Under the pieces are notes generated by a model that did no database searches, had not been told where the DNA came from, and saw only the letters and a list, made by a program, of their open reading frames with translations. From Bacillota bacterium (lineage in GTDB: Bacteria; Bacillota; Sulfobacillia; DUMF01), in NCBI GenBank assembly GCA_012840015.1, contig DUMF01000002.1, positions 1-64,000 on the forward strand: a stretch of DNA of 64,000 nucleotides, read 5' to 3'. Made by a program: the position numbers and the translations under genes. Every line of letters begins with the position of its first letter. Within the stretch, counting starts at the first letter, position 1. Positions 1-64,000 of this stretch are shown in pieces.

Positions 1-610
1 GGCTGTACCTGCACTGTCTGGCGCTGCTCATCTACATTAACCTGCTTTGGTAACCTGTGCTTGCGTGATTTCACACGCTCGACTATCTCACGAATCCGCG
101 GATCATCTTCTTCAACAATGGAAAGCTAGCTGGAGAGTGCAGATTCGAGCTTTTTGGCAAGCGCATACCATTCTTCGGCAGGACCAGGGACCAGGGGCCA
201 GTGGCCCAAGAGAGCAGATTGTGCGCTGCTTGGGCCCTTTCGGAGTCGAGACACATTCCACCAGGAGGATGCCACTGTACCAACAAACCACAGAGCCTAC
301 TTCAATACCCACTATCTACACCAGTCGTCACTAAATTGGCCATTTGGAATATAACCCCTAGAACTCTCAAGGGTTTGCGGTTCCAAAAAGGGGCAAGAAA
401 GGCCCAAAACTGTGGTCAAAGTGTGGAAGTCGGGCTAGAGCCGATCTCCAACACAACTTAGGGAACATACGAACCGTTAACCGTAGTCGGCTCGCCCAAA
501 CACCCCGGGTAACAAAAGCCCCGCCTCGACTAGTGGCGGGGGTATACTTGCGGTGAGGCAAGAGACGCTACCTGCCCTTCTTACACTATTGTCTGTCGCT
601 ATTCCCGGTT

Positions 611-1840
611 CTACTTCCCGGTAACCGTCTTCACGATCTCCCTGAACTCTTGCTCGGTAACCAGAGAGTTCTTGTCCATAGCCTTTATCTTCACGAGCTT
701 TATTATCTCTGGCACCTGTTCCTGCGTAGCGCTCAATCCACACTTTTCGAGCCATTCCCTAATGGAATCTTCGCCTGACCCCTTGCCCAAGACGATCCTT
801 ACTTCCGACTGGCCGACAACGTCCCACCGAACCGGCACAACTTCGGTTATGAGGTCTGCGGGGCCCTTCTTCAATTTGCGTACCCAGGCTGCGGGTATAC
901 CGGATTCGATTTCGTAGATGGATTGACCTACTACCGATTTGCATACCGGGATCGGGTGGTTGGTCAACTGGGATACGGTACGACCCAGGTTGAAGAGCTT
1001 TTCAGTCTTAACTCCGGTATCGATCCCATAAAGGAGCTTCAACGCCATGACGAGCTCCTCCAGCGCGCACCCGCCGCAGCGCTCCCCTATCCCGAGAACA
1101 GTTGTGTGGGCTACCTGTACGCCCAGGCTGAGTGCCATAATCGTGTTCGCTACTGCCAGGCCGAAGTCATTATGGAAGTGGGCCTCCAACGGGATGTCTG
1201 GGAACTTGGCTTTGACATTGTTCACGAAGTACGCGACGGCTCCGGGAGAAAGAACACCCATAGTGTCGACGAGAGTGAGACCGTCCATGTGGCCTTCGGT
1301 GGCAACGTGGTTGATAAGGTCAAGCAGCCACGGCATGTCAGCCCGCGACGAGTCGATAGTGAAGAAGACTGTCTTCAACCCAAGGTCCTTCGCAGCCCGC
1401 GTTGCTTCGACCGATTTCTTTATCGCTGTTTCCAGGGGCCAGCCGTACGCATACTTGATGAGGTGGCCGCTCGAGGGGATTTCGACCACTACTCCGTCAA
1501 CGCCGCAATCGGCCGCGAGCTTCACATCGTCTACGATGCACCGACAGAACGCGAAGATCTCCGGTCCGAGCTTCCGCCGCACTATCTCCCTTATGGCTCT
1601 CTCGTCCTGGTCGGAGACAGCCGGCATTCCCGTCTCGATACGGTGTACTCCCGCCTCTGCCAATAACTCAGCTATCCTTATCTTGGCGTCAGCCTTCAGA
1701 GCCACACCGGTTTCCTGTTCGCCGTCTCTAAGGGTCGTATCATGGATGATCACTTTCTCAGGGAACTGGTAGTTCTTCGTTACGCTCGGTTCATAGTTCC
1801 ACGGACTTACAAACCACTGTTCAGTCTTCCACTTTGACAT
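611..1840 (-). CDS. homocitrate synthase/2-isopropylmalate synthase family protein (DRE-TIM metallolyase)
   Basis: 409 aa ORF with HDTTLRDGEQ, EAHFHNDFGLAVANT and GIGERCGGCALEE motifs; substrate not assignable. Confidence 0.85.
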   Translation of the reverse strand: MSKWKTEQWFVSPWNYEPSVTKNYQFPEKVIIHDTTLRDGEQETGVALKADAKIRIAELLAEAGVHRIETGMPAVSDQDERAIREIVRRKLGPEIFAFCRCIVDDVKLAADCGVDGVVVEIPSSGHLIKYAYGWPLETAIKKSVEATRAAKDLGLKTVFFTIDSSRADMPWLLDLINHVATEGHMDGLTLVDTMGVLSPGAVAYFVNNVKAKFPDIPLEAHFHNDFGLAVANTIMALSLGVQVAHTTVLGIGERCGGCALEELVMALKLLYGIDTGVKTEKLFNLGRTVSQLTNHPIPVCKSVVGQSIYEIESGIPAAWVRKLKKGPADLITEVVPVRWDVVGQSEVRIVLGKGSGEDSIREWLEKCGLSATQEQVPEIIKLVKIKAMDKNSLVTEQEFREIVKTVTGK

Positions 1841-1962
1841 GTTCCGTCCTCCTTCTCATTTTCCCTTACATTATTATGAAGACGCGCCTTGATAACGGCG
1901 GCCGCTGAGTTAGACAGCCTTGGCGGGCCTCTTACTTCCGCGACATCCTGCCATCTGTCCAT
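1807..1962 (-). CDS. possible 51-aa small ORF (MDRWQDVAEVRGPPRLSNSAAAVIKARLHNN...) between ADH and the DRE-TIM enzyme
   Basis: ATG with well-placed GGAGGG directly after the ADH stop codon; not in ORF track (<60 aa); overlaps the next gene by 34 nt. Confidence 0.35.
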   Translation of the reverse strand: MDRWQDVAEVRGPPRLSNSAAAVIKARLHNNVRENEKEDGTCQSGRLNSGL

Positions 1963-1974
1963 GTAAAACCCTCC

Positions 1975-3033
1975 TCACAAACTCAGTATGACCTTGACGG
2001 CTCTTTCGGTCGGATCGACGGCCAGTTTGAAAGCCTCGTTCACATGCTCGAAATCAACTACGTGGGAAATCAGGCGTTCGAGCCTGATCCTACCCCTCGC
2101 TAGCATCTCCAGCACGAGCGGAAACTCGCCGCAATAATAGTAGGAACCCTGGACTATCAGTTCCCTGCGTCGGAGGGAGGAAGCCAGTATCTCTGAGAAG
2201 CACGTCTCGTCGCCTATGTCTGTTATTGTTAAGACTCCGCCCTGCGCCAGCGACTCCAGACCGGATCTCAGCGTCTCGGGAGAACCACTGATCTCGAAGC
2301 ATCTCTCTACCCCCACGCCTCCGGTGAGTTCAAGTATGGTCTGTGCAGCGTCTTCGAGGGCGCAGTCGAGTATCTGGTCTGCTCCCAGCGACGCAGCTAG
2401 CGCAAGCCAGTCCGAGCGTGTGTCTACAACATATACCTCCCCGGCACCGGCTGCCTTGCAGAACTGAAGCACCAGTAACCCTACGGCAGAAGCGCCGAAG
2501 ATTGCGACCCTATCGCCGAAGGTTACCCCCGACTTCCGAACGGCGTGGGCAGCCACTGCGGCCGGCTCTACCAGGGAGCCTTCCAAACACGAGAGTTGGT
2601 TGGGCAACCGGTGCACGCGCTTTTCGTTGGCGATATAGTATTCAGCGATGCCTCCCATGCCGGTACGGTATCCAAAAGTGAGTGACTTGCATTTATTGAA
2701 AGCACCTACTAGGCATTGCTGGCATCCCTCGCATGGGATAAGCGATTCGACCACGACCATATCTCCCGGCGCGAAACGGCTTGCTCTCCCACCGGTCTCT
2801 ACTACTTCTCCGGAGAGTTCATGTCCGATGGCGCTAGGCAAAGCAATAGTAGAAGCCTTGCCGGTGTAGATGTCGATGTCGCTCCCGGAAATGGCAGCTG
2901 CGTGCACTCTAATCAGAACATCCCCGGGGCCAAGCCGTCGAATCGGGACCTCCACTAGCTCTATCGACCCGGGAGTGACAACCCTCGCTGCCCTGTATAG
3001 CCATTGGGCCGTTCGGCCCTGAGAAGCGAGCAT
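1975..3033 (-). CDS. zinc-dependent medium-chain alcohol/polyol/threonine dehydrogenase-like protein
   Basis: GHELSGEVVETGG, structural-zinc Cys cluster CEGCQQCLVGAFNKC, Rossmann region; start at internal ATG with GGAGGG. Confidence 0.85.
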   Translation of the reverse strand: MLASQGRTAQWLYRAARVVTPGSIELVEVPIRRLGPGDVLIRVHAAAISGSDIDIYTGKASTIALPSAIGHELSGEVVETGGRASRFAPGDMVVVESLIPCEGCQQCLVGAFNKCKSLTFGYRTGMGGIAEYYIANEKRVHRLPNQLSCLEGSLVEPAAVAAHAVRKSGVTFGDRVAIFGASAVGLLVLQFCKAAGAGEVYVVDTRSDWLALAASLGADQILDCALEDAAQTILELTGGVGVERCFEISGSPETLRSGLESLAQGGVLTITDIGDETCFSEILASSLRRRELIVQGSYYYCGEFPLVLEMLARGRIRLERLISHVVDFEHVNEAFKLAVDPTERAVKVILSL

Positions 3034-3053
3034 GGCAGACCCTCCGTAAAACA

Positions 3054-4244
3054 CTACTCCGTCGAATCTTTCAAGACGATGGCTTTAGTAGGACAGAGTT
3101 CGGCGCAGAGGCCGCAACCGTCACACTTATCTTCCATAATCCGATGCCTAATGCGCTGGCCGTCAATGGATTCATCTGGAGTAACTGCCTCGTAGATACA
3201 AATGCGCATGCATAGGGCACAACCGCTACACTTATCCACATGGATGAACGCCTTGAAGCGCTTGCGCCTGTCGATTTGCCGTAGACCGAGGATGTTGGGA
3301 ACCGCCTTGCCACGCATTTCGTCCAACCTTTGGTACCCACGGGTTTCCATAAAGCTGGCTACCTGAGCATTGATCTTATCGATGATCTCGTAACCGTTGA
3401 CGATAATCGCGCTCGCGACCTGAACGGAAGTGGCTCCCGCCATGATGTACTTTATTACATCATCTCCATGGAAAACGCCCCCACAACCGCTTATCTGGAT
3501 TTTGAGGTGAGGATAGGATGTCGCGATCCAATATAGCGCGTAATGAATCGCCCACGGTCCGCCGTGACCTGCAGAGCCGCCATGCATTATAGGCTTTCCA
3601 GTTTCAATGTCTATGTCAAGACCCGGGAATCGCGAAAACATGACGCACGCTTTTGCTCCCGTGCCATCGATTGACCTTGCGATCGCCAAAGGGTCACTCA
3701 TCTGTGGCGACATCTTGGTGATTACTGGAATGGAGATGCATCCCGACAACAAGCGGGCAATTCGGGGCAGAAGAGTATGCAACTTCCCGCTCTTTTCTAA
3801 CACGATAGCCCCATGAGGACAGGAGAGGTTTACTTCCAGGGCATCGGCTCCAGCCTGCTCACAATTCTTTGCCCAGTCGACCCACGTTTCTTCGTTGAGC
3901 GCGCCTATGCTGGCTATAACAGGGATCTTTACTGAGCTCTTTGCCTTAGCGATTTCTTCGAAGTACTTGTCGGGATCGTATTCAAATCCTTGCTCGTAAG
4001 AGTAGAGTGTAGTGCTGCTGGCCCCTGCGAAAACCCTCCTAATCACCTTAAAGCGCGGGGTGGGACTCTTCGCCATCAACGGCTCCTCGAAAAGTGTTTT
4101 CATTACTACAGCCCCGGCACCATTGTCCTCCGCCCGCTTGATTCTTTCGGCAGTTCCAGTTATCCCGGCTGACGCGGCTATTACCGGTGATTTGAGATCG
4201 AGGCCGACGTACCTTACACCAAGGTCTACTGGCACTTTCCTCAC
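3054..4244 (-). CDS. PreA-like dihydropyrimidine dehydrogenase / dihydroorotate dehydrogenase-type protein with C-terminal 2x[4Fe-4S]
   Basis: DHOD-like barrel (VNLSCPHG, ISGCGGV) plus CSGCALCMRIC and CDGCGLCAELCP; start estimated at a GTG inside the longer ORF. Confidence 0.8.
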   Translation of the reverse strand: MRKVPVDLGVRYVGLDLKSPVIAASAGITGTAERIKRAEDNGAGAVVMKTLFEEPLMAKSPTPRFKVIRRVFAGASSTTLYSYEQGFEYDPDKYFEEIAKAKSSVKIPVIASIGALNEETWVDWAKNCEQAGADALEVNLSCPHGAIVLEKSGKLHTLLPRIARLLSGCISIPVITKMSPQMSDPLAIARSIDGTGAKACVMFSRFPGLDIDIETGKPIMHGGSAGHGGPWAIHYALYWIATSYPHLKIQISGCGGVFHGDDVIKYIMAGATSVQVASAIIVNGYEIIDKINAQVASFMETRGYQRLDEMRGKAVPNILGLRQIDRRKRFKAFIHVDKCSGCALCMRICIYEAVTPDESIDGQRIRHRIMEDKCDGCGLCAELCPTKAIVLKDSTE

Positions 4245-4262
4245 CCCCACTAACAACCGACA

Positions 4263-4279
4263 CGCAAGAATCGCGCCAA
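4263..4279 (-). promoter_or_regulatory. sigma-54 (-24/-12) promoter upstream of the preA-like gene
   Basis: Minus-strand TTGGCGCGATTCTTGCG: GG and GC separated by 10 nt, close to YTGGCACGrNNNTTGCW. Confidence 0.65.
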
Positions 4280-4423
4280 CTGGCCCACCCAGAAGCGCGG
4301 CACTCGTAGACCCTTGCAGTGTTGTGCTATGACAACAGTTGTCGTTCAAGGCCGACAATTCACGAGCAATCTGAGCAGGAATCCGTTCTCGATTGTAGAA
4401 TCAAAATTCTGAAAGGTGATCCG

Positions 4424-5830
4424 ATGTCTCCGAGGCGGACTGATGAAGTCGTGCAACTTAAGGAAAGAGTAGACTTCCTCACGGCAGTATTGGATTCACT
4501 TAACGAGGGCATCGTTGTTGTTGACTCCCAGGGCATCGTGACGTTTATAAACAAGGTCTACAGAGACTTTCTCAAAGGCGACCTAGAGGATTTCGTCGGC
4601 AAACCTGTCACGGAGGTCCTGGAGAATACAAGACTCCCTATCGTATGCCAAACTGGCGAACCTGAACTTTCGGTAGTACAGAAGGTCCGCGGCCGGAACA
4701 TTCTTGGACACAGGCTCCCTATAAGGAAAAACGGGAAAGTGATAGGGGCTGTCGGCGAACTTGTGTTCCAGCGATCGGAGGAAATAAAGGCGCTCGTCAA
4801 CCAGGTAAACGCGCTTGAGGGTAGGGTTCATTACTACGAGAGACAGCTTCACGATGTGTTCCGAAGCCGCTTCACATTTGCTGACATCTATGGGCACAGC
4901 GACGCGATTACTCAGGTGAAACGCCTCGCATTAAAGGCGGCGCGCGGAGATAGTACCGTACTAATCATGGGGGAGAGCGGTGTGGGCAAGGAGGTTTTCG
5001 CGCATGCCATTCACTCCATGAGTCCCAGGGCCGGAAAGCCCTTTATAAAAGTGAACTGTGCGGCGATACCAGAACAACTACTCGAGTCCGAAATGTTCGG
5101 CTATGAAGAGGGCGGTTTCACGGGAGCCAAAAAGGGCGGAAAGCCGGGCAAATTCGAACTTGCCAACCACGGCACCATCTTCCTGGATGAAATAGGCGAC
5201 ATGAGCCTTGGTATGCAGGCAAAGCTGCTGCGGGTGCTTCAGGAAAGGGAGATGGAGCGCGTTGGGGGAGTCAAGCCGATTCAGCTGGACATCAGGGTAA
5301 TAGCTGCCACCAACAAGGACCTCGAATCAATGGTGAAGGCGAAGCTCTTCAGGCAAGACCTGTGGTACCGGTTGAATGTGTTTCCGATAGTTATTCCGCC
5401 TCTAAGGGACCGCAGGGAGGACATACCTGAGATCGCGGAAAGCCTACTCAAGGAGCTGTGCGATGAACTGAGACTCCCTCTCTGCTCGCTTTCGAAGGGG
5501 GCACTTGATGTGCTGATGTCATACAGCTGGCCGGGTAACATCAGGGAACTTCGTAACGCTCTGGAGAGGGCAGTCAACATTTGCGAGGGTAAGGAAATCA
5601 GGGCTGAACACTTTACCACCGCGATCAGGAATTCAGTAAAGGTGGCCGCGCAAGATAGTTGCCAATTTCATACACTCAAGAAGTCTATCGGGGAAACGGA
5701 AGCCGAACTCATCAAGACAGCATTGGAAGCGTCTGGGTACAATAAAACCAAGGCTGCGAAGGCTTTGGGTATTCACAGGTGTACTCTGTACGCGAAGATA
5801 AAGAAGTATTCTTTGGAAAACTATAAATAG
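4424..5830 (+). CDS. sigma-54-dependent transcriptional activator (PAS - AAA+ - Fis HTH)
   Basis: GESGVGKE Walker A, GTIFLDEIGDM Walker B, GGFTGA loop, C-terminal Fis-type HTH; ATG preceded by GAAAGGTGAT. Confidence 0.9.
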   Translation: MSPRRTDEVVQLKERVDFLTAVLDSLNEGIVVVDSQGIVTFINKVYRDFLKGDLEDFVGKPVTEVLENTRLPIVCQTGEPELSVVQKVRGRNILGHRLPIRKNGKVIGAVGELVFQRSEEIKALVNQVNALEGRVHYYERQLHDVFRSRFTFADIYGHSDAITQVKRLALKAARGDSTVLIMGESGVGKEVFAHAIHSMSPRAGKPFIKVNCAAIPEQLLESEMFGYEEGGFTGAKKGGKPGKFELANHGTIFLDEIGDMSLGMQAKLLRVLQEREMERVGGVKPIQLDIRVIAATNKDLESMVKAKLFRQDLWYRLNVFPIVIPPLRDRREDIPEIAESLLKELCDELRLPLCSLSKGALDVLMSYSWPGNIRELRNALERAVNICEGKEIRAEHFTTAIRNSVKVAAQDSCQFHTLKKSIGETEAELIKTALEASGYNKTKAAKALGIHRCTLYAKIKKYSLENYK

Positions 5831-5991
5831 ATGTCGGACATTGCATACATGTTGTAAATTTGCGACACACCGGTGATAAAACGAACCTCCGGAGCTTGGT
5901 GATTCATACCACCTCGCACACTCGTAGCCTCGAACATCTTGTCAACGTTGAACTTGTAATCTCTACCCGACCTCTTTCCCCAACCTTTCCT

Positions 5992-6008
5992 TTGGCATGA
6001 GTCTTGCT
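5992..6008 (+). promoter_or_regulatory. sigma-54 (-24/-12) promoter upstream of livK-like gene
   Basis: TTGGCATGAGTCTTGCT; GG-N10-GC spacing exact. Confidence 0.7.
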
Positions 6009-6058
6009 CACGAAAGTTAACGCAAAGTGAAATCATCAAAATGCGCGGGGGTGTAGAA

Positions 6059-7249
6059 ATGACGAGGCGCTCTGTAGCAGTGGTTGCGCTTGCATTGACG
6101 GCGGTGCTTGTTTTAACTGGTTGTTCCGGTGGGGGCGCCGGCAGCCAGGGAAAGGAGTCGGCCAAGAACTTGCCAGACATATTGATAGGCAACCCGCAAG
6201 ACCTGTCCAGCACCAACTCAGCGTACGGCAAAGGGATCACCAACTCGGCCCAGATGATCTTTGACAAGGTCAACGCCGAGGGCGGAATCAACGGCAGGAA
6301 GCTCAAACTGGTCACGTACGACGTGAAGCTCGACGTTAATGAGGCTATTAACGCCTACAAGCGTCTTTGCGATCAGGACAAGGTCGTAGCGGTACTCGCG
6401 CCACCCGTCTCTAACCAGGTACTTGCGCTGGCGCCCATAGCCGAGGAGAAGAAGGTCCCCCTGGTCGGGCCTTTCGTTGACGACAGGTGCACTAACCCCG
6501 AACCCGGAAAGCTCTGGAACTACACATTTATAATGCAGCAATCGAGCAAGCAGCAGGCTCAAGCCCTGGCAGCCTATGCTATGAACGAACTCAAATTTAA
6601 AAAGTTCGCGCTTCTCTATAACGTAGGCAACTCGTTTTCTGTTTCGCTGGCGAAACCCTTTATGGAGTACGTGAAGGCGAACGGCGGTCAGATCGTCGCC
6701 GAGGAGACGTTCCAGTTTGGTGATAAAGACTTTAGGGGGCAGCTCACTAAGATCAAGGCAGCGAACCCCGATGCTATCTATTTGCCTAACTATCCTGCAG
6801 AGATTCCGCTTAACATTCAGCAGGCAAAGGATCTGGGTATCAAGGCGCAGTTGCTTGGGGATAACGTTTGCCTGCCGTTTGCATTACAGGCTGGCGAGGC
6901 AGCGGAAGGGCTCATCTTCCATAACTCAATTGATCCGAACGACCCCAATAACCAGGAATTCATCAAGGCGTACAAGGAGAGGTACAAAATTGACCCCGTC
7001 CCGCAGGCCTATTCCGGGTACGACTCTGCGATGATCCTAGTCGAGGCGATAAAACTGGCAGCCAAGGAAGGGGAAATAACGCCGGCGAGCATCACGAGGA
7101 ACTTGCTCAACGTCAAAGACATGCCAGGACTGCAGAGTAAGATAACCCTTTCGCCAACGACCCACAAAATGATAAAGCCCACTGTGCCTATCTTGAAGAT
7201 CCAAAACGCGCAGTTCATTTGCTTGACAAAGTACGTGTCACCGGAATGA
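6059..7249 (+). CDS. branched-chain amino acid-type ABC transporter substrate-binding lipoprotein
   Basis: Signal peptide with lipobox LTGC, periplasmic binding protein family; followed by permease/ATPase genes. Confidence 0.9.
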   Translation: MTRRSVAVVALALTAVLVLTGCSGGGAGSQGKESAKNLPDILIGNPQDLSSTNSAYGKGITNSAQMIFDKVNAEGGINGRKLKLVTYDVKLDVNEAINAYKRLCDQDKVVAVLAPPVSNQVLALAPIAEEKKVPLVGPFVDDRCTNPEPGKLWNYTFIMQQSSKQQAQALAAYAMNELKFKKFALLYNVGNSFSVSLAKPFMEYVKANGGQIVAEETFQFGDKDFRGQLTKIKAANPDAIYLPNYPAEIPLNIQQAKDLGIKAQLLGDNVCLPFALQAGEAAEGLIFHNSIDPNDPNNQEFIKAYKERYKIDPVPQAYSGYDSAMILVEAIKLAAKEGEITPASITRNLLNVKDMPGLQSKITLSPTTHKMIKPTVPILKIQNAQFICLTKYVSPE

Positions 7250-7350
7250 GCCGCTGAAACGAAGGTCAGCTAAAACCGCAGATGGGTCTTACGAGCAGGC
7301 GGCTGCTGGCTGCCTGCCCGTAAGACCCGTAACAAGAGAGGCTGAAGTCC

Positions 7351-8223
7351 ATGATAATCCAGCAACTTGTAAATGGGTTCTCGGTAGGGGCTGTCTATGC
7401 ACTGATAGCGGTTGGTTTTGGTCTAGTTTTCAACGTTCTTAAGTTCAGTAACTTCTCGCACGGATCTACCATGGGGATAAGCGCGTATATCGCTTACCTG
7501 TTTGCGATGAAGTTTCACCTGTCGATCGTTCCCACGGTGTCGATAGGGACGATCGCCGGCGGGATTTGCGCAGTGCTTGTGGAGTTGATCGCCTTTAGGC
7601 CGTTACGCAAACGTGGCGGGCAGATCGTCTACTTCTTCGTAACGTCCATAACCATGCTGATGCTGCTGGAAAACATCCTGGTCATCTTCTTTGGAGATAC
7701 CTTTTACGCGTTTCCCAAGATGATCGCAAGCACAGCAATAACGGTAGCAGGCGTGAGCATATCCACCCTCTATCTGGTTATGCTGGGTTGCTCTGTGTGT
7801 GCCCTTGCATTGCTTTCCTACTGGCTCAAGTACACGAAAATGGGTGTCGCTATTCGGGCGGCTTCCTGCGCGATCAACACGTGCAATCTGATGGGAGCCA
7901 ACGTTGACGCGGTCATATCGTGGACATTTTTCGTTGCGGGCCTTATGGCAGGGCTGTCCGGGTCGCTCTTGGGTATCAGTTACACGCTATATCCCCAGAT
8001 TGGGCAGATAGTCGTTAAGGGCTTCATTGCGTCAGTGGTAGGTGGCCTGGGTAACCTGACTGGCGCAGTGGTGGGAGCAATATTACTAGGTATCCTTGAG
8101 GTATTCTTCATCGCCACGATTGGCGCTGGCCTGACTCCCGCCGCTACGTTCGCGATCATGGTGCTATTCCTATTCCTGAGGCCTCAAGGGGTTGCTGGGA
8201 CAATCGTCCGCGATAAGGCTTAA
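7351..8223 (+). CDS. LivH-type ABC transporter permease
   Basis: 290 aa hydrophobic protein, LivH pattern, operon context. Confidence 0.9.
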   Translation: MIIQQLVNGFSVGAVYALIAVGFGLVFNVLKFSNFSHGSTMGISAYIAYLFAMKFHLSIVPTVSIGTIAGGICAVLVELIAFRPLRKRGGQIVYFFVTSITMLMLLENILVIFFGDTFYAFPKMIASTAITVAGVSISTLYLVMLGCSVCALALLSYWLKYTKMGVAIRAASCAINTCNLMGANVDAVISWTFFVAGLMAGLSGSLLGISYTLYPQIGQIVVKGFIASVVGGLGNLTGAVVGAILLGILEVFFIATIGAGLTPAATFAIMVLFLFLRPQGVAGTIVRDKA

Positions 8224-8258
8224 CAAACACCAGACTGGCATGCGGGTGGTGGACCAAT

Positions 8259-9140
8259 TTGGAGTATTACACATCGGTACTGATGTTCGGCGCCATAAGC
8301 ACGATCGGAACTCTGGGGACGTTCGTACTTACGGGACTGACAGGGCTGTTCTCACTCGGGCAGGCCGCTTTCATGGCTATCGGTGCCTATTCAGCGGCAA
8401 TGGGGGTAGTCAGATATAACCTTCCTTTTGCCCCAGCAGTCATCCTGTCAGTGGGTATAGCCGTTGGCCTGGCGTATATCATCGGGTACGCGACCCTAAA
8501 TTTGCGCCAAGATTACTTCGCACTATCGACGTTCGGATTTGGCGAAGCGGTCAGGGCAGTATTGACGACGTCGGTCCAACTAACCGGTGGGGCTCTGGGA
8601 ATGACGGGCATCCCCAAACTGACTACCGGCCCACTGGTAGTTATATCCCTGGTCGTTGTCGTGTGGCTGATCAGGAATGTGAGGGTGTCCAGATTTGGGC
8701 GGGAATGCGTTGCCCTCCGGCTAGATGAGACGGCTGCTCAGGCCATGGGCGTCGACGTGTTCTGGCGCAAGATGCAGGTTTTCATGTTGGGGGCGGCACT
8801 TTCCGCGTATGCGGGCGCGCTGCTTGCTTTCTACACCAGCTATGCAGAGCCGAATATGTTCGGATGGATGAGGTCAGTCGAGTGGATCATCATGGTATTC
8901 TTGGGTGGTCGTGACAGCCTGACGGGGGCTCTGCTAGGGTCGTTCGTGTTAAACACGGCGCCTGAGGTACTCAGATTCGCTTCGCAGATGCGTACTGCGA
9001 TTTATTGCATCCTCATCCTGGTTACGCTCAACCTTCGCCCGCGGGGGCTACTCGGCGCGTGGGAACTGTCTTTCAGTGGGATCTTCGGGCAGCGGAGAAG
9101 TGCTGTGACGAGAGGCGGTGGCAGCCAGCATGTTTCTTAA
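8259..9140 (+). CDS. LivM-type ABC transporter permease
   Basis: 293 aa, LivM pattern, operon context. Confidence 0.9.
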   Translation: MEYYTSVLMFGAISTIGTLGTFVLTGLTGLFSLGQAAFMAIGAYSAAMGVVRYNLPFAPAVILSVGIAVGLAYIIGYATLNLRQDYFALSTFGFGEAVRAVLTTSVQLTGGALGMTGIPKLTTGPLVVISLVVVVWLIRNVRVSRFGRECVALRLDETAAQAMGVDVFWRKMQVFMLGAALSAYAGALLAFYTSYAEPNMFGWMRSVEWIIMVFLGGRDSLTGALLGSFVLNTAPEVLRFASQMRTAIYCILILVTLNLRPRGLLGAWELSFSGIFGQRRSAVTRGGGSQHVS

Positions 9141-9900
9141 GGTCAAAAACCTGACGAAGCGGTTTGGAGGGCTGGTGGCGGTCGATAACTTCTCTATGGA
9201 GGTAACCCGCCGACAGATTACGGGACTGATAGGCCCGAACGGCGCCGGGAAGACCACCGTGCTGAACATGCTCTCGGGGCTGTATCGGCCAGATGGTGGC
9301 AGCATCGTATTTGAGGACAGGGAAATCTCGGGAAAGCGCCCGTTTGAGATAGCGAGGATGGGCGTCGGGAGAACTTTCCAAAACATCCGACTCTTTAACG
9401 AACTTAACGTGCTTGAGAACGTGAAGATAGCGCACGGGTGGCGATCACGGGATAACCTACTTCTGACCATGATTGGGGGTACCCGGGTCAGCAGGGCGGA
9501 AAAGGAGATCACCCGTAAGGCCGAGGAGTGCCTAGAACGGCTCGACCTCTTGCGCCTGAAGAACGAGTATCCCGGGAACCTCCCTTATGGAACTCAGCGG
9601 CGGGTGGAGATTGCGAGGGCGCTGGGTTCAGATCCTAAGTTGCTGCTTCTAGATGAGCCAGCGGCGGGGCTCAACCCCAACGAGGTACATGAGCTTATGG
9701 CTACGCTCCGTAAGCTCGTCGAAGATCTTGACATATCGATAGTGTTGATAGAACACAGGATGGAAATTGTGCTGAACCTCTGCGAGTGGATCTTTGTTCT
9801 GGACTTTGGGAAAAAAATCGCGGAAGGCACTCCCAAGCAGATCCGGGAGAACCCCGCAGTGATCGCGGCGTACCTGGGGGAGGAGTCAAGAGATGCTTGA
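9130..9900 (+). CDS. LivG-type ABC transporter ATP-binding protein
   Basis: GPNGAGKTT Walker A, LLLDEPAAGLNP Walker B. Confidence 0.9.
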   Translation: MFLKVKNLTKRFGGLVAVDNFSMEVTRRQITGLIGPNGAGKTTVLNMLSGLYRPDGGSIVFEDREISGKRPFEIARMGVGRTFQNIRLFNELNVLENVKIAHGWRSRDNLLLTMIGGTRVSRAEKEITRKAEECLERLDLLRLKNEYPGNLPYGTQRRVEIARALGSDPKLLLLDEPAAGLNPNEVHELMATLRKLVEDLDISIVLIEHRMEIVLNLCEWIFVLDFGKKIAEGTPKQIRENPAVIAAYLGEESRDA

Positions 9901-10603
9901 CATTAAAGAACTGTACGTCTCATACGGCAGGATAACCGCCCTTCAAGGCGTGTCCATGCATGTCCCCAGGAGTAGCATCGTGTGCATCATCGGGAATAAC
10001 GGGGCGGGGAAGTCAACCCTGCTAAACGCTATATCCGGTATGGTAAAGCCCAAGTCGGGTGAGATCACGTTTGAAGGCAGGCCCTTACCTGCCCACCCCC
10101 ACCAGATAGTCAAGGCGGGGATAGTTCAGGTTCCCGAGGGCCGCCAGGTGTTCCCCATATTGAGCGTGGACGAGAACCTGACAATGGGCGGTTACGTCCT
10201 GAGCTACAGGGAGATAAGGGAAAGAAAGGCCAGAGTCTATGAACTGTTCCCTCGGCTCAAAGAACGAGCCGGTCAAGCGGCTGGAACACTGTCCGGTGGG
10301 GAACAGCAGATGCTTGCTATCGGGAGAGCGTTGATGTCTTCTCCCAAAGTGATCCTCTTCGACGAGCCCAGCCTCGGGCTTGCTCCCATGGTCGTCTCCC
10401 AGGTATTCGAGCTCATTGCCAAGATAAAGGAGAGCGGGGTAACCGTTGTCCTGGTCGAACAGAACGCTCGGAAAGCGCTCTCGGTGGCAGACACCGCGTA
10501 CGTCCTGGAAAACGGTAAAGTCGTTTTGGAAGGCAGGGCCTCCGAATTGCTAGAAAATCCGATGGTCGAAGCAGCTTACCTGGGCGGTAGGAAGAGCGCT
10601 TGA
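9893..10603 (+). CDS. LivF-type ABC transporter ATP-binding protein
   Basis: GNNGAGKST, LSGGEQQMLAIGRAL signature, LivF-like C-terminus. Confidence 0.9.
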   Translation: MLDIKELYVSYGRITALQGVSMHVPRSSIVCIIGNNGAGKSTLLNAISGMVKPKSGEITFEGRPLPAHPHQIVKAGIVQVPEGRQVFPILSVDENLTMGGYVLSYREIRERKARVYELFPRLKERAGQAAGTLSGGEQQMLAIGRALMSSPKVILFDEPSLGLAPMVVSQVFELIAKIKESGVTVVLVEQNARKALSVADTAYVLENGKVVLEGRASELLENPMVEAAYLGGRKSA

Positions 10604-10608
10604 TCTCA

Positions 10609-10629
10609 GTAGGCCTCAATGGGGCCTAC
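10609..10629 (+). other. intergenic hairpin (GTAGGCC-N7-GGCCTAC) between livF-like and cyclase genes
   Basis: Perfect 7-bp inverted repeat; no clear U tract, so not a canonical terminator. Confidence 0.4.
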
Positions 10630-10679
10630 CGTGGTCGTGCTTATAGAGACTTTAGAAACAGAAATGGAGGTTCTCATCT

Positions 10680-11339
10680 GTGAAAAAGTATATTGACTTG
10701 ACGTTAGATCTGAGCGAAGGTATGCCGGTATTCCCTGTCAAGTGGTACCCGAAGCCTAAGTTCACAATGGTGCTAACGCCGGACATAGATCCCAGCGGGC
10801 GATACGCGAGCTCGGCACTTGTGTTCATGCACGCCGGGACGCACGTGGATTCACCTATGCACTTCGGCGAGGTGGAGAGGCCTATTGATACGATCTCCCT
10901 TGAGGTGCTGTGTGGGCCCACCGCGATCATTGACATGTACGATAAGCCAAACGGAGCGGGAATAACTGCGGCTGATCTCGAAGCACGCTGCCCGAAGAGT
11001 GCCCGACGCGGTGACAGGGTGATTATACGTACGGGTTTCACGACGAAGTTCTGGGGACACCCGAACTATTTCAGTATATCACCCTACCTCACTAAGGATG
11101 CCGCTGAGTGGCTCGTTGAGAAGGGTTTCTGCCTGGTAGCGATAGATTTCCAGACTGACAAACCCGGCGACGCCACGTTCCCCGTGCATAATACGCTTCT
11201 ACGCAATCATGTTATCATAGTTGAATACCTCACCAACGTTGAGGAAATATCCAGCGATAGGGTTACCATGTACGCCCTTCCTCTGAGGTTCAAGGGGCTC
11301 GAGGCTTCCCCAGCGAGGGTGATCGTCGTCGAGGAATGA
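10680..11339 (+). CDS. cyclase family protein (kynurenine formamidase-like)
   Basis: HAGTHVDSPMHF metal-binding motif; GTG start. Confidence 0.85.
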   Translation: MKKYIDLTLDLSEGMPVFPVKWYPKPKFTMVLTPDIDPSGRYASSALVFMHAGTHVDSPMHFGEVERPIDTISLEVLCGPTAIIDMYDKPNGAGITAADLEARCPKSARRGDRVIIRTGFTTKFWGHPNYFSISPYLTKDAAEWLVEKGFCLVAIDFQTDKPGDATFPVHNTLLRNHVIIVEYLTNVEEISSDRVTMYALPLRFKGLEASPARVIVVEE

Positions 11340-11377
11340 GGCGGAGGACAGGGCAAGTGTCCTGGCGGCGGGGTAGT

Positions 11378-11414
11378 GGCGGCCCTCAGCTCGAGCTGGG
11401 GTCGCCCCGTTTTT
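11378..11414 (+). terminator. probable intrinsic terminator after first cyclase gene
   Basis: GGCGGCCCTCAGCTCGAGCTGGGGTCGCC hairpin followed by CCGTTTTT. Confidence 0.5.
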
Positions 11415-11507
11415 GGCGCAACGCGTTGGAGTAGGGGATTTAAGCGTTTACAATAATCGCGGGGGCCAATGAAGCACACTGAATGATGAAAAGGAGGCGT
11501 CGCTTGT

Positions 11508-12293
11508 TTGGAAAAAGCCGTTCAGTTTGAGAGTCGAGGCAAGAGAGTTCACGGTGTAATCCACTTACCGGAGGGCGCGGGGCCATATCCCTGTGTTATT
11601 ATCTGCCATGGTTTTACGGGAGATCACATTGGGGCTAACCGGATGTTCGTACGGTTTTCGAGGGAGGCCTGTTCTCAGGGCTTAGCCGTGTTGAGGTTCG
11701 ACTTTGTGGGATCGGGGGACAGCGAGGGTGATTTCGATAGGGATACGCACCTCACTGGTTGGATACAAGATCTCGGCGCTGCACTGAATTTCGTCTGCCG
11801 GCAGCCTGAGATTGACGCTACGAGGATCGGTCTTCTGGGGCTAAGCTTCGGTGGGAGTACCGTTATCTGTGCCCCTGAAACTGGACTTAAGGGGCGAGCC
11901 GTAGTCATCTGGTCGGGCGTAGTCCACCTCCGCGATAGCTTCAGGGATACGATACTGGGTGGGGACAAATGGGATCTGCTCCTCCAGGGGAAAAGCATAA
12001 AGAACTTCTATAACAAGGGATTTGCGTTAGCACCCTCTTTTGTAGAGGACCTGCTGAAGTATGACGTACTGCGTGAGGCGAGCCGGCTGCGCAAAACGCC
12101 GATCTTGATCATCCACGGGACCAAGGATGCCGTGGTTCCATCGGATCATGCGAAAGAGTTGTTTGAGACACTACCTGGCCCAAAGCGGATTGAATTCATC
12201 GGGGACGATCACGTATTTACTGACAGGTTGAGCCAAGCTACCGCGTTGACAGTGGACTGGTTTAAAAGCCATCTGGCTGATCGTGGTGCGTAG
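11508..12293 (+). CDS. alpha/beta hydrolase
   Basis: HGFTGDHIGANRMF, GLSFGGS nucleophile elbow, C-terminal GDDHVF; TTG start. Confidence 0.85.
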   Translation: MEKAVQFESRGKRVHGVIHLPEGAGPYPCVIICHGFTGDHIGANRMFVRFSREACSQGLAVLRFDFVGSGDSEGDFDRDTHLTGWIQDLGAALNFVCRQPEIDATRIGLLGLSFGGSTVICAPETGLKGRAVVIWSGVVHLRDSFRDTILGGDKWDLLLQGKSIKNFYNKGFALAPSFVEDLLKYDVLREASRLRKTPILIIHGTKDAVVPSDHAKELFETLPGPKRIEFIGDDHVFTDRLSQATALTVDWFKSHLADRGA

Positions 12294-12333
12294 TTGAATT
12301 GCAAACTTCGTTCTGACGGAGGAGGTCCAAGTT

Positions 12334-13014
12334 ATGTTTACTTTTAGAGAGCTTTTCGACCTTACACTGCCCATCACCACCGGAATGGACATACCACCGG
12401 GGTTGAGGCGGACCACTCCGCCTGTGGAGTTCAAGGTTCTCAGGAATCACGCTGAACACAAGATACAAGTCGGGCTGTTCTCCCAGCCAATACACGCCGG
12501 GACACACGTGGATGCGCCTCTGCACATATTCGCCAACGGGAAGAACCTCGATCAACTCGATCTAAGGCATTTCCTGGGCGAGGGATACGTGGTGGATTGC
12601 TCGATGGTAGGGGCAAACGAGCCCGTGACCGCCGCTCACCTGGAGAGAGCGGCTGATCAGATAAAGCCAGGGATGATCGTGCTCATCTACACGGGGTGGA
12701 GCGATAAGATGTTCGGTAAACCGGAGTACTGGTTAGACTCGCCATATCTAGCGGACGATGCCGCGCAGTGGCTCGTGGATAAAGGTGTGAAAATTGCAGG
12801 TTATGACTTCTTCCAGGATAGAGGGGCAAAGTCCTTCGTTACTGACACCGACGAGTTCACCGTTCACAAGATCCTGTTGGGCCACGAGGTGCTGAACATC
12901 GAGCACCTTACCAACCTCAAGCCCATAGTAGGGAGCAAGGTTTTCGTGATAGCCCTTCCTCTCAAGATCAAAGGAGCGGAAGGTGCTCCTGCGAGAGTAG
13001 TGGCGCTACGGTAG
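12334..13014 (+). CDS. cyclase family protein (second paralog)
   Basis: HAGTHVDAPLHIF motif; paralogous to 10680-11339. Confidence 0.85.
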   Translation: MFTFRELFDLTLPITTGMDIPPGLRRTTPPVEFKVLRNHAEHKIQVGLFSQPIHAGTHVDAPLHIFANGKNLDQLDLRHFLGEGYVVDCSMVGANEPVTAAHLERAADQIKPGMIVLIYTGWSDKMFGKPEYWLDSPYLADDAAQWLVDKGVKIAGYDFFQDRGAKSFVTDTDEFTVHKILLGHEVLNIEHLTNLKPIVGSKVFVIALPLKIKGAEGAPARVVALR

Positions 13015-13169
13015 GATGCGACACAAGAGTAGGCGGTGAGCGGAACCTTGCTGTTGCTGATTGATTGTGGCATCGCGCGGGAGAGTTACGTCGCTCTGCC
13101 ATTGCGGCATGCCGCATTGTGATGAAAGCATACCTTTTTTGATCTCGAGGGCCTTTTCGAGCCCCATCC

Positions 13170-13560
13170 GATGCCGCTCTTCCCCGCCACGTTCGTACGG
13201 TTGGTTTGAGCGGCGTCAAATAGGCCGAGGCTCTCCAGTTAAGGGATACGATTATTGTTTCCCGGATGGTGCCATATTCGCCGTGTCTTTGGGCCACGTC
13301 CACCGTAGGCACGCCATCCAAGTACTGCATTGGCCGGGAAGAATTACCAATTACGCCCGTCTTGAGCGTGCTCCAAAAGCATTCGGATTGCTGCGACGTA
13401 TGCCGCTGTGCTGGCCATGGCAGCCTGCTGCAATTCAATTGGCCTAGTACGGGAGATGAGTGGATCCGGTTGCAACCCTCTTCCGCTTTTGCCGCTCCCG
13501 TGAGCATATCTGCGCTGGCCGTGATGTTGGCGGGACACGCAACCGGCCAGCGCAAGCCAC
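13170..13560 (-). pseudogene. decayed IS3-family transposase remnant (C-terminal integrase-core region)
   Basis: Minus-strand fragments RIHSSPVLGQLNCS (cf. LIHHSDRGSQYCS), ECFWSTLKTG (cf. ESFWSTLKTE) and NWRASAYLTP (cf. YNRxRxHSALGYLTP), with catalytic acids lost and frame disruption. Confidence 0.5.
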
Positions 13561-13572
13561 TCAGCGAGGGCC

Positions 13573-14940
13573 CTAAGCTATGATGCCCAAACCATTCAGC
13601 AGCACTATAAGTACCGAGATGGGGGTTACCAGCCTAACTATCCAGAAGAAGAGCGTAACTATAGCCTCATTGTGCAAAGCACCATGATTGGTAGCAGATG
13701 CCACCGTGTTTTTGAAGCCGAACTGCCAACCTATGAACAGGCATAGAAACAGGCCGCCAAGGGGTAGAAGCACATTTGAGCTAAGGAAATCGAACAAGTC
13801 AAACATGGTCTTTCCCATGATTTTGAACTCCGCGAGCGTGCTGTTGGAAAGAGCGGCAGTAGAACCGACCAAAGCCAAAGATATGGCCGTTAAGATGGTC
13901 GATATACTGCGAGACCATCCAAGACGCTCGTTGAGGAAGGCAACCGGGACTTCTAGGAGGGAGAGCATAGCCCCTGTAGCTGCTATGGCTGCCAGGATGA
14001 AAAACAAGACCATGAACACCTGCCCAAACGGCATCGATGTGAAGACGGCGGGAATCGTGATGAAAAGCAGTTTGGGCCCTGCATCCGGCTCGAAGCCGAA
14101 GGCATAGACGGCGGGGAAGATGGCCAGGCCTGCCAGTATTGAGACTAATACATCTGCCAACATTACCTTCGTCGCCGTGGCCGGGATGTTCTGCTCTTCG
14201 CGGAAGTAGCTCCCATAAGTAGTCATGGTACCCATGCCCACGGAAAGCTTGAAGAAAGACAAACCCATGGCAGTGAGAATGGTGGTCCCGGTTACTTTGG
14301 AGAAATCGGGCTTAAAGAGGAATGTTAGCCCCCGCGCGGCTCCGGGAAGGGTGAGACTTCGTACGCACACGATTAGTAACAGCGCAAACAACAGCGGCAT
14401 CAGGCGTTTAGTCATGCGTTCTATCCCTTTAGACACACCTGCGATTATTATCACGCTTATGAAGGCAAGCACGATCCATTGCCACACGAGACATTCGACC
14501 GGATTACTTACCATGTTGCCGAAGACTTTGGATGTCACGAGGGGCTGGGTTGAAGAGAGCATTCCGCGCGCCGCTTTGAAGATATAGGCAAACACCCAGC
14601 CAGCTACTTCGGTATAGAAACCAAGGATCAAGAATGCAGAGAGGACCCCTGCCGCTCCTATCAACCACCAGGGTGTCCCTGGCGCGAGCTTTTGTAAAGA
14701 GGTTACCGCGTCAGCTCTTGCAGTCCTCCCGATGATCAGCTCCGTTATCATTACGGGCAACCCGACGAGCAATGTGCACAACAGGTATATTATTATGAAA
14801 GCGGCCCCACCGTTCATGCCCGTCAGGTAGGGGAATTTCCATATGTTACCCAGTCCGACGGCCGAACCAAGGGTTGCGGCCATAACACCCAGGCTGGTGG
14901 TAAACCCATCACGTTTTCTTGCTGGTTCAGATGCTATCAA
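13573..14940 (-). CDS. sodium-dependent transporter, NSS/SNF family
   Basis: AATLGSAVGLGNIWKFPYLTGMNGGAAFIIIYL motif. Confidence 0.9.
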   Translation of the reverse strand: MIASEPARKRDGFTTSLGVMAATLGSAVGLGNIWKFPYLTGMNGGAAFIIIYLLCTLLVGLPVMITELIIGRTARADAVTSLQKLAPGTPWWLIGAAGVLSAFLILGFYTEVAGWVFAYIFKAARGMLSSTQPLVTSKVFGNMVSNPVECLVWQWIVLAFISVIIIAGVSKGIERMTKRLMPLLFALLLIVCVRSLTLPGAARGLTFLFKPDFSKVTGTTILTAMGLSFFKLSVGMGTMTTYGSYFREEQNIPATATKVMLADVLVSILAGLAIFPAVYAFGFEPDAGPKLLFITIPAVFTSMPFGQVFMVLFFILAAIAATGAMLSLLEVPVAFLNERLGWSRSISTILTAISLALVGSTAALSNSTLAEFKIMGKTMFDLFDFLSSNVLLPLGGLFLCLFIGWQFGFKNTVASATNHGALHNEAIVTLFFWIVRLVTPISVLIVLLNGLGIIA

Positions 14941-15107
14941 TGAGCAGGCCCCCTTTTATGTATTTGTGATGTTTATCAAACTCCATCCGTGCAAGCCTAT
15001 AAAAGTACTAATTCTATTAGGGGCTCAGCAAATCCTTCACTTAGTTAAGTGGGTTGCACAGCCGAGGTGGTGTGTTAGTCTATATTCCGTCAGCAGGAGG
15101 AGATGGC

Positions 15108-16445
15108 TTGAACGACATTCGGTCCGAAGTTCTCAAACTTGCCTGGCCTGCAATGCTTGAGATGATCCTCCATATGTTTCTCTCAATGATAGATACCGCC
15201 ATGGTGTCGAGGTTGGGTGCCGGCGCCTTGAGCGCGACCGCTCTAGCAGGCCAAATCTACTGGAGCGTGGCTTTCGTGACAGGTGCCCTCGGCGTTGGAA
15301 CTACCGCGTTAGCCGCCAGGGCATATGGTGCAAGAGACTATACTGAGTTCTCGCGCGTTGCGCACGAGGGCGTAGCGCTTGCGATTCTTGGCGGTATTTC
15401 CGGGTTTTGCATTCTCAGGGCGTCTTGTACAGTCCTGCCTGGGCTGATCTCGATGGATTCTGAAGTGGAGTTACTTGCGATGGAGTACATACAAGTAATG
15501 TCTTTCGGCTTGCCGCCTTTTGTGGTGTGGATGGTGGGCAATGCGGTTATGCGATCAGGGGGCGATGCAGTGAGCCCCCTGATCGTTGCAGCTATAGCAA
15601 ACTCCTTAAACGTTGTGGGGGATTGGATCCTGATTTTTGGCAAATTGAGGATGCCCGCCATGGGTGTCAGGGGTGCAGCGCTCGCCAGCGTCGTGTCGCT
15701 ATATGTGGCCGCACTGCTATCCTTGAATGGGCTTGCGCGAAATGGTCTAGGCTTCTGTTCAGTCCTGCGGGGAAGATGGAGCTGGCGCTGGTCCACTGTC
15801 AAAGAATTGATATCACTGAGTGTTCCTGCCTCATTTGAAACCATATTGTCAGATGGGGCACGATCTGTTCAAATGGTAATAATGTCTTCCCTTGGTAAGT
15901 TTGAATTCGCCGCTCATCAGATAGCGGTCACTTGTGAGTCGCTTTCTTTCATGCCGGGGTATGGATTTGCCGTAGCCTCAACGGTGCTAGTGGGGCAACG
16001 CCTCGGGGCGAGAGAACGAGAGAGGGCACACGCGAGCGCCATGGAATGTATGCGGCTGTCTTTGCTTACGATGGGGGCTATAGGTTTGCTTTTCATCTTT
16101 GTGCCTTCTAGCTTCACCAGGGTTTTTACCGATGATTTGCAGGTGCTCGTTCCCGCTTCGCGCGTGCTGCGGATAGCCGGTTACATCCAACCCTTTATCG
16201 GCATGACTGATACTCTTGCGGGGGCTTTGAGAGGGGCAGGTGATACCCGCTCGCCGTTGCGGATCACGGCGTTGGGAGGATGGCTGGTGCGCATTCCGCT
16301 AACGCTGATCGCTGTCAGGGTTTTGGGGTGGTCCCTAATATCCGTCTGGGTTATCAACGGGCTTGAATGGGTCCTCAAGGCGGTGCTTTGCTGGAATGTA
16401 TTTAGGTCCTGGGACTGGAGCCCGGAACGCGGGGTGGAAGGATGA
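15108..16445 (+). CDS. MATE family efflux transporter
   Basis: 12-TM MATE-type protein, MIDTAMVSRLGAGALSATALAGQI; TTG start after AGGAGGAG. Confidence 0.9.
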   Translation: MNDIRSEVLKLAWPAMLEMILHMFLSMIDTAMVSRLGAGALSATALAGQIYWSVAFVTGALGVGTTALAARAYGARDYTEFSRVAHEGVALAILGGISGFCILRASCTVLPGLISMDSEVELLAMEYIQVMSFGLPPFVVWMVGNAVMRSGGDAVSPLIVAAIANSLNVVGDWILIFGKLRMPAMGVRGAALASVVSLYVAALLSLNGLARNGLGFCSVLRGRWSWRWSTVKELISLSVPASFETILSDGARSVQMVIMSSLGKFEFAAHQIAVTCESLSFMPGYGFAVASTVLVGQRLGARERERAHASAMECMRLSLLTMGAIGLLFIFVPSSFTRVFTDDLQVLVPASRVLRIAGYIQPFIGMTDTLAGALRGAGDTRSPLRITALGGWLVRIPLTLIAVRVLGWSLISVWVINGLEWVLKAVLCWNVFRSWDWSPERGVEG

Positions 16446-17653
16446 AACGTTGGATCGTAACGATTCTGGGTTTCGAGATTCTTGCCTTCGGTATTAACCT
16501 TACCGTACTTGGCAGAAGCGCGGGAGTTGACCCGTGGAACGTGCTCCAGCTAGGCATTACCATGCACTCCCCACTCACTCTAGGCCAAGCGAACATTGCT
16601 GTGGGCGTTGTGCTCGCTGGCGTTGCCTGGGCTCTGGGCGTGAGACCAACTACTGTAACGCTCGCTAACGTCATTTTGGTCGGTTTACTTGTAGACTTGA
16701 CCCGCCTGCTCCTACCGTTGCGGCAGCCAGCTTCGGTTGCGTTGAAGTGGCTTGCCCTCGTCGCCGGCAGCATCGTGAGTGGGGTGGGCATTGGAACGTA
16801 TATGAGTACGAAGCTAGGGACTGGCCCCAGGGACAGCACTATGCTTGCCCTTTGTAGGATAACAGGCAGATCCATATCGTTCGTCCGCATCTCGATGGAG
16901 ATTGCGGTTACTGTCGTCGGGTGGCTTCTTGGCGGTCCGGCGGGCCCCGGGACTCTCGTGAGCGCCGCGCTGCTGGGACCCGTGATTCAACTCACGCTGC
17001 AATGGTTTGAGTGGGGTCAGGCGGCAAATACTAAAGGAGACATCTCTACCGGAGGAGTCAAAATGGACTTAAACCGAATCAAAGCCCGTCTTCTCCAGGA
17101 ACGGCGTCAGCTTGAGGAAATGGTCGGCAACCTGGAAGAAGGGCTGACTGCCGGAGGGCGTGACTCTGTACAGGAGCTATCAATGTATGATAATCACCCC
17201 TCCGACGTGGGGAGCGAGACGTATGAGCGAGGAAAAGATATCGGCTTGAGAGACAACGCTCTACGACTTATATCTCAAGTTGCTAGGGCCTTAACCAGGC
17301 TTGATGAGGGCACCTACGGTAAGTGTGAAGAGTGCGGTAACGCGATACCGCTGGAGAGGCTTGAGGCCGTACCATGGGCTACTCTTTGTTTGGAGTGTCA
17401 ACGACGCAACGAAGGTCGCTTCACACATAAACGCCCAGCGGAAGAAAAAGTAATTCCCATACCTTTTGGGAAGAGACCGGCTAGATTTAGCCCCGCATAC
17501 GACGGCGTGGACGTGTGGGAAGACGTTGGCAGGTATGGTTCTTCCTACTCGCCTTCGGATCAACCCGGTAGCCGGGATTATCGTGACGTAGGGGACGAAG
17601 AGCCCCCAGACAGCGGAACAGTTCAGCGGGTAGACGCAGAGCCCAGTGACTGA
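16442..17653 (+). CDS. YczE-like membrane protein fused in frame to TraR/DksA-type C4 zinc-finger protein
   Basis: aa ~1-200 YczE/YitT-like; from aa 208 (MDLNRIKARLLQERRQLEEM) TraR/DksA/YteA-like with CEECGNAIPLERLEAVPWATLCLEC; internal ATG at 17063 has its own GGAGGAG. Confidence 0.8.
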   Translation: MKRWIVTILGFEILAFGINLTVLGRSAGVDPWNVLQLGITMHSPLTLGQANIAVGVVLAGVAWALGVRPTTVTLANVILVGLLVDLTRLLLPLRQPASVALKWLALVAGSIVSGVGIGTYMSTKLGTGPRDSTMLALCRITGRSISFVRISMEIAVTVVGWLLGGPAGPGTLVSAALLGPVIQLTLQWFEWGQAANTKGDISTGGVKMDLNRIKARLLQERRQLEEMVGNLEEGLTAGGRDSVQELSMYDNHPSDVGSETYERGKDIGLRDNALRLISQVARALTRLDEGTYGKCEECGNAIPLERLEAVPWATLCLECQRRNEGRFTHKRPAEEKVIPIPFGKRPARFSPAYDGVDVWEDVGRYGSSYSPSDQPGSRDYRDVGDEEPPDSGTVQRVDAEPSD

Positions 17654-18025
17654 GATCACGGTGCTTCTGCACACCGAACCGCAGGAGCAGATCTCGCCTT
17701 TGTAATCGGAGCGGTGCCCATCTGCCTCCGGGAGATGTGGACTTTACCCTGCCGGTGGTACGGCGGGGAGACGCCGAAAAGGCGCGTGGCGGTCACGGAG
17801 AAAGCGATGGCGCACTAATTACTCCTGCAATCTGAGGCCAGCTCACCCGGGACCGTTGAACGCCTACCCAGATAGCGACGTGGCGCGAAGCTCCGTTCCT
17901 TCGTCTCAATGCACAGCGATTTTTCACCTCCAAAATCACATTAAAATACCTCATACTGTAGCTTCCCCTGTCAATCGGAGAAACCGCCGGGTTTTATGAA
18001 TTCCTGCGAAAACCGTAGTACCTAA

Positions 18026-18054
18026 TTGACTCTACAGATCTGATGAATTATTAT
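18026..18054 (+). promoter_or_regulatory. sigma-A-type promoter of the lysW cluster
   Basis: TTGACT-N17-TATTAT upstream of lysW. Confidence 0.6.
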
Positions 18055-18066
18055 GAGCACATCTGT
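18034..18066 (+). promoter_or_regulatory. putative operator overlapping the lysW promoter -10
   Basis: ACAGATCTG-N15-CACATCTGT, 9-bp inverted repeat with one mismatch. Confidence 0.45.
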
Positions 18067-18092
18067 ATAATTAAACAGGAGGATTGGTATAC

Positions 18093-18257
18093 ATGTTGTG
18101 CTCATGCCCCGAATGCGCAGGAAAGTGGAAAGTTGGTTCGCTTGAAAAGGGTGAGATCGTGGTATGTCCTGAGTGTGGAGTTGAGCTGGAGGTGACCAGT
18201 GTAGAGCCGCTCAGCCTCGAACTTGCACCGGAAGAAGAAGAGGACTGGGGCGAGTAA
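18093..18257 (+). CDS. lysW: LysW-type amino-group carrier protein
   Basis: 54 aa MLCSCPECAGKWKVGSLEKGEIVVCPECGVELEVTSVEPLSLELAPEEEEDWGE: zinc-ribbon plus canonical C-terminal EDWGE; SD ACAGGAGG; absent from ORF track. Confidence 0.92.
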   Translation: MLCSCPECAGKWKVGSLEKGEIVVCPECGVELEVTSVEPLSLELAPEEEEDWGE

Positions 18258-18258
18258 A

Positions 18259-19113
18259 GTGCGCCTTGCGGTAGTTCTTTCCAGGCTGCGACAGGAGGAA
18301 AGGCTGATATTTGAGGCGCTTGCGGAGCGTGGAATAGCCTGCGATCGGCTGCTGGACTCGGAAATCGTGTTTGACCTGACGAGACTCGAGAAACAGTACG
18401 ACTCAGTGCTAATAAGGTCCATTAGTCAGTTGCGCGGGCAGGTGTGCGCTAGAGTGCTCGACGCAAGCGGGACACTGACTCTCAACTCACCATCGACGAT
18501 CGCTATTTGTAACGATAAGATTCTCACCACACTGGCGCTCGTTAAGGCTGGGTTGCCATCGCCAAGGACCCTGGTGGCGCTGGATGAGTCGAGCGCTCTG
18601 GACGCGGTGTCGCGGGTCGGGTATCCGGCCGTACTGAAACCTACTACCGGGTCGTGGGGGCGCCTGCTAGCCCGTATAAACGACCGGGATGCGGCCGAAG
18701 CTGTTATTGAGCATAAGGCAAGGCTCGGGTCTTACTTGCATTCTGTGTTCTATGTCCAAGAACACATTGCCAAACCAGGTCGAGACATCAGAGTTGTGGT
18801 GGTCGGCGGGCATGCCATAGCAGCTATGTACCGCGTATCTGACCACTGGGTCACTAATGCTGCCCGCGGCGGTCGTGGTATTAACTACCCATTAAGTGGC
18901 GAAGCCGCTGCACTCGCAGAGCGGGCAGCTTTGGCGGTAGGGGGCGGGGTACTCGCGGTGGATCTGCTCGAAGCACCAGACGGGCTGCTCGTCAATGAGG
19001 TGAACGCAACCATGGAGTTCAAAGAGTGTACAGAGGCGAGCGGCGTGGATATCGCCGGTGCCCTCGTGGATTACTGGCTGGAGGTGGCTCGCAGTGGACG
19101 ATCACACCTGTAA
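18259..19113 (+). CDS. lysX: LysW ligase (LysX/ArgX, ATP-grasp)
   Basis: RimK/LysX-like ATP-grasp, YVQEHIAKPGRDIRVVVVGG, LLVNEVNATMEFK; GTG start right after lysW. Confidence 0.88.
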   Translation: MRLAVVLSRLRQEERLIFEALAERGIACDRLLDSEIVFDLTRLEKQYDSVLIRSISQLRGQVCARVLDASGTLTLNSPSTIAICNDKILTTLALVKAGLPSPRTLVALDESSALDAVSRVGYPAVLKPTTGSWGRLLARINDRDAAEAVIEHKARLGSYLHSVFYVQEHIAKPGRDIRVVVVGGHAIAAMYRVSDHWVTNAARGGRGINYPLSGEAAALAERAALAVGGGVLAVDLLEAPDGLLVNEVNATMEFKECTEASGVDIAGALVDYWLEVARSGRSHL

Positions 19114-20182
19114 CAGTGCCGCCGTGAAGCAACGCGCCAGGGTGGCTGTGGTAGGTGCCTCAGGCTATGCTGGGGGCGAACTGCTGCGACTACTGCTTCA
19201 GCACCCTTATGTAGAGGTCGCGCAAGTCACTTCGCAGCGTTTTGTAGGAAGGTACGTGCACACCGTTCATCCCAATCTTCGCAAGCGCACTCTGCTCCAG
19301 TTCGTGAGGCTCGAAGACCTAGAGCCGTGCGATATTCTGTTTACATCGCTACCACACGGTGAAAGTTCCAAAATAGCGGAGAAACTGTTCGCGTTAGCGC
19401 CGCGGGTCGTAGACCTTTCTGCAGATTACAGGCTGCGGGACCCAGAAATGTACCCAGTATGGTACGGGTGGAGCCACCCTGATTCTAAAAGACTCAGTAG
19501 TTTTGTATATGGGCTGCCGGAACTCCACCGCCTTGAGCTCCGGGGTGCGACAAAGATCAGCGGCAGTGGATGCCTGGCCACTGCGGCTATCATAGCTCTC
19601 GCTCCCCTGTTTGCAGCTGGCCTTGTGAAGACAGAGCCGGTTATCATCGAGGGAAAGTTTGGGTCCTCTGCTGGTGGAGCCGAGCCTTCCCCGGCCTCCC
19701 ATCACCCTGAGAGGACATCCGTCATCAGGACATACGAACCGGTGGGCCACAGGCACACTGCAGAGATCGAACAGGAATTGGCACTTGTTGGGGGAGTGCG
19801 GCCGAAGGTCCATTTAACGGCTACGTCTGTTGACTCAGTACGTGGGGTGCAAACCTGTTGCCACGTGTTCCTGAAAGACCCTGCAGTTACTGAACAGGAC
19901 ATTTGGAAGGTGTACAGGGAAGCGTACTCCAGCGAACCGTTCGTGCGGCTGGTGAAGGAAAGACACGGTATACACCGTGTCCCGGATCCTAAGGTGTTGA
20001 CGGGTTCGAATTATTGCGATGTGGGGTTTGCGCGCGATCCTCATTCTGAGCGCCTGGTGGTCATTTCGGCCATCGATAATCTCATGAAGGGCGCCGCGGG
20101 CAACGCGGTGCAGGCAACTAACATCGCGATGGGGTGGCCAGAAACGGTGGCTCTGGACTTTGCAGGCTTGCACCCGTGCTAG
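19094..20182 (+). CDS. lysY: LysW-linked semialdehyde dehydrogenase (LysY, ArgC family)
   Basis: GASGYAGGELLRLL, SGSGCLATAAI active site; ArgC-like; start uncertain (GTG 19094 or 19124). Confidence 0.87.
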   Translation: MDDHTCNSAAVKQRARVAVVGASGYAGGELLRLLLQHPYVEVAQVTSQRFVGRYVHTVHPNLRKRTLLQFVRLEDLEPCDILFTSLPHGESSKIAEKLFALAPRVVDLSADYRLRDPEMYPVWYGWSHPDSKRLSSFVYGLPELHRLELRGATKISGSGCLATAAIIALAPLFAAGLVKTEPVIIEGKFGSSAGGAEPSPASHHPERTSVIRTYEPVGHRHTAEIEQELALVGGVRPKVHLTATSVDSVRGVQTCCHVFLKDPAVTEQDIWKVYREAYSSEPFVRLVKERHGIHRVPDPKVLTGSNYCDVGFARDPHSERLVVISAIDNLMKGAAGNAVQATNIAMGWPETVALDFAGLHPC

Positions 20183-20229
20183 GTCTTACGCAACTCGGGT
20201 ACGACGGTCTGCTTATTGGAGGAATTCAT

Positions 20230-21045
20230 TTGATTGTTGTTATCAAGATAGGAGGCGCCGCCGGAATTAATCAGAACTTGACCGGGCTGGCAAACGACCT
20301 GAAATCACTAGTGGACGCCGGCAATCAGATCTTACTCATTCACGGCGGTTCGGCTGAAGTGGACGCGCTTGGCGAAAGACTTGGGGTTCCTATGCGCTAT
20401 ATAACGTCTCCGTCCGGAGTGAGGAGTCGCTACACCGATAGTGCGACCATGGAAGTATTCATTATGGCCATGGCTGGCCGTGTCAATACGGAGCTTGTCC
20501 GCCAGCTTCAGGTTGTTGGAGTCAAAGCGGTAGGTATAACCGCAATAAGTGGCGGTATGTTTTATGGAGAACGGAAGACCGCTATACGTAGCGTTGAAGG
20601 ATCGAAAGTGAAGCTCATCCGCGACGATTTAAGCGCGACTCTGACGAGTGTGGACACAGCCTTAGTAGAGCACCTGCTCGCTGGAGGATATCTGCCGGTG
20701 GTGTGCCCGCTCGTGCTTGCCCAGGGCGGAGAGGTGTGTAACATCGACGCTGACAGGGCAGCGGCGGCTTTGGCAACAGCTTTGCGCGCCGACCAGCTCA
20801 TTCTGCTATCCAATGTGCCGGGTTTGCTAGAAGACGTGAGCAATCCTAGCTCGCTGATCCGCTGTATACGAGTAGGAGAGGCTGAAAGTTACGAAGAGAT
20901 AGCCAGCGCCGGGATGAAAAAGAAACTTGCCGCCGCAGTGGCGGCTGTGCGAAGCGGCGTCAAGCGAGCGGTCATAGCGGATGGGAGGGTGGAAGCCCCG
21001 GCTACTCGTGCAATCAGATCGGAAGGTACGGTGGTCACGCCATGA
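20230..21045 (+). CDS. lysZ: LysW-linked aminoadipate/glutamate kinase (LysZ, ArgB family)
   Basis: IVVIKIGGAAGINQNL, LLIHGGSAEVD; TTG start after GGAGGAATT. Confidence 0.88.
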   Translation: MIVVIKIGGAAGINQNLTGLANDLKSLVDAGNQILLIHGGSAEVDALGERLGVPMRYITSPSGVRSRYTDSATMEVFIMAMAGRVNTELVRQLQVVGVKAVGITAISGGMFYGERKTAIRSVEGSKVKLIRDDLSATLTSVDTALVEHLLAGGYLPVVCPLVLAQGGEVCNIDADRAAAALATALRADQLILLSNVPGLLEDVSNPSSLIRCIRVGEAESYEEIASAGMKKKLAAAVAAVRSGVKRAVIADGRVEAPATRAIRSEGTVVTP

Positions 21046-22244
21046 GAAAGATTGAAGACAGCATTTTCAAGGTGGAAGACGAGCACACCTCGGGCTTGTA
21101 CCATAAGAGACACCTTGCCATCACGAGGGGGGCGGGCGCGCTTGTTTGGGATGCGGAGGGCAGAGAATACATAGACTGTGACACCGGTCACGGCATTGCT
21201 GTCCTTGGACACTGCCACCCCAAAGTGGTTTCGGCTATCGTTAACCAGGCTTCCGCCTTGCTCACGTGCGGGGAATCCTTCTACTCAGAACCGCGTGCCA
21301 GGCTGCTTCAGGTCTTAACGTCGGTGCTACCGCGGGCGCTCGGTAGAATATTCCTTTGCAACTCCGGGACGGAGTCCGTGGAAGCTGCAGTGAAGTTCGC
21401 TCGGTTGGCTACAGGCAGAACCAAGATTGTTGCGTGCAAAAGGGGGTTCCACGGCCGAACGCTGGGGTCTTTGAGCGCGACATGGAATCCTGGCTACCGG
21501 GCACCGTTTGAGCCACTCGTACCTGGATTTGTGCATATTACTTTCAACGATTACGAAGAGGCCCACGACGTCATAGATACTTCCACCGCAGCCGTCATTA
21601 TAGAACCAGTGCAGGGGGAGGGAGGTGTCATTCCTGCGACCCCCGAGTTTCTTAGCTATGTGAGGGAGCTTTGCACTGAGCGCGGCGCCTTGCTGGTGTT
21701 TGACGAGGTACAGACGGGTATGGGGAGGACCGGGGCATTCACGGCCTCTCAGGAGTACGGAGTTGTACCCGACATACTTTGCCTGTCCAAAGGGCTGGGA
21801 GGCGGACTACCGATTGCTGCTGTCGCTTTCAACCCGGATCTCATCACCCTTACCCCAGGTGTCCATGCATCTACCTTCGGAGGAAATCCGGTTGCGTGCG
21901 CGGCTGCCGCCGCGGCGACCGAGGCGCTAATCGAGGAGAGGCTTCCCGAGCGGGCGAAAGAGCTCGGCGCACGCTTTATGGCACTCCTTTCGGAAGTCTT
22001 GTCGCCATGCGCAGTAGTAAGAGAGATACGCGGGAAAGGCCTCATGATAGGCATCGAGTTAAAGGCTAGGTCTGGGCGGTACTTACAGATGCTACAGGAA
22101 CGCGGCATTCTTGCTCTAGCCGCGGGCCCCACTGTCATCCGGTTACTGCCGCCTCTGGTCATCACCTGGCCGCAGCTAGAACGAGTCGCTGAAACTCTTG
22201 CGTCGGTGCTCGTTGAGGCTACCCCTGCCCTCGAGCGCGTTTGA
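21042..22244 (+). CDS. lysJ: LysW-linked aminotransferase (LysJ/ArgD family)
   Basis: Class III PLP aminotransferase: NSGTESVEAAVKFAR, FDEVQTGMGRTG, LSKGLGGGLPIAA. Confidence 0.87.
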   Translation: MRKIEDSIFKVEDEHTSGLYHKRHLAITRGAGALVWDAEGREYIDCDTGHGIAVLGHCHPKVVSAIVNQASALLTCGESFYSEPRARLLQVLTSVLPRALGRIFLCNSGTESVEAAVKFARLATGRTKIVACKRGFHGRTLGSLSATWNPGYRAPFEPLVPGFVHITFNDYEEAHDVIDTSTAAVIIEPVQGEGGVIPATPEFLSYVRELCTERGALLVFDEVQTGMGRTGAFTASQEYGVVPDILCLSKGLGGGLPIAAVAFNPDLITLTPGVHASTFGGNPVACAAAAAATEALIEERLPERAKELGARFMALLSEVLSPCAVVREIRGKGLMIGIELKARSGRYLQMLQERGILALAAGPTVIRLLPPLVITWPQLERVAETLASVLVEATPALERV

Positions 22245-23365
22245 GGGGACCGAGAATGCTAAGCTTTCCGCGTATGGATGATGAAGTCAAGCTGCTGTAC
22301 GACCTCGTCGAGCAGCCTAGTTTCTCGGGTGAGGAAGCCAAAGTATCAGGTCTGTTGGTGCGTATTCTTACTAAATACGGCTGGAGTGTGCGTTCCGACT
22401 CCGTTGGCAATGTGATTGCTGAGAAAGGTCAATCCGGCCCGTTGCTCCTTTTTCTGGGTCATATCGATACCGTTCCTGGATGGCTCGGCGTGAAGGTTGA
22501 AAATGGAGAACTTCACGGTCGTGGTTCCGTGGATGCAAAGGGCCCGCTTGCTGCGTTCGTGGCGGGTGTCGCGCGAGCTGAAGCAACGCTGGACGGGCGG
22601 CACGAGAGCCGGGGCTTGCCTGCACGCATAGTGCTTGTGGGCGCGGTGGGGGAAGAGCAAGACTCACGCGGCGCGAAGGCAATTGTAAACACCTTCAGGC
22701 CCGATTACTGTGTGGTGGGAGAACCAAGCGGGTGGGAGGGTATTACCCTCGGGTATAAGGGCTTTGCGCGTGCCTCGGTGAGAGTGGAGTTTCCCTCGTT
22801 CCACGGATCGGGACGCTACGCCACGGCCACTGAATCTGTAGTCTCTGTCTGGAACTCAATCAGTACCAGGACGGATAACGCGAGTAGCTTTCAAAGCCTC
22901 ACCGCATCCCTCGAAAGCGTTAGCACCGAGAGAAATGGCCTCAGCGACGAGGCAAGCGCTCGGATAGTGTTCCGCTTGCCGCCGTGGGCTTCTGCCGAGG
23001 GAATTGCCTCGCTCTTGTCCGAGGCCGTTGAGCTTGCACGAGCAGGGACGAAGCCCTGGCCTGAAAACGCCAAGGTCACTGTGTGTTTGGACAACTCAGT
23101 TCCAGCCTACGTGGCACCCAAGAATAACCTTCTGATACGGTCCTTCATCTCGGCCATAAGGGAACTCGGTGGGACTCCGCGGTTTAAACGCAAGACCGGC
23201 ACGAGCGACATGAATGTGGTGGCTCCCGTTTGGAACTGTCCCATTCTAGCATACGGGCCGGGGGATTCGTCACTGGACCACACCTCGCAGGAGCGCATCT
23301 CTCTGGAGGAATATAGTCTGGCGATTGAAGTGTGGCACCGCGTCTTGACTGCCCTACCCTGGTGA
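22241..23365 (+). CDS. lysK: LysW-linked lysine/ornithine hydrolase (LysK, M20 family)
   Basis: LFLGHIDTVPGW, GRGSVDAKGPLAAF, VGEEQDSRGAK; overlaps lysJ. Confidence 0.87.
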   Translation: MRGPRMLSFPRMDDEVKLLYDLVEQPSFSGEEAKVSGLLVRILTKYGWSVRSDSVGNVIAEKGQSGPLLLFLGHIDTVPGWLGVKVENGELHGRGSVDAKGPLAAFVAGVARAEATLDGRHESRGLPARIVLVGAVGEEQDSRGAKAIVNTFRPDYCVVGEPSGWEGITLGYKGFARASVRVEFPSFHGSGRYATATESVVSVWNSISTRTDNASSFQSLTASLESVSTERNGLSDEASARIVFRLPPWASAEGIASLLSEAVELARAGTKPWPENAKVTVCLDNSVPAYVAPKNNLLIRSFISAIRELGGTPRFKRKTGTSDMNVVAPVWNCPILAYGPGDSSLDHTSQERISLEEYSLAIEVWHRVLTALPW

Positions 23366-23375
23366 TGAATAGCCA

Positions 23376-23399
23376 TAACCCCTCGCATGACTGGGGTTA
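23376..23399 (+). terminator. possible terminator hairpin after lysK
   Basis: TAACCCC-N10-GGGGTTA inverted repeat just after the stop; no strong T run. Confidence 0.35.
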
Positions 23400-23669
23400 A
23401 AGCGGATCAGCGCCCTGTATACGTTGTTTGGCACGCTAACTCACTGTGACTCAGATGTGACTCAGAAACGAGGGGCGCCGGAACCGCTTTCGCTTCCCGC
23501 TCCGGTCCCTGGTCTTCATTGCCACGTCACATGCGGTGTGGTATACTACTGGAGGCGCTCGCAGGGTGCCTGCTTGGGTGCCAAATACGCACGGTAGGGA
23601 CGGGACGGACGGTGCTGCGTAGCCCCCAGCCTGGATGAGCTGCCGGAGGAATAACCGGGAGGATGATGT

Positions 23670-24497
23670 ATGGCTGTAGTATCTATGAAGCAACTGCTGG
23701 AAGCAGGGGTTCATTTCGGACACCAGACTCGGCGCTGGAATCCAAAAATGAAGCCCTATATTTTTACGGAACGCAACGGGATTTACATTATCGATCTGCA
23801 GAAGACCGTCAAGATGCTAGAAGACGCATACGCGTTCGTACGTGATGTCTCTTTCAATGGTGGTAAAGTGCTGTTCGTAGGCACCAAAAAACAAGCCCAG
23901 GAAGCCGTGGCCGAGGAAGCGCAAAGGTGTGAGCAGCCATATGTGAATCAGCGATGGTTGGGCGGCATGCTTACTAACTTCGTCACGATCAAGAAGCGAA
24001 TACAAAGGCTTCTTGAACTAGAACAGATGCAGCAGAACGGTGAATTGGACAAAATGTCAAAAAAGATGGCAGTACGGCTTCAACATGAGCTGAGTAAGCT
24101 TGAAAAGTATCTTGGCGGTATTAAGGGCATGAAGGATTTGCCCGCTGCGCTATTTGTGGTGGATCCAAGGAAAGAAAAGATCGCGGTAAGTGAAGCCAGG
24201 CGGCTGAAGATCCCGATCGTGGGCATAGTGGATACCAACTGTGACCCGGACGAAGTGGATTACGTCATTCCGGGAAACGATGATGCAATACGAGCTGTCA
24301 AGCTTATCACCGCGAAGATGGCCGATGCAGTGCTTGAAGGCAGGCAGGGAGTGCAAATAGGCGAACAGGTGGGTGAACCTACTGAAGGCGAAGCTCAACC
24401 GGCAGCGGAAACGATAGGAACAGAAGAGACAGAGGAAGAGAGTAACATGGCAAACATAATGGAAGAACTCTCCGGAGAGGATGAGATCGGTGAGTGA
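23670..24497 (+). CDS. rpsB: 30S ribosomal protein S2
   Basis: [27 protein letters not shown]. Confidence 0.97.
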
Positions 24498-25083
24498 CGC
24501 TCAGGTAATCAAAACACTAAGAGAGAAAACTGGGGCTGGAGTTATGGATTGCAAGAAGGCGCTCCAGGAGTGCGGCGGCGACATCGAAAAAGCCGTAGAG
24601 TACCTTAAAATCAAAGGCATCGCATCAGCAGAGAAAAAAGCCTCGAGAGAAGCCCGGGAAGGGATCGTAGAGGCCTACGTGCACCTCAATGGAAAGATTG
24701 GAGTGCTCGTCGAGCTGAACTGCGAGACAGACTTCGTCGCTCGAAACGCTGAGTTCAAGCAACTAGCTCACGACTTAGCCATGCAGGTGGCTGCGGCGAA
24801 GCCGCTCTATGTTTCAGTGGCAGACGTACCGGATGAAGTCGTGGCCAGAGAGAGAGAGGTACAGAGGGCCAGGGCCCTGGAAGAGGGGAAGAAAGAGCAG
24901 ATAGTCGATAAGGTCGTCGAGGGGCGTATGAGCAAATTCTTTGCCGAGGTGTGTCTGTTGAACCAGCCATTTATCAAGGATGAGTCCATTACCGTGGGCG
25001 ATCTAATTAAACAGCACATCGGCAGGATTGGCGAGAACATCACTGTCAAGCGCTTCGTGAGGTTTGAAGTGGGGGAGGCGTGA
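24481..25083 (+). CDS. tsf: elongation factor Ts
   Basis: [29 protein letters not shown]; start ATG 24481 or GTG 24490. Confidence 0.96.
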
Positions 25084-25087
25084 CCCC

Positions 25088-25807
25088 TTGAAAGCAGCCT
25101 ACAAGAGGATCGTGCTGAAATTAAGCGGTGAAGCGCTTGCTGGAAACAAGGAACAAGGCATAAGCCACGAGATGATTGACCTAATTGCTTCCGAAATCAG
25201 AGAGGTTACGGAAATGGGCGTGCAGGTGGCAGTGGTGGTTGGAGGAGGCAATATATGGAGAGGCCAGGCTGGTGAAGCGTACGGCATGGACAGGGCCACG
25301 TCGGACTATATGGGGATGCTTGCCACTGTCATCAATTCTCTGGCCCTTCAAGACGCTCTGGAAAAGAAAGGAGTTGACACCCGGATCCAGACCGCCATCG
25401 ACATGCGGGAAGTAGCCGAGCCCTACATACGCAGGAGGGCCATCAGGCATCTTGAAAAGGGACGGGTGGTGATTTTCGGCGCGGGTACCGGGAACCCATA
25501 TTTCTCTACCGACACGACGGCGGCGCTCAGAGCTGCAGAAATAGAGGCTGACGTCATACTGATGGCGAAGAAAGGCACGGACGGCGTGTATGACGCAGAC
25601 CCAAATGAAAAACCTGACGCGGTCAAGTTCCAACAGCTTAGTTATATGGAAATACTGAAGAGAGGTCTTAAGGTAATGGATTCCACCGCGACCTCTCTTT
25701 GTATGGATAACAAGATACCAATCGTGGTTTTCGATGTGGGCAAGAAAGGAAACATCCGCAAAGCCGTCTGTGGTGAGCAAATCGGGACATTCGTCGGGAG
25801 GGACTAG
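25088..25807 (+). CDS. pyrH: UMP kinase
   Basis: [34 protein letters not shown]. Confidence 0.96.
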
Positions 25808-25808
25808 T

Positions 25809-26366
25809 ATGGACAAACGGATCCTCAACGACGCTGAGGCACGGATGAAGAAGGTGCTGGAGGTTTACCGAAAAGATATCGCCAGCATACGGGCTGGACG
25901 GGCAAACCCTGCCATGTTGGATAAGGTCATGGTGGATTACTACGGACAGCCTACGCCAGTCAGTCAGGTGGCGAAGATAAGCGTGGTGGAGGCTCGCGTG
26001 CTCCTAATCCAGCCTTGGGATAAGAATATGGTCTCCGCCGTAGAGCGTGCCATATTGAAATCCGATCTGGGCATTAACCCAGTAGTTGACGCGAACGGGA
26101 TTCGCCTGGTTATACCTCCGCTCACAAAGGAGCGGCGGGAGGAAATCGCAAAAGGATTGCGAAAAAAGGCCGAAGAGCAGAAAGTGGCGATCAGAAATGT
26201 ACGCCGCGATGCCAACGAGCAGGTAAAGAAGCTCGAGAAGAATAAAGAGATTTCCGAAGATGATGCCGATAGGGCTTTAAAAGAGATTCAGGAGCTGACG
26301 GACAAATACATAGGGGAGATAGAGAAGGCTACTCAAGTAAAAGAGAAGGAAATAATGGAAGTGTGA
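25809..26366 (+). CDS. frr: ribosome recycling factor
   Basis: IRAGRANPAMLDKVMVDYYG; start at internal ATG. Confidence 0.96.
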   Translation: MDKRILNDAEARMKKVLEVYRKDIASIRAGRANPAMLDKVMVDYYGQPTPVSQVAKISVVEARVLLIQPWDKNMVSAVERAILKSDLGINPVVDANGIRLVIPPLTKERREEIAKGLRKKAEEQKVAIRNVRRDANEQVKKLEKNKEISEDDADRALKEIQELTDKYIGEIEKATQVKEKEIMEV

Positions 26367-26572
26367 CAGTGGGTTTCCCGCTTGAGGTGGCTAGAAAGCT
26401 TCTGGAAGACGCGGGTTACCGCGTTGTGCGCGTGCGGATACTCCCGCACTACCGCGGGGAAAAAGGGCGTGGCGAATTGATGGTGGTCAAGCAGCTCATG
26501 TTTGCAGGCAAAGAAGTGGAGTTGTGGTGTACCGAGAGGCCCCCAAGACCGAGGGGGTTTCTCAGTAAATGA
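26363..26572 (+). CDS. small conserved-looking hypothetical protein (69 aa)
   Basis: Overlaps frr and uppS by start/stop codons. Confidence 0.6.
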   Translation: MTVGFPLEVARKLLEDAGYRVVRVRILPHYRGEKGRGELMVVKQLMFAGKEVELWCTERPPRPRGFLSK

Positions 26573-27288
26573 GCGGGAAGACGTCGGTACCAGTGCACGT
26601 GGGTATAATCATGGATGGCAACGGCAGGTGGGCTCAGCGGCGTGGACTTCCGCGCCAGGCCGGCCACAAAGCGGGAGCAGAGACAGTACGGAAGGTCATC
26701 TCAGCGGCTGCGGAAGAAGGTATTAGGTACCTTTCCCTTTTTGCATTCAGCACGGAGAATTGGGCGCGGCCAGAAGAAGAGGTAAGGTACCTCTGGAATT
26801 TGCTTTGCTGGTATCTCGAACACTTCACCAAGGAGCTTAAAAAGTCCGGTGCAAAGTTGAGGGCCATAGGCCGTCTGGAAGAATTGCCTCAGGCGGCGCA
26901 GGAGGCATTAAAGCACTCCATGGAGGAAACGCGCGATTGTAGCGGGATAGATGTAATTTTGTGCCTGAACTACGGAGGCCGGGCGGAGATCGTAGATGCC
27001 GCAAGAAAGCTTGTTGAAGATAGTCGCAGAGGGCTGCTTGACCCGAGAGAGCTTGACGAAGCGCGGTTAAGAAGCTATTTTTATGCGCCCGACGTGCCGG
27101 ACCTCGATCTGGTGATACGTACCAGCGGTGAGTCGAGACTTTCCAATTTTTACCTCTGGCAGGCTGCATACGCCGAGTTATGGGTCAGCAATGTGCTTTG
27201 GCCAGATTTCGACCGCGCCGAGCTTAGCCGTGCTTTGGCGTGGTTCGGGACCAGGGAACGCAGGTTTGGAGGTCTTAAGCCATGCTGA
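26569..27288 (+). CDS. uppS: isoprenyl transferase (undecaprenyl diphosphate synthase)
   Basis: HVGIIMDGNGRWAQRRGLPRQAGHKAG. Confidence 0.96.
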   Translation: MSGKTSVPVHVGIIMDGNGRWAQRRGLPRQAGHKAGAETVRKVISAAAEEGIRYLSLFAFSTENWARPEEEVRYLWNLLCWYLEHFTKELKKSGAKLRAIGRLEELPQAAQEALKHSMEETRDCSGIDVILCLNYGGRAEIVDAARKLVEDSRRGLLDPRELDEARLRSYFYAPDVPDLDLVIRTSGESRLSNFYLWQAAYAELWVSNVLWPDFDRAELSRALAWFGTRERRFGGLKPC

Positions 27289-28076
27289 AGGAGCGGCTCA
27301 TCTCTGCCCTGATAGGCGCACCTTTGGTGTTGGCCATTGCATATGTGGGCGGTTGGCCTCTGTTCGCGCTAGTACTCTGCCTAAGTATGGTCGGAATTCA
27401 TGAATTTGCTTCTCTGTTTGGAAGGCGAAACGTTCACCCCAACAGTGTTATCCTCTACTCGCTTACTGCGGCGGTTCTGCTTTCAGCCATGGAACGCGGC
27501 TTTGAAACCCAAATGATAATACTGGCGGTGGGCATCGCGGCTTCTATGGTACTAGAGATACTTAAAGACTCGAAAAATATGGCTGAACCCATCACAATCG
27601 TCTTCGGGATTATGTATATCCCGTTCCTGTTCAGTTTTCTCCTGAGACTCAGCGGGCTGGGAACGAAATACGCAATTCTGCTTGTGCTGTGTACGTGGGC
27701 TACAGATACCTTCGCCTATTTCGCGGGAATGCGTTTCGGCAGACACTCGTTGGCTCCGGTTCTCAGTCCAAGGAAAAGTTGGGAGGGGGCTGTGGGTGGT
27801 TTCCTGGGAGCTGTGCTGGTAGGTTTGGTAGCGTGCCACATACTGGGGCTAACCTCATTGACGGAAAGGTTGGTTTTGCCGACGGGGGTGAGCATATCCG
27901 CACAGCTGGGGGACCTGGCAGAATCGGCGTTGAAACGGTACTGTGAGGCAAAGGATTCTGGGAACCTAATACGGGGCCACGGGGGCGTACTCGACCGCTT
28001 TGACAGTATGATATTTGCTTCGCCTGTCGCATACATACTCGTGCGGCTCCTTTCTCGGAAGGTGGGTCTGCCTTGA
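27282..28076 (+). CDS. cdsA: phosphatidate cytidylyltransferase
   Basis: C-terminal SAQLGDLAESALKRYCEAKDSGNLIRGHGGVLDRFDS. Confidence 0.95.
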   Translation: MLKERLISALIGAPLVLAIAYVGGWPLFALVLCLSMVGIHEFASLFGRRNVHPNSVILYSLTAAVLLSAMERGFETQMIILAVGIAASMVLEILKDSKNMAEPITIVFGIMYIPFLFSFLLRLSGLGTKYAILLVLCTWATDTFAYFAGMRFGRHSLAPVLSPRKSWEGAVGGFLGAVLVGLVACHILGLTSLTERLVLPTGVSISAQLGDLAESALKRYCEAKDSGNLIRGHGGVLDRFDSMIFASPVAYILVRLLSRKVGLP

Positions 28077-29116
28077 AGGAGTTTGGCTTGAGCGCACTTT
28101 ACGCTAGCGCCGTGGTCCTGGTCGGTTACATCACCGGGAAATTCATAATACCTCTCGGGTGGCCCTTCGTGGTAGCGATAGTGCTAGCGTGGGTGATTGA
28201 TGCCCCGGTAGGATACCTTGAAAAGAACTTACGAGTTCGACGAGGCGTGGCTGTTGGTGTGATGCTCATTGCCGTCACTCTCCTTTTATCTGGGCTGACT
28301 TCTCTCGGTGTATCGAGGCTGCTCGTGGAGCTGTCAGAGTTGGCTCGGCAATTACCTTCATTGCAAGCAAAAGTGCTAGAACTCACAGACAGTCTTGCCT
28401 CAATTGTTGGGAAATATGCTAAGGATACGCCCGCAGGGATGGAAATGTTCTATAGGCTTCAGATAAACCGCATTTCCGGTTGGGCGGAGCGGATCCTGGA
28501 AGAGCTACTGAACCGCATAGCGCTACTGCCGGGATTCGTCGCTGGGTTGATAGTGAGTATCGTGGCAACCTTTTTCCTTTCTCGGGACAAAAAGGTCATT
28601 CTCGAAGGGCTACGACAGGTTGTGCCTAAACCGATAAGGTACAGGGTAAGCGAGACTCAGACTGAGCTGGTCCGAACGGTAGCGAGTATAGTGGTTGCCC
28701 AGATAAAGTTGGTATTGATGACTACTGCTATCACTATAGCTGGATTTGAGTTTATAGGATCCAAGTACGCAGTAGTGCTCGGGCTGATTTCGGGGCTATT
28801 GGACATCCTGCCCATCGTTGGACCAGCGGTGATTTTCATACCGTGGGCTGTTTTGTGTTTCGTGAACGGGGATGCATTGAGAGGTGTGGCGCTGCTCGCC
28901 CTCTATGGTGGAATATGTTTATGGCGCCAAGCGCTCCAAGCAAGGTTGGTGGGCGAGAGCATTGGTGTCCACCCCCTTACTACGCTGGTGGCGCTCTATG
29001 TGGGCATGCGGTTGTTAGGATTAATCGGTCTCATCATCGGCCCACTCGTGGTGCTAATACTAAAGGTGATGGCAGAAAAGGGGGCATTCCCGATCATCAA
29101 GGGCGGGAAAACGTAA
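28073..29116 (+). CDS. AI-2E family transporter / YtvI-like membrane protein
   Basis: PerM/AI-2E pattern, GLLDILPIVGPAVIFIPWA. Confidence 0.8.
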   Translation: MKEFGLSALYASAVVLVGYITGKFIIPLGWPFVVAIVLAWVIDAPVGYLEKNLRVRRGVAVGVMLIAVTLLLSGLTSLGVSRLLVELSELARQLPSLQAKVLELTDSLASIVGKYAKDTPAGMEMFYRLQINRISGWAERILEELLNRIALLPGFVAGLIVSIVATFFLSRDKKVILEGLRQVVPKPIRYRVSETQTELVRTVASIVVAQIKLVLMTTAITIAGFEFIGSKYAVVLGLISGLLDILPIVGPAVIFIPWAVLCFVNGDALRGVALLALYGGICLWRQALQARLVGESIGVHPLTTLVALYVGMRLLGLIGLIIGPLVVLILKVMAEKGAFPIIKGGKT

Positions 29117-30286
29117 ATGAGGCGTGTGGCGATCGTAGGATCCACGGGTTCTATTGGCAGACGGGCTCTGGACGTAGTCCGGTGGCATCGTGATAAGTTC
29201 GAAGTGGTGGCGCTTGCCGCAGCAAGGTCGGTTGAAGTGCTCGCTTCTCAGGTCGTGGAATTCCGGCCGAAGGTGGTCGCTCTCAGAGACGCTGAGAAAG
29301 CGAAGCTTCTTGAACAACTCATGCTCGGCGCAGATACGAGGGTGCTGAGCGGGGGAGAGGGCATCAGAGAAGTTGCTGCTGCGGAAGGAGCAGACGTCGT
29401 GATTGTGGCTCCTTCAGGGATATCAGGGGTGCAGCCTGCTTGGACCGCTGCGGGGACGGGAAAACTGGTTGGATTGGCGAACAAGGAGTCACTGGTTTGT
29501 CTGGGAGAAAATATACTTTCTCGTGCCAGGCAAGCCGGTACCACTATCGTGCCGGTTGACAGCGAGCATAGTGCGATTTTTCAGTGCTTTGGAGGTTCGC
29601 TTACTCCGCCTCGAGAGCTCGACCACATAGAGCTTACTTGCTCGGGAGGGCCCTTGAAGGACGTGGACGGCTCGAGGTTAAGGGAGGTAAGCCCTGAGGA
29701 AGTGCTCAGGCATCCAACTTGGGAGATGGGACCGAAGATAACCGTGGATTCTGCCACTCTGATGAACAAGGCGTTCGAGATCATAGAGGCCAGTGTATTG
29801 TTCGGCGTTCCAGCCGAGCGGGTCAAAGTTGTCATTCACCCCCAGAGCATAGTCCATTTAATGGTGGTCTTCAAGGATGGCTCGGCGTTGGCCCAACTCG
29901 GATGGCCGGATATGCGGATACCGATCCAGTATGCCATGTCTTATCCTGATAGGCTTGAATCCCCTGGGAAGAAATTCGGTCCTGCGATTGCCGAAAAGCT
30001 TACTTTCTTCGAACCCGATATAGAGAGATTCCCTTGCTTGGGCTTTGGATATGAAGCGAGCAAGTTGGCACCCAGCTATCGCACCGTGCTGGTTGCCGCA
30101 GACGAGGTTGCGGTGGAGCTTTTCCTGAACAGGAGGATAAGGTTTACGGATATACCGCGCCTGGTAAGAAGGGTGTTTGAAAAGCATCAACCCGCCAGAG
30201 TGGAAAGCCTCGAGGATGTTATCGAAGTGGCCGAATGGGCGCAGCGGGTGACTCATGAGGAGGCTCAACGCGCGTGCCCCTGGTGA
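29117..30286 (+). CDS. dxr: 1-deoxy-D-xylulose 5-phosphate reductoisomerase
   Basis: GSTGSIGRRALDVV, NKESLV, PVDSEHSAIFQ. Confidence 0.97.
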   Translation: MRRVAIVGSTGSIGRRALDVVRWHRDKFEVVALAAARSVEVLASQVVEFRPKVVALRDAEKAKLLEQLMLGADTRVLSGGEGIREVAAAEGADVVIVAPSGISGVQPAWTAAGTGKLVGLANKESLVCLGENILSRARQAGTTIVPVDSEHSAIFQCFGGSLTPPRELDHIELTCSGGPLKDVDGSRLREVSPEEVLRHPTWEMGPKITVDSATLMNKAFEIIEASVLFGVPAERVKVVIHPQSIVHLMVVFKDGSALAQLGWPDMRIPIQYAMSYPDRLESPGKKFGPAIAEKLTFFEPDIERFPCLGFGYEASKLAPSYRTVLVAADEVAVELFLNRRIRFTDIPRLVRRVFEKHQPARVESLEDVIEVAEWAQRVTHEEAQRACPW

Positions 30287-31299
30287 TCATGGCTGCTGTG
30301 CTAATTAGCCTTCTCCTCATTCTTCACGAATTGGGACATTTCATCATGGCACGAGCCGGAGGAATAGGGATCGTGGAGTTTGGGGTCGGCTTCGGTCCCG
30401 AGGTCATCCAGCATAAGGTGGGGCAGACTAACTACGTTCTGAGAGCGATACCGTTTGGAGCCTATGTGCGTCCTGTGGGAATGGACCCAAATGAGCCAGC
30501 GCCAGGTAAGAGTAGCTACTTCAGCAAGACGGTAGGCCAGCGTGCGCTGTTCGTGCTCGGCGGGCCGGCGGTCAATATCGCGCTTGCGGTGGTGCTGTTC
30601 AGCGTAGCACTTGCCGTCTTTGGAGGGCTGAAACCGACGCTCACAGTGGCACAGGTGCTCCCCGGTTATCCTGCCGAGAAGGCGGGCGTTAAGCCCGGCG
30701 ATGTGCTGGTATCGGTGGATCAGACCCAGTTGAGAGATTGGAACGAACTGACGAGCTACGTGAGGGCAAGACCGCATAAAGCCCTTGGCTTGACGGTGCG
30801 CAGAGGTGACCGTCTGATACATTTCAACCTGGCTGTGGGGGTCGATCAAGCTAGCGGCAGTGGGGTAATCGGGGTGTCTCCCGAATTCGTGCGGATTAGT
30901 TTTGGACTTCCTGCGGCGTTGAAGGAAGGCATCCGTCAATCATGGTCGGTAATAAGTGCTCTGATTCGTGGCCTTTTGCTAATGATAGCTAGAAAAGTAA
31001 AGCCGGATTTGATCGGGCCGGTTGGCATAGGCCAGATCGTTGTGGAGGCCACCCGTGCCGGGGCAGAGAGCCTAATATATACTATAGGGGCGATCTCCAT
31101 GAGCCTCGGTTTCACAAACTTGTTGCCCATACCCGGGCTAGATGGCAGCCGGTTGCTTTTTCTCGCGGTCGAATGGATCATGGGGCGACCAATAGACCCC
31201 AAGAAGGAGAACGCGGTTCACCTCGTGGGGCTTATCGGGTTGCTCTTCCTTGGCGCAATAATATTCGTGAGAGATATTCAAAGGCTGGGGATGAGATAA
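30274..31299 (+). CDS. rseP: RIP metalloprotease RseP (M50)
   Basis: ILHELGHF, PDZ domain, NLLPIPGLDG. Confidence 0.95.
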   Translation: MPLVIMAAVLISLLLILHELGHFIMARAGGIGIVEFGVGFGPEVIQHKVGQTNYVLRAIPFGAYVRPVGMDPNEPAPGKSSYFSKTVGQRALFVLGGPAVNIALAVVLFSVALAVFGGLKPTLTVAQVLPGYPAEKAGVKPGDVLVSVDQTQLRDWNELTSYVRARPHKALGLTVRRGDRLIHFNLAVGVDQASGSGVIGVSPEFVRISFGLPAALKEGIRQSWSVISALIRGLLLMIARKVKPDLIGPVGIGQIVVEATRAGAESLIYTIGAISMSLGFTNLLPIPGLDGSRLLFLAVEWIMGRPIDPKKENAVHLVGLIGLLFLGAIIFVRDIQRLGMR

Positions 31300-32348
31300 T
31301 GAGCTCGAGAGCCGTCACAGTCCGGGGAGTGAAAATCGGAGGGGGAGCGCCGGTAGTCGTACAGGGCATGACCAAGAGCGACACAAGAGATGTGGAGGCC
31401 ACGCTAACCCAGATTCGAAACCTCGCAGCGGCTGGCGCGAAGCTGGTGAGAGTGGCGATACCCGACGAAGAGGCGTTAAGCGCTTTCAGGCAGATCAGGT
31501 TGGCCACGGACGTACCGCTAATTGCAGACATCCATTTCAACCCGGAGCTGGCGGTGAAAGCGATTGGCTTTGGAGCGGATAAGATCCGAATCAACCCCGG
31601 GAACATAGGTGGCGAGAGAGCCGTAGAGCGGGTCGTGCGAGCGGCGAAGCAAAGGGGTGTGCCGCTTCGTCTCGGGATTAACAGCGGCTCTTTGGAAAAG
31701 GACATTCTGGAAAAGTATGGCGCGCCCACGGCTGAGGCGATGGTGGAAAGCTGCTTGAGATGGGTTCGTTTCATAGAGGAGCTCGAGTTTCATGAGCTCG
31801 TGGTGTCTCTGAAATCCTCGTCAGTCGAGGAAACGGTGCATGCTTACAGGCTGGCAGCGCAACGGATAGATTATCCCATGCACGTGGGCGTCACAGAGGC
31901 AGGGGCGGGACGGAAGGCCGTGATCAAGTCAGCTGTAGGAATCGGCGCGCTCTTGCTCGATGGTATAGGAGATACAGTTCGGGTGAGTTTAACGGGGGAT
32001 CCGGCCAAGGAAATTGAGGTGGCCTATGATATTCTCAGGGCTTGTGGCAGAGCTCCAGAAGGCGTTGAAATCATCAGCTGCCCGGCGTGCGGGCGCTGCC
32101 GCGTGAACCTGGAGCGTTTGGTCAGTGATGTGGAGAGGTTGTTGCGGGATGTGAAGAAGCCGCTCAAGGTGGCAGTGATGGGTTGCGCCGTGAACGGTCC
32201 GGGGGAAGCGAAGCACGCCGATGCAGGCATAGCGTGCGGAGCGGGCCAGGCGGTGGTTTTCGCCTTTGGTAAACAGGTGGCAGTAGTTAGGGAGGAAGAG
32301 GCGGCGGAAGCTTTGAGCCGCGTAGTCCACGAATTGGAGGAGCGCTAG
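31299..32348 (+). CDS. ispG: (E)-4-hydroxy-3-methylbut-2-enyl-diphosphate synthase
   Basis: MTKSDTRDVEAT, SCPACGRC, MGCAVNGPGEAK; start within longer ORF. Confidence 0.95.
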   Translation: MSSRAVTVRGVKIGGGAPVVVQGMTKSDTRDVEATLTQIRNLAAAGAKLVRVAIPDEEALSAFRQIRLATDVPLIADIHFNPELAVKAIGFGADKIRINPGNIGGERAVERVVRAAKQRGVPLRLGINSGSLEKDILEKYGAPTAEAMVESCLRWVRFIEELEFHELVVSLKSSSVEETVHAYRLAAQRIDYPMHVGVTEAGAGRKAVIKSAVGIGALLLDGIGDTVRVSLTGDPAKEIEVAYDILRACGRAPEGVEIISCPACGRCRVNLERLVSDVERLLRDVKKPLKVAVMGCAVNGPGEAKHADAGIACGAGQAVVFAFGKQVAVVREEEAAEALSRVVHELEER

Positions 32349-32978
32349 ATGGGTTTTGCGGTGATCATTCCAGCGTATAACGAGGCTAAGACCATTCAGA
32401 ACGTGGTGTCCACGGCGGTAAGTACCCCCGGTGCGGAACAGGTCATTGTGGTGGATGATGGGTCGGAAGATGATACCGCTAAGGCCGCTGCCTCCGCCGG
32501 GGCGAAAGTGCTTCGGCTTGAATCCAACGAAGGCAAAGCATCAGCGATGCTCCGCGGGGCTGAGCAAACCGCCTGTGAGACGCTGGTGTTTCTCGATGCG
32601 GACCTGATCGGGCTTCGCCGCGAACATATCTTAGCACTTGCGGGCCCAGTAGAGGCAGGCGAGGCTGACATGACGATAGGCCTCTTCGAGAGCGGTCGTT
32701 TAGCTACCGATTTTGCCCAAACCGTGGCGCCCTTTCTCTCCGGGCAACGCGCCGTCAAGAGGTGGGTACTACTCGGGGTGTCGGACATAGGGGCAGTAAA
32801 GTTCGGTATTGAGGTGGCTCTCACCAGGTATGCCAGGGAGGCAGGGCTTAGAGTCAAGGAAGTGCGTTTGGCTGGGCTCACCCACGTAATGAAGGAAGAG
32901 AAGCTCGGTTTAGTTAGAGGGGCTCAAGCCAGGCTCAAAATGTATTTGGACATATTGAGAACTGCACAAAGAGGGTAG
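32349..32978 (+). CDS. family 2 glycosyltransferase
   Basis: VIIPAYNEAKTI, VVDDGSEDDT, FLDADL. Confidence 0.88.
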   Translation: MGFAVIIPAYNEAKTIQNVVSTAVSTPGAEQVIVVDDGSEDDTAKAAASAGAKVLRLESNEGKASAMLRGAEQTACETLVFLDADLIGLRREHILALAGPVEAGEADMTIGLFESGRLATDFAQTVAPFLSGQRAVKRWVLLGVSDIGAVKFGIEVALTRYAREAGLRVKEVRLAGLTHVMKEEKLGLVRGAQARLKMYLDILRTAQRG

Positions 32979-32980
32979 AA

Positions 32981-35900
32981 ATGAGCCGGATCGTGGTAAA
33001 GCCGGATGTGAGCCGCCTCGTTGAGGTGGCTTCACGATTGTCCGGAGATGATAGAAGGCTTTTGGAAAGCGTTGCAACTGGTCTCAAGCTCGTGGAGGTA
33101 GACTCCGCAGGATTCTGGAAAGTGTACGTGAATGCGGATGGGGCGTCTGGGTTCCCGCCGGATCGTCTGACGAGGGTGCTTGAAAGCGTTTTTGGCGTCA
33201 CAATCCAGTTGATCATCGAGCCAGGCGGAAAGGGCGTAAAGGGCGTTTCTGATGGCACTCCAAGTTTTCCCAACGCGGCGATAGCGGATTTGAAGCCGGG
33301 AATGAAAGCATCGCTCACGGGCATGGTTTTGTGGCCACAAGAGATAACCCTTCGCACGGGCAAACGCTTCTGGAGATTTGGCCTGACGGATAGGCAGGAT
33401 ACCATAACGGTCAAGACCAGGCCGGGGAGACGCCTGAAGTGCGAGTTCAAAGAAGGGCTATGGGTAACGGTGCAGGGCGAGATAGTCGAAGACCGATTCG
33501 AAGGAGAGCCCGTCTGCTTGGCTGAGAAGGTGCAAGAGGCTGATGTTCCCCAGCGATGCGATGATTCGATGCAGAAGCGGATTGAACTCCACCTTCACAC
33601 TTCCATGTCCGCCATGGACTCCGTGGTACAGGTAGAAAAACTGATGGACGTTCTGTACTCGTGGGGGCACCGCGCGGTAGCGATAACAGATCACGGAGTG
33701 GTGCAAGCGTTCCCCCAAGCGTTTGAGGAGGCTTGCCGCCGGGGGATTAAGCTGATTTTCGGAATGGAAGGTTACCTCGTTGAAGAAAACTGGCGCGATG
33801 TTAAACCATTTCACGTCGTACTGTTAGCGAAGAATCAGGATGGGTTGCGGCAGCTCTACAAACTTGTTTCGGATTCCCATATCCAGTTCTTCCATAGAGT
33901 GCCGCGTATCCCGAGGAGTTTGCTTTCCGAAAACCGGTCGGGACTGCTGGTGGGCTCCGCATGCCAGGCCGGTGAGCTTTATCAAGCGATCCTTTCCGGT
34001 GCTGGGGAGGACAAGCTCAGGCAAATTGCCTCTTTCTACGACTACCTGGAGATACAACCCGTCGCCAATAACTCTTTCCTCGTAGCACAAGGTAGGGTTC
34101 CGTCCGAAGAGGCGCTTCGCGAAATCAACCGGAGGATAGTGAGGCTAGGTGCTGATCTCAGCATCCCGGTAATTGCGACGTGTGATGTGCACTTTTTGGA
34201 GCCCGAAGACGCCGTCTTTAGAAACGTATTAATGGCAGCAAGGGGCGATGACCAGGCTGAAGAGCCTGCCCCTCTTTATCTGCGTACGACAGAAGAAATG
34301 CTTCGCGAGTTTGAATACCTGGGCAGGGAAGTAGCGACGCAGGTGGTGATAGGTGCGCCTGCCCAAATAGCCGACATCGTCGAACACATCGAACCAGTCC
34401 CGAAGGGCTTACACGCGCCCAAGATCGAAAAGGCAGAAGAACAGATCGCGAACCTCGCCATGGAAGAAGCTAGGCGGCTTTATGGCTCCCCATTACCCAA
34501 GATCGTACGCGAGAGGTTGGAAAAGGAGTTAAACGCGATCCAGAAGCACGGGTTCAGCGTGATTTACCTGATAGCGCAAAAGTTGGTCGAGAGGTCCCTC
34601 AAGGAGGGTTATTTGGTGGGCTCGCGCGGCTCTGTGGGCTCCTCCCTTGTGGCCAGGCTGACGGGTATTACGGAGGTGAATCCGCTACCACCGCATTATA
34701 GGTGTCCGGAATGCGCCTACTCGGAATTCCCCCAAACGGACGTCGGATCAGGCTTCGATCTCCCCGCGAAGAGCTGTCCGAAGTGTGGCCATGACATGGT
34801 AGGTGACGGGCACGATATTCCTTTTGAAGTATTCCTCGGTTTCAAGGGCGACAAAGTGCCGGACATAGACTTGAACTTCTCGGGGGAAATCCAAGCCGCG
34901 ATACACCGGTACACCGAAGAGATCCTGGGTAAAGGCAATGTATTCAGAGCAGGAACGATAGCTACCGTAGCTGACCGAACTGCGTATGGCCTCGTAAAGG
35001 CTTACGCCGAATCGAGGAAGCTCGTGCTCAGAAAAGCAGAGATAGAACGTCTCGCGCGCGGAGTGACTGGAGTGAAGCGTACTACCGGCCAACATCCTGG
35101 CGGCGTAATGGTGGTGCCCAAGGGTTGCGATGTGCTCCAGTTTACGCCGCTGCAATACCCAGCGGACGACAGAAGGTCTGGTATCGTTACAACTCACTTC
35201 GACTATGATTCGATATCTAGCAGGCTTGTTAAGCTCGATATATTGGGCCATGATGACCCCACTGCCCTGAAACTGCTGGAAGAATATACCGGAATCGATC
35301 CGTTGAGCGTTCCGCTGAATGACGCTCTCACCCTCCAGCTGTTTAGCGGAACAAAACCGCTTCGCTTGAAGCCCGGTTTTGAGGCTGAAGTTGGCACGAT
35401 AGGCATACCGGAATTCGGCACGCGCTTCGTGAGGCAGATGCTCGTGGAGACGAAGCCGAGCAGCTTCGCAGAGCTGGTAAGGATCTCCGGGCTTTCTCAT
35501 GGTACCGATGTCTGGCTGGGCAATGCCAGCGACTTGATTAAAGAAGGCATTGCCTCTTTGCGTGAAGTGATCTGTACCCGCGATGACATCATGACCTTTT
35601 TGATTTCAAAGGGGATGGAACCCGGTCTGGCTTTCAGCATAATGGAGAGCGTGCGGAAAGGGAAAGGCGTTTCGGAAGAGCAAGAGAATGCGATGAGGCA
35701 GGCGGGAGTGCCAGAATGGTATATCCGATCCTGCAAGAAGATACGTTACATGTTCCCCAAGGCGCATGCGGTGGCATATGTGATGATGTCGTTCCGGATC
35801 GCCTACTTCAAAGTACACTACCCGCACGCCTTCTACGCTATGTACTTCACGTTGCACGGCGATGCGCTGGACAGCAGCCTGCTCCGTGCGGGTCCCAAGA

Positions 35901-36280
35901 CATGGACGAGAAAGTGTGAAGAGATCTGGGCCATGGGACAGGAAGCCACGCAAAAGGATAAAGAAACGGCCACACTACTCGAGGTGGCATGCGAAATGGA
36001 TGCGAGAGGAATCGAATTCCTTCCCGTCCATCTTTACTATTCGCACCCATGGAAGTGTATAATAGAGCCCAACGGAATCAGGTTACCCCTCCTCGCGATT
36101 CCTGGCCTCGGAAGGGCCGCGGCCTCGTCCATCGATGCAGCGAGGCAGGAAGGAGCGTTTCGATCCGTCGAGGATTTGAAGGCCAGAGCCAGGCTTACCA
36201 AGAGTGTCGTGGAGCTGCTGAGGGCCGAAGGGTGCCTGGCGAACATGCCTGAGACCAACCAAATGGCATTATGGAAGTAA
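32981..36280 (+). CDS. polC: DNA polymerase III PolC-type, lacking the inserted 3'-5' exonuclease domain
   Basis: N-terminal domain, PHP (RIELHLHTSMSAMDSVV), zinc finger and KVPDIDLNFSGE palm motif present; 1099 aa with PHP halves joined directly (MEGYLVEENWRDVKPFHVVLLAKN). Confidence 0.95.
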   Translation: MSRIVVKPDVSRLVEVASRLSGDDRRLLESVATGLKLVEVDSAGFWKVYVNADGASGFPPDRLTRVLESVFGVTIQLIIEPGGKGVKGVSDGTPSFPNAAIADLKPGMKASLTGMVLWPQEITLRTGKRFWRFGLTDRQDTITVKTRPGRRLKCEFKEGLWVTVQGEIVEDRFEGEPVCLAEKVQEADVPQRCDDSMQKRIELHLHTSMSAMDSVVQVEKLMDVLYSWGHRAVAITDHGVVQAFPQAFEEACRRGIKLIFGMEGYLVEENWRDVKPFHVVLLAKNQDGLRQLYKLVSDSHIQFFHRVPRIPRSLLSENRSGLLVGSACQAGELYQAILSGAGEDKLRQIASFYDYLEIQPVANNSFLVAQGRVPSEEALREINRRIVRLGADLSIPVIATCDVHFLEPEDAVFRNVLMAARGDDQAEEPAPLYLRTTEEMLREFEYLGREVATQVVIGAPAQIADIVEHIEPVPKGLHAPKIEKAEEQIANLAMEEARRLYGSPLPKIVRERLEKELNAIQKHGFSVIYLIAQKLVERSLKEGYLVGSRGSVGSSLVARLTGITEVNPLPPHYRCPECAYSEFPQTDVGSGFDLPAKSCPKCGHDMVGDGHDIPFEVFLGFKGDKVPDIDLNFSGEIQAAIHRYTEEILGKGNVFRAGTIATVADRTAYGLVKAYAESRKLVLRKAEIERLARGVTGVKRTTGQHPGGVMVVPKGCDVLQFTPLQYPADDRRSGIVTTHFDYDSISSRLVKLDILGHDDPTALKLLEEYTGIDPLSVPLNDALTLQLFSGTKPLRLKPGFEAEVGTIGIPEFGTRFVRQMLVETKPSSFAELVRISGLSHGTDVWLGNASDLIKEGIASLREVICTRDDIMTFLISKGMEPGLAFSIMESVRKGKGVSEEQENAMRQAGVPEWYIRSCKKIRYMFPKAHAVAYVMMSFRIAYFKVHYPHAFYAMYFTLHGDALDSSLLRAGPKTWTRKCEEIWAMGQEATQKDKETATLLEVACEMDARGIEFLPVHLYYSHPWKCIIEPNGIRLPLLAIPGLGRAAASSIDAARQEGAFRSVEDLKARARLTKSVVELLRAEGCLANMPETNQMALWK

Positions 36281-36891
36281 CGTGCTTAGATCACATCCGC
36301 ATCGAGTTGAAGGAGAAGGAGGTCCTTCACTATTTGGGTTACAGGCCCGGAGTGAGTGCTCTGGGACCGCGGGAGAAGGCACTGCTCGAAGAGGCGGAGG
36401 CACTCACCCTGGAAACCGTGCGCCCTCAAGCCATCTGGACATTTCCGGTCGATCCCGAGACCCTTGGAATATCAGACGGGATCAGGCGGAGAATTGCCGG
36501 GAACAGGAACGTAGCATGTTTTGCCCTTACTGCTGGGGGCGCGCTGGATCAACTGATCACAAAGCTTTTCGCCGCTGGCAAAGTGGCGCTGGGCGCTACG
36601 GTTGACGCCTGTGGCTCGGCAGCAGCAGAAGCAGTCGCGAGGCTCGTTCAGCAGGAGATAGCCAACCGGATGAAGGAAGAGGGTAAAGCCGTCAGGATCC
36701 GGCTCAGCCCCGGTTATTCTGGCTGGCCTCTATCAGCCAATGAGCTGCTGCTGAAGGCGAGCGGTGGGAGTGAGCTGGGTATCAGGGTGCTATCTGGCGG
36801 CCTGCTGCTTCCCCGCAAATCCGTGCTTGGAATAATACCGGTATACGAGAAAGAGGCGATGAATCCTGCTCTTCGAAAAACTGATCGATGA
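36271..36891 (+). CDS. vitamin B12-dependent methionine synthase activation domain-like protein
   Basis: LGYR start region, ACGSAAAEAVA, RLSPGYSGWPL pattern; immediately upstream of metH-like gene. Confidence 0.8.
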   Translation: MEVTCLDHIRIELKEKEVLHYLGYRPGVSALGPREKALLEEAEALTLETVRPQAIWTFPVDPETLGISDGIRRRIAGNRNVACFALTAGGALDQLITKLFAAGKVALGATVDACGSAAAEAVARLVQQEIANRMKEEGKAVRIRLSPGYSGWPLSANELLLKASGGSELGIRVLSGGLLLPRKSVLGIIPVYEKEAMNPALRKTDR

Positions 36892-39247
36892 ATCGCGGAC
36901 AAAACCGCTGTTGATGGATGGAGCCATGGGCACGGAGCTTGTCCGGCTGCAAGTGCCGGGACGCCCCGTGGAGCTGCTTAACCTGGAGAGCGGGGATGCA
37001 GTGGAACACGTCCATACTGCTTACATAAAAGCGGGGGCACGGGCGATACTCACCAACACCTTCGGTGCCAATCCCCTCAGGCTTGCAGCTTTCGGGCTAG
37101 AGCAGAAAGCCAGGGAGATCAACGAGGCTGCCGTTCGAATCGCGATGAAGGCGCGGAGGGAAGCCGAATTGCCCGCGGTTGCGGTCATCGCTTCCATGGG
37201 GCCGACCGGGCGGCTGTTGAAGCCCGTGGGTGATGCGCGCTTCGATGAAGTATACGAATCGTACCGCATGCAAGCTCACATCCTTGCCGAAGCAGGCGTG
37301 GACGGAGTGCTCGTCGAAACCATGTCCGATCTAGCTGAGGCGAAGGCGGCCGTCCTGGCGTGCAAAGATGAGGGTTTGCTTGTGGCGGCGACGATGACTT
37401 TCGAAGGCGATAGAACCCCCATGGGAGTATCTCCCGAGTGTGCTGCCATCACGTTGCAAAGCCTCGGGGCACTGGCAGTAGGGGCCAATTGCTCGAGCGG
37501 GCCACATGAGCTCGTGCCCGTGTTGAAAAGAATGCACCGGGTCTCCAGTGTACCCTTAATCGCCCGACCTAACGCGGGCGTACCCGGAAAAAATGAGCTG
37601 GCCGACGTGCAGAGCTGGTGTGACGGCGCTTTGAGCCTTCTCGAGGCCGGGGTGTGCGTGATCGGCGGGTGCTGCGGAACCACTCCGGCACACATATCGG
37701 CATTGAGAGCGGCAATGAGAGGATTTGTGGTCAGACCAGGAGCCTTGCCGCCCGAAACCGCCATGCTGATTTGTGGTTTCAACAGGTATGTCTGGATCGA
37801 GCCAGGGGGGTATCCGTGTCTCGTTGGTGAAAGGATAAACCCCGCGCGCAAGCGCGCCTTGAGGGAGGACATCCTTTCGGGCAAAATGGAAGTGGTGAGG
37901 CTTGAAGCGCGGCAGCAGGTGGCAAGCGGCGCCGAGGCTTTGGATTTGAGCGCGGACATCCCAGGTCAGAACGTCACAAAATTGATAGGGCGAGTGGTGG
38001 AGGCGGTTCAAACCGTTTGGGATGGCCCGTGCTTCTTAGACTCCGCGTGTGCCGGGCATCTCGAAAGCATAGCAGCTGAATTCCGGGGCAGGCCAGTGCT
38101 CAATTCTCTCCGCTTTGTCGAGCCCGCCTTCTCGGAAGGACTGCGTATGGCGAAGCGCCTAGGCGCCTGCGCAGTTCTACTGTTGAGCGGTACCGAAGGC
38201 ACGCCTCATATTGTAGAAGGGCGAATCCGAATGGCTGAGGATATGCTCCTGAAAGCCGAGACTATGGGGCTACATCGGAGCGATCTTCTAATAGACCCTG
38301 CGGTACTCCCGGCTGCCATCGAGAGCGGGTCTACCTTCCTGGAGTCTGTGGAATTGTTGGCCAAACGCGGCTTCCTCACCTGTGGTGGCGTGAGCAACGT
38401 GTCCACCGGGCTTCCCAAAAGGCCTGCGCTAAATGCGGCACTCATTAGCACCTCTGTCTGCCGGGGCCTGAACGCCGTCATAGCCGACCCGTGTGACGAG
38501 GCGGCGCGCGATGCTATCGCAGCCGGAGCCCTGCTTGGAGGCAGAGACCCTGGAGCGAAGAAGTATACCGAACGGCTTGGGAGTAGAGCACCGGAAGCGG
38601 CAGGGGCGCCTTCTGAGGAAGCGCCGTCGATTCAGAGGGTCAAGCGGGCGGTGCTATCCGGCGACGTCTCAGGGGCGTTGGAGTCGGTTGGGGTAGCGCT
38701 TCAAGAAGGGCTCAAGCCCGAAGAGATATTGAACGAAGGGATAACTTCTGCTATGGCGGAGGCAGGCCGGCTTTTCGAGGAAAAGAAATTTTTCATTCCC
38801 AACCTCCTTTTGGCAGCCGAAGCGGCCAAGGCATGCCTTGAGGTGTTGCGCCCGAAACTGGGAAAGGCAACTCGGGGCCGTGGAACCGTAGCGATGGCCA
38901 CCGTGGAAGGGGATATCCACGATGTTGGAAAGAACATAGTGTGCGCTGTGCTGGAAAGCCGGGGCTTCCGGGTGGTGGACCTCGGCAAGAGCGTACCCGT
39001 GGAAAAGGTGCTCGAAGTGCTTCCATCGGTGGACCTGGTGGGGCTAAGCTCGCTGATGACCACAACGCTACCGGCGATGGAGCGCACTTTGAAGGCGATC
39101 AAAGCGAGATGTCCATCGATGAAGGTGATCGTAGGCGGTGGAGTGCTCACTGCTGAGTATGCGGCCAGCATCGGTGCGGATGGTTATGCGGAGAACGCTG
39201 CCGGGGCGGCGGAGCTCGTGTGTTCGCTCTTTAGGAGGTCAACTTGA
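36866..39247 (+). CDS. metH: cobalamin-dependent methionine synthase without activation domain
   Basis: LLMDGAMGTEL, GGCCGTTPAHI, VGERINPARKRALRE, B12-binding DIHDVGKN; start uncertain (ORF track has TTG 36911; homology suggests ~36863-36866). Confidence 0.88.
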   Translation: MLFEKLIDESRTKPLLMDGAMGTELVRLQVPGRPVELLNLESGDAVEHVHTAYIKAGARAILTNTFGANPLRLAAFGLEQKAREINEAAVRIAMKARREAELPAVAVIASMGPTGRLLKPVGDARFDEVYESYRMQAHILAEAGVDGVLVETMSDLAEAKAAVLACKDEGLLVAATMTFEGDRTPMGVSPECAAITLQSLGALAVGANCSSGPHELVPVLKRMHRVSSVPLIARPNAGVPGKNELADVQSWCDGALSLLEAGVCVIGGCCGTTPAHISALRAAMRGFVVRPGALPPETAMLICGFNRYVWIEPGGYPCLVGERINPARKRALREDILSGKMEVVRLEARQQVASGAEALDLSADIPGQNVTKLIGRVVEAVQTVWDGPCFLDSACAGHLESIAAEFRGRPVLNSLRFVEPAFSEGLRMAKRLGACAVLLLSGTEGTPHIVEGRIRMAEDMLLKAETMGLHRSDLLIDPAVLPAAIESGSTFLESVELLAKRGFLTCGGVSNVSTGLPKRPALNAALISTSVCRGLNAVIADPCDEAARDAIAAGALLGGRDPGAKKYTERLGSRAPEAAGAPSEEAPSIQRVKRAVLSGDVSGALESVGVALQEGLKPEEILNEGITSAMAEAGRLFEEKKFFIPNLLLAAEAAKACLEVLRPKLGKATRGRGTVAMATVEGDIHDVGKNIVCAVLESRGFRVVDLGKSVPVEKVLEVLPSVDLVGLSSLMTTTLPAMERTLKAIKARCPSMKVIVGGGVLTAEYAASIGADGYAENAAGAAELVCSLFRRST

Positions 39248-40125
39248 ACAGGGAGGAAGCGTCCTTGGATCTACGGTCGAAACTGCGCGACGGACAATTC
39301 GTCATTACAGCAGAAATCGATCCTCCACGGGGCTGGTCGCCCAAGGCTGCGCTTGACCAGGTGGCTACTATCAAGGAGCACGTGGATGCAGTGAATGTGG
39401 CGGATTGCCCCATGGCCAATCTACGGATGAGCCCGATAGCCCTGGCGCACATGATCCAGGAGCAATTGGGAGTGGAAACGGTGTTTCACCTCACCTGCAG
39501 GGACCGCAATCTTATTGGGCTGCAGGCGGAGCTGCTGGGTGCCGCAGCTTTGGGTGTCAAGAACGTGCTTGCCCTTACAGGGGACAAGCCTACCTCTGGT
39601 GATCACCCTGGCTGCAGGGGGGTATACGAAGTGGACTCCACCGGACTGGTGGCCTTGGCATGCAATCTGAATAGAGGCTTTTCCCAGGCCTCCAGGCCGA
39701 TCGGCGATCCTACTGATTTTTTCGTGGGAGTGGCTTCCAACCCGTTCCTGGTGCTTCAGGACGACATGGAGTTAAAGAAGCTTAAAGCCAAGATCGACGC
39801 GGGCGCGCAGTTCTCACAGACGCAGCCGGTCTTCAGCCTGGAAATAGTGGAGCGCTTTGCAAAGATGGCGGATTTGCTCGGGTTTTACGTCTTTTTCGGG
39901 GTGTTGCCTTTGAGGAGCGTGCGCTCCATGAACTACCTGAAGACCAAAGTGCCGGGCATAGTTATCCCGGAGGACGTGGAAAAAAGGATGCTCCGCGGGC
40001 GGCCGGACGAAGGGTTGAGGATCGCCGCCGAACTCGTTTCTGGGATTCACGCGATGGGGAAAAGCGTACATCTCTTTCCACTAGGTGATCCCACCGTAGT
40101 GCTGGAAATCTTAGACAGGTGCTAG
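39244..40125 (+). CDS. metF: methylenetetrahydrofolate reductase
   Basis: ITAEIDPPRG, NVADCPMANLRMSP, FHLTCRDRN, GDKP. Confidence 0.9.
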   Translation: MNREEASLDLRSKLRDGQFVITAEIDPPRGWSPKAALDQVATIKEHVDAVNVADCPMANLRMSPIALAHMIQEQLGVETVFHLTCRDRNLIGLQAELLGAAALGVKNVLALTGDKPTSGDHPGCRGVYEVDSTGLVALACNLNRGFSQASRPIGDPTDFFVGVASNPFLVLQDDMELKKLKAKIDAGAQFSQTQPVFSLEIVERFAKMADLLGFYVFFGVLPLRSVRSMNYLKTKVPGIVIPEDVEKRMLRGRPDEGLRIAAELVSGIHAMGKSVHLFPLGDPTVVLEILDRC

Positions 40126-40418
40126 TGGAGCGGCCAGCCCTTTGTTCCTGGGCCTTCAACTTCGAAATCAGCTTCGCAAACGTCTCCTCACCCTGCCAGG
40201 TTGGCCATTCGCAGTCACTTCTCCCACAGCAGACCGGGGTATTTAGGCTCCCGGGAAGGTGACCTAGCGCCTCCATGGCACTCAAAACCCCAGGTTGGTT
40301 TTTCTAAGTCGAGTCCAACAATGCTGAAGATTTAAATAGATTAGGAAGGGATTAGGATTCCTTTGCCGAATTAGGCTAGTTGGCGCTTGATTCAAATCAC
40401 GAAAAGGAGGGACGGTCG

Positions 40419-41486
40419 GTGAACGTATTCGAGCGGATGGCATCGTTTGAGCATGAACAAGTGAGCTTTTGCTATGACGAAGTCTCCGGGTTAAAAGCCA
40501 TCATTGCGATCCACAGCACAGCTCTGGGTCCTGCTCTAGGGGGCTGTAGGATGTGGACCTACGAAGATGACGAGGCTGCGCTCAAGGATGCACTCCGTCT
40601 TTCCCGAGGGATGACTTACAAAAACGCGGCAGCCGGATTAAACCTGGGCGGAGGCAAAGCGGTAATCATTGGCGATCCGCGCCGCGAAAAGAGCGAGCAG
40701 CTGTTCAGAGCCTTTGGAAGGTTCGTGGATTCGTTCGGGGGGCGTTATATTACGGCCGAGGACGTCGGTACCGCGTGCGAGGACATGGAGTACGTAAAAA
40801 TGGAAACCGACTACGTGGCTGGTTTGAGACAGACCAGCGGAGATCCCTCCCCAGTAACAGCTTTCGGCGTCTACCGCGGCATCAAGGCCTGCGCGAAATG
40901 GAAATTCGGCAATGAAAGACTCCGCGGACGGACTATCGTGGTACAGGGGCTAGGACACGTCGGCATGAACCTCGTTAGGCATCTCGTAGATGAAGGGGCC
41001 AGGGTGGTGGGAAGCGATGTTTTCCAAGACCGAGTGCAGGCCGCGGTGGAGGAATTGAAGATCGAGAGCGTGGAACCACAGAAAGTGTACGATGTGGAGT
41101 GCGACATCTTTGCACCGTGCGCTCTCGGGGCGGTGATCAATGACAATACTATCGACCGTTTCAGGTGCTCGGTGATTGCAGGAGCCGCGAATAACCAGCT
41201 GGAAGAGCCACGCCATGCCGAACTCTTGGAGAAACGCGGCATTCTTTATGCCCCTGATTTTGTGATAAACGCTGGCGGGGTTGTGAATTGCTCGGTGGAA
41301 TTCGAATCTGGCGGCTACGACCGCAACAAGGCATATTCGAAAGCTTCTATGATCTATGATCGGCTCATGCAGATTTTCGAGATTGCTCAGCGAGAGAAGA
41401 CCACGACTCACAAGGCCGCAGAGCTCCTGGCCGAGGATCGTATCCGAAAAGTCACAGGACTCAAGCGGATTTGGTCGGCCAGATAA
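40419..41486 (+). CDS. Glu/Leu/Phe/Val dehydrogenase (leucine dehydrogenase-like)
   Basis: ALGPALGGCRMW, RLSRGMTYKNAAAGLNLGGGKAVI; GTG start after AAGGAGG. Confidence 0.9.
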   Translation: MNVFERMASFEHEQVSFCYDEVSGLKAIIAIHSTALGPALGGCRMWTYEDDEAALKDALRLSRGMTYKNAAAGLNLGGGKAVIIGDPRREKSEQLFRAFGRFVDSFGGRYITAEDVGTACEDMEYVKMETDYVAGLRQTSGDPSPVTAFGVYRGIKACAKWKFGNERLRGRTIVVQGLGHVGMNLVRHLVDEGARVVGSDVFQDRVQAAVEELKIESVEPQKVYDVECDIFAPCALGAVINDNTIDRFRCSVIAGAANNQLEEPRHAELLEKRGILYAPDFVINAGGVVNCSVEFESGGYDRNKAYSKASMIYDRLMQIFEIAQREKTTTHKAAELLAEDRIRKVTGLKRIWSAR

Positions 41487-41500
41487 GGGGGGATTGCCCG

Positions 41501-41725
41501 TTGGAAGGAACAATGGAAGAGCTAATCCGGGTTTCGATCGACGTTGATTTTTGCAAGGGGTGCGAGCTATGCGTGCACACTTGCCCACGGAAGATTATCG
41601 CTGTTTCTGACGAAATAAATGTGCAAGGCTTTCATCCCGCGCGCATAACGGACCAGAGCAAGTGCACGAGCTGTGGGCTCTGCGCCAGGATGTGTCCGGA
41701 TTGCGCTATAACTGTTTTCCGGTGA
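41501..41725 (+). CDS. 2-oxoacid:ferredoxin oxidoreductase delta subunit (2x[4Fe-4S])
   Basis: CKGCELCVHTCP and CTSCGLCARMCPDCAI. Confidence 0.85.
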   Translation: MEGTMEELIRVSIDVDFCKGCELCVHTCPRKIIAVSDEINVQGFHPARITDQSKCTSCGLCARMCPDCAITVFR

Positions 41726-41739
41726 AAGGAGGGAGAGTC

Positions 41740-42816
41740 TTGGGCGAGAAAGTGCTAATGAAAGGAAACGAAGCCATCGCTGAAGCGGCTATAAGGGCGG
41801 GATGCAGGTATTTCTTCGGCTACCCGATTACTCCGCAAAATGAAATCCCAGAATATATGGCTAGGAGGCTACCGCAGGTCGGCGGGGTCTTTCTTCAGGC
41901 TGAGAGCGAAGTAGCAGCTATCAACATGGTGTACGGCGCTGCCGCCGCAGGAGGCCGTGTGATGACATCGTCCTCTGGCCCAGGGATAAGTCTGAAACAG
42001 GAAGGTCTTTCGTATATGGCGGGAGCTGAATTGCCGTGTGTGGTCGTGAACATGGTTAGAGCTGGCCCAGGTTTGGGGGGTATTCAAGCAGCCCAATCGG
42101 ATTATTTCCAGGCTACGAAAGGCGGCGGGCACGGCGACTATCGCCTAGTGGTCTACGGCCCCGCTTCTATTCAGGAAGCGGTTGACCTCATGGCACACGC
42201 TTTCGACGTGGCGGATAGATACAGGACCCCCGTGATGTTGCTGGGGGATGGCATGCTCGGCCAAATGATGGAACCGGTTGAGTTTCCTGATTACCAAGTA
42301 AATATACCGGTAAAGGACTGGATCACTAATGGAGCATCGGGCAGGCCAGCCAGAGTGATCAGCTCGATTTTCTTGAAGCCCGAGGAGTTGGACGCTCATT
42401 GCTGGGCCATGAAAAGAAAGTACGAAGAAATCGCGGAAAACGAGACTCGGGTAGAGTGCTTGGGTCTAGACGATGCCGATTTTTGTCTGGTAGCTTACGG
42501 CACAACCGCGAGGATTTGCCGGTCGGTAATGGAGAAAGCCAGGGAGTCAGGGCTCAGGGTAGGCCTCATAAGGCCCATATCTTTATGGCCCTTCCCGACG
42601 AATACGATTCGAGAAGTCGCTTCAGGCAACGTCAAGGCTTTCCTTACGGTTGAGATGAGTACCGGGCAGATGATAGAGGACGTCATGCTTGCAGTGAACG
42701 GCAAGAAGCCCGTACATTTCTACGGAAAGACCGGCGGAATGGTGCCAGCGCCGCGGGACATACTTGCCAAGCTGAGGGTGGTCGCCGATGATCCCGAAAA
42801 AGGAAGGATGAACTGA
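41740..42816 (+). CDS. 2-oxoacid:ferredoxin oxidoreductase alpha subunit (VorB-like)
   Basis: KGNEAIAEAAIRAGCRYFFGYPITPQNEI; TTG start after AAAGGAGGGAG. Confidence 0.9.
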   Translation: MGEKVLMKGNEAIAEAAIRAGCRYFFGYPITPQNEIPEYMARRLPQVGGVFLQAESEVAAINMVYGAAAAGGRVMTSSSGPGISLKQEGLSYMAGAELPCVVVNMVRAGPGLGGIQAAQSDYFQATKGGGHGDYRLVVYGPASIQEAVDLMAHAFDVADRYRTPVMLLGDGMLGQMMEPVEFPDYQVNIPVKDWITNGASGRPARVISSIFLKPEELDAHCWAMKRKYEEIAENETRVECLGLDDADFCLVAYGTTARICRSVMEKARESGLRVGLIRPISLWPFPTNTIREVASGNVKAFLTVEMSTGQMIEDVMLAVNGKKPVHFYGKTGGMVPAPRDILAKLRVVADDPEKGRMN

Positions 42817-43568
42817 TGGCTACAGTGGTTATGAAAAGGCCGGAGACCCTTAAAAGAGTGATAACCCATTATTGTCCAGGATGCACTCACGGTATCGCAC
42901 ACAGGCTGGTGGCAGAAGCTATAGATAAGCTTGGGATCAAGCAGAAGGTTATTGGCGTAGCTTCGGTGGGGTGTTCTGTATTTGCCTACAACTATCTCGA
43001 TTGCGACTTCGTTCAAGCCGCTCACGGCCGGGCGCCCGCGGTGGCAACTGGCCTTAAAAGGGTCTTGCCTGATAGTGTAGTCTTTACGTATCAAGGCGAT
43101 GGGGACTTGGCCTCCATCGGCACGGCAGAGATCGTCCACGCGGCCGCACGCGGAGAGAAGATCACAGTCATTTTCATTAACAACGGGATATATGGGATGA
43201 CAGGGGGACAAATGGCTCCTACGACCCTTGTGGGAGACCGCACGACCACCTCCCCCGAGGGGCGTGACCCAGCTAAAGCTGGCTACCCCATCAAGATGTG
43301 CGAGCTGTTGTCTACCTTAGAAGGAGCAGCATATGTTGCCAGGGCTTCGTTGCATGATCCTGCAAACGTTCTTAAGGCTTCCAGGTTCGTGACGAGAGCG
43401 TTCGAATGCCAGTTGGAGAGAAAAGGATTCGCCATAGTGGAGCTGCTTTCTGCCTGCCCTACGAACTGGTCGCTGAAACCCATCGATGCACTAAAAGCGG
43501 TGAAGGAGAAAATGGTGGCCCATTATCCTTTGGGCGAGTTCAAGGGGGGTGCCGGCAGTGAAGCATGA
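42816..43568 (+). CDS. 2-oxoacid:ferredoxin oxidoreductase beta (TPP-binding) subunit
   Basis: HYCPGCTHGIAHR, QGDGDLASIGTAEIVHAAARGE, YGMTGGQ. Confidence 0.9.
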   Translation: MATVVMKRPETLKRVITHYCPGCTHGIAHRLVAEAIDKLGIKQKVIGVASVGCSVFAYNYLDCDFVQAAHGRAPAVATGLKRVLPDSVVFTYQGDGDLASIGTAEIVHAAARGEKITVIFINNGIYGMTGGQMAPTTLVGDRTTTSPEGRDPAKAGYPIKMCELLSTLEGAAYVARASLHDPANVLKASRFVTRAFECQLERKGFAIVELLSACPTNWSLKPIDALKAVKEKMVAHYPLGEFKGGAGSEA

Positions 43569-44112
43569 GGTAATCATCGCGGGCTTCGGCGGACAAGGGG
43601 TCATGGTGGCCGGAGAGTTGCTGGCATATGCCGGCATGTTGGAGGGAAAGAAAGTATCCTGGCTGCCTTCTTATGGCCCTGAGATGCGCGGAGGTACTGC
43701 CAACTGTTCCGTGGTGGTTTCCGACGAAGAAATAGCTTCGCCTGTAGTTACCGAGCCTACTGTGCTCGTGGTGATGAACCGGCCATCTCTCGATAAGTTC
43801 GAAGGATGGCTCGTGCCAGGCGGGCTGCTCATAATAAACACTTCCCTGGTTAAAAGGGAGCCATCACGAGACGATATCAATATTGTGAGAATTCCGTGTT
43901 CAGAAGTGGCGGACGAACTTGGGTCTGCTGCGGTAGCCAACATGATAGTGGTGGGTGCGGTTGTTTCTCGAACGGGGATCGTTAAAATGGAATCGGTTGT
44001 CGAAGGACTGAAAAAGGTGGTGCCGGCGCACAGACATAATCTGATACCCCTGAACCTTAAGGCTCTGGAAAAAGGCCGTGAGATCGCGCTGGGAGTGGCG
44101 GTGTGCTCTTAG
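43558..44112 (+). CDS. 2-oxoacid:ferredoxin oxidoreductase gamma subunit
   Basis: EVIIAGFGGQGVMVAGELLAYAG, SYGPEMRGGTANCSVVVSD. Confidence 0.9.
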   Translation: MKHEVIIAGFGGQGVMVAGELLAYAGMLEGKKVSWLPSYGPEMRGGTANCSVVVSDEEIASPVVTEPTVLVVMNRPSLDKFEGWLVPGGLLIINTSLVKREPSRDDINIVRIPCSEVADELGSAAVANMIVVGAVVSRTGIVKMESVVEGLKKVVPAHRHNLIPLNLKALEKGREIALGVAVCS

Positions 44113-44140
44113 TGCTATCCTTGGTATTGGAGGCGTTTCG

Positions 44141-44854
44141 ATGTCCGAGAGGCAAATTCAGGTAAACGAGTTGGAGGAAATAATACACAGATTACCAGGA
44201 GTGCTATCTGGGAAAGTGATCGTGAATGATTGGGGGGCCATCGAGGAAATACATGTTTTGGCCTCCTCGGACAAAAACCCGAAACAACTGGTCAGGGACA
44301 TTGAAAGCGCGCTGGCGGCAAAATGGGGTATCAAGCTGGACCACCGTAAGATAAGTGTTGCCCAGCTCGAACTGGCTTCGCCCATCCAATCGGCGGAAAC
44401 GGTACAACTCTCTGAGCTTACCTTGACCAACAACTTGGCGACAAGCCAATTGCAGGTAACGGTTTTGGTTTCTGACTCAGGAAGGAAATTCAAGGGTACT
44501 GCGCAGGGGTTGGCGTTGACGAGGGATGCAGCCGACAGGCTGGTAGCTGCTGCAGCGGTAGAGGCAGTGAATGCTTCGTTGAGAGAACCTTATCGGTTCA
44601 CTTTAGAAGACGTTTTCACTGTCACGTCGCCACACGGACGAGAGATCGCGGTTTCCGTAGTAGGACTGGTCCGTGGATCCGGTGAAACGACCGTGCTAAC
44701 TGGCAATTCACTCATGAAAGGTGAAGAATTCCAGGCCTGTGTCAAGTCGGTGCTCGATGCGGTAAACAGGCAGATAACGAGTCTTCCGCGCAGGTGGGAA
44801 GCCTCGGTGGAAGACGGTGCGCTAGGCGCCGAAGAAGAGAAGGCGCAGGATTAA
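44141..44854 (+). CDS. hypothetical protein
   Basis: Start at internal ATG; no function recognised. Confidence 0.6.
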   Translation: MSERQIQVNELEEIIHRLPGVLSGKVIVNDWGAIEEIHVLASSDKNPKQLVRDIESALAAKWGIKLDHRKISVAQLELASPIQSAETVQLSELTLTNNLATSQLQVTVLVSDSGRKFKGTAQGLALTRDAADRLVAAAAVEAVNASLREPYRFTLEDVFTVTSPHGREIAVSVVGLVRGSGETTVLTGNSLMKGEEFQACVKSVLDAVNRQITSLPRRWEASVEDGALGAEEEKAQD

Positions 44855-45405
44855 TGGCGAAACGTATTAATCCCGAGAGAAGTATCCAGTCGGAACTACT
44901 ATACAAGGGAAAGATAGTTACGCTGCGCAAGGATACGGTGCTTCTGGACCAGGGACGGCTTGCCACGAGAGAGGTGGTTGAGCACCCTGGGGCTGTTGGG
45001 ATTCTCCCGTTCTCGAATGAAGAAGTCGTACTGGTTAGGCAGTACCGTTACCCAGTAGGGTCAACGCTGCTCGAAATACCCGCGGGGAAACTGGAACCGG
45101 GAGAGAACCCTGTAGAGTGCGCCAAACGTGAATTAAAAGAAGAGACAGGGCTGGTTGCTTCGAAGCTGGAGTATGTGTGCAGCTTCCATACCAGCCCTGG
45201 CTTCTGCAATGAAGTGTTGCACCTCTTTTTCGCGGAGGGATTACAGGATACTGCACCTGAGCCCGATGCGGACGAGAATTTGCAAATCCTACGGGTGAAG
45301 CGTTCCCAAATACGGGGCATGATCCGTGGCGGGCAGATCAAGGACGCCAAAACCATAATAGCGCTACTGATTCTTGAGGACATACTTGCCAACCCCCGCA
45401 CATAA
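44854..45405 (+). CDS. NUDIX hydrolase (ADP-ribose pyrophosphatase-like)
   Basis: Nudix box GKLEPGENPVECAKRELKEETGL. Confidence 0.93.
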   Translation: MAKRINPERSIQSELLYKGKIVTLRKDTVLLDQGRLATREVVEHPGAVGILPFSNEEVVLVRQYRYPVGSTLLEIPAGKLEPGENPVECAKRELKEETGLVASKLEYVCSFHTSPGFCNEVLHLFFAEGLQDTAPEPDADENLQILRVKRSQIRGMIRGGQIKDAKTIIALLILEDILANPRT

Positions 45406-45424
45406 GTTTTAACGACATGAGCCC

Positions 45425-46096
45425 GTGTCGTCGGTGCTGCGGGGGGTTGCTCTTTTGGCGTGGCGGTACGGAGATTTCCTATTAGAGCGCATAAAGTCCG
45501 GTTGGGTGTGTTATCTGCTTGTAGCTGCGATCTTTCTGTGCGGAACGTGTGCAGGGGCATATTCGGTTAAGTTCATGGGCCCCGAAGAACTCACTGAGCT
45601 TTCTGCATATGTTTCGGTGTTTGTAAAACGGCTTGGATCCGAAGACTATCAAGTAAGCCCGCTGGCTTGCTTCTTAGGTGAGCTCTCCCAAATGCTCAGG
45701 AACGTTAGCCTTATGTGGCTGTTAGGGGTAACCGTGATCGGTATACCGGTAGTCTGGGCGATCGTTTTCGTGAGAGGCTTCGCAAGTGGTTTCAGTGTGG
45801 CTTTTCTAATACAGGAAATGGGGGTCGGCGGTGCACTTTTCGGCACCTGTGCCGTACTGCCCCAGAGTCTTTTCTCGGTACCGTCGTTACTGCTCGCTGG
45901 AGGCTTATCCACAGCTTTTTCCTGGAGAATCCTTCAGCATAGACGAGCCGGGAGGAAGATAGACTTCCTCGGCGAGTTCGTGTCTTATACGTGGTGTTTT
46001 GTGGCTTCATTGGTGCTGGCTATCGGCGGTGCTATCGTCGAAGGCTGGATCAGCCCCATTTTCATGAGAGTGGCGTCCAACATCATTGCCAGGTAA
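45425..46096 (+). CDS. spoIIM: stage II sporulation protein M
   Basis: SpoIIM-type membrane protein, GTCAGAYSVKFM N-terminal region, context. Confidence 0.85.
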   Translation: MSSVLRGVALLAWRYGDFLLERIKSGWVCYLLVAAIFLCGTCAGAYSVKFMGPEELTELSAYVSVFVKRLGSEDYQVSPLACFLGELSQMLRNVSLMWLLGVTVIGIPVVWAIVFVRGFASGFSVAFLIQEMGVGGALFGTCAVLPQSLFSVPSLLLAGGLSTAFSWRILQHRRAGRKIDFLGEFVSYTWCFVASLVLAIGGAIVEGWISPIFMRVASNIIAR

Positions 46097-47246
46097 GCAG
46101 TCGCCGCAAAGCCTTCGCGAAGAAACCTGGTATGGTGTTCGCTTTAACCTCCTCAAGGGCGAGTAAGTCTATGCGTTTGGCGACCTGTTCGCCGACGTAA
46201 ATCACCGCTTCTCCTACCTTTTGACCCCGTTTCACAGGGGCGTTCACTAACTTCGGCAGCTCGTATTTCACCGTTACGCTCTTCTCGATCCCCTTTTTCA
46301 CGCTAATCGCAACGTCGGTGGCGGGAGCTATTTCTACGGATGGTTTGGCCCCTTTGTTCACTGGGAGTGAAAGCAAACTCGTTCCCTGTTTCGCGTATAC
46401 CACCGCGGCAAAGTTCGCGAAAGCGTAGTTCAAGAGTTTGGTCGCGTCGTTAAACCTGGCCTGGGAGCTGGGGGCTCCCATTACGACTGCGATGGCCCGC
46501 GAGTCGCCTCGTTTTGCCGTCGCTGCGAGGCAGAAACCCGCTTTGCTCGTGCTGCCGGTCTTCAAGCCATCGCATCCCGAGTAATAGACAAGCAATTTGT
46601 TTGGGTTATAAAGCTCGAACTTTCCGTTCCTAAAGGTGTCGTGATATATCTTCGTTAAGTCGAGTACTCCCGGTATCGTCACGGCATACCTAGAGAGAAG
46701 AGCGACATCGTACGCAGAGGTGTAATGGTTCTCGTGGTCGAGGCCATGGCAATTGGTAAAATGCGTATCGGTCATCCCGAGAGCGCGTGCCTTTTCGTTC
46801 ATCATTTCCACAAAATGTTCTTCTGTACCGCCCACGTGCTCGGCCACAACGACCGCTGCGTCGTTCGCCGAACCGATCACAAGTGCTTTGAGCCAATCCG
46901 AAAACTTAAAGGTCTCACCGGGTTCAGTGTAGACCTCGCTACCTCCAAGGTCCCAGGCGTTTTCGGATGCTGCTACTTCGTCATCCAGAGACACGCGTTT
47001 TGAGTTCACGGCTTCCATGGCGAGCACGAGAGTCATTATCTTCGTGATGCTCGCCGGAGGCCTTTTGGAATGAGGGTCCTTCTGGTATAGGATTTCACCC
47101 GAAACCGCATCCATCAAAATGGCAGATGGAGACTCTATCTTGATTTCTTGGGCCATACCAATACTAGGCGTGACAAACACGCATACGCAGCCTAAAAGTG
47201 CTATTCCGAGTCTTAAGACGCGGTTCACTCGCGCTACCTCCCGCAA
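46083..47246 (-). CDS. dacF: D-alanyl-D-alanine carboxypeptidase (DacF-like)
   Basis: RPPASITKIMT (SxxK), GSANDAAV (SxN), DGLKTGST (KTG). Confidence 0.93.
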   Translation of the reverse strand: MREVARVNRVLRLGIALLGCVCVFVTPSIGMAQEIKIESPSAILMDAVSGEILYQKDPHSKRPPASITKIMTLVLAMEAVNSKRVSLDDEVAASENAWDLGGSEVYTEPGETFKFSDWLKALVIGSANDAAVVVAEHVGGTEEHFVEMMNEKARALGMTDTHFTNCHGLDHENHYTSAYDVALLSRYAVTIPGVLDLTKIYHDTFRNGKFELYNPNKLLVYYSGCDGLKTGSTSKAGFCLAATAKRGDSRAIAVVMGAPSSQARFNDATKLLNYAFANFAAVVYAKQGTSLLSLPVNKGAKPSVEIAPATDVAISVKKGIEKSVTVKYELPKLVNAPVKRGQKVGEAVIYVGEQVAKRIDLLALEEVKANTIPGFFAKALRRLLTWQ

Positions 47247-47397
47247 CTCCCAAATAAGTGCACTGTAATTAATTTTCCCAAGAGAAGTGGATTCATACAG
47301 AATAAGCGATTGGCTATTGACATATTCATTGATAATGAAGGCATTACGAATAGAGGAAGGATTTTCCGTAAATGACTAGAACTAACCACTTATGTAA

Positions 47398-48306
47398 ATG
47401 CCATTCAGGGGAGGGATCCCGTTGGATTCCCTTATTGATGAATTCATCGATTATTTGGGCAGCGAAAAAGGACTGGCGGTCAACACTCTAGAGTCTTACG
47501 GAAGAGACCTAAAGCAGTATCAGGATTACCTTAGATCGGACGGGGCCTCTATCCAGGCGGTTTCGAGGGCAAAGGTTATAGACTACCTGCTTTACCTCCA
47601 GAAACAGGGGAAAGCCACGGCGACGATAGCTAGACGGCTGGCAGCCTTACGGGCATTTTACCAATTCTTGGTGCGAGAGAAAAGATTGGATCACGATCCA
47701 ACGGCGGATTTGGAATCTCCCAAACTGGAGCGACGCCTACCAAGCGTGCTGACCGTCAAAGAAGTAGAGACTCTCCTGAAACAGCCTTCTCCGAACGATC
47801 CTGCAGGCCTTCGTGATAGAGCGATGCTTGAACTGCTGTACGCCACAGGCATAAGAGTTTCGGAATTGATTTCACTGGACGTCTCCAACGTCGACCTCGC
47901 GATGCAGTTTTTGCGATGCACTGGTAAAGGCTCGAAGGAGAGGATAATTCCAGTGGGATCCATCGCCACGAAAGCGGTGAGAGAGTACATAACACTTGGG
48001 AGGCCAAAGCTTGTTCCGGACCAAAATGAGTCTGCGCTTTTTGTAAATCATCATGGCAAGAGACTGACTCGTCAAGGTTTCTGGAAGATTGTAAAGAAGT
48101 ATGCAGCAAAAGCCAGGATAAATAAGGACATCACACCGCACACACTGCGGCATTCGTTTGCGACCCATCTGTTGGAGAACGGCGCAGATCTAAGATCGGT
48201 GCAAGAAATGCTGGGCCATGCGGACATATCCACGACTCAAGTGTATACTCACCTTACGAAAGGGCGCCTCAAGGAAGTGTACTCGAGGGCTCATCCCAGA
48301 GCATGA
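47398..48306 (+). CDS. xerD: site-specific tyrosine recombinase XerD
   Basis: LYATGIRVSELISLD, HTLRHSFATHLLENGADLRSVQEMLGHADISTTQVYTH. Confidence 0.95.
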   Translation: MPFRGGIPLDSLIDEFIDYLGSEKGLAVNTLESYGRDLKQYQDYLRSDGASIQAVSRAKVIDYLLYLQKQGKATATIARRLAALRAFYQFLVREKRLDHDPTADLESPKLERRLPSVLTVKEVETLLKQPSPNDPAGLRDRAMLELLYATGIRVSELISLDVSNVDLAMQFLRCTGKGSKERIIPVGSIATKAVREYITLGRPKLVPDQNESALFVNHHGKRLTRQGFWKIVKKYAAKARINKDITPHTLRHSFATHLLENGADLRSVQEMLGHADISTTQVYTHLTKGRLKEVYSRAHPRA

Positions 48307-48308
48307 GT

Positions 48309-48340
48309 TAGGCCCCCGGTCGGGATATGCCGGGGGCCTA
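48309..48340. terminator. bidirectional terminator hairpin between convergent xerD and ald
   Basis: TAGGCCCCCGG-N10-CCGGGGGCCTA, perfect 11-bp stem. Confidence 0.75.
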
Positions 48341-48352
48341 CTACTGAGGGCT

Positions 48353-49468
48353 CTAGATTAGACTGTCCAGCGGTGTGTACTCCAGGCCATGAGCATCAGC
48401 CACTGCCTTGTATGTCACGTGACCTTCATAAACGTTGACCCCTTTGGCCAATGCCGGATTGACTTTCACTGCCCGCTCGAGTCCTTGGTCGGCTATCAGG
48501 AGGGCGTACTTCAGAGTAGAATTGGTGAGCGCGAAGGTGGATGTTCTCGGGACTGCACCCGGTATATTGGGGACAGAATAGTGAATTACCCCATACTTTG
48601 TGAACGTGGGATTGGAGTGAGTGGTAGTCCGATCTATGGTCTCTACAGAACCACCCTGATCTATGGCCACATCCACTATTGCAGAGCCGGGCTTCATCTT
48701 GCGAACCATGTTCTCCGTGACGAGCTTCGGGGCGCGGGCTCCAGGTACGAGCACCGCACCTATCAGTAGGTCAGCACGCTCGCAGCAAAAGCTGACGTTA
48801 TATGGGTTGGACATCAAAGTGTTGACGCGTCCCCCAAAGATATCGTCAATATAGCGTAGCCTTTCTTCCCTTACGTCCAGCACCGTCACGCGTGCTCCCA
48901 TTCCAACTGCTATTCGCGCGGCATTAATACCCACAGTACCACCGCCCACCACACACACTTCTGCAGGTGGCACTCCCGGTACCCCTCCCAGCAGGATTCC
49001 ACAGCCGCCGTTCCGTTTTTCTAACAACGTTGCGCCGATTTGAACGGCCATTCTGCCTGCGATTTCACTCATGGGTGTCAGTAAGGGGAGAGAACCATCG
49101 CTAAGCTGGACTGTTTCATAGGCCACGGCCTTAACGCCACTTTTTATGAGCGCTTGGGTCAGCGTGGGTTCGGGTGCAAGGTGTAAATAAGTGAACAGTA
49201 CTTGTCCCTTTCTGAATAAACCGTACTCTGGTGGAAGGGGCTCCTTGACTTTGAGTATCATGTCCGAAACCTCGAAAACCTGCGGCGCAGAAGGCAGTAT
49301 TTTGGCACCTGAACGCACATACTCTTCGTCGCTTATCCCGCTGCCGATACCCGCTCCAGCCTCGATGACTACTTCATGGCCGTGATTCACCAGCGCCTGG
49401 ACCCCGGCTGGTGTTACAGCTACTCTATTCTCATCAGGCTTGATTTCTTTCGGGATGCCCACTATCAT
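48353..49468 (-). CDS. ald: alanine dehydrogenase
   Basis: MIVGIPKEIKPDENRVAVTPAGV, NPTFTKYGVIHYSVPNIPGAVPRTST. Confidence 0.96.
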   Translation of the reverse strand: MIVGIPKEIKPDENRVAVTPAGVQALVNHGHEVVIEAGAGIGSGISDEEYVRSGAKILPSAPQVFEVSDMILKVKEPLPPEYGLFRKGQVLFTYLHLAPEPTLTQALIKSGVKAVAYETVQLSDGSLPLLTPMSEIAGRMAVQIGATLLEKRNGGCGILLGGVPGVPPAEVCVVGGGTVGINAARIAVGMGARVTVLDVREERLRYIDDIFGGRVNTLMSNPYNVSFCCERADLLIGAVLVPGARAPKLVTENMVRKMKPGSAIVDVAIDQGGSVETIDRTTTHSNPTFTKYGVIHYSVPNIPGAVPRTSTFALTNSTLKYALLIADQGLERAVKVNPALAKGVNVYEGHVTYKAVADAHGLEYTPLDSLI

Positions 49469-49641
49469 ACAGATCCCCCCGAACATTGATTTGACACAGC
49501 AACACTAACCACTTCTAGATCTCCGCTGTGAGTTCCTGCTTTCTGCGAAGTGGCTTTTTGTCGACTCTTGTAGGCTTTGAAGGGCTTGTCCGGATGAGGT
49601 AGATCATGTAATGTAGGAAATAAAAGGAAGGGGGCCTGCAA

Positions 49642-49986
49642 TTGAAAATAGATACGAGGATAGAAGCCGGTGTCATGATAGCGCGGCCCAGAGGAGAGCT
49701 GGATCTTTCTACGGCGGGGGAATTCAAGCTTTCGATTGATCGAGAACTAGACGCCAGGAAGATCGTTCGGCTCTTGATCGACCTGAGTGAAGTGTCTTTT
49801 ATGGATAGCTCCGGGCTGGGCGCGATTTTGGGACGTTACCGCAAGCTCAGCTTACTGGGCGGCAAGCTTTTCCTCATCGCTCCCCATGGCGCAGTGAAAT
49901 CGATGCTTGAGCTATCGGGCATCGACAGAATCGTGCCGGTTTACGATTCTGAGGAAGAATGTCTCAGGCAGATCCAGCGGAATTAG
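49642..49986 (+). CDS. spoIIAA: anti-sigma F factor antagonist
   Basis: STAS domain, FMDSSGLGAILGRY; operon with spoIIAB and sigF. Confidence 0.92.
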   Translation: MKIDTRIEAGVMIARPRGELDLSTAGEFKLSIDRELDARKIVRLLIDLSEVSFMDSSGLGAILGRYRKLSLLGGKLFLIAPHGAVKSMLELSGIDRIVPVYDSEEECLRQIQRN

Positions 49987-50017
49987 TAGTCGGCCGCAGA
50001 AAGCGAGGAGTGGAGGG

Positions 50018-50464
50018 ATGGCCGAAAGAAATCGCATGAGGTTAGAATTGTTGAGCCTGGCGGACAACGTAGGGGTGGCGCGGATCGCAGTGGCTACGTT
50101 CGCTGCACAACTGGACTATACGCTGCCAGAAATCGAGGAGATCAAGGTAGCCGTATCTGAAGCAGTGTCTAACGTTGTGTTGCATGCGTATCCTGACGGT
50201 CCAGGTACAATGGCCGTTCTCGCGAGGCTCACGGATGAAGGAATCGAGATCGAGGTTTCAGATAACGGTGTGGGGATTCAGGACGTAGAGCTCGCCCGTC
50301 AGGCCTCGTTTACCACGAAGCCCGACAGGATGGGACTCGGATTCGTATTCATGGAATCTTTCATGGATTCACTTGAAGTTAGCTCACAAGTGGGACACGG
50401 TACCATTGTCCGGATGTTCAAACGTTGTAAAACACAGAGTGCAGGGGCAGGTACCCTCAAATGA
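50018..50464 (+). CDS. spoIIAB: anti-sigma F factor
   Basis: GHKL kinase, EAVSNVVLHAYPD, DNGVGI. Confidence 0.93.
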   Translation: MAERNRMRLELLSLADNVGVARIAVATFAAQLDYTLPEIEEIKVAVSEAVSNVVLHAYPDGPGTMAVLARLTDEGIEIEVSDNGVGIQDVELARQASFTTKPDRMGLGFVFMESFMDSLEVSSQVGHGTIVRMFKRCKTQSAGAGTLK

Positions 50465-51180
50465 GCCTGGTAATCCCACATGAGAACCTGCTCAGATTGC
50501 TCGAACAGGCCCGACAGGGGGACATGGGAGCCAGGTCGCAGATCGTCGAGGCGAACCTCGGGCTCGTGCACGCAGTCGTGGGGCGCTTTTCCGGTGTGGA
50601 CAGGGAAGAGCTTTTCCAGGTGGGTTGCCTGGGGCTACTCAAAGCAATTGACCGGTTTGACCCTCACTTGGGTACGAGGTTTTCCACGTACGCATTCCAC
50701 ATGATAATGGGAGAGATCCGGAGATACTTGAGGGACAACTGGCAGCTCACTGTGCCCCGCAGAATGAAAGAAGTAGCCAGAAAGGCTAAGGAAGTGAGTG
50801 AGGAATTGTCCAAGCGACTGGGGCGGTGCCCCAAGGTGAACGAAATCGCTGCAGAGATGGGCATCCAAGTGGAGGACATCATGGAGGCCATGGAGGCGTG
50901 CACGCCCATACAGTCTCTTCAGGCGCCTCTAAATCCGGGCCAAAGCGATGACGCTTCGCTGGAGAACGTCGTAGGTACTGAAGAAAGCGCTCTGGACCTA
51001 ATTGCACTCAAGCAATGTTTGGCTCAAATGGAGCCCAGGAAGAGAAGGGTAATCATGCTCAGATACTTCGCCGGCAAGACGCAGGCGGAGGTAGCAGATG
51101 CCATGGGCATCTCTCAGGCTCAGGTATCACGCTTGGAGAGTGCCGCCATCCACCAGATGAGACAAAGCCTCTCCGGTTAA
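50461..51180 (+). CDS. sigF: RNA polymerase sigma-F factor
   Basis: Sigma-70 regions 2-4, RFSTYAFHMIMGEIRRYLRD; spoIIA context. Confidence 0.94.
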   Translation: MSLVIPHENLLRLLEQARQGDMGARSQIVEANLGLVHAVVGRFSGVDREELFQVGCLGLLKAIDRFDPHLGTRFSTYAFHMIMGEIRRYLRDNWQLTVPRRMKEVARKAKEVSEELSKRLGRCPKVNEIAAEMGIQVEDIMEAMEACTPIQSLQAPLNPGQSDDASLENVVGTEESALDLIALKQCLAQMEPRKRRVIMLRYFAGKTQAEVADAMGISQAQVSRLESAAIHQMRQSLSG

Positions 51181-52134
51181 GTCCCATTTGCCACATCGGG
51201 AGCCCCACCTGGCAACGGTTTTCCCGTCTTGTAAGAGCTGGATAACTTCGCAGCGATTGGGGCAATCCGGGCACTCGAAACCGCGTGTGGTCAGATTGCA
51301 ATCGGCGATGGTAAAGCCCCGGAAAGCTGTGGGCTTTGATTGAACCTCCTTGCATGCTAGCAAAGCTGCTCCGATGGCTCCCATAAGTTTATGATGGCGG
51401 GGCACGGTTACCGGGAAACCGAGATTCTCTTCAAAGGACCTCCTGATTCCAACGTTTGATGCCACTCCACCTTGGAACAAAACTGGCGGTCGGATTTTCT
51501 TCCCTTTGGCTACATTTGCCAGGTAGTTTCTCACGAGCGCGTCACAAAGCCCCTTCACGATATCTTCCAACGGGTGGCCCGCTTGTTGCTTATGAATCAT
51601 ATCCGATTCCGCAAATACCGCACACCGTCCGGCTATACGCACCGGGTGCTTGGACTTCAGCGCAAGCTGCCCAAAAGTCTCGATAGGTATGCCCAGCCGG
51701 GCGGCCTGTCTATCGAGGAACGAGCCTGTACCAGCAGCACACACGCTGTTCATCGCGAAGTCCACTACTACGGAGTTAGACAATATGGTGATTTTTGAGT
51801 CCTGGCCACCGATTTCGATTATCGTGTTTACTCCTGGCGTATCACGTACTGCCGCCACAGCATGACACGTGATTTCGTTCTTGACGATGTCTGCTCCGCA
51901 GATGATACCTGCCAGCTGGCGACCGCTACCCGTGACACCACAACCGCACACGTGGAGCTTTCTGCCCATCCCTTCTGTAAAGCGCCTTATGCGGGCTAAA
52001 CCCTCTTGAATGGCTGCTATCGGATTTCCCATTGTCATTAGGTACTCACCCGCCAGCAAATTCCCGCTTTCGTCCACTAGGACTATATCTGTGCTGACTG
52101 ACCCAACATCTACGCCGAGATAAACCGGAGTCAT
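51127..52134 (-). CDS. acyl-CoA dehydratase activase (BadF/HgdC ASKHA family)
   Basis: LGVDVGSVSTDIVLVDE, CGCGVTGSGR, NSVCAAGTGSFLDRQA. Confidence 0.85.
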   Translation of the reverse strand: MTPVYLGVDVGSVSTDIVLVDESGNLLAGEYLMTMGNPIAAIQEGLARIRRFTEGMGRKLHVCGCGVTGSGRQLAGIICGADIVKNEITCHAVAAVRDTPGVNTIIEIGGQDSKITILSNSVVVDFAMNSVCAAGTGSFLDRQAARLGIPIETFGQLALKSKHPVRIAGRCAVFAESDMIHKQQAGHPLEDIVKGLCDALVRNYLANVAKGKKIRPPVLFQGGVASNVGIRRSFEENLGFPVTVPRHHKLMGAIGAALLACKEVQSKPTAFRGFTIADCNLTTRGFECPDCPNRCEVIQLLQDGKTVARWGSRCGKWDLTGEALSHLVDGGTLQA

Positions 52135-53216
52135 TGGCGATCACCCCTGTGCGCAAGCATGTCTACAAAAGCCTCGAGTCTGGTCTGCAGACCGGCATCA
52201 GCCGTATGTTCGTCGAGGCTCAACCGCATGATCGGCACTCCATAATCATGCTCGGTCCGTGTGAGCATGGCGCTCGCAGCGATTTCGGGCATGCAGGTGA
52301 AGGGCATGACGTGGATCAGGCCGTCTACCCCGTTTTGGGACATGAGCGCAGCTCCTCCCACAGTCTCCCTTCCGTGTCCTCCGAAGAAGGCGGCGGTGTA
52401 GGGGGCGGCTGCCCTCACAAGCTGGTCTTCGCTTGCACTGTGCCAAAGCCACGGAAGTATATTCGATTTTAGCCATTCGGAAGCTCGTATATATCTCACT
52501 ACCTGGCTCTTTAGCCTGCCCAACCTGCGTTCCAGCCATCTGTTTGAGAACCCGTCCAGCACCATGAAGATCTCTCCAATGATTCCCACGACGGTATGCC
52601 GACCTCGGATACCGGTGAGGGGGATTGAGCGAAAGGCATGGTCACAGTATGCCTCGGTTTCTGAAATCTCTTTGAGTTCCGTAGCAGAATCTACCTTGCG
52701 AAGACATTGCTCCAATACCTTGTCAGTGAGGCCGGGGCTGGCCTCGATGGCGCGCAGTAAAGCAGCCCGACGTTCGAGCTCATCTATAATCACACATTTG
52801 TACCAGCTACCCTTAGCAGCTTCCACGATCGCCCTGGGACTGGCGCGGTTCAACAGCTTCCTAAGCGCGTTCAAAGTTCTTCCAATTCCAGCCGCCGGAG
52901 GCTCGAGGATTATGAATTCAACTTCATGTCCGATGGCATTGACCAACACCCGCTGAAGCTGCGCGTAGAAACCGAACCGGCACGGGCCGATCCCGCCAGC
53001 CATAAGAACCCGGTCCGCGCCCCTTTCTATGCTTTCCAGGATGTTTCCCAGTGTCAGTTTTAAAGGGTAGCATGCGAATTCCGGCGCGTACTTAGAACCG
53101 ATTCCGATGGTCCTCTCAGTGGAGGGTGGAGGGCATATCACCTGATGGCCCAATCGAGTCAGGAAGTGCCTGAGCGGAATATACATGTTCCCGATGTGGG
53201 GGAATGTGAGTTTCAT
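52131..53216 (-). CDS. acyl-CoA dehydratase activase-related / 2-hydroxyacyl-CoA dehydratase-like protein
   Basis: MKLTFPHIGNMYIPL N-terminus, conserved Cys, DEHTADAGLQTRLEAFVDM. Confidence 0.75.
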   Translation of the reverse strand: MKLTFPHIGNMYIPLRHFLTRLGHQVICPPPSTERTIGIGSKYAPEFACYPLKLTLGNILESIERGADRVLMAGGIGPCRFGFYAQLQRVLVNAIGHEVEFIILEPPAAGIGRTLNALRKLLNRASPRAIVEAAKGSWYKCVIIDELERRAALLRAIEASPGLTDKVLEQCLRKVDSATELKEISETEAYCDHAFRSIPLTGIRGRHTVVGIIGEIFMVLDGFSNRWLERRLGRLKSQVVRYIRASEWLKSNILPWLWHSASEDQLVRAAAPYTAAFFGGHGRETVGGAALMSQNGVDGLIHVMPFTCMPEIAASAMLTRTEHDYGVPIMRLSLDEHTADAGLQTRLEAFVDMLAHRGDRQ

Positions 53217-54114
53217 GTGACCTATTTGCCTCCATCATGTCGAGAAACGCTTCGAGCCTGGTGAGCAAACCAGCATCGCCCGTGTGCTCGTCTACGGTTA
53301 GAGTGATGAACGGAATCCTCGACTGACTCTCAACCCATTTGTGCAGCAGTTCTCCAATCATGGAATCAGGTCCGCAGCCAAATGAGCTCACGTGAATTAC
53401 TCCGTCGGCGGTCCCTGAAAGGAAATATAAGGCCTCTCGAACTAGGCATTTCTCGAAACTCCAGTAGAGGGGCTTTGGGCAGAACTTAGGATTTATCCTA
53501 CCCGCCAACGGGGGGACCGGAAGCACGTTAGCCCCGATGGCCTTTAACTTCTCGGGCACACCGCAACACAAGTACGGGTCAGAGGTCACGTACTTGTGCC
53601 CGAGTACTGCCACCCTCGGACCTGCCTTAGCCATACTATTGGAAGTGGCACAGCTCGATTTCCACTTATGGACGGCTTTTAGGTAGGCTGCAAGCCCTCT
53701 TGAGTAGTCGCCACAGATACCCGCTGCCCATTCGGCGGCGGAAAGGACGGACGCAAGAGCACCAGGGGCGGCGCGCATCTCCCAGACCAGCAGCGGCGGT
53801 AGATCCGGTATAGAGTTCCGAATCATGTCAGGCAGTCCGATTAGTTTCGGACAGCTATATTCGCGGTATGCCGGTCTCACCACCCTGGGGATAAATAAGG
53901 AGTCTACACTACCGATCAGAGAACGAACATGCCCGAAGAAGGCTTTTACTGGGAGGCAGGCTTCTTCGGGGGCACTGTCTGCTCCAGCATCTAATATCAC
54001 CTTATTAGTTGGTGGAGATACCAGCACCTGGTGTCCGAGACCCACCAGCCACCGTTCCCATATTTGGCCGTATTCGAAATAGAGAAGTCCTCTGGGTATC
54101 CCTACCAGCACCAA
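53116..54114 (-). CDS. acyl-CoA dehydratase activase-related protein, paralog of neighbour
   Basis: IPRGLLYFEYGQIWERWL, PEEACLPVKAFFGHV, DEHTGDAGLLTRLEAFLDMME. Confidence 0.75.
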   Translation of the reverse strand: MVLVGIPRGLLYFEYGQIWERWLVGLGHQVLVSPPTNKVILDAGADSAPEEACLPVKAFFGHVRSLIGSVDSLFIPRVVRPAYREYSCPKLIGLPDMIRNSIPDLPPLLVWEMRAAPGALASVLSAAEWAAGICGDYSRGLAAYLKAVHKWKSSCATSNSMAKAGPRVAVLGHKYVTSDPYLCCGVPEKLKAIGANVLPVPPLAGRINPKFCPKPLYWSFEKCLVREALYFLSGTADGVIHVSSFGCGPDSMIGELLHKWVESQSRIPFITLTVDEHTGDAGLLTRLEAFLDMMEANRSHETHIPPHREHVYSAQALPDSIGPSGDMPSTLH

Positions 54115-54132
54115 AACATCACCGAAGCTAAA

Positions 54133-54333
54133 TTATTTCCAATAAAGGAGTAGGATTATACCAGCTGCAGCTAAAACCATATTGATGAAGGCGAACAAGC
54201 GGGCCACCGTGTAGTCTCGTAACGCAAAGCTCTTGTCCTTCTTGCCGCACCACCGAAACCAGATGTATAGGCTCGAAGCGGCCAACAAGAGCAGTTGTGC
54301 AGGGGTCACTACCCTAAAGAAATGCTCGTTCAA
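54133..54333 (-). CDS. small membrane protein (CLC_0170-like)
   Basis: 66 aa, two hydrophobic helices, overlaps gerC-like start. Confidence 0.5.
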   Translation of the reverse strand: MNEHFFRVVTPAQLLLLAASSLYIWFRWCGKKDKSFALRDYTVARLFAFINMVLAAAGIILLLYWK

Positions 54334-55418
54334 CTACCTTTTCGCCTCCAAATATAATTCACTCTCACCTCAACTCGGGCCGAGGAAAACAAAGAATTCG
54401 CTTCCGCCTTATCGCGCGAGGGGAACAGAGGAAGCGCGTACCTACCCAAGCCGATGATATCTGCACCTGCCGCCTGTGCGCTCTTGATCACTTCGCGGAT
54501 CTGGTCTTCAAGCTGTCTAGCCCCGTCTTCCTCGGACAAAAGCTCTCCTTCAACTAGATCAGCTTCTACGTGACACGCTACTTGTGCTGTAAGGTAACCG
54601 TTCTCGTGCTTCGAGACGTTGATTCGCGAGTTATTCTTTACCAGCTTTGCTACGGTCCCATTGCCTCCCGTCATGAAGGTGATTACTCTGGCCCGCTGCC
54701 CGGTTGCCAACAGGTATGCCTTGGTTTGTTCCGTAGACAAAGTAGTAGGGGCTCCCTGCAAGGGATATACCACCATGCCGTCTACTCCCAAAGAGCCATC
54801 TTTCACGACGAAGCGTGGGACTACTGGGGCAATTCCCACGTCGAGATGATCCGCGATGAATTTGCCTAAACTGCTTTGCGGAACATTTCCTAGTGATATC
54901 TCGCTTGCGAGGAGTTTGGCGGCATGGAGCGGGAGGAGTTCCTCTTCTCCGGGACTCAAGCTGAATACCTCCTCCAACTCAGCATCCACGGCTGCGACCA
55001 AGGCGTCGAGTCTTATGGAAGGGTAACGGCCGAGCCCTCGCACCGCTAGGCCCAGCTCAGTCGCCCCAAGGCGGCGACCCAACAGAATCAGTCTGATTTG
55101 ACCTAGAGCGAGGGGACCTTTTACTTCGCGCTGAACTTGATCCAACGCTGCCGCAAAGGTAGATGCGCTCGCTGTGACCAGGCGGCTCGATCGCCCGCTG
55201 GAACCACCTTCGGGCCTGCGTGGAACCACCACGAATGCCACCACGCGGAGGGGCTGAGACTCTGCCCGGTCGATCCCGAGCGCTATCACGGTGCTTCTGT
55301 CTTCGATTTCCTTCCTATCCCAGCAACCAGCTACCATTAGCCCCGTTAGCGCCACCACGATCAAGAGGAGCCATTTAGGAGGCAGACATCTTCTGGGTCT
55401 TTCGCTCAGGCTTGGCAC
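54330..55418 (-). CDS. Ger(x)C family spore germination lipoprotein
   Basis: Lipobox VAGC followed by WDRKEIEDRSTVIALGID. Confidence 0.93.
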   Translation of the reverse strand: MPSLSERPRRCLPPKWLLLIVVALTGLMVAGCWDRKEIEDRSTVIALGIDRAESQPLRVVAFVVVPRRPEGGSSGRSSRLVTASASTFAAALDQVQREVKGPLALGQIRLILLGRRLGATELGLAVRGLGRYPSIRLDALVAAVDAELEEVFSLSPGEEELLPLHAAKLLASEISLGNVPQSSLGKFIADHLDVGIAPVVPRFVVKDGSLGVDGMVVYPLQGAPTTLSTEQTKAYLLATGQRARVITFMTGGNGTVAKLVKNNSRINVSKHENGYLTAQVACHVEADLVEGELLSEEDGARQLEDQIREVIKSAQAAGADIIGLGRYALPLFPSRDKAEANSLFSSARVEVRVNYIWRRKGS

Positions 55419-56490
55419 CCCCTTTAGTAGTTTTGCGCTGTGATAACAAATACAGACTAAGCAGCACCGCCAGGGCCAGTTCCGCGAGGGTCGCCAGTGT
55501 TATAATGCTAATCCCCGCTTCTGCGTTCCTCGGAAGGGCTGCCAGTAAAAATGTCCACGGGATCAAGGCCACTACTAAAATCCGCGAATCACGAAGACCG
55601 CCGAGCTCACCCAAGCTCCTGGTGATTACGTACATAATGTTACCGGCTGTGGTGAACACTGCAAAAAGCCAACCGGCCGTGAAAGCGGAATCCACTTTTT
55701 CCAAGAAAACTGCTGGCAATCTGATTAGAGTGGTACTGACCAAGGTGGGCCATGAAGACTGTATCGTTAAGCTCGGCCCAATGGAAATAAGACAAGTCAT
55801 CGTGAAGCCTGCGTATACGGCAGCCGTCAAAACGCCTACGACTAGAGCAGTCGCTGGCATACGGTCAGGCTGGTTCGAAAAACTCATGAAGTAGAGAGCG
55901 ATGCCAGTGCCGGCAAAGGCAGAAGCAGCTTGCGCTGCGCCTGCGAGCGCCGCACCAGGCCCATACCCGAGAAACGGTTTTAACCTACTGAGGGTAGCAT
56001 GAGATGAGAGCAACAGTTCTATTCCAATGGTCAAGACCAACATGGGTATCAAAAGCAATTCGTTCACTCTCGCAAATGTCTTTGGACCGTGGCCGCTGAA
56101 ATAGGCGAGGAGGAGAATCATTGCGATGATTACCACGTCTAGGGGCGTAGTGGGAAGCAGTGTGGCGCTGACGATTTCCCCGAATATCCTCACTTCCATG
56201 GAGAGAATCAGTAACTCGCTGCCAACGAGAGCCAGCACGGGTATGGCCGCAAAGGCACCCAATTTCTCCTGGGCGAACGAAATGTAACTTTGACCGCTGA
56301 GAGAGCTGGCTGTCCTGGAGATTAGCACGAGCACCACAGTGGCGACGATACCCGACAGCAACACGCTCAGCCAGGCCGCAGTACCAGCTACCCTGGTCAC
56401 TACTGCTGGGAGGTACAACGATTGAACTCCTACAAGGGTGTTTATCGTTATCGCTACGATTTGAAACTCATAATACCTGAGCGTATTCAT
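55375..56490 (-). CDS. GerAB/GerKB-type spore germination permease
   Basis: 10-TM APC-like protein between GerA- and GerC-type genes. Confidence 0.9.
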   Translation of the reverse strand: MNTLRYYEFQIVAITINTLVGVQSLYLPAVVTRVAGTAAWLSVLLSGIVATVVLVLISRTASSLSGQSYISFAQEKLGAFAAIPVLALVGSELLILSMEVRIFGEIVSATLLPTTPLDVVIIAMILLLAYFSGHGPKTFARVNELLLIPMLVLTIGIELLLSSHATLSRLKPFLGYGPGAALAGAAQAASAFAGTGIALYFMSFSNQPDRMPATALVVGVLTAAVYAGFTMTCLISIGPSLTIQSSWPTLVSTTLIRLPAVFLEKVDSAFTAGWLFAVFTTAGNIMYVITRSLGELGGLRDSRILVVALIPWTFLLAALPRNAEAGISIITLATLAELALAVLLSLYLLSQRKTTKGGAKPERKTQKMSAS

Positions 56491-58040
56491 TTTCCTTTCT
56501 TTGGCTTTTCAATGGTTGTTTTGGAGACAGACTCTCCGCTTTCCCAGGCACTAGCTTTCTCACCGATAGCCTTGTCATCCAAAGGACGATAGAATACGGG
56601 TCGGCGTTTGAGTTTCCACAATGGGGCGCGAATCCAAGTATCACCTACCAGACGCTGAGTGGCGGGTGCGAAAGGCGCCATGTATGGGATTCCCATTGAG
56701 TCCAGACTAGCCAGGTGCACTGCCAAGGCCGTAACTCCTACCATGACCCCGTAAAGCCCAAGCACACTCGCGAGAAGCATCAGTGGGAATCTCAGAAGGC
56801 GGGCACCCACTGCTGCGCTGTAGCTTGGGGATGCGAAAGAACAGATTGCCGTAATCCCCACTACCACCACCATCTGCGCGCTCACCAATTGGGCTTTGAC
56901 AGCAGCGTCCCCAACCACCAGTACCCCCACGATCCCAATGGTGGGTCCGATCGGGCCAGGCAATCTGAGGGCAGCTTCCCTGAGTATCTCTACGGATACT
57001 TCCATCAGCAAGGCTTCAATGGCGGCGGGGAAAGGTATGCCCACCCTCGAATTCGCCACGGCGAGAGCGAGTCTCAGAGGCAGCATCTCCGGATGGTATG
57101 AGATTATGGCGATATAGATCGAAGGCATCAACAGACTGATGAAAAGTGCTAGCGCCCTTACGGACCTGACGAAGCTAGCCATCAGCCAGCGTTGGTAGTA
57201 ATCTTCCGGAGAATTGTATAAAGACCAAAGCACGGATGGGCATATCAGGACGAAAGGAGTGCCATCTACCACAATCGCCAGGCGCCCTTGAAACAGGGCT
57301 GCTGCCACATTGTCTGGCCTTTCGGTTACCTCCATCTGGGGGAAAGGCGACATCGGAGAATCCTCGATCAGCTGCTCCAGCACGCCGCTGTCCATCACAC
57401 CATCGATATTCACAGTGGCAAGTCGTCGTACGAGTTCGTCCAATAGTCCCTGGTTGGCGAGACCATCAATATAGGCGATGGCTAAGTCAGTCTTCGATCG
57501 CTTGCCTACTTGGAGGCTCTTAAACCTGAGTCCTGGGTCTTTCACCCGCCGCCGTATGAGCGCAGTATTCACTCGGAGCACCTCGCCGAACCCTTCCTTT
57601 GGGCCGCGGATCACGGCTTCAGTTCCGGGCTCAGAGATTCCCCTGTGCTCCCAGCCTTTGGTATTTACAATCAATCCCTGGCTGACTCCATCGAAGAGGA
57701 GAAGAGTCTCCGCCGAAAGGATACCGTGTACACCTTCGCCGATTGAGGTTGCAGGCTTCAGTTCGGCGACAGAAAGGCAGCCGCGCTTGATCGCCTCAAG
57801 GAGGTGTTCCCCCGTGGGGGTGGATTCACCGGGGCAGTCACCGAACAACATGATGGACCGCAGAAGGTGATCGTGCAGTACGAGTTTGTCGATCAATCCG
57901 TCTACGTAAATGAGCGTGGCCCTTACCGGATGGTGTTTCCCCACCACGAAGTCCCTATAAACGATGTCTGAACTGGGCCCAAGCACTTGCTTGATGACAG
58001 CGACGTCTCGATCGAGATGACCGGATATGGCCCATAGCAA
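56487..58040 (-). CDS. GerAA/GerKA (or SpoVAF)-type spore germination protein; true 5' end may reach ~58105
   Basis: NTALIRRRVKDPGLRFKSLQVGKRSKTDLAIAYIDGLAN, IPFPAAIEALLMEVSVEILREAALRLPGPIGPTIGIVG. Confidence 0.93.
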   Translation of the reverse strand: MLWAISGHLDRDVAVIKQVLGPSSDIVYRDFVVGKHHPVRATLIYVDGLIDKLVLHDHLLRSIMLFGDCPGESTPTGEHLLEAIKRGCLSVAELKPATSIGEGVHGILSAETLLLFDGVSQGLIVNTKGWEHRGISEPGTEAVIRGPKEGFGEVLRVNTALIRRRVKDPGLRFKSLQVGKRSKTDLAIAYIDGLANQGLLDELVRRLATVNIDGVMDSGVLEQLIEDSPMSPFPQMEVTERPDNVAAALFQGRLAIVVDGTPFVLICPSVLWSLYNSPEDYYQRWLMASFVRSVRALALFISLLMPSIYIAIISYHPEMLPLRLALAVANSRVGIPFPAAIEALLMEVSVEILREAALRLPGPIGPTIGIVGVLVVGDAAVKAQLVSAQMVVVVGITAICSFASPSYSAAVGARLLRFPLMLLASVLGLYGVMVGVTALAVHLASLDSMGIPYMAPFAPATQRLVGDTWIRAPLWKLKRRPVFYRPLDDKAIGEKASAWESGESVSKTTIEKPKKGK

Positions 58041-58120
58041 CAGTTCATCTCGAGGGATATCAGCGGTTACTGGGTTTTTACCGGGTTTGACCAGCTTCTT
58101 GATATCAGAAAACCTCCGGT

Positions 58121-58477
58121 TCAGCCTTTTGGGTTAAAGAACAATGATAAGAAAAAGCCAGCCAATATGGCGATGGTCAGGACCAGGGAAGCTGCCTTCA
58201 ATCCTCCTGCCATCAAACCGATAAAGCCGCCTTCGGTCGCACCTTCTAACATGCCCTGAACGAGTACATGGCCGAAACCAGGCAGCGGAACAGTGGCACC
58301 TGCAGAAGCCACCTTCACGAGGGGACCGTAAAGACTTAAACTGCTGAGTATCGCCCCCGCCGAAACCGAGAGTACCATGGTCAGCGCCGGGTTCAGCTTC
58401 AGTAGGTCCGTTATAGCTTGGGCCACCGCGCAAAGTGCACCTCCTATCAGAAATGCCATCAAGTAGGCCAAACTCAT
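58121..58477 (-). CDS. spoVAE: stage V sporulation protein AE
   Basis: 118 aa membrane protein, GGALCAVAQAITDLLKLNPA; follows spoVAD. Confidence 0.92.
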   Translation of the reverse strand: MSLAYLMAFLIGGALCAVAQAITDLLKLNPALTMVLSVSAGAILSSLSLYGPLVKVASAGATVPLPGFGHVLVQGMLEGATEGGFIGLMAGGLKAASLVLTIAILAGFFLSLFFNPKG

Positions 58478-59490
58478 CCCTCCAAACAGACGGCATGGGC
58501 CACCGACGGTATGGATTCACCCTGCTGTACCGATAACGGGCTATGCAGTGCTCCGGTCGCTACAAGAAGTACACGGCGGAGAGAGCCACTAGCCAGCTGC
58601 GGCCACAGGCTGCAACCAAGAACGAGGCCTGAACAGGCACACCCGCTTGCCCCGGAATGTGGGTCCTGGGAGCCGGAATATATCTTCAGCCCGCAGTCAT
58701 CCAGGATGCCATCCAGATCTAGCCCGGATTTCCTCAACAGTTCTCCTGCGATTTTCTTACCGACCATACCTAAGTCGCCAGTAAGAATGGCGTTGTAGTC
58801 TTGAGGCCTTCTCCCGGTATCTGTCAGGTGACGGTGTATCGTATCCGCAGCCGCCGGAGCCATTGCAGAACCCATATCGTTGGGATCTTTTATGCCCATA
58901 TCCAAAACCTTGCCCACGGTTGCCGAGGTGACCATGGGTCCGCTCTTGACCTGAGAGGTGAGCAAGATTGCGGCTGCGCCCGTAACGGTCCACTGAGCAG
59001 TAGGTGGCCTCTGGTTCCCGAATTCTGTAGGGTAACGGTACTGCCTTTCCGCAGTGTTATGATGGCTGCTAGTTGCCACCAAAACGTAGTCAGCAAACCC
59101 ACCGTCAATGATCATGGCTGCCAGAGCTATTCCCTCAGAGACGGTACTGCACGCACCGTAGATGCCGATGAATGGTATGCCCACCTGGCGTGCCATGTAA
59201 CTGGAGGAGACTATCTGATTCAGCAGATCCCCGGCTATCAGAAACTGTACTTTGTCAGAAGACATATTAGCTTTCTTCAAGCAGAGGTTAACGGCGCTTT
59301 CCAGCATGCTGGCCTCAGCCTGCTCCCAGGTCTTGCAACCTACCAAAGTATCCTCCACTACGAGGTCGAGAAGACTACCCATCGGGCCTGCTCCTTCTCT
59401 GGGCCCAGCCACGGTGGCAACGCTCAGTATTCTGGGTGGCTGGCTGAATCCTACAGTTTGGTTACCCATCCTTTTGGGGACGGCTGTCAT
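58474..59490 (-). CDS. spoVAD: stage V sporulation protein AD
   Basis: Thiolase-fold protein, ATVAGPREGAGPMG, LGCSLWPQLASGSLRRVLLVATGAL. Confidence 0.95.
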   Translation of the reverse strand: MTAVPKRMGNQTVGFSQPPRILSVATVAGPREGAGPMGSLLDLVVEDTLVGCKTWEQAEASMLESAVNLCLKKANMSSDKVQFLIAGDLLNQIVSSSYMARQVGIPFIGIYGACSTVSEGIALAAMIIDGGFADYVLVATSSHHNTAERQYRYPTEFGNQRPPTAQWTVTGAAAILLTSQVKSGPMVTSATVGKVLDMGIKDPNDMGSAMAPAAADTIHRHLTDTGRRPQDYNAILTGDLGMVGKKIAGELLRKSGLDLDGILDDCGLKIYSGSQDPHSGASGCACSGLVLGCSLWPQLASGSLRRVLLVATGALHSPLSVQQGESIPSVAHAVCLEG

Positions 59491-59939
59491 TTAACCACAG
59501 CCCCTATGGCATATTGAATCAGCGAAACAATGAATGCGGTTGCAAGCCCGTAGACAATGACGGGCCCGGCAATTACGAACATCTTTGAAGCCATGCCAAG
59601 GATCATTCCTTCCCTCTTGAATTCCAATGCAGCAGAGACTATGGAGTTTGCAAAGCCGCTCACGGGCAGAGCTGCTCCCATGCCGCCGAAGCGCCCTAGT
59701 TCGTCGTATACGCCTATGGCGGTGAGCACCGCGCCCAGCAGGGCGATGAACCCTGAAACCATTGCGGCGGTTTGTTTGGGTGAGATCCCGCGACTCATCA
59801 AAAACGACCAGAAAAGCTGACCGATGAGGCATATGGATCCACCGACTATGAAAGCGCAAACCACGTTTCGAACCACAGGCCTTGGAGGCGCACTTTGGTT
59901 GGCCAGTTGCTGATATGCTTGCTGCTGTTTGGTTTTCAT
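59487..59939 (-). CDS. spoVAC: stage V sporulation protein AC
   Basis: GGSICLIGQLFWSFL; GMGAALPVSGFANSIVSAALEFKREG. Confidence 0.94.
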   Translation of the reverse strand: MKTKQQQAYQQLANQSAPPRPVVRNVVCAFIVGGSICLIGQLFWSFLMSRGISPKQTAAMVSGFIALLGAVLTAIGVYDELGRFGGMGAALPVSGFANSIVSAALEFKREGMILGMASKMFVIAGPVIVYGLATAFIVSLIQYAIGAVVK

Positions 59940-60002
59940 CGATTCACCCAAGTGCCATCGCTCCCTTCGGCAGAATTCGGAAGCCCTTTTGGGGCTCCCG
60001 AA

Positions 60003-60227
60003 TCACATTTTGGTTCCAACCGGACTTTCATCGCCCTGGTATGCTACCTTTACATTGGCTCGATATTCGTTTATTTTGCCGGCAGAGACATTAGCGGTCC
60101 AGTTGATCACTTCGACTCCCTTTATGGAAGGGACCAGCTTTGAGGCTTCCATTACAGCGTTGTTTGCCGCATCCTGCCAATCCTTGGTCGAACTTCCTAC
60201 TAGCTCGAGCACTTTGATGACGGCCAC
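60003..60227 (-). CDS. dodecin family flavoprotein
   Basis: VAVIKVLELVGSSTKDWQDAANNAVMEASKLVPSIKGVEVINWTANVSAGKINEYRANVKVAYQ; GTG start after GGAGGG. Confidence 0.9.
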   Translation of the reverse strand: MAVIKVLELVGSSTKDWQDAANNAVMEASKLVPSIKGVEVINWTANVSAGKINEYRANVKVAYQGDESPVGTKM

Positions 60228-60271
60228 TACGCATCCCTCCTTTCTGGCGCCTGCAGCGCTCTTTACCCTTA

Positions 60272-60700
60272 TCAGGGGATATTGGGTAAGGACCAAAGAG
60301 CCATGGAACCAGTTACCTTCCCCAGAATAAGCGCGATGATAAGCATCCAGACATACTCATCAATATCGAACCTGCGACAGAGCACTGGTAACACATTGAG
60401 TACCTCTGCCAGGGCAGAGGCAAGCAACCCCACGTACATGCCCATGAAGAGCCCGATCGGGGGAACAAACCAGGTCGGCAGCCTCCACTGCAGGTTTGTA
60501 TCGAAGGCGAGCGATGCCGAACCCATGGTCACTCCTATGACGAGCTCGTATAACCTCATGAAGTGTCTCGTATCCGTCAGCTGAGCCAAGCGGGGTATGA
60601 TTTCCAAGATGCTTAAGAACGAGGCCATTGCACCCCCCGTGACCAGTCCCCAGGCAAACCCCAAAACTACGACTGACAAGCGACTAGCCTGAATTCCCAT
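60272..60700 (-). CDS. spoVAB: stage V sporulation protein AB
   Basis: GFAWGLVTGGAMASFL pattern and operon position. Confidence 0.88.
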   Translation of the reverse strand: MGIQASRLSVVVLGFAWGLVTGGAMASFLSILEIIPRLAQLTDTRHFMRLYELVIGVTMGSASLAFDTNLQWRLPTWFVPPIGLFMGMYVGLLASALAEVLNVLPVLCRRFDIDEYVWMLIIALILGKVTGSMALWSLPNIP

Positions 60701-61019
60701 CTTTCTTCGAGCCCTTCTGCTTCATACATGCTTCCACGTTTCTGTCGTAAAGATACATTTCGACCTCGAGCGGGCTGGGCTCGTCGCGGCGTCCGCCCAT
60801 TCTAAGGTGGTTGAAGAAAACTAATACGCCGATAGCTATCCCGATGGAATACGGAATTTGTAGCAGCAAAGGCTGAGAGGTCCGCACGCCGGTGATCATC
60901 TTGAACACCTCGCATTGAACCTCTCGCATATTGACGTCAGAATGGAAATTCATAATGGCAGTAGCAGATCCGACCGCGAGCAGAGCTGAGACTACAATAG
61001 CCTTTGCCAGTTTTCTCAC
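60684..61019 (-). CDS. spoVAA: stage V sporulation protein AA, C-terminal (membrane) half only
   Basis: IMNFHSDVNMREVQ...LLQIPYSIGIAIGVLVFFNHL...EPSPLEVEMYLYDRNVE matches the SpoVAA C-terminal half; GTG start with GGGAGGT. Confidence 0.85.
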   Translation of the reverse strand: MRKLAKAIVVSALLAVGSATAIMNFHSDVNMREVQCEVFKMITGVRTSQPLLLQIPYSIGIAIGVLVFFNHLRMGGRRDEPSPLEVEMYLYDRNVEACMKQKGSKKDGNSG

Positions 61020-61156
61020 GGCTCGTCGAACCTCCCGGGTTATTATCTCCGTTGATCGCGCGACTCAACCAGTCGTTAAAAGTTGTTGTTGACTTAGGAT
61101 TTAGTCGTGCTATGATGGAAGCAAAGTTAATACTGACTATGCCCGTCCGTTACGGG

Positions 61157-61332
61157 GTGAGTCAGAGGCGCGGTTGTTAATGGTACGCCAGTGGAGACGG
61201 AATCGATGAAGCTGGGGGAAGGAGCAACCGCCGAAGGTTCCAGGCGCCGGCCGTGGGACCTGGGTACACATCGAACAGGTGTGTAACTGTCGTGCATCGT
61301 TTCCCCTGAGCGGTGCACGGAGCGCTACTCAC
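61157..61332 (+). ncRNA. lysine riboswitch (L-box) aptamer upstream of lysA
   Basis: GTGAGTCAGAGGCGCGG...GGGGGAAGGAGCAACCGCCGAAGG...GGCCGTGG...CTACTCAC; P1 pairs GTGAG(TC)AG with CTACTCAC. Confidence 0.9.
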
Positions 61333-61368
61333 GCTTTGGGGGTGGAGGAGGGGTGCGGAAGTAACGAG

Positions 61369-61399
61369 CCGCGCGGCAACCGCCCGCGGTTTTTGGTTT
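61369..61399 (+). terminator. riboswitch-controlled intrinsic terminator before lysA
   Basis: CCGCGCGG-CAA-CCGCCCGCGG hairpin followed by TTTTTGGTTT. Confidence 0.65.
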
Positions 61400-61443
61400 A
61401 TCTAGGCCATACGGACTATAAAGGGAAAAGGAGAGGATCCCTG

Positions 61444-62787
61444 TTGGATTATGACGAACGGGGTAACTTAAGATTTGGGGGTTGTGATGTTTCGAAGCTC
61501 GCGAGTACGTATGGCACTCCGCTTCACGTACTGGACGAACAGGTTATAAGGAAAAAATGTCGCGAGTATATGGATGCTTTCTCCAGGAGTTACTCCGGTC
61601 CGGGCTATCGAGTGGCTTACGCTGGTAAGGCTTTGTGTATCAAGGCGGTGCTCGAGATAGTCAAGAGCGAAGGCCTGTATCTGGACGTATGTTCTGCGGG
61701 GGAGTTGGTTACTGCACTATCAGCTGGCTTTCCGCCTGACAAGATCTACTTCCACGGTAACAACAAGTCGACCGATGAGATACTCATGGCTTTAAAACGT
61801 GGAATTGGGAGATTCGTGGTCGATAACTGGTTCGAACTCTTGGAGCTTGGCCGGCTGAGCTCGAAGCTGAAGAAGAGGGCTAACGTATTGATAAGGGTTG
61901 CGCCGGGCGTGAGCGCCCATACGCATGAGTATATCGATACCGGTCAGTCGGACTCCAAATTCGGATTTAGCCTGATAGAAGGGGACGCTATGGCAGCGGT
62001 GAAGAGGGCCTTGCAGATGAGAAGTCTGCATGTGGCCGGCCTTCACTGTCACATCGGTTCGCAGGTGTTCAACCTGGAATCTTTCCAGCGCGCCGCGTGG
62101 AAGATGGAAACATTAAGGTGGGAAGTGAAACAGGAGACGGGCGTAGAACTATTGGAGCTCGATATGGGGGGCGGCCTAGGAGTGAAATACCTTGAGGGAG
62201 ACGACCCTCCGCCGATAGTGAGCTACGTCGAAGCTGTAGCCCATGCTGTGGAGGAGGCGGCGAGTTACTACGGCCTCCGGTATCCCGTTTTGACTTTGGA
62301 ACCGGGGAGGTCGCTGGTGGCTGAAGCGGGAATCACTGTCTATCGGGTTGGGGCAATTAAGAATCACAGGGTAGGAGAGTCCTATGTGCTCGTAGATGGC
62401 GGAATGTTCGAAAACCCCAGGCATGCTCTTTACGGAGCGCAGTATACTGTCTTGCCGGTGAGAAAGCCCATCACTCATCAGAGAAGAGTGTTTACCGTTG
62501 CGGGCAAGTGCTGCGAATCGGGCGATGTGATCACCAAGGGGTGCGAGCTGCCGCCCGTTTCAGCGGGTGACTTGCTTGCGGTAACATGTACGGGTGCATA
62601 TCATTATGCCATGGCTTCAAATTATAACCGCTTCCCGCGGCCGGCTGTGGTAATGGCATCTGGAGGCAAGTCCGCTGTCGTGGTAGAACGGGAGAGCTAC
62701 ATGGACCTGGTTAAGCGGGACAAAGTACCTGTTTGGTTGGAAGCTAAAAAGTTGGCTAAAGCTATGGGCCAGCGGCCGGGAATGTGA
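61444..62787 (+). CDS. lysA: diaminopimelate decarboxylase
   Basis: AYAGKALCIKAV, ELDMGGGLGVKY, EPGRSLVAEAG, GKCCESGDV; TTG start after GAGAGGAT. Confidence 0.95.
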   Translation: MDYDERGNLRFGGCDVSKLASTYGTPLHVLDEQVIRKKCREYMDAFSRSYSGPGYRVAYAGKALCIKAVLEIVKSEGLYLDVCSAGELVTALSAGFPPDKIYFHGNNKSTDEILMALKRGIGRFVVDNWFELLELGRLSSKLKKRANVLIRVAPGVSAHTHEYIDTGQSDSKFGFSLIEGDAMAAVKRALQMRSLHVAGLHCHIGSQVFNLESFQRAAWKMETLRWEVKQETGVELLELDMGGGLGVKYLEGDDPPPIVSYVEAVAHAVEEAASYYGLRYPVLTLEPGRSLVAEAGITVYRVGAIKNHRVGESYVLVDGGMFENPRHALYGAQYTVLPVRKPITHQRRVFTVAGKCCESGDVITKGCELPPVSAGDLLAVTCTGAYHYAMASNYNRFPRPAVVMASGGKSAVVVERESYMDLVKRDKVPVWLEAKKLAKAMGQRPGM

Positions 62788-62788
62788 A

Positions 62789-63451
62789 GTGGGCGTCTGG
62801 AGCGTGGACATCAGGAGTATTATCCTTTCCATCCCGGGGTTGGTAGTGGGGGTCTCCTTTCACGAATTCGCTCATGCCTTAGCCGCTGATAGGCTTGGCG
62901 ATCCTACCCCCCGGATGGAGGGACGGCTCACTCTCGAACCCTGGATGCATTTCGACATCGTAGGCACAGTTTTGCTGCTTCTGTACGGATTCGGCTGGGC
63001 GAAGCCCGTGCACGTAAATCCGTTCAATTTCCGGCGACCGAAGCGAGACATGTTGCTGGTGGCTCTCGCTGGGCCTCTGATGAACTTAGCAGTGGCCGTT
63101 GGCTGCTGGATGGTGGTAATCTTGCTTAGTGTAGTGCATTCCGGTGAACTGCTCCTTCAAGTACTCCGGATTTGTGCCTCGATCAACATTGGGCTGGCAG
63201 CCTTCAATATTTTGCCTGTGCCCCCATTGGACGGCTCAAAAGTGCTTTCGCTCGTGAGATCTCCACGCATGGAGCAGATTCTTCAAGCGCTGGAAACGTA
63301 TGGGCCGCTGCTATTGCTCCTGCTTCTGATCTCGGGCCGGATAGGCAGCCTTATTGGTGGGATCGCTTCTTTTTTTGCTAGAATTACCTTTAGTTTGGCT
63401 GCTACAGCGTTAAACCCGTTGTTGAATCTGATCACTCGTTGGTGGGGATAG
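62789..63451 (+). CDS. site-2 protease family (M50) membrane protein
   Basis: FHEFAHALAADRLGDPTPR, NILPVPPLDGSKV. Confidence 0.92.
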   Translation: MGVWSVDIRSIILSIPGLVVGVSFHEFAHALAADRLGDPTPRMEGRLTLEPWMHFDIVGTVLLLLYGFGWAKPVHVNPFNFRRPKRDMLLVALAGPLMNLAVAVGCWMVVILLSVVHSGELLLQVLRICASINIGLAAFNILPVPPLDGSKVLSLVRSPRMEQILQALETYGPLLLLLLLISGRIGSLIGGIASFFARITFSLAATALNPLLNLITRWWG

Positions 63452-63456
63452 AGAAG

Positions 63457-64000
63457 TGCCTGAAGGGGCATGGAGCATTCTTGCAAAAGTGAGAGATGGG
63501 CTGGCTAAGCCGCTTGAAATCGCCTTGAGTTCGATAACACGTCAGTTCGTACGCTCGTGCTCCGGACGGTTCACGGAATCCGAATTGGATGAAGCGACAC
63601 AGTTTGTCGTGGAAGCGGCTCGTGTGCTCAGACTCAAGGTGGTAAGCCTCCTGCCAAGAACAGGAGAAGGCGCCAAGGGCGGTGACGCGGAAGAGACTAG
63701 TGCGTTGAGTGAGAACGGATCTGGCGGTCCAGAGGATATAGCAGCCAAAGCTGCTCCCTTCATTGAGAGAGGGGTAAGTGTGCTGAAAAGTCTCATTGCT
63801 GGCCAGAGGGGGGTGTTGGCACGTGGCTGCGAGCCCTGGCCTGTGGAACTTCAGGTGCTTCCGCGGAGGGCGGTGCAGCCGTGCCTCGGGATGGAGGAGT
63901 TCCGCCGGGTAAGTCTCCATATGAGCCATAAGCTCTTTCCTCTCGTATTCCACAACGATTACCCGCTATGGCGAAAGCTTTTTATAGAACTTGCCCGGAA
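63457..64000 (+). CDS. partial ORF running off the window; possible divergent ScpA
   Basis: Open frame VPEGAWSILAKVRDGLAKPLEIALSSITRQF...FVVEAARVLRLKVVSLLPRTGE, weakly resembling ScpA (ITxxYL...FLVMAAxLLxxKSxxLLP); missing from ORF track because it has no stop in window. Confidence 0.45.

Follow-up and report, generated by a model that had tools for sequence, protein, structure and literature searches.

Among the closest described systems is the haloarchaeal ArgW/ArgX pathway of Natrinema gari J7-2, in which, as proposed here, a LysW-type carrier serves ornithine synthesis and lysine is made via diaminopimelate (DAP), and which like the present genome lacks a complete aminoadipate-making gene set (PMC10433800). 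The two differ in that N. gari is an archaeon with the specificity pair Ala-Leu instead of Glu-Cys, and in that its route was shown by mutants and an in vitro assay (PMC10433800), whereas the route described here is read from sequence. In Sulfolobus and Thermococcus the LysW pathway is bifunctional, and, as in the present case, one carrier system is able to serve ornithine synthesis. However, Sulfolobus has separate ArgX and LysX ligases, whereas the present genome encodes only one LysX above the profile cut-off, together with genes for lysine synthesis via DAP.

The LysW-dependent aminoadipate pathway of Thermus and Thermogemmatispora uses the same six core genes, and their order here is that of Thermogemmatispora. 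All five Thermogemmatispora loci compared run from lysW-X-Y-Z-J-K on into genes of homocitrate synthase (HCS), homoaconitase (LeuC, LeuD) and dehydrogenase (Iso_dh) type (one locus being typed by profile), whereas the cluster described here does not, and the Asn-Ser pair of LysX is replaced in it. The LysW-glutamate pathway of the Gemmatimonadota, bacterial like the present one, is described as LysW-dependent ornithine synthesis and is a genome-based prediction (PMC11651109). LysW-dependent ornithine synthesis is already known from experiments in archaea and is predicted in bacteria, for which a literature search returned no experimental proof; new are a bacterial lineage with such gene content and its unusual specificity pair.

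Organization of the lysW-lysK cluster

The window, i.e., the whole stretch of 64,000 nucleotides that was analyzed, belongs to a genome of the class Sulfobacillia, which was searched as an assembly of 2.04 Mb (96% complete). A sequence-only reading had claimed a contiguous lysW-lysX-lysY-lysZ-lysJ-lysK cluster, and the six genes indeed follow each other head to tail on the plus strand at 18093-23365, each encoded protein passing at least one curated profile cut-off in a profile search:

18026..18054, plus strand, promoter-like site TTGACT-17-TATTAT (consensus scan; four found in the region against 2.2 expected)
18064..18077, plus strand, ARG-box-like site TGTATAATTAAACA, possible ArgR operator (pattern scan)
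18093..18257, plus strand, lysW/argW, carrier protein (TIGR01206, 67 bits, cut-off 53; PF21344 also above cut-off)
18259..19113, plus strand, lysX, ATP-grasp ligase (TIGR02144, 307.5 bits, cut-off 275.6)
19024..19029, plus strand, codons of Glu256-Cys257 of LysX, putative specificity pair (alignment)
19124..20182 (start approximate), plus strand, lysY, ArgC-type reductase (TIGR01850 argC, 383 bits, cut-off 234)
20230..21045 (start approximate), plus strand, lysZ, ArgB-type kinase (NF010659, 304 bits, cut-off 223)
21042..22244, plus strand, lysJ, ArgD-type aminotransferase (TIGR00707, 430 bits, cut-off 410; narrower LysJ models score below their cut-offs)
22241..23365, plus strand, lysK, LysW hydrolase (NF003367, 375 bits, cut-off 363)

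The genes overlap or sit close together, which is consistent with one operon through lysK. The start of lysW was picked by the AGGAGG preceding its ATG and that of lysX is the GTG immediately 3' of the lysW stop codon. LysW has four cysteines (zinc site) and ends in EDWGE, the C-terminal sequence that is read by the GSWGR motif present in LysX, whose relatives in the PDB are 3vpd, 1uc8, 5k2m and 3vpb. Moreover, all four of the Z, Y, J and K enzymes of LysW-dependent biosynthesis are encoded in the cluster. LysW-like carriers are used elsewhere for specialised metabolites, and the cluster might build such a compound on its carrier protein; this is highly improbable, as exactly the six core enzymes are present, no tailoring genes were recognised alongside and the arginine branch would otherwise be missing.

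The ARG-box-like site is located just upstream of lysW, with the promoter-like site ahead of it and the lysW ribosome site behind it, and is the sole match to TGNATWWWWATNCA at no more than one mismatch in the 64 kb, with 1.13 expected and with a pattern that was loosened after the region had been inspected. An ArgR-like frame was found in the genome by a motif scan. Because of the post hoc loosening and because a 20 kb stretch containing argG gave no ARG-box match, the link to ArgR is weak, and the site and the ArgR-like protein together are no more than suggestive.

Arginine and lysine genes in the genome

A genome-wide search for the acetylated arginine pathway, proposed along with the sequence-only reading, did not detect ArgJ in the genome, using a search that finds ArgJ in 10 of 14 controls. 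The amino acid kinase (AA_kinase) family has four members, i.e., LysZ, PyrH, carbamate kinase and an aspartokinase fused to homoserine kinase, so that LysZ is the only ArgB-type kinase of the genome, and neither a second one nor a kinase-containing ArgA was found there. Arginine synthesis thus has to proceed without an alternative ArgB-type kinase, and a short GNAT-only synthase could not complete the acetylated route because the kinase is missing. ArgF, ArgG and ArgH are present, all far above their cut-offs (argG and argH adjacent, argF on the same contig), so the section from ornithine to arginine is complete. For ornithine itself the LysW cluster would be the only source, barring import or a route outside those covered by the search. 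Within the class, ArgJ occurs in none of the four genomes with LysX compared to 12 of the 27 without (P ~0.12), a weak sign of mutual exclusion. As side observations, the homoserine kinase (ThrB)-aspartokinase fusion is a single frame of 710 residues (contig C14, L047:1501-3633), and a tRNA-like sequence with the anticodon loop CCTCCGGAG, read by eye, lies directly ahead of argG (L080, ~1040 to 1120).

The claim that no homoaconitase, homoisocitrate dehydrogenase, argJ or argA lies beside the cluster was confirmed in the neighborhood. Genome-wide, the single isocitrate/isopropylmalate-type dehydrogenase (Iso_dh) is leuB (498 bits), which has leuA and ilv genes as neighbors, so that the search of this 96% complete genome detected no dedicated homoisocitrate dehydrogenase. 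A LeuCD-type pair is apparently divided between two contigs, one part lying at an end of C27 and the other at an end of C14. Two homocitrate/isopropylmalate synthase-like (HMGL-like) proteins of ~409 residues are encoded on the minus strand, one near the window start (homocitrate synthase superfamily domain at 974-1756, ~16 kb from the cluster) and one at C8:12700-13920; both score below all curated cut-offs, including every homocitrate synthase cut-off, and the HCS of Thermogemmatispora itself scores just below its cut-off.

The neighbors of a second aconitase-like (LeuC/LeuD-type) pair, on contig C18, are genes for MutL, PrpF and proteins of PEP-mutase and hydroxyisobutyrate-dehydrogenase type; the pair was therefore rejected as homoaconitase, DmdAB being the better identification. 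This C18 cluster (L051:178-10434) also has SDH_alpha-like and B12-binding genes and resembles the 2-methyleneglutarate part of nicotinate fermentation.

Synthesis of lysine only, as in Thermus, with the DAP genes serving the cell wall and arginine being imported or made otherwise, would agree with the profile models, which name the genes LysX, LysZ and LysK, and with a LysX whose active-site region is still mostly of the AAA type. However, the lack of a dedicated homoisocitrate dehydrogenase among the genes found, the absence of upper-pathway genes beside the cluster and the retention of ArgF, ArgG and ArgH with no other ornithine route found make this quite improbable.

On the lysine side, lysA follows a lysine riboswitch, as the sequence-only reading had it:

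61154..61335, plus strand, lysine riboswitch (RF00168, 87 bits, E 2e-21)
61279..62787, plus strand, lysA frame (TIGR01048, 452 bits, matched residues 59-481)

Since the match covers residues 59-481 only, lysA probably starts further downstream than listed; the listed start overlaps the riboswitch. In the genome, LysC, DapF, DapL and LysA are present, together with three DapA-like proteins, two of which pass TIGR00674 narrowly and one of which does not, and an Asd beside the leu/ilv genes that was recognised from its N-terminal sequence only. Together they indicate a DAP route of the aminotransferase type. The suggested search for dap genes thus gave DapA-like proteins and DapF but no DapB, for which PF01113 gave no match in the window genome and a motif scan covered ~1.2 Mb of it, overlaps included. 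Similarly, the DapB profile had no match in G029, only a sub-threshold match in G027 and weak matches in G004, the best of which looks like an aspartate dehydrogenase. The four LysX-bearing genomes of the class (the window genome G000, G004, G027 and G029) therewith share the lack of a convincing DapB, and all of them have DapF. Possibly a different reductase takes the place of DapB in these genomes; a PMC literature search on DAP pathways without DapB returned nothing.

The missing DapB match, along with the LeuCD-type pair and the two extra HMGL-like synthases, would fit a bifunctional cluster as in Thermococcus, which makes ornithine and lysine with aminoadipate supplied by promiscuous leucine-type enzymes. 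However, there is no second Iso_dh in the genome, the extra synthases stay below the cut-offs mentioned and lysA with its lysine riboswitch, DapL and DapF are present, rendering dual use of the cluster unlikely.

The putative specificity pair of LysX

It is reported that replacing Asn-Thr of SaLysX by the Gly-Phe of SaArgX shifts the preference toward glutamate, that the signature pair of Natrinema ArgX is Ala-Leu and that motif swaps failed to shift the specificity of Natrinema ArgX (PMC10433800). In an alignment of the window LysX with 43 other rows, the published pairs (Asn-Thr, Gly-Phe, Ala-Leu) can be matched only to the two positions that follow EFK, and these columns are for this reason taken to be the published LysX/ArgX specificity switch (PMC10433800); ATMEF as specificity motif was dropped on the same grounds. 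The two columns hold Asn-Ser in 34 of the 44 rows, Asn-Ala in Thermococcus LysX and Gly-Phe in Sulfolobus tokodaii ArgX. The window LysX has Glu-Cys, which matches neither the LysX pair nor the known ArgX pairs (Gly-Phe, Ala-Leu), and the LysX of G027, 73% identical, has Thr-Cys. The remaining active-site region of the window LysX is LysX-like (HWVTN-ARGG, TMEF).

The nearest relatives compared share only the class with the window genome. G027, the nearest of them, has the same six genes, encoding proteins 49-73% identical to those of the window. Its one Iso_dh shares a contig with its LeuA, no ArgJ was found in it and no HCS-, LeuC-, LeuD- or Iso_dh-type genes lie beside its six-gene cluster. 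G029 LysX retains Asn-Ser, but no Iso_dh match was found in G029, so residue pair and gene content disagree in places. The LysX/ArgX phylogeny that had been called for groups the window with G027 (95/100) among bacterial LysX and gives no secure placement with ArgX, in a tree with several long branches and unreliable deep forks. It is conceivable, with the balance tipping slightly against it, that a bacterial LysX lineage moved independently from aminoadipate to glutamate, with Glu-Cys or Thr-Cys taking the place of Asn-Ser at what would be the position of Gly-Phe or Ala-Leu in archaeal ArgX.

Proposed pathway and related loci

As the sequence-only reading had proposed, the cluster probably serves LysW-dependent synthesis of ornithine from glutamate for arginine, with lysine made separately via DAP. 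The gene content of this pathway, observed genome-wide, supports the proposal; its substrate specificity and every one of its reactions are predicted from sequence. LysX would ligate glutamate to LysW, at the C-terminal glutamate of the carrier, and the bound intermediate would be phosphorylated by LysZ, reduced by LysY and transaminated by LysJ, before LysK would free ornithine from LysW and ArgF, ArgG and ArgH would convert it to arginine. Lysine would be formed through DapL, DapF and the riboswitch-controlled LysA. Besides the gene content of the window genome and of G027, the departure of both LysX proteins from Asn-Ser and the ARG-box-like site with the ArgR-like frame count in favor of the ornithine reading. 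The fit of LysX to the LysX equivalog model, its position among bacterial LysX, its otherwise LysX-like active-site region, the failure to find DapB in the genome, the non-canonical Glu-Cys pair, the motif swaps without effect in Natrinema and the disagreement seen in G029 speak against the ornithine reading.

If true, LysW-dependent arginine synthesis would reach from archaea to a bacterial class and would account for genomes that resemble arginine auxotrophs. Annotation pipelines that label such genes as lysine genes could then assign the wrong pathway. Moreover, the Glu-Cys/Thr-Cys pair would offer a direct test of substrate change in the LysX/ArgX enzyme family.

The genes named lysW and lysX in a riboswitch survey encode transporters and are unrelated to the cluster genes (PMC5584792). 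In Ruegeria (L032:9819-12742), lysW-X-Y-Z-K occurs with no aminoadipate-type genes nearby, and LysX reads TEFALA compared to MEFRNS in others. A Wirthbacteria locus (L025:2460-13177) has three LysX-like copies, whose pairs are Asn-Ser, Gly-Leu and Gln-Phe, and adjoins HCS-, LeuCD- and Iso_dh-type genes; it might represent a bacterial LysX/ArgX pair resembling the two-ligase arrangement of Sulfolobus.
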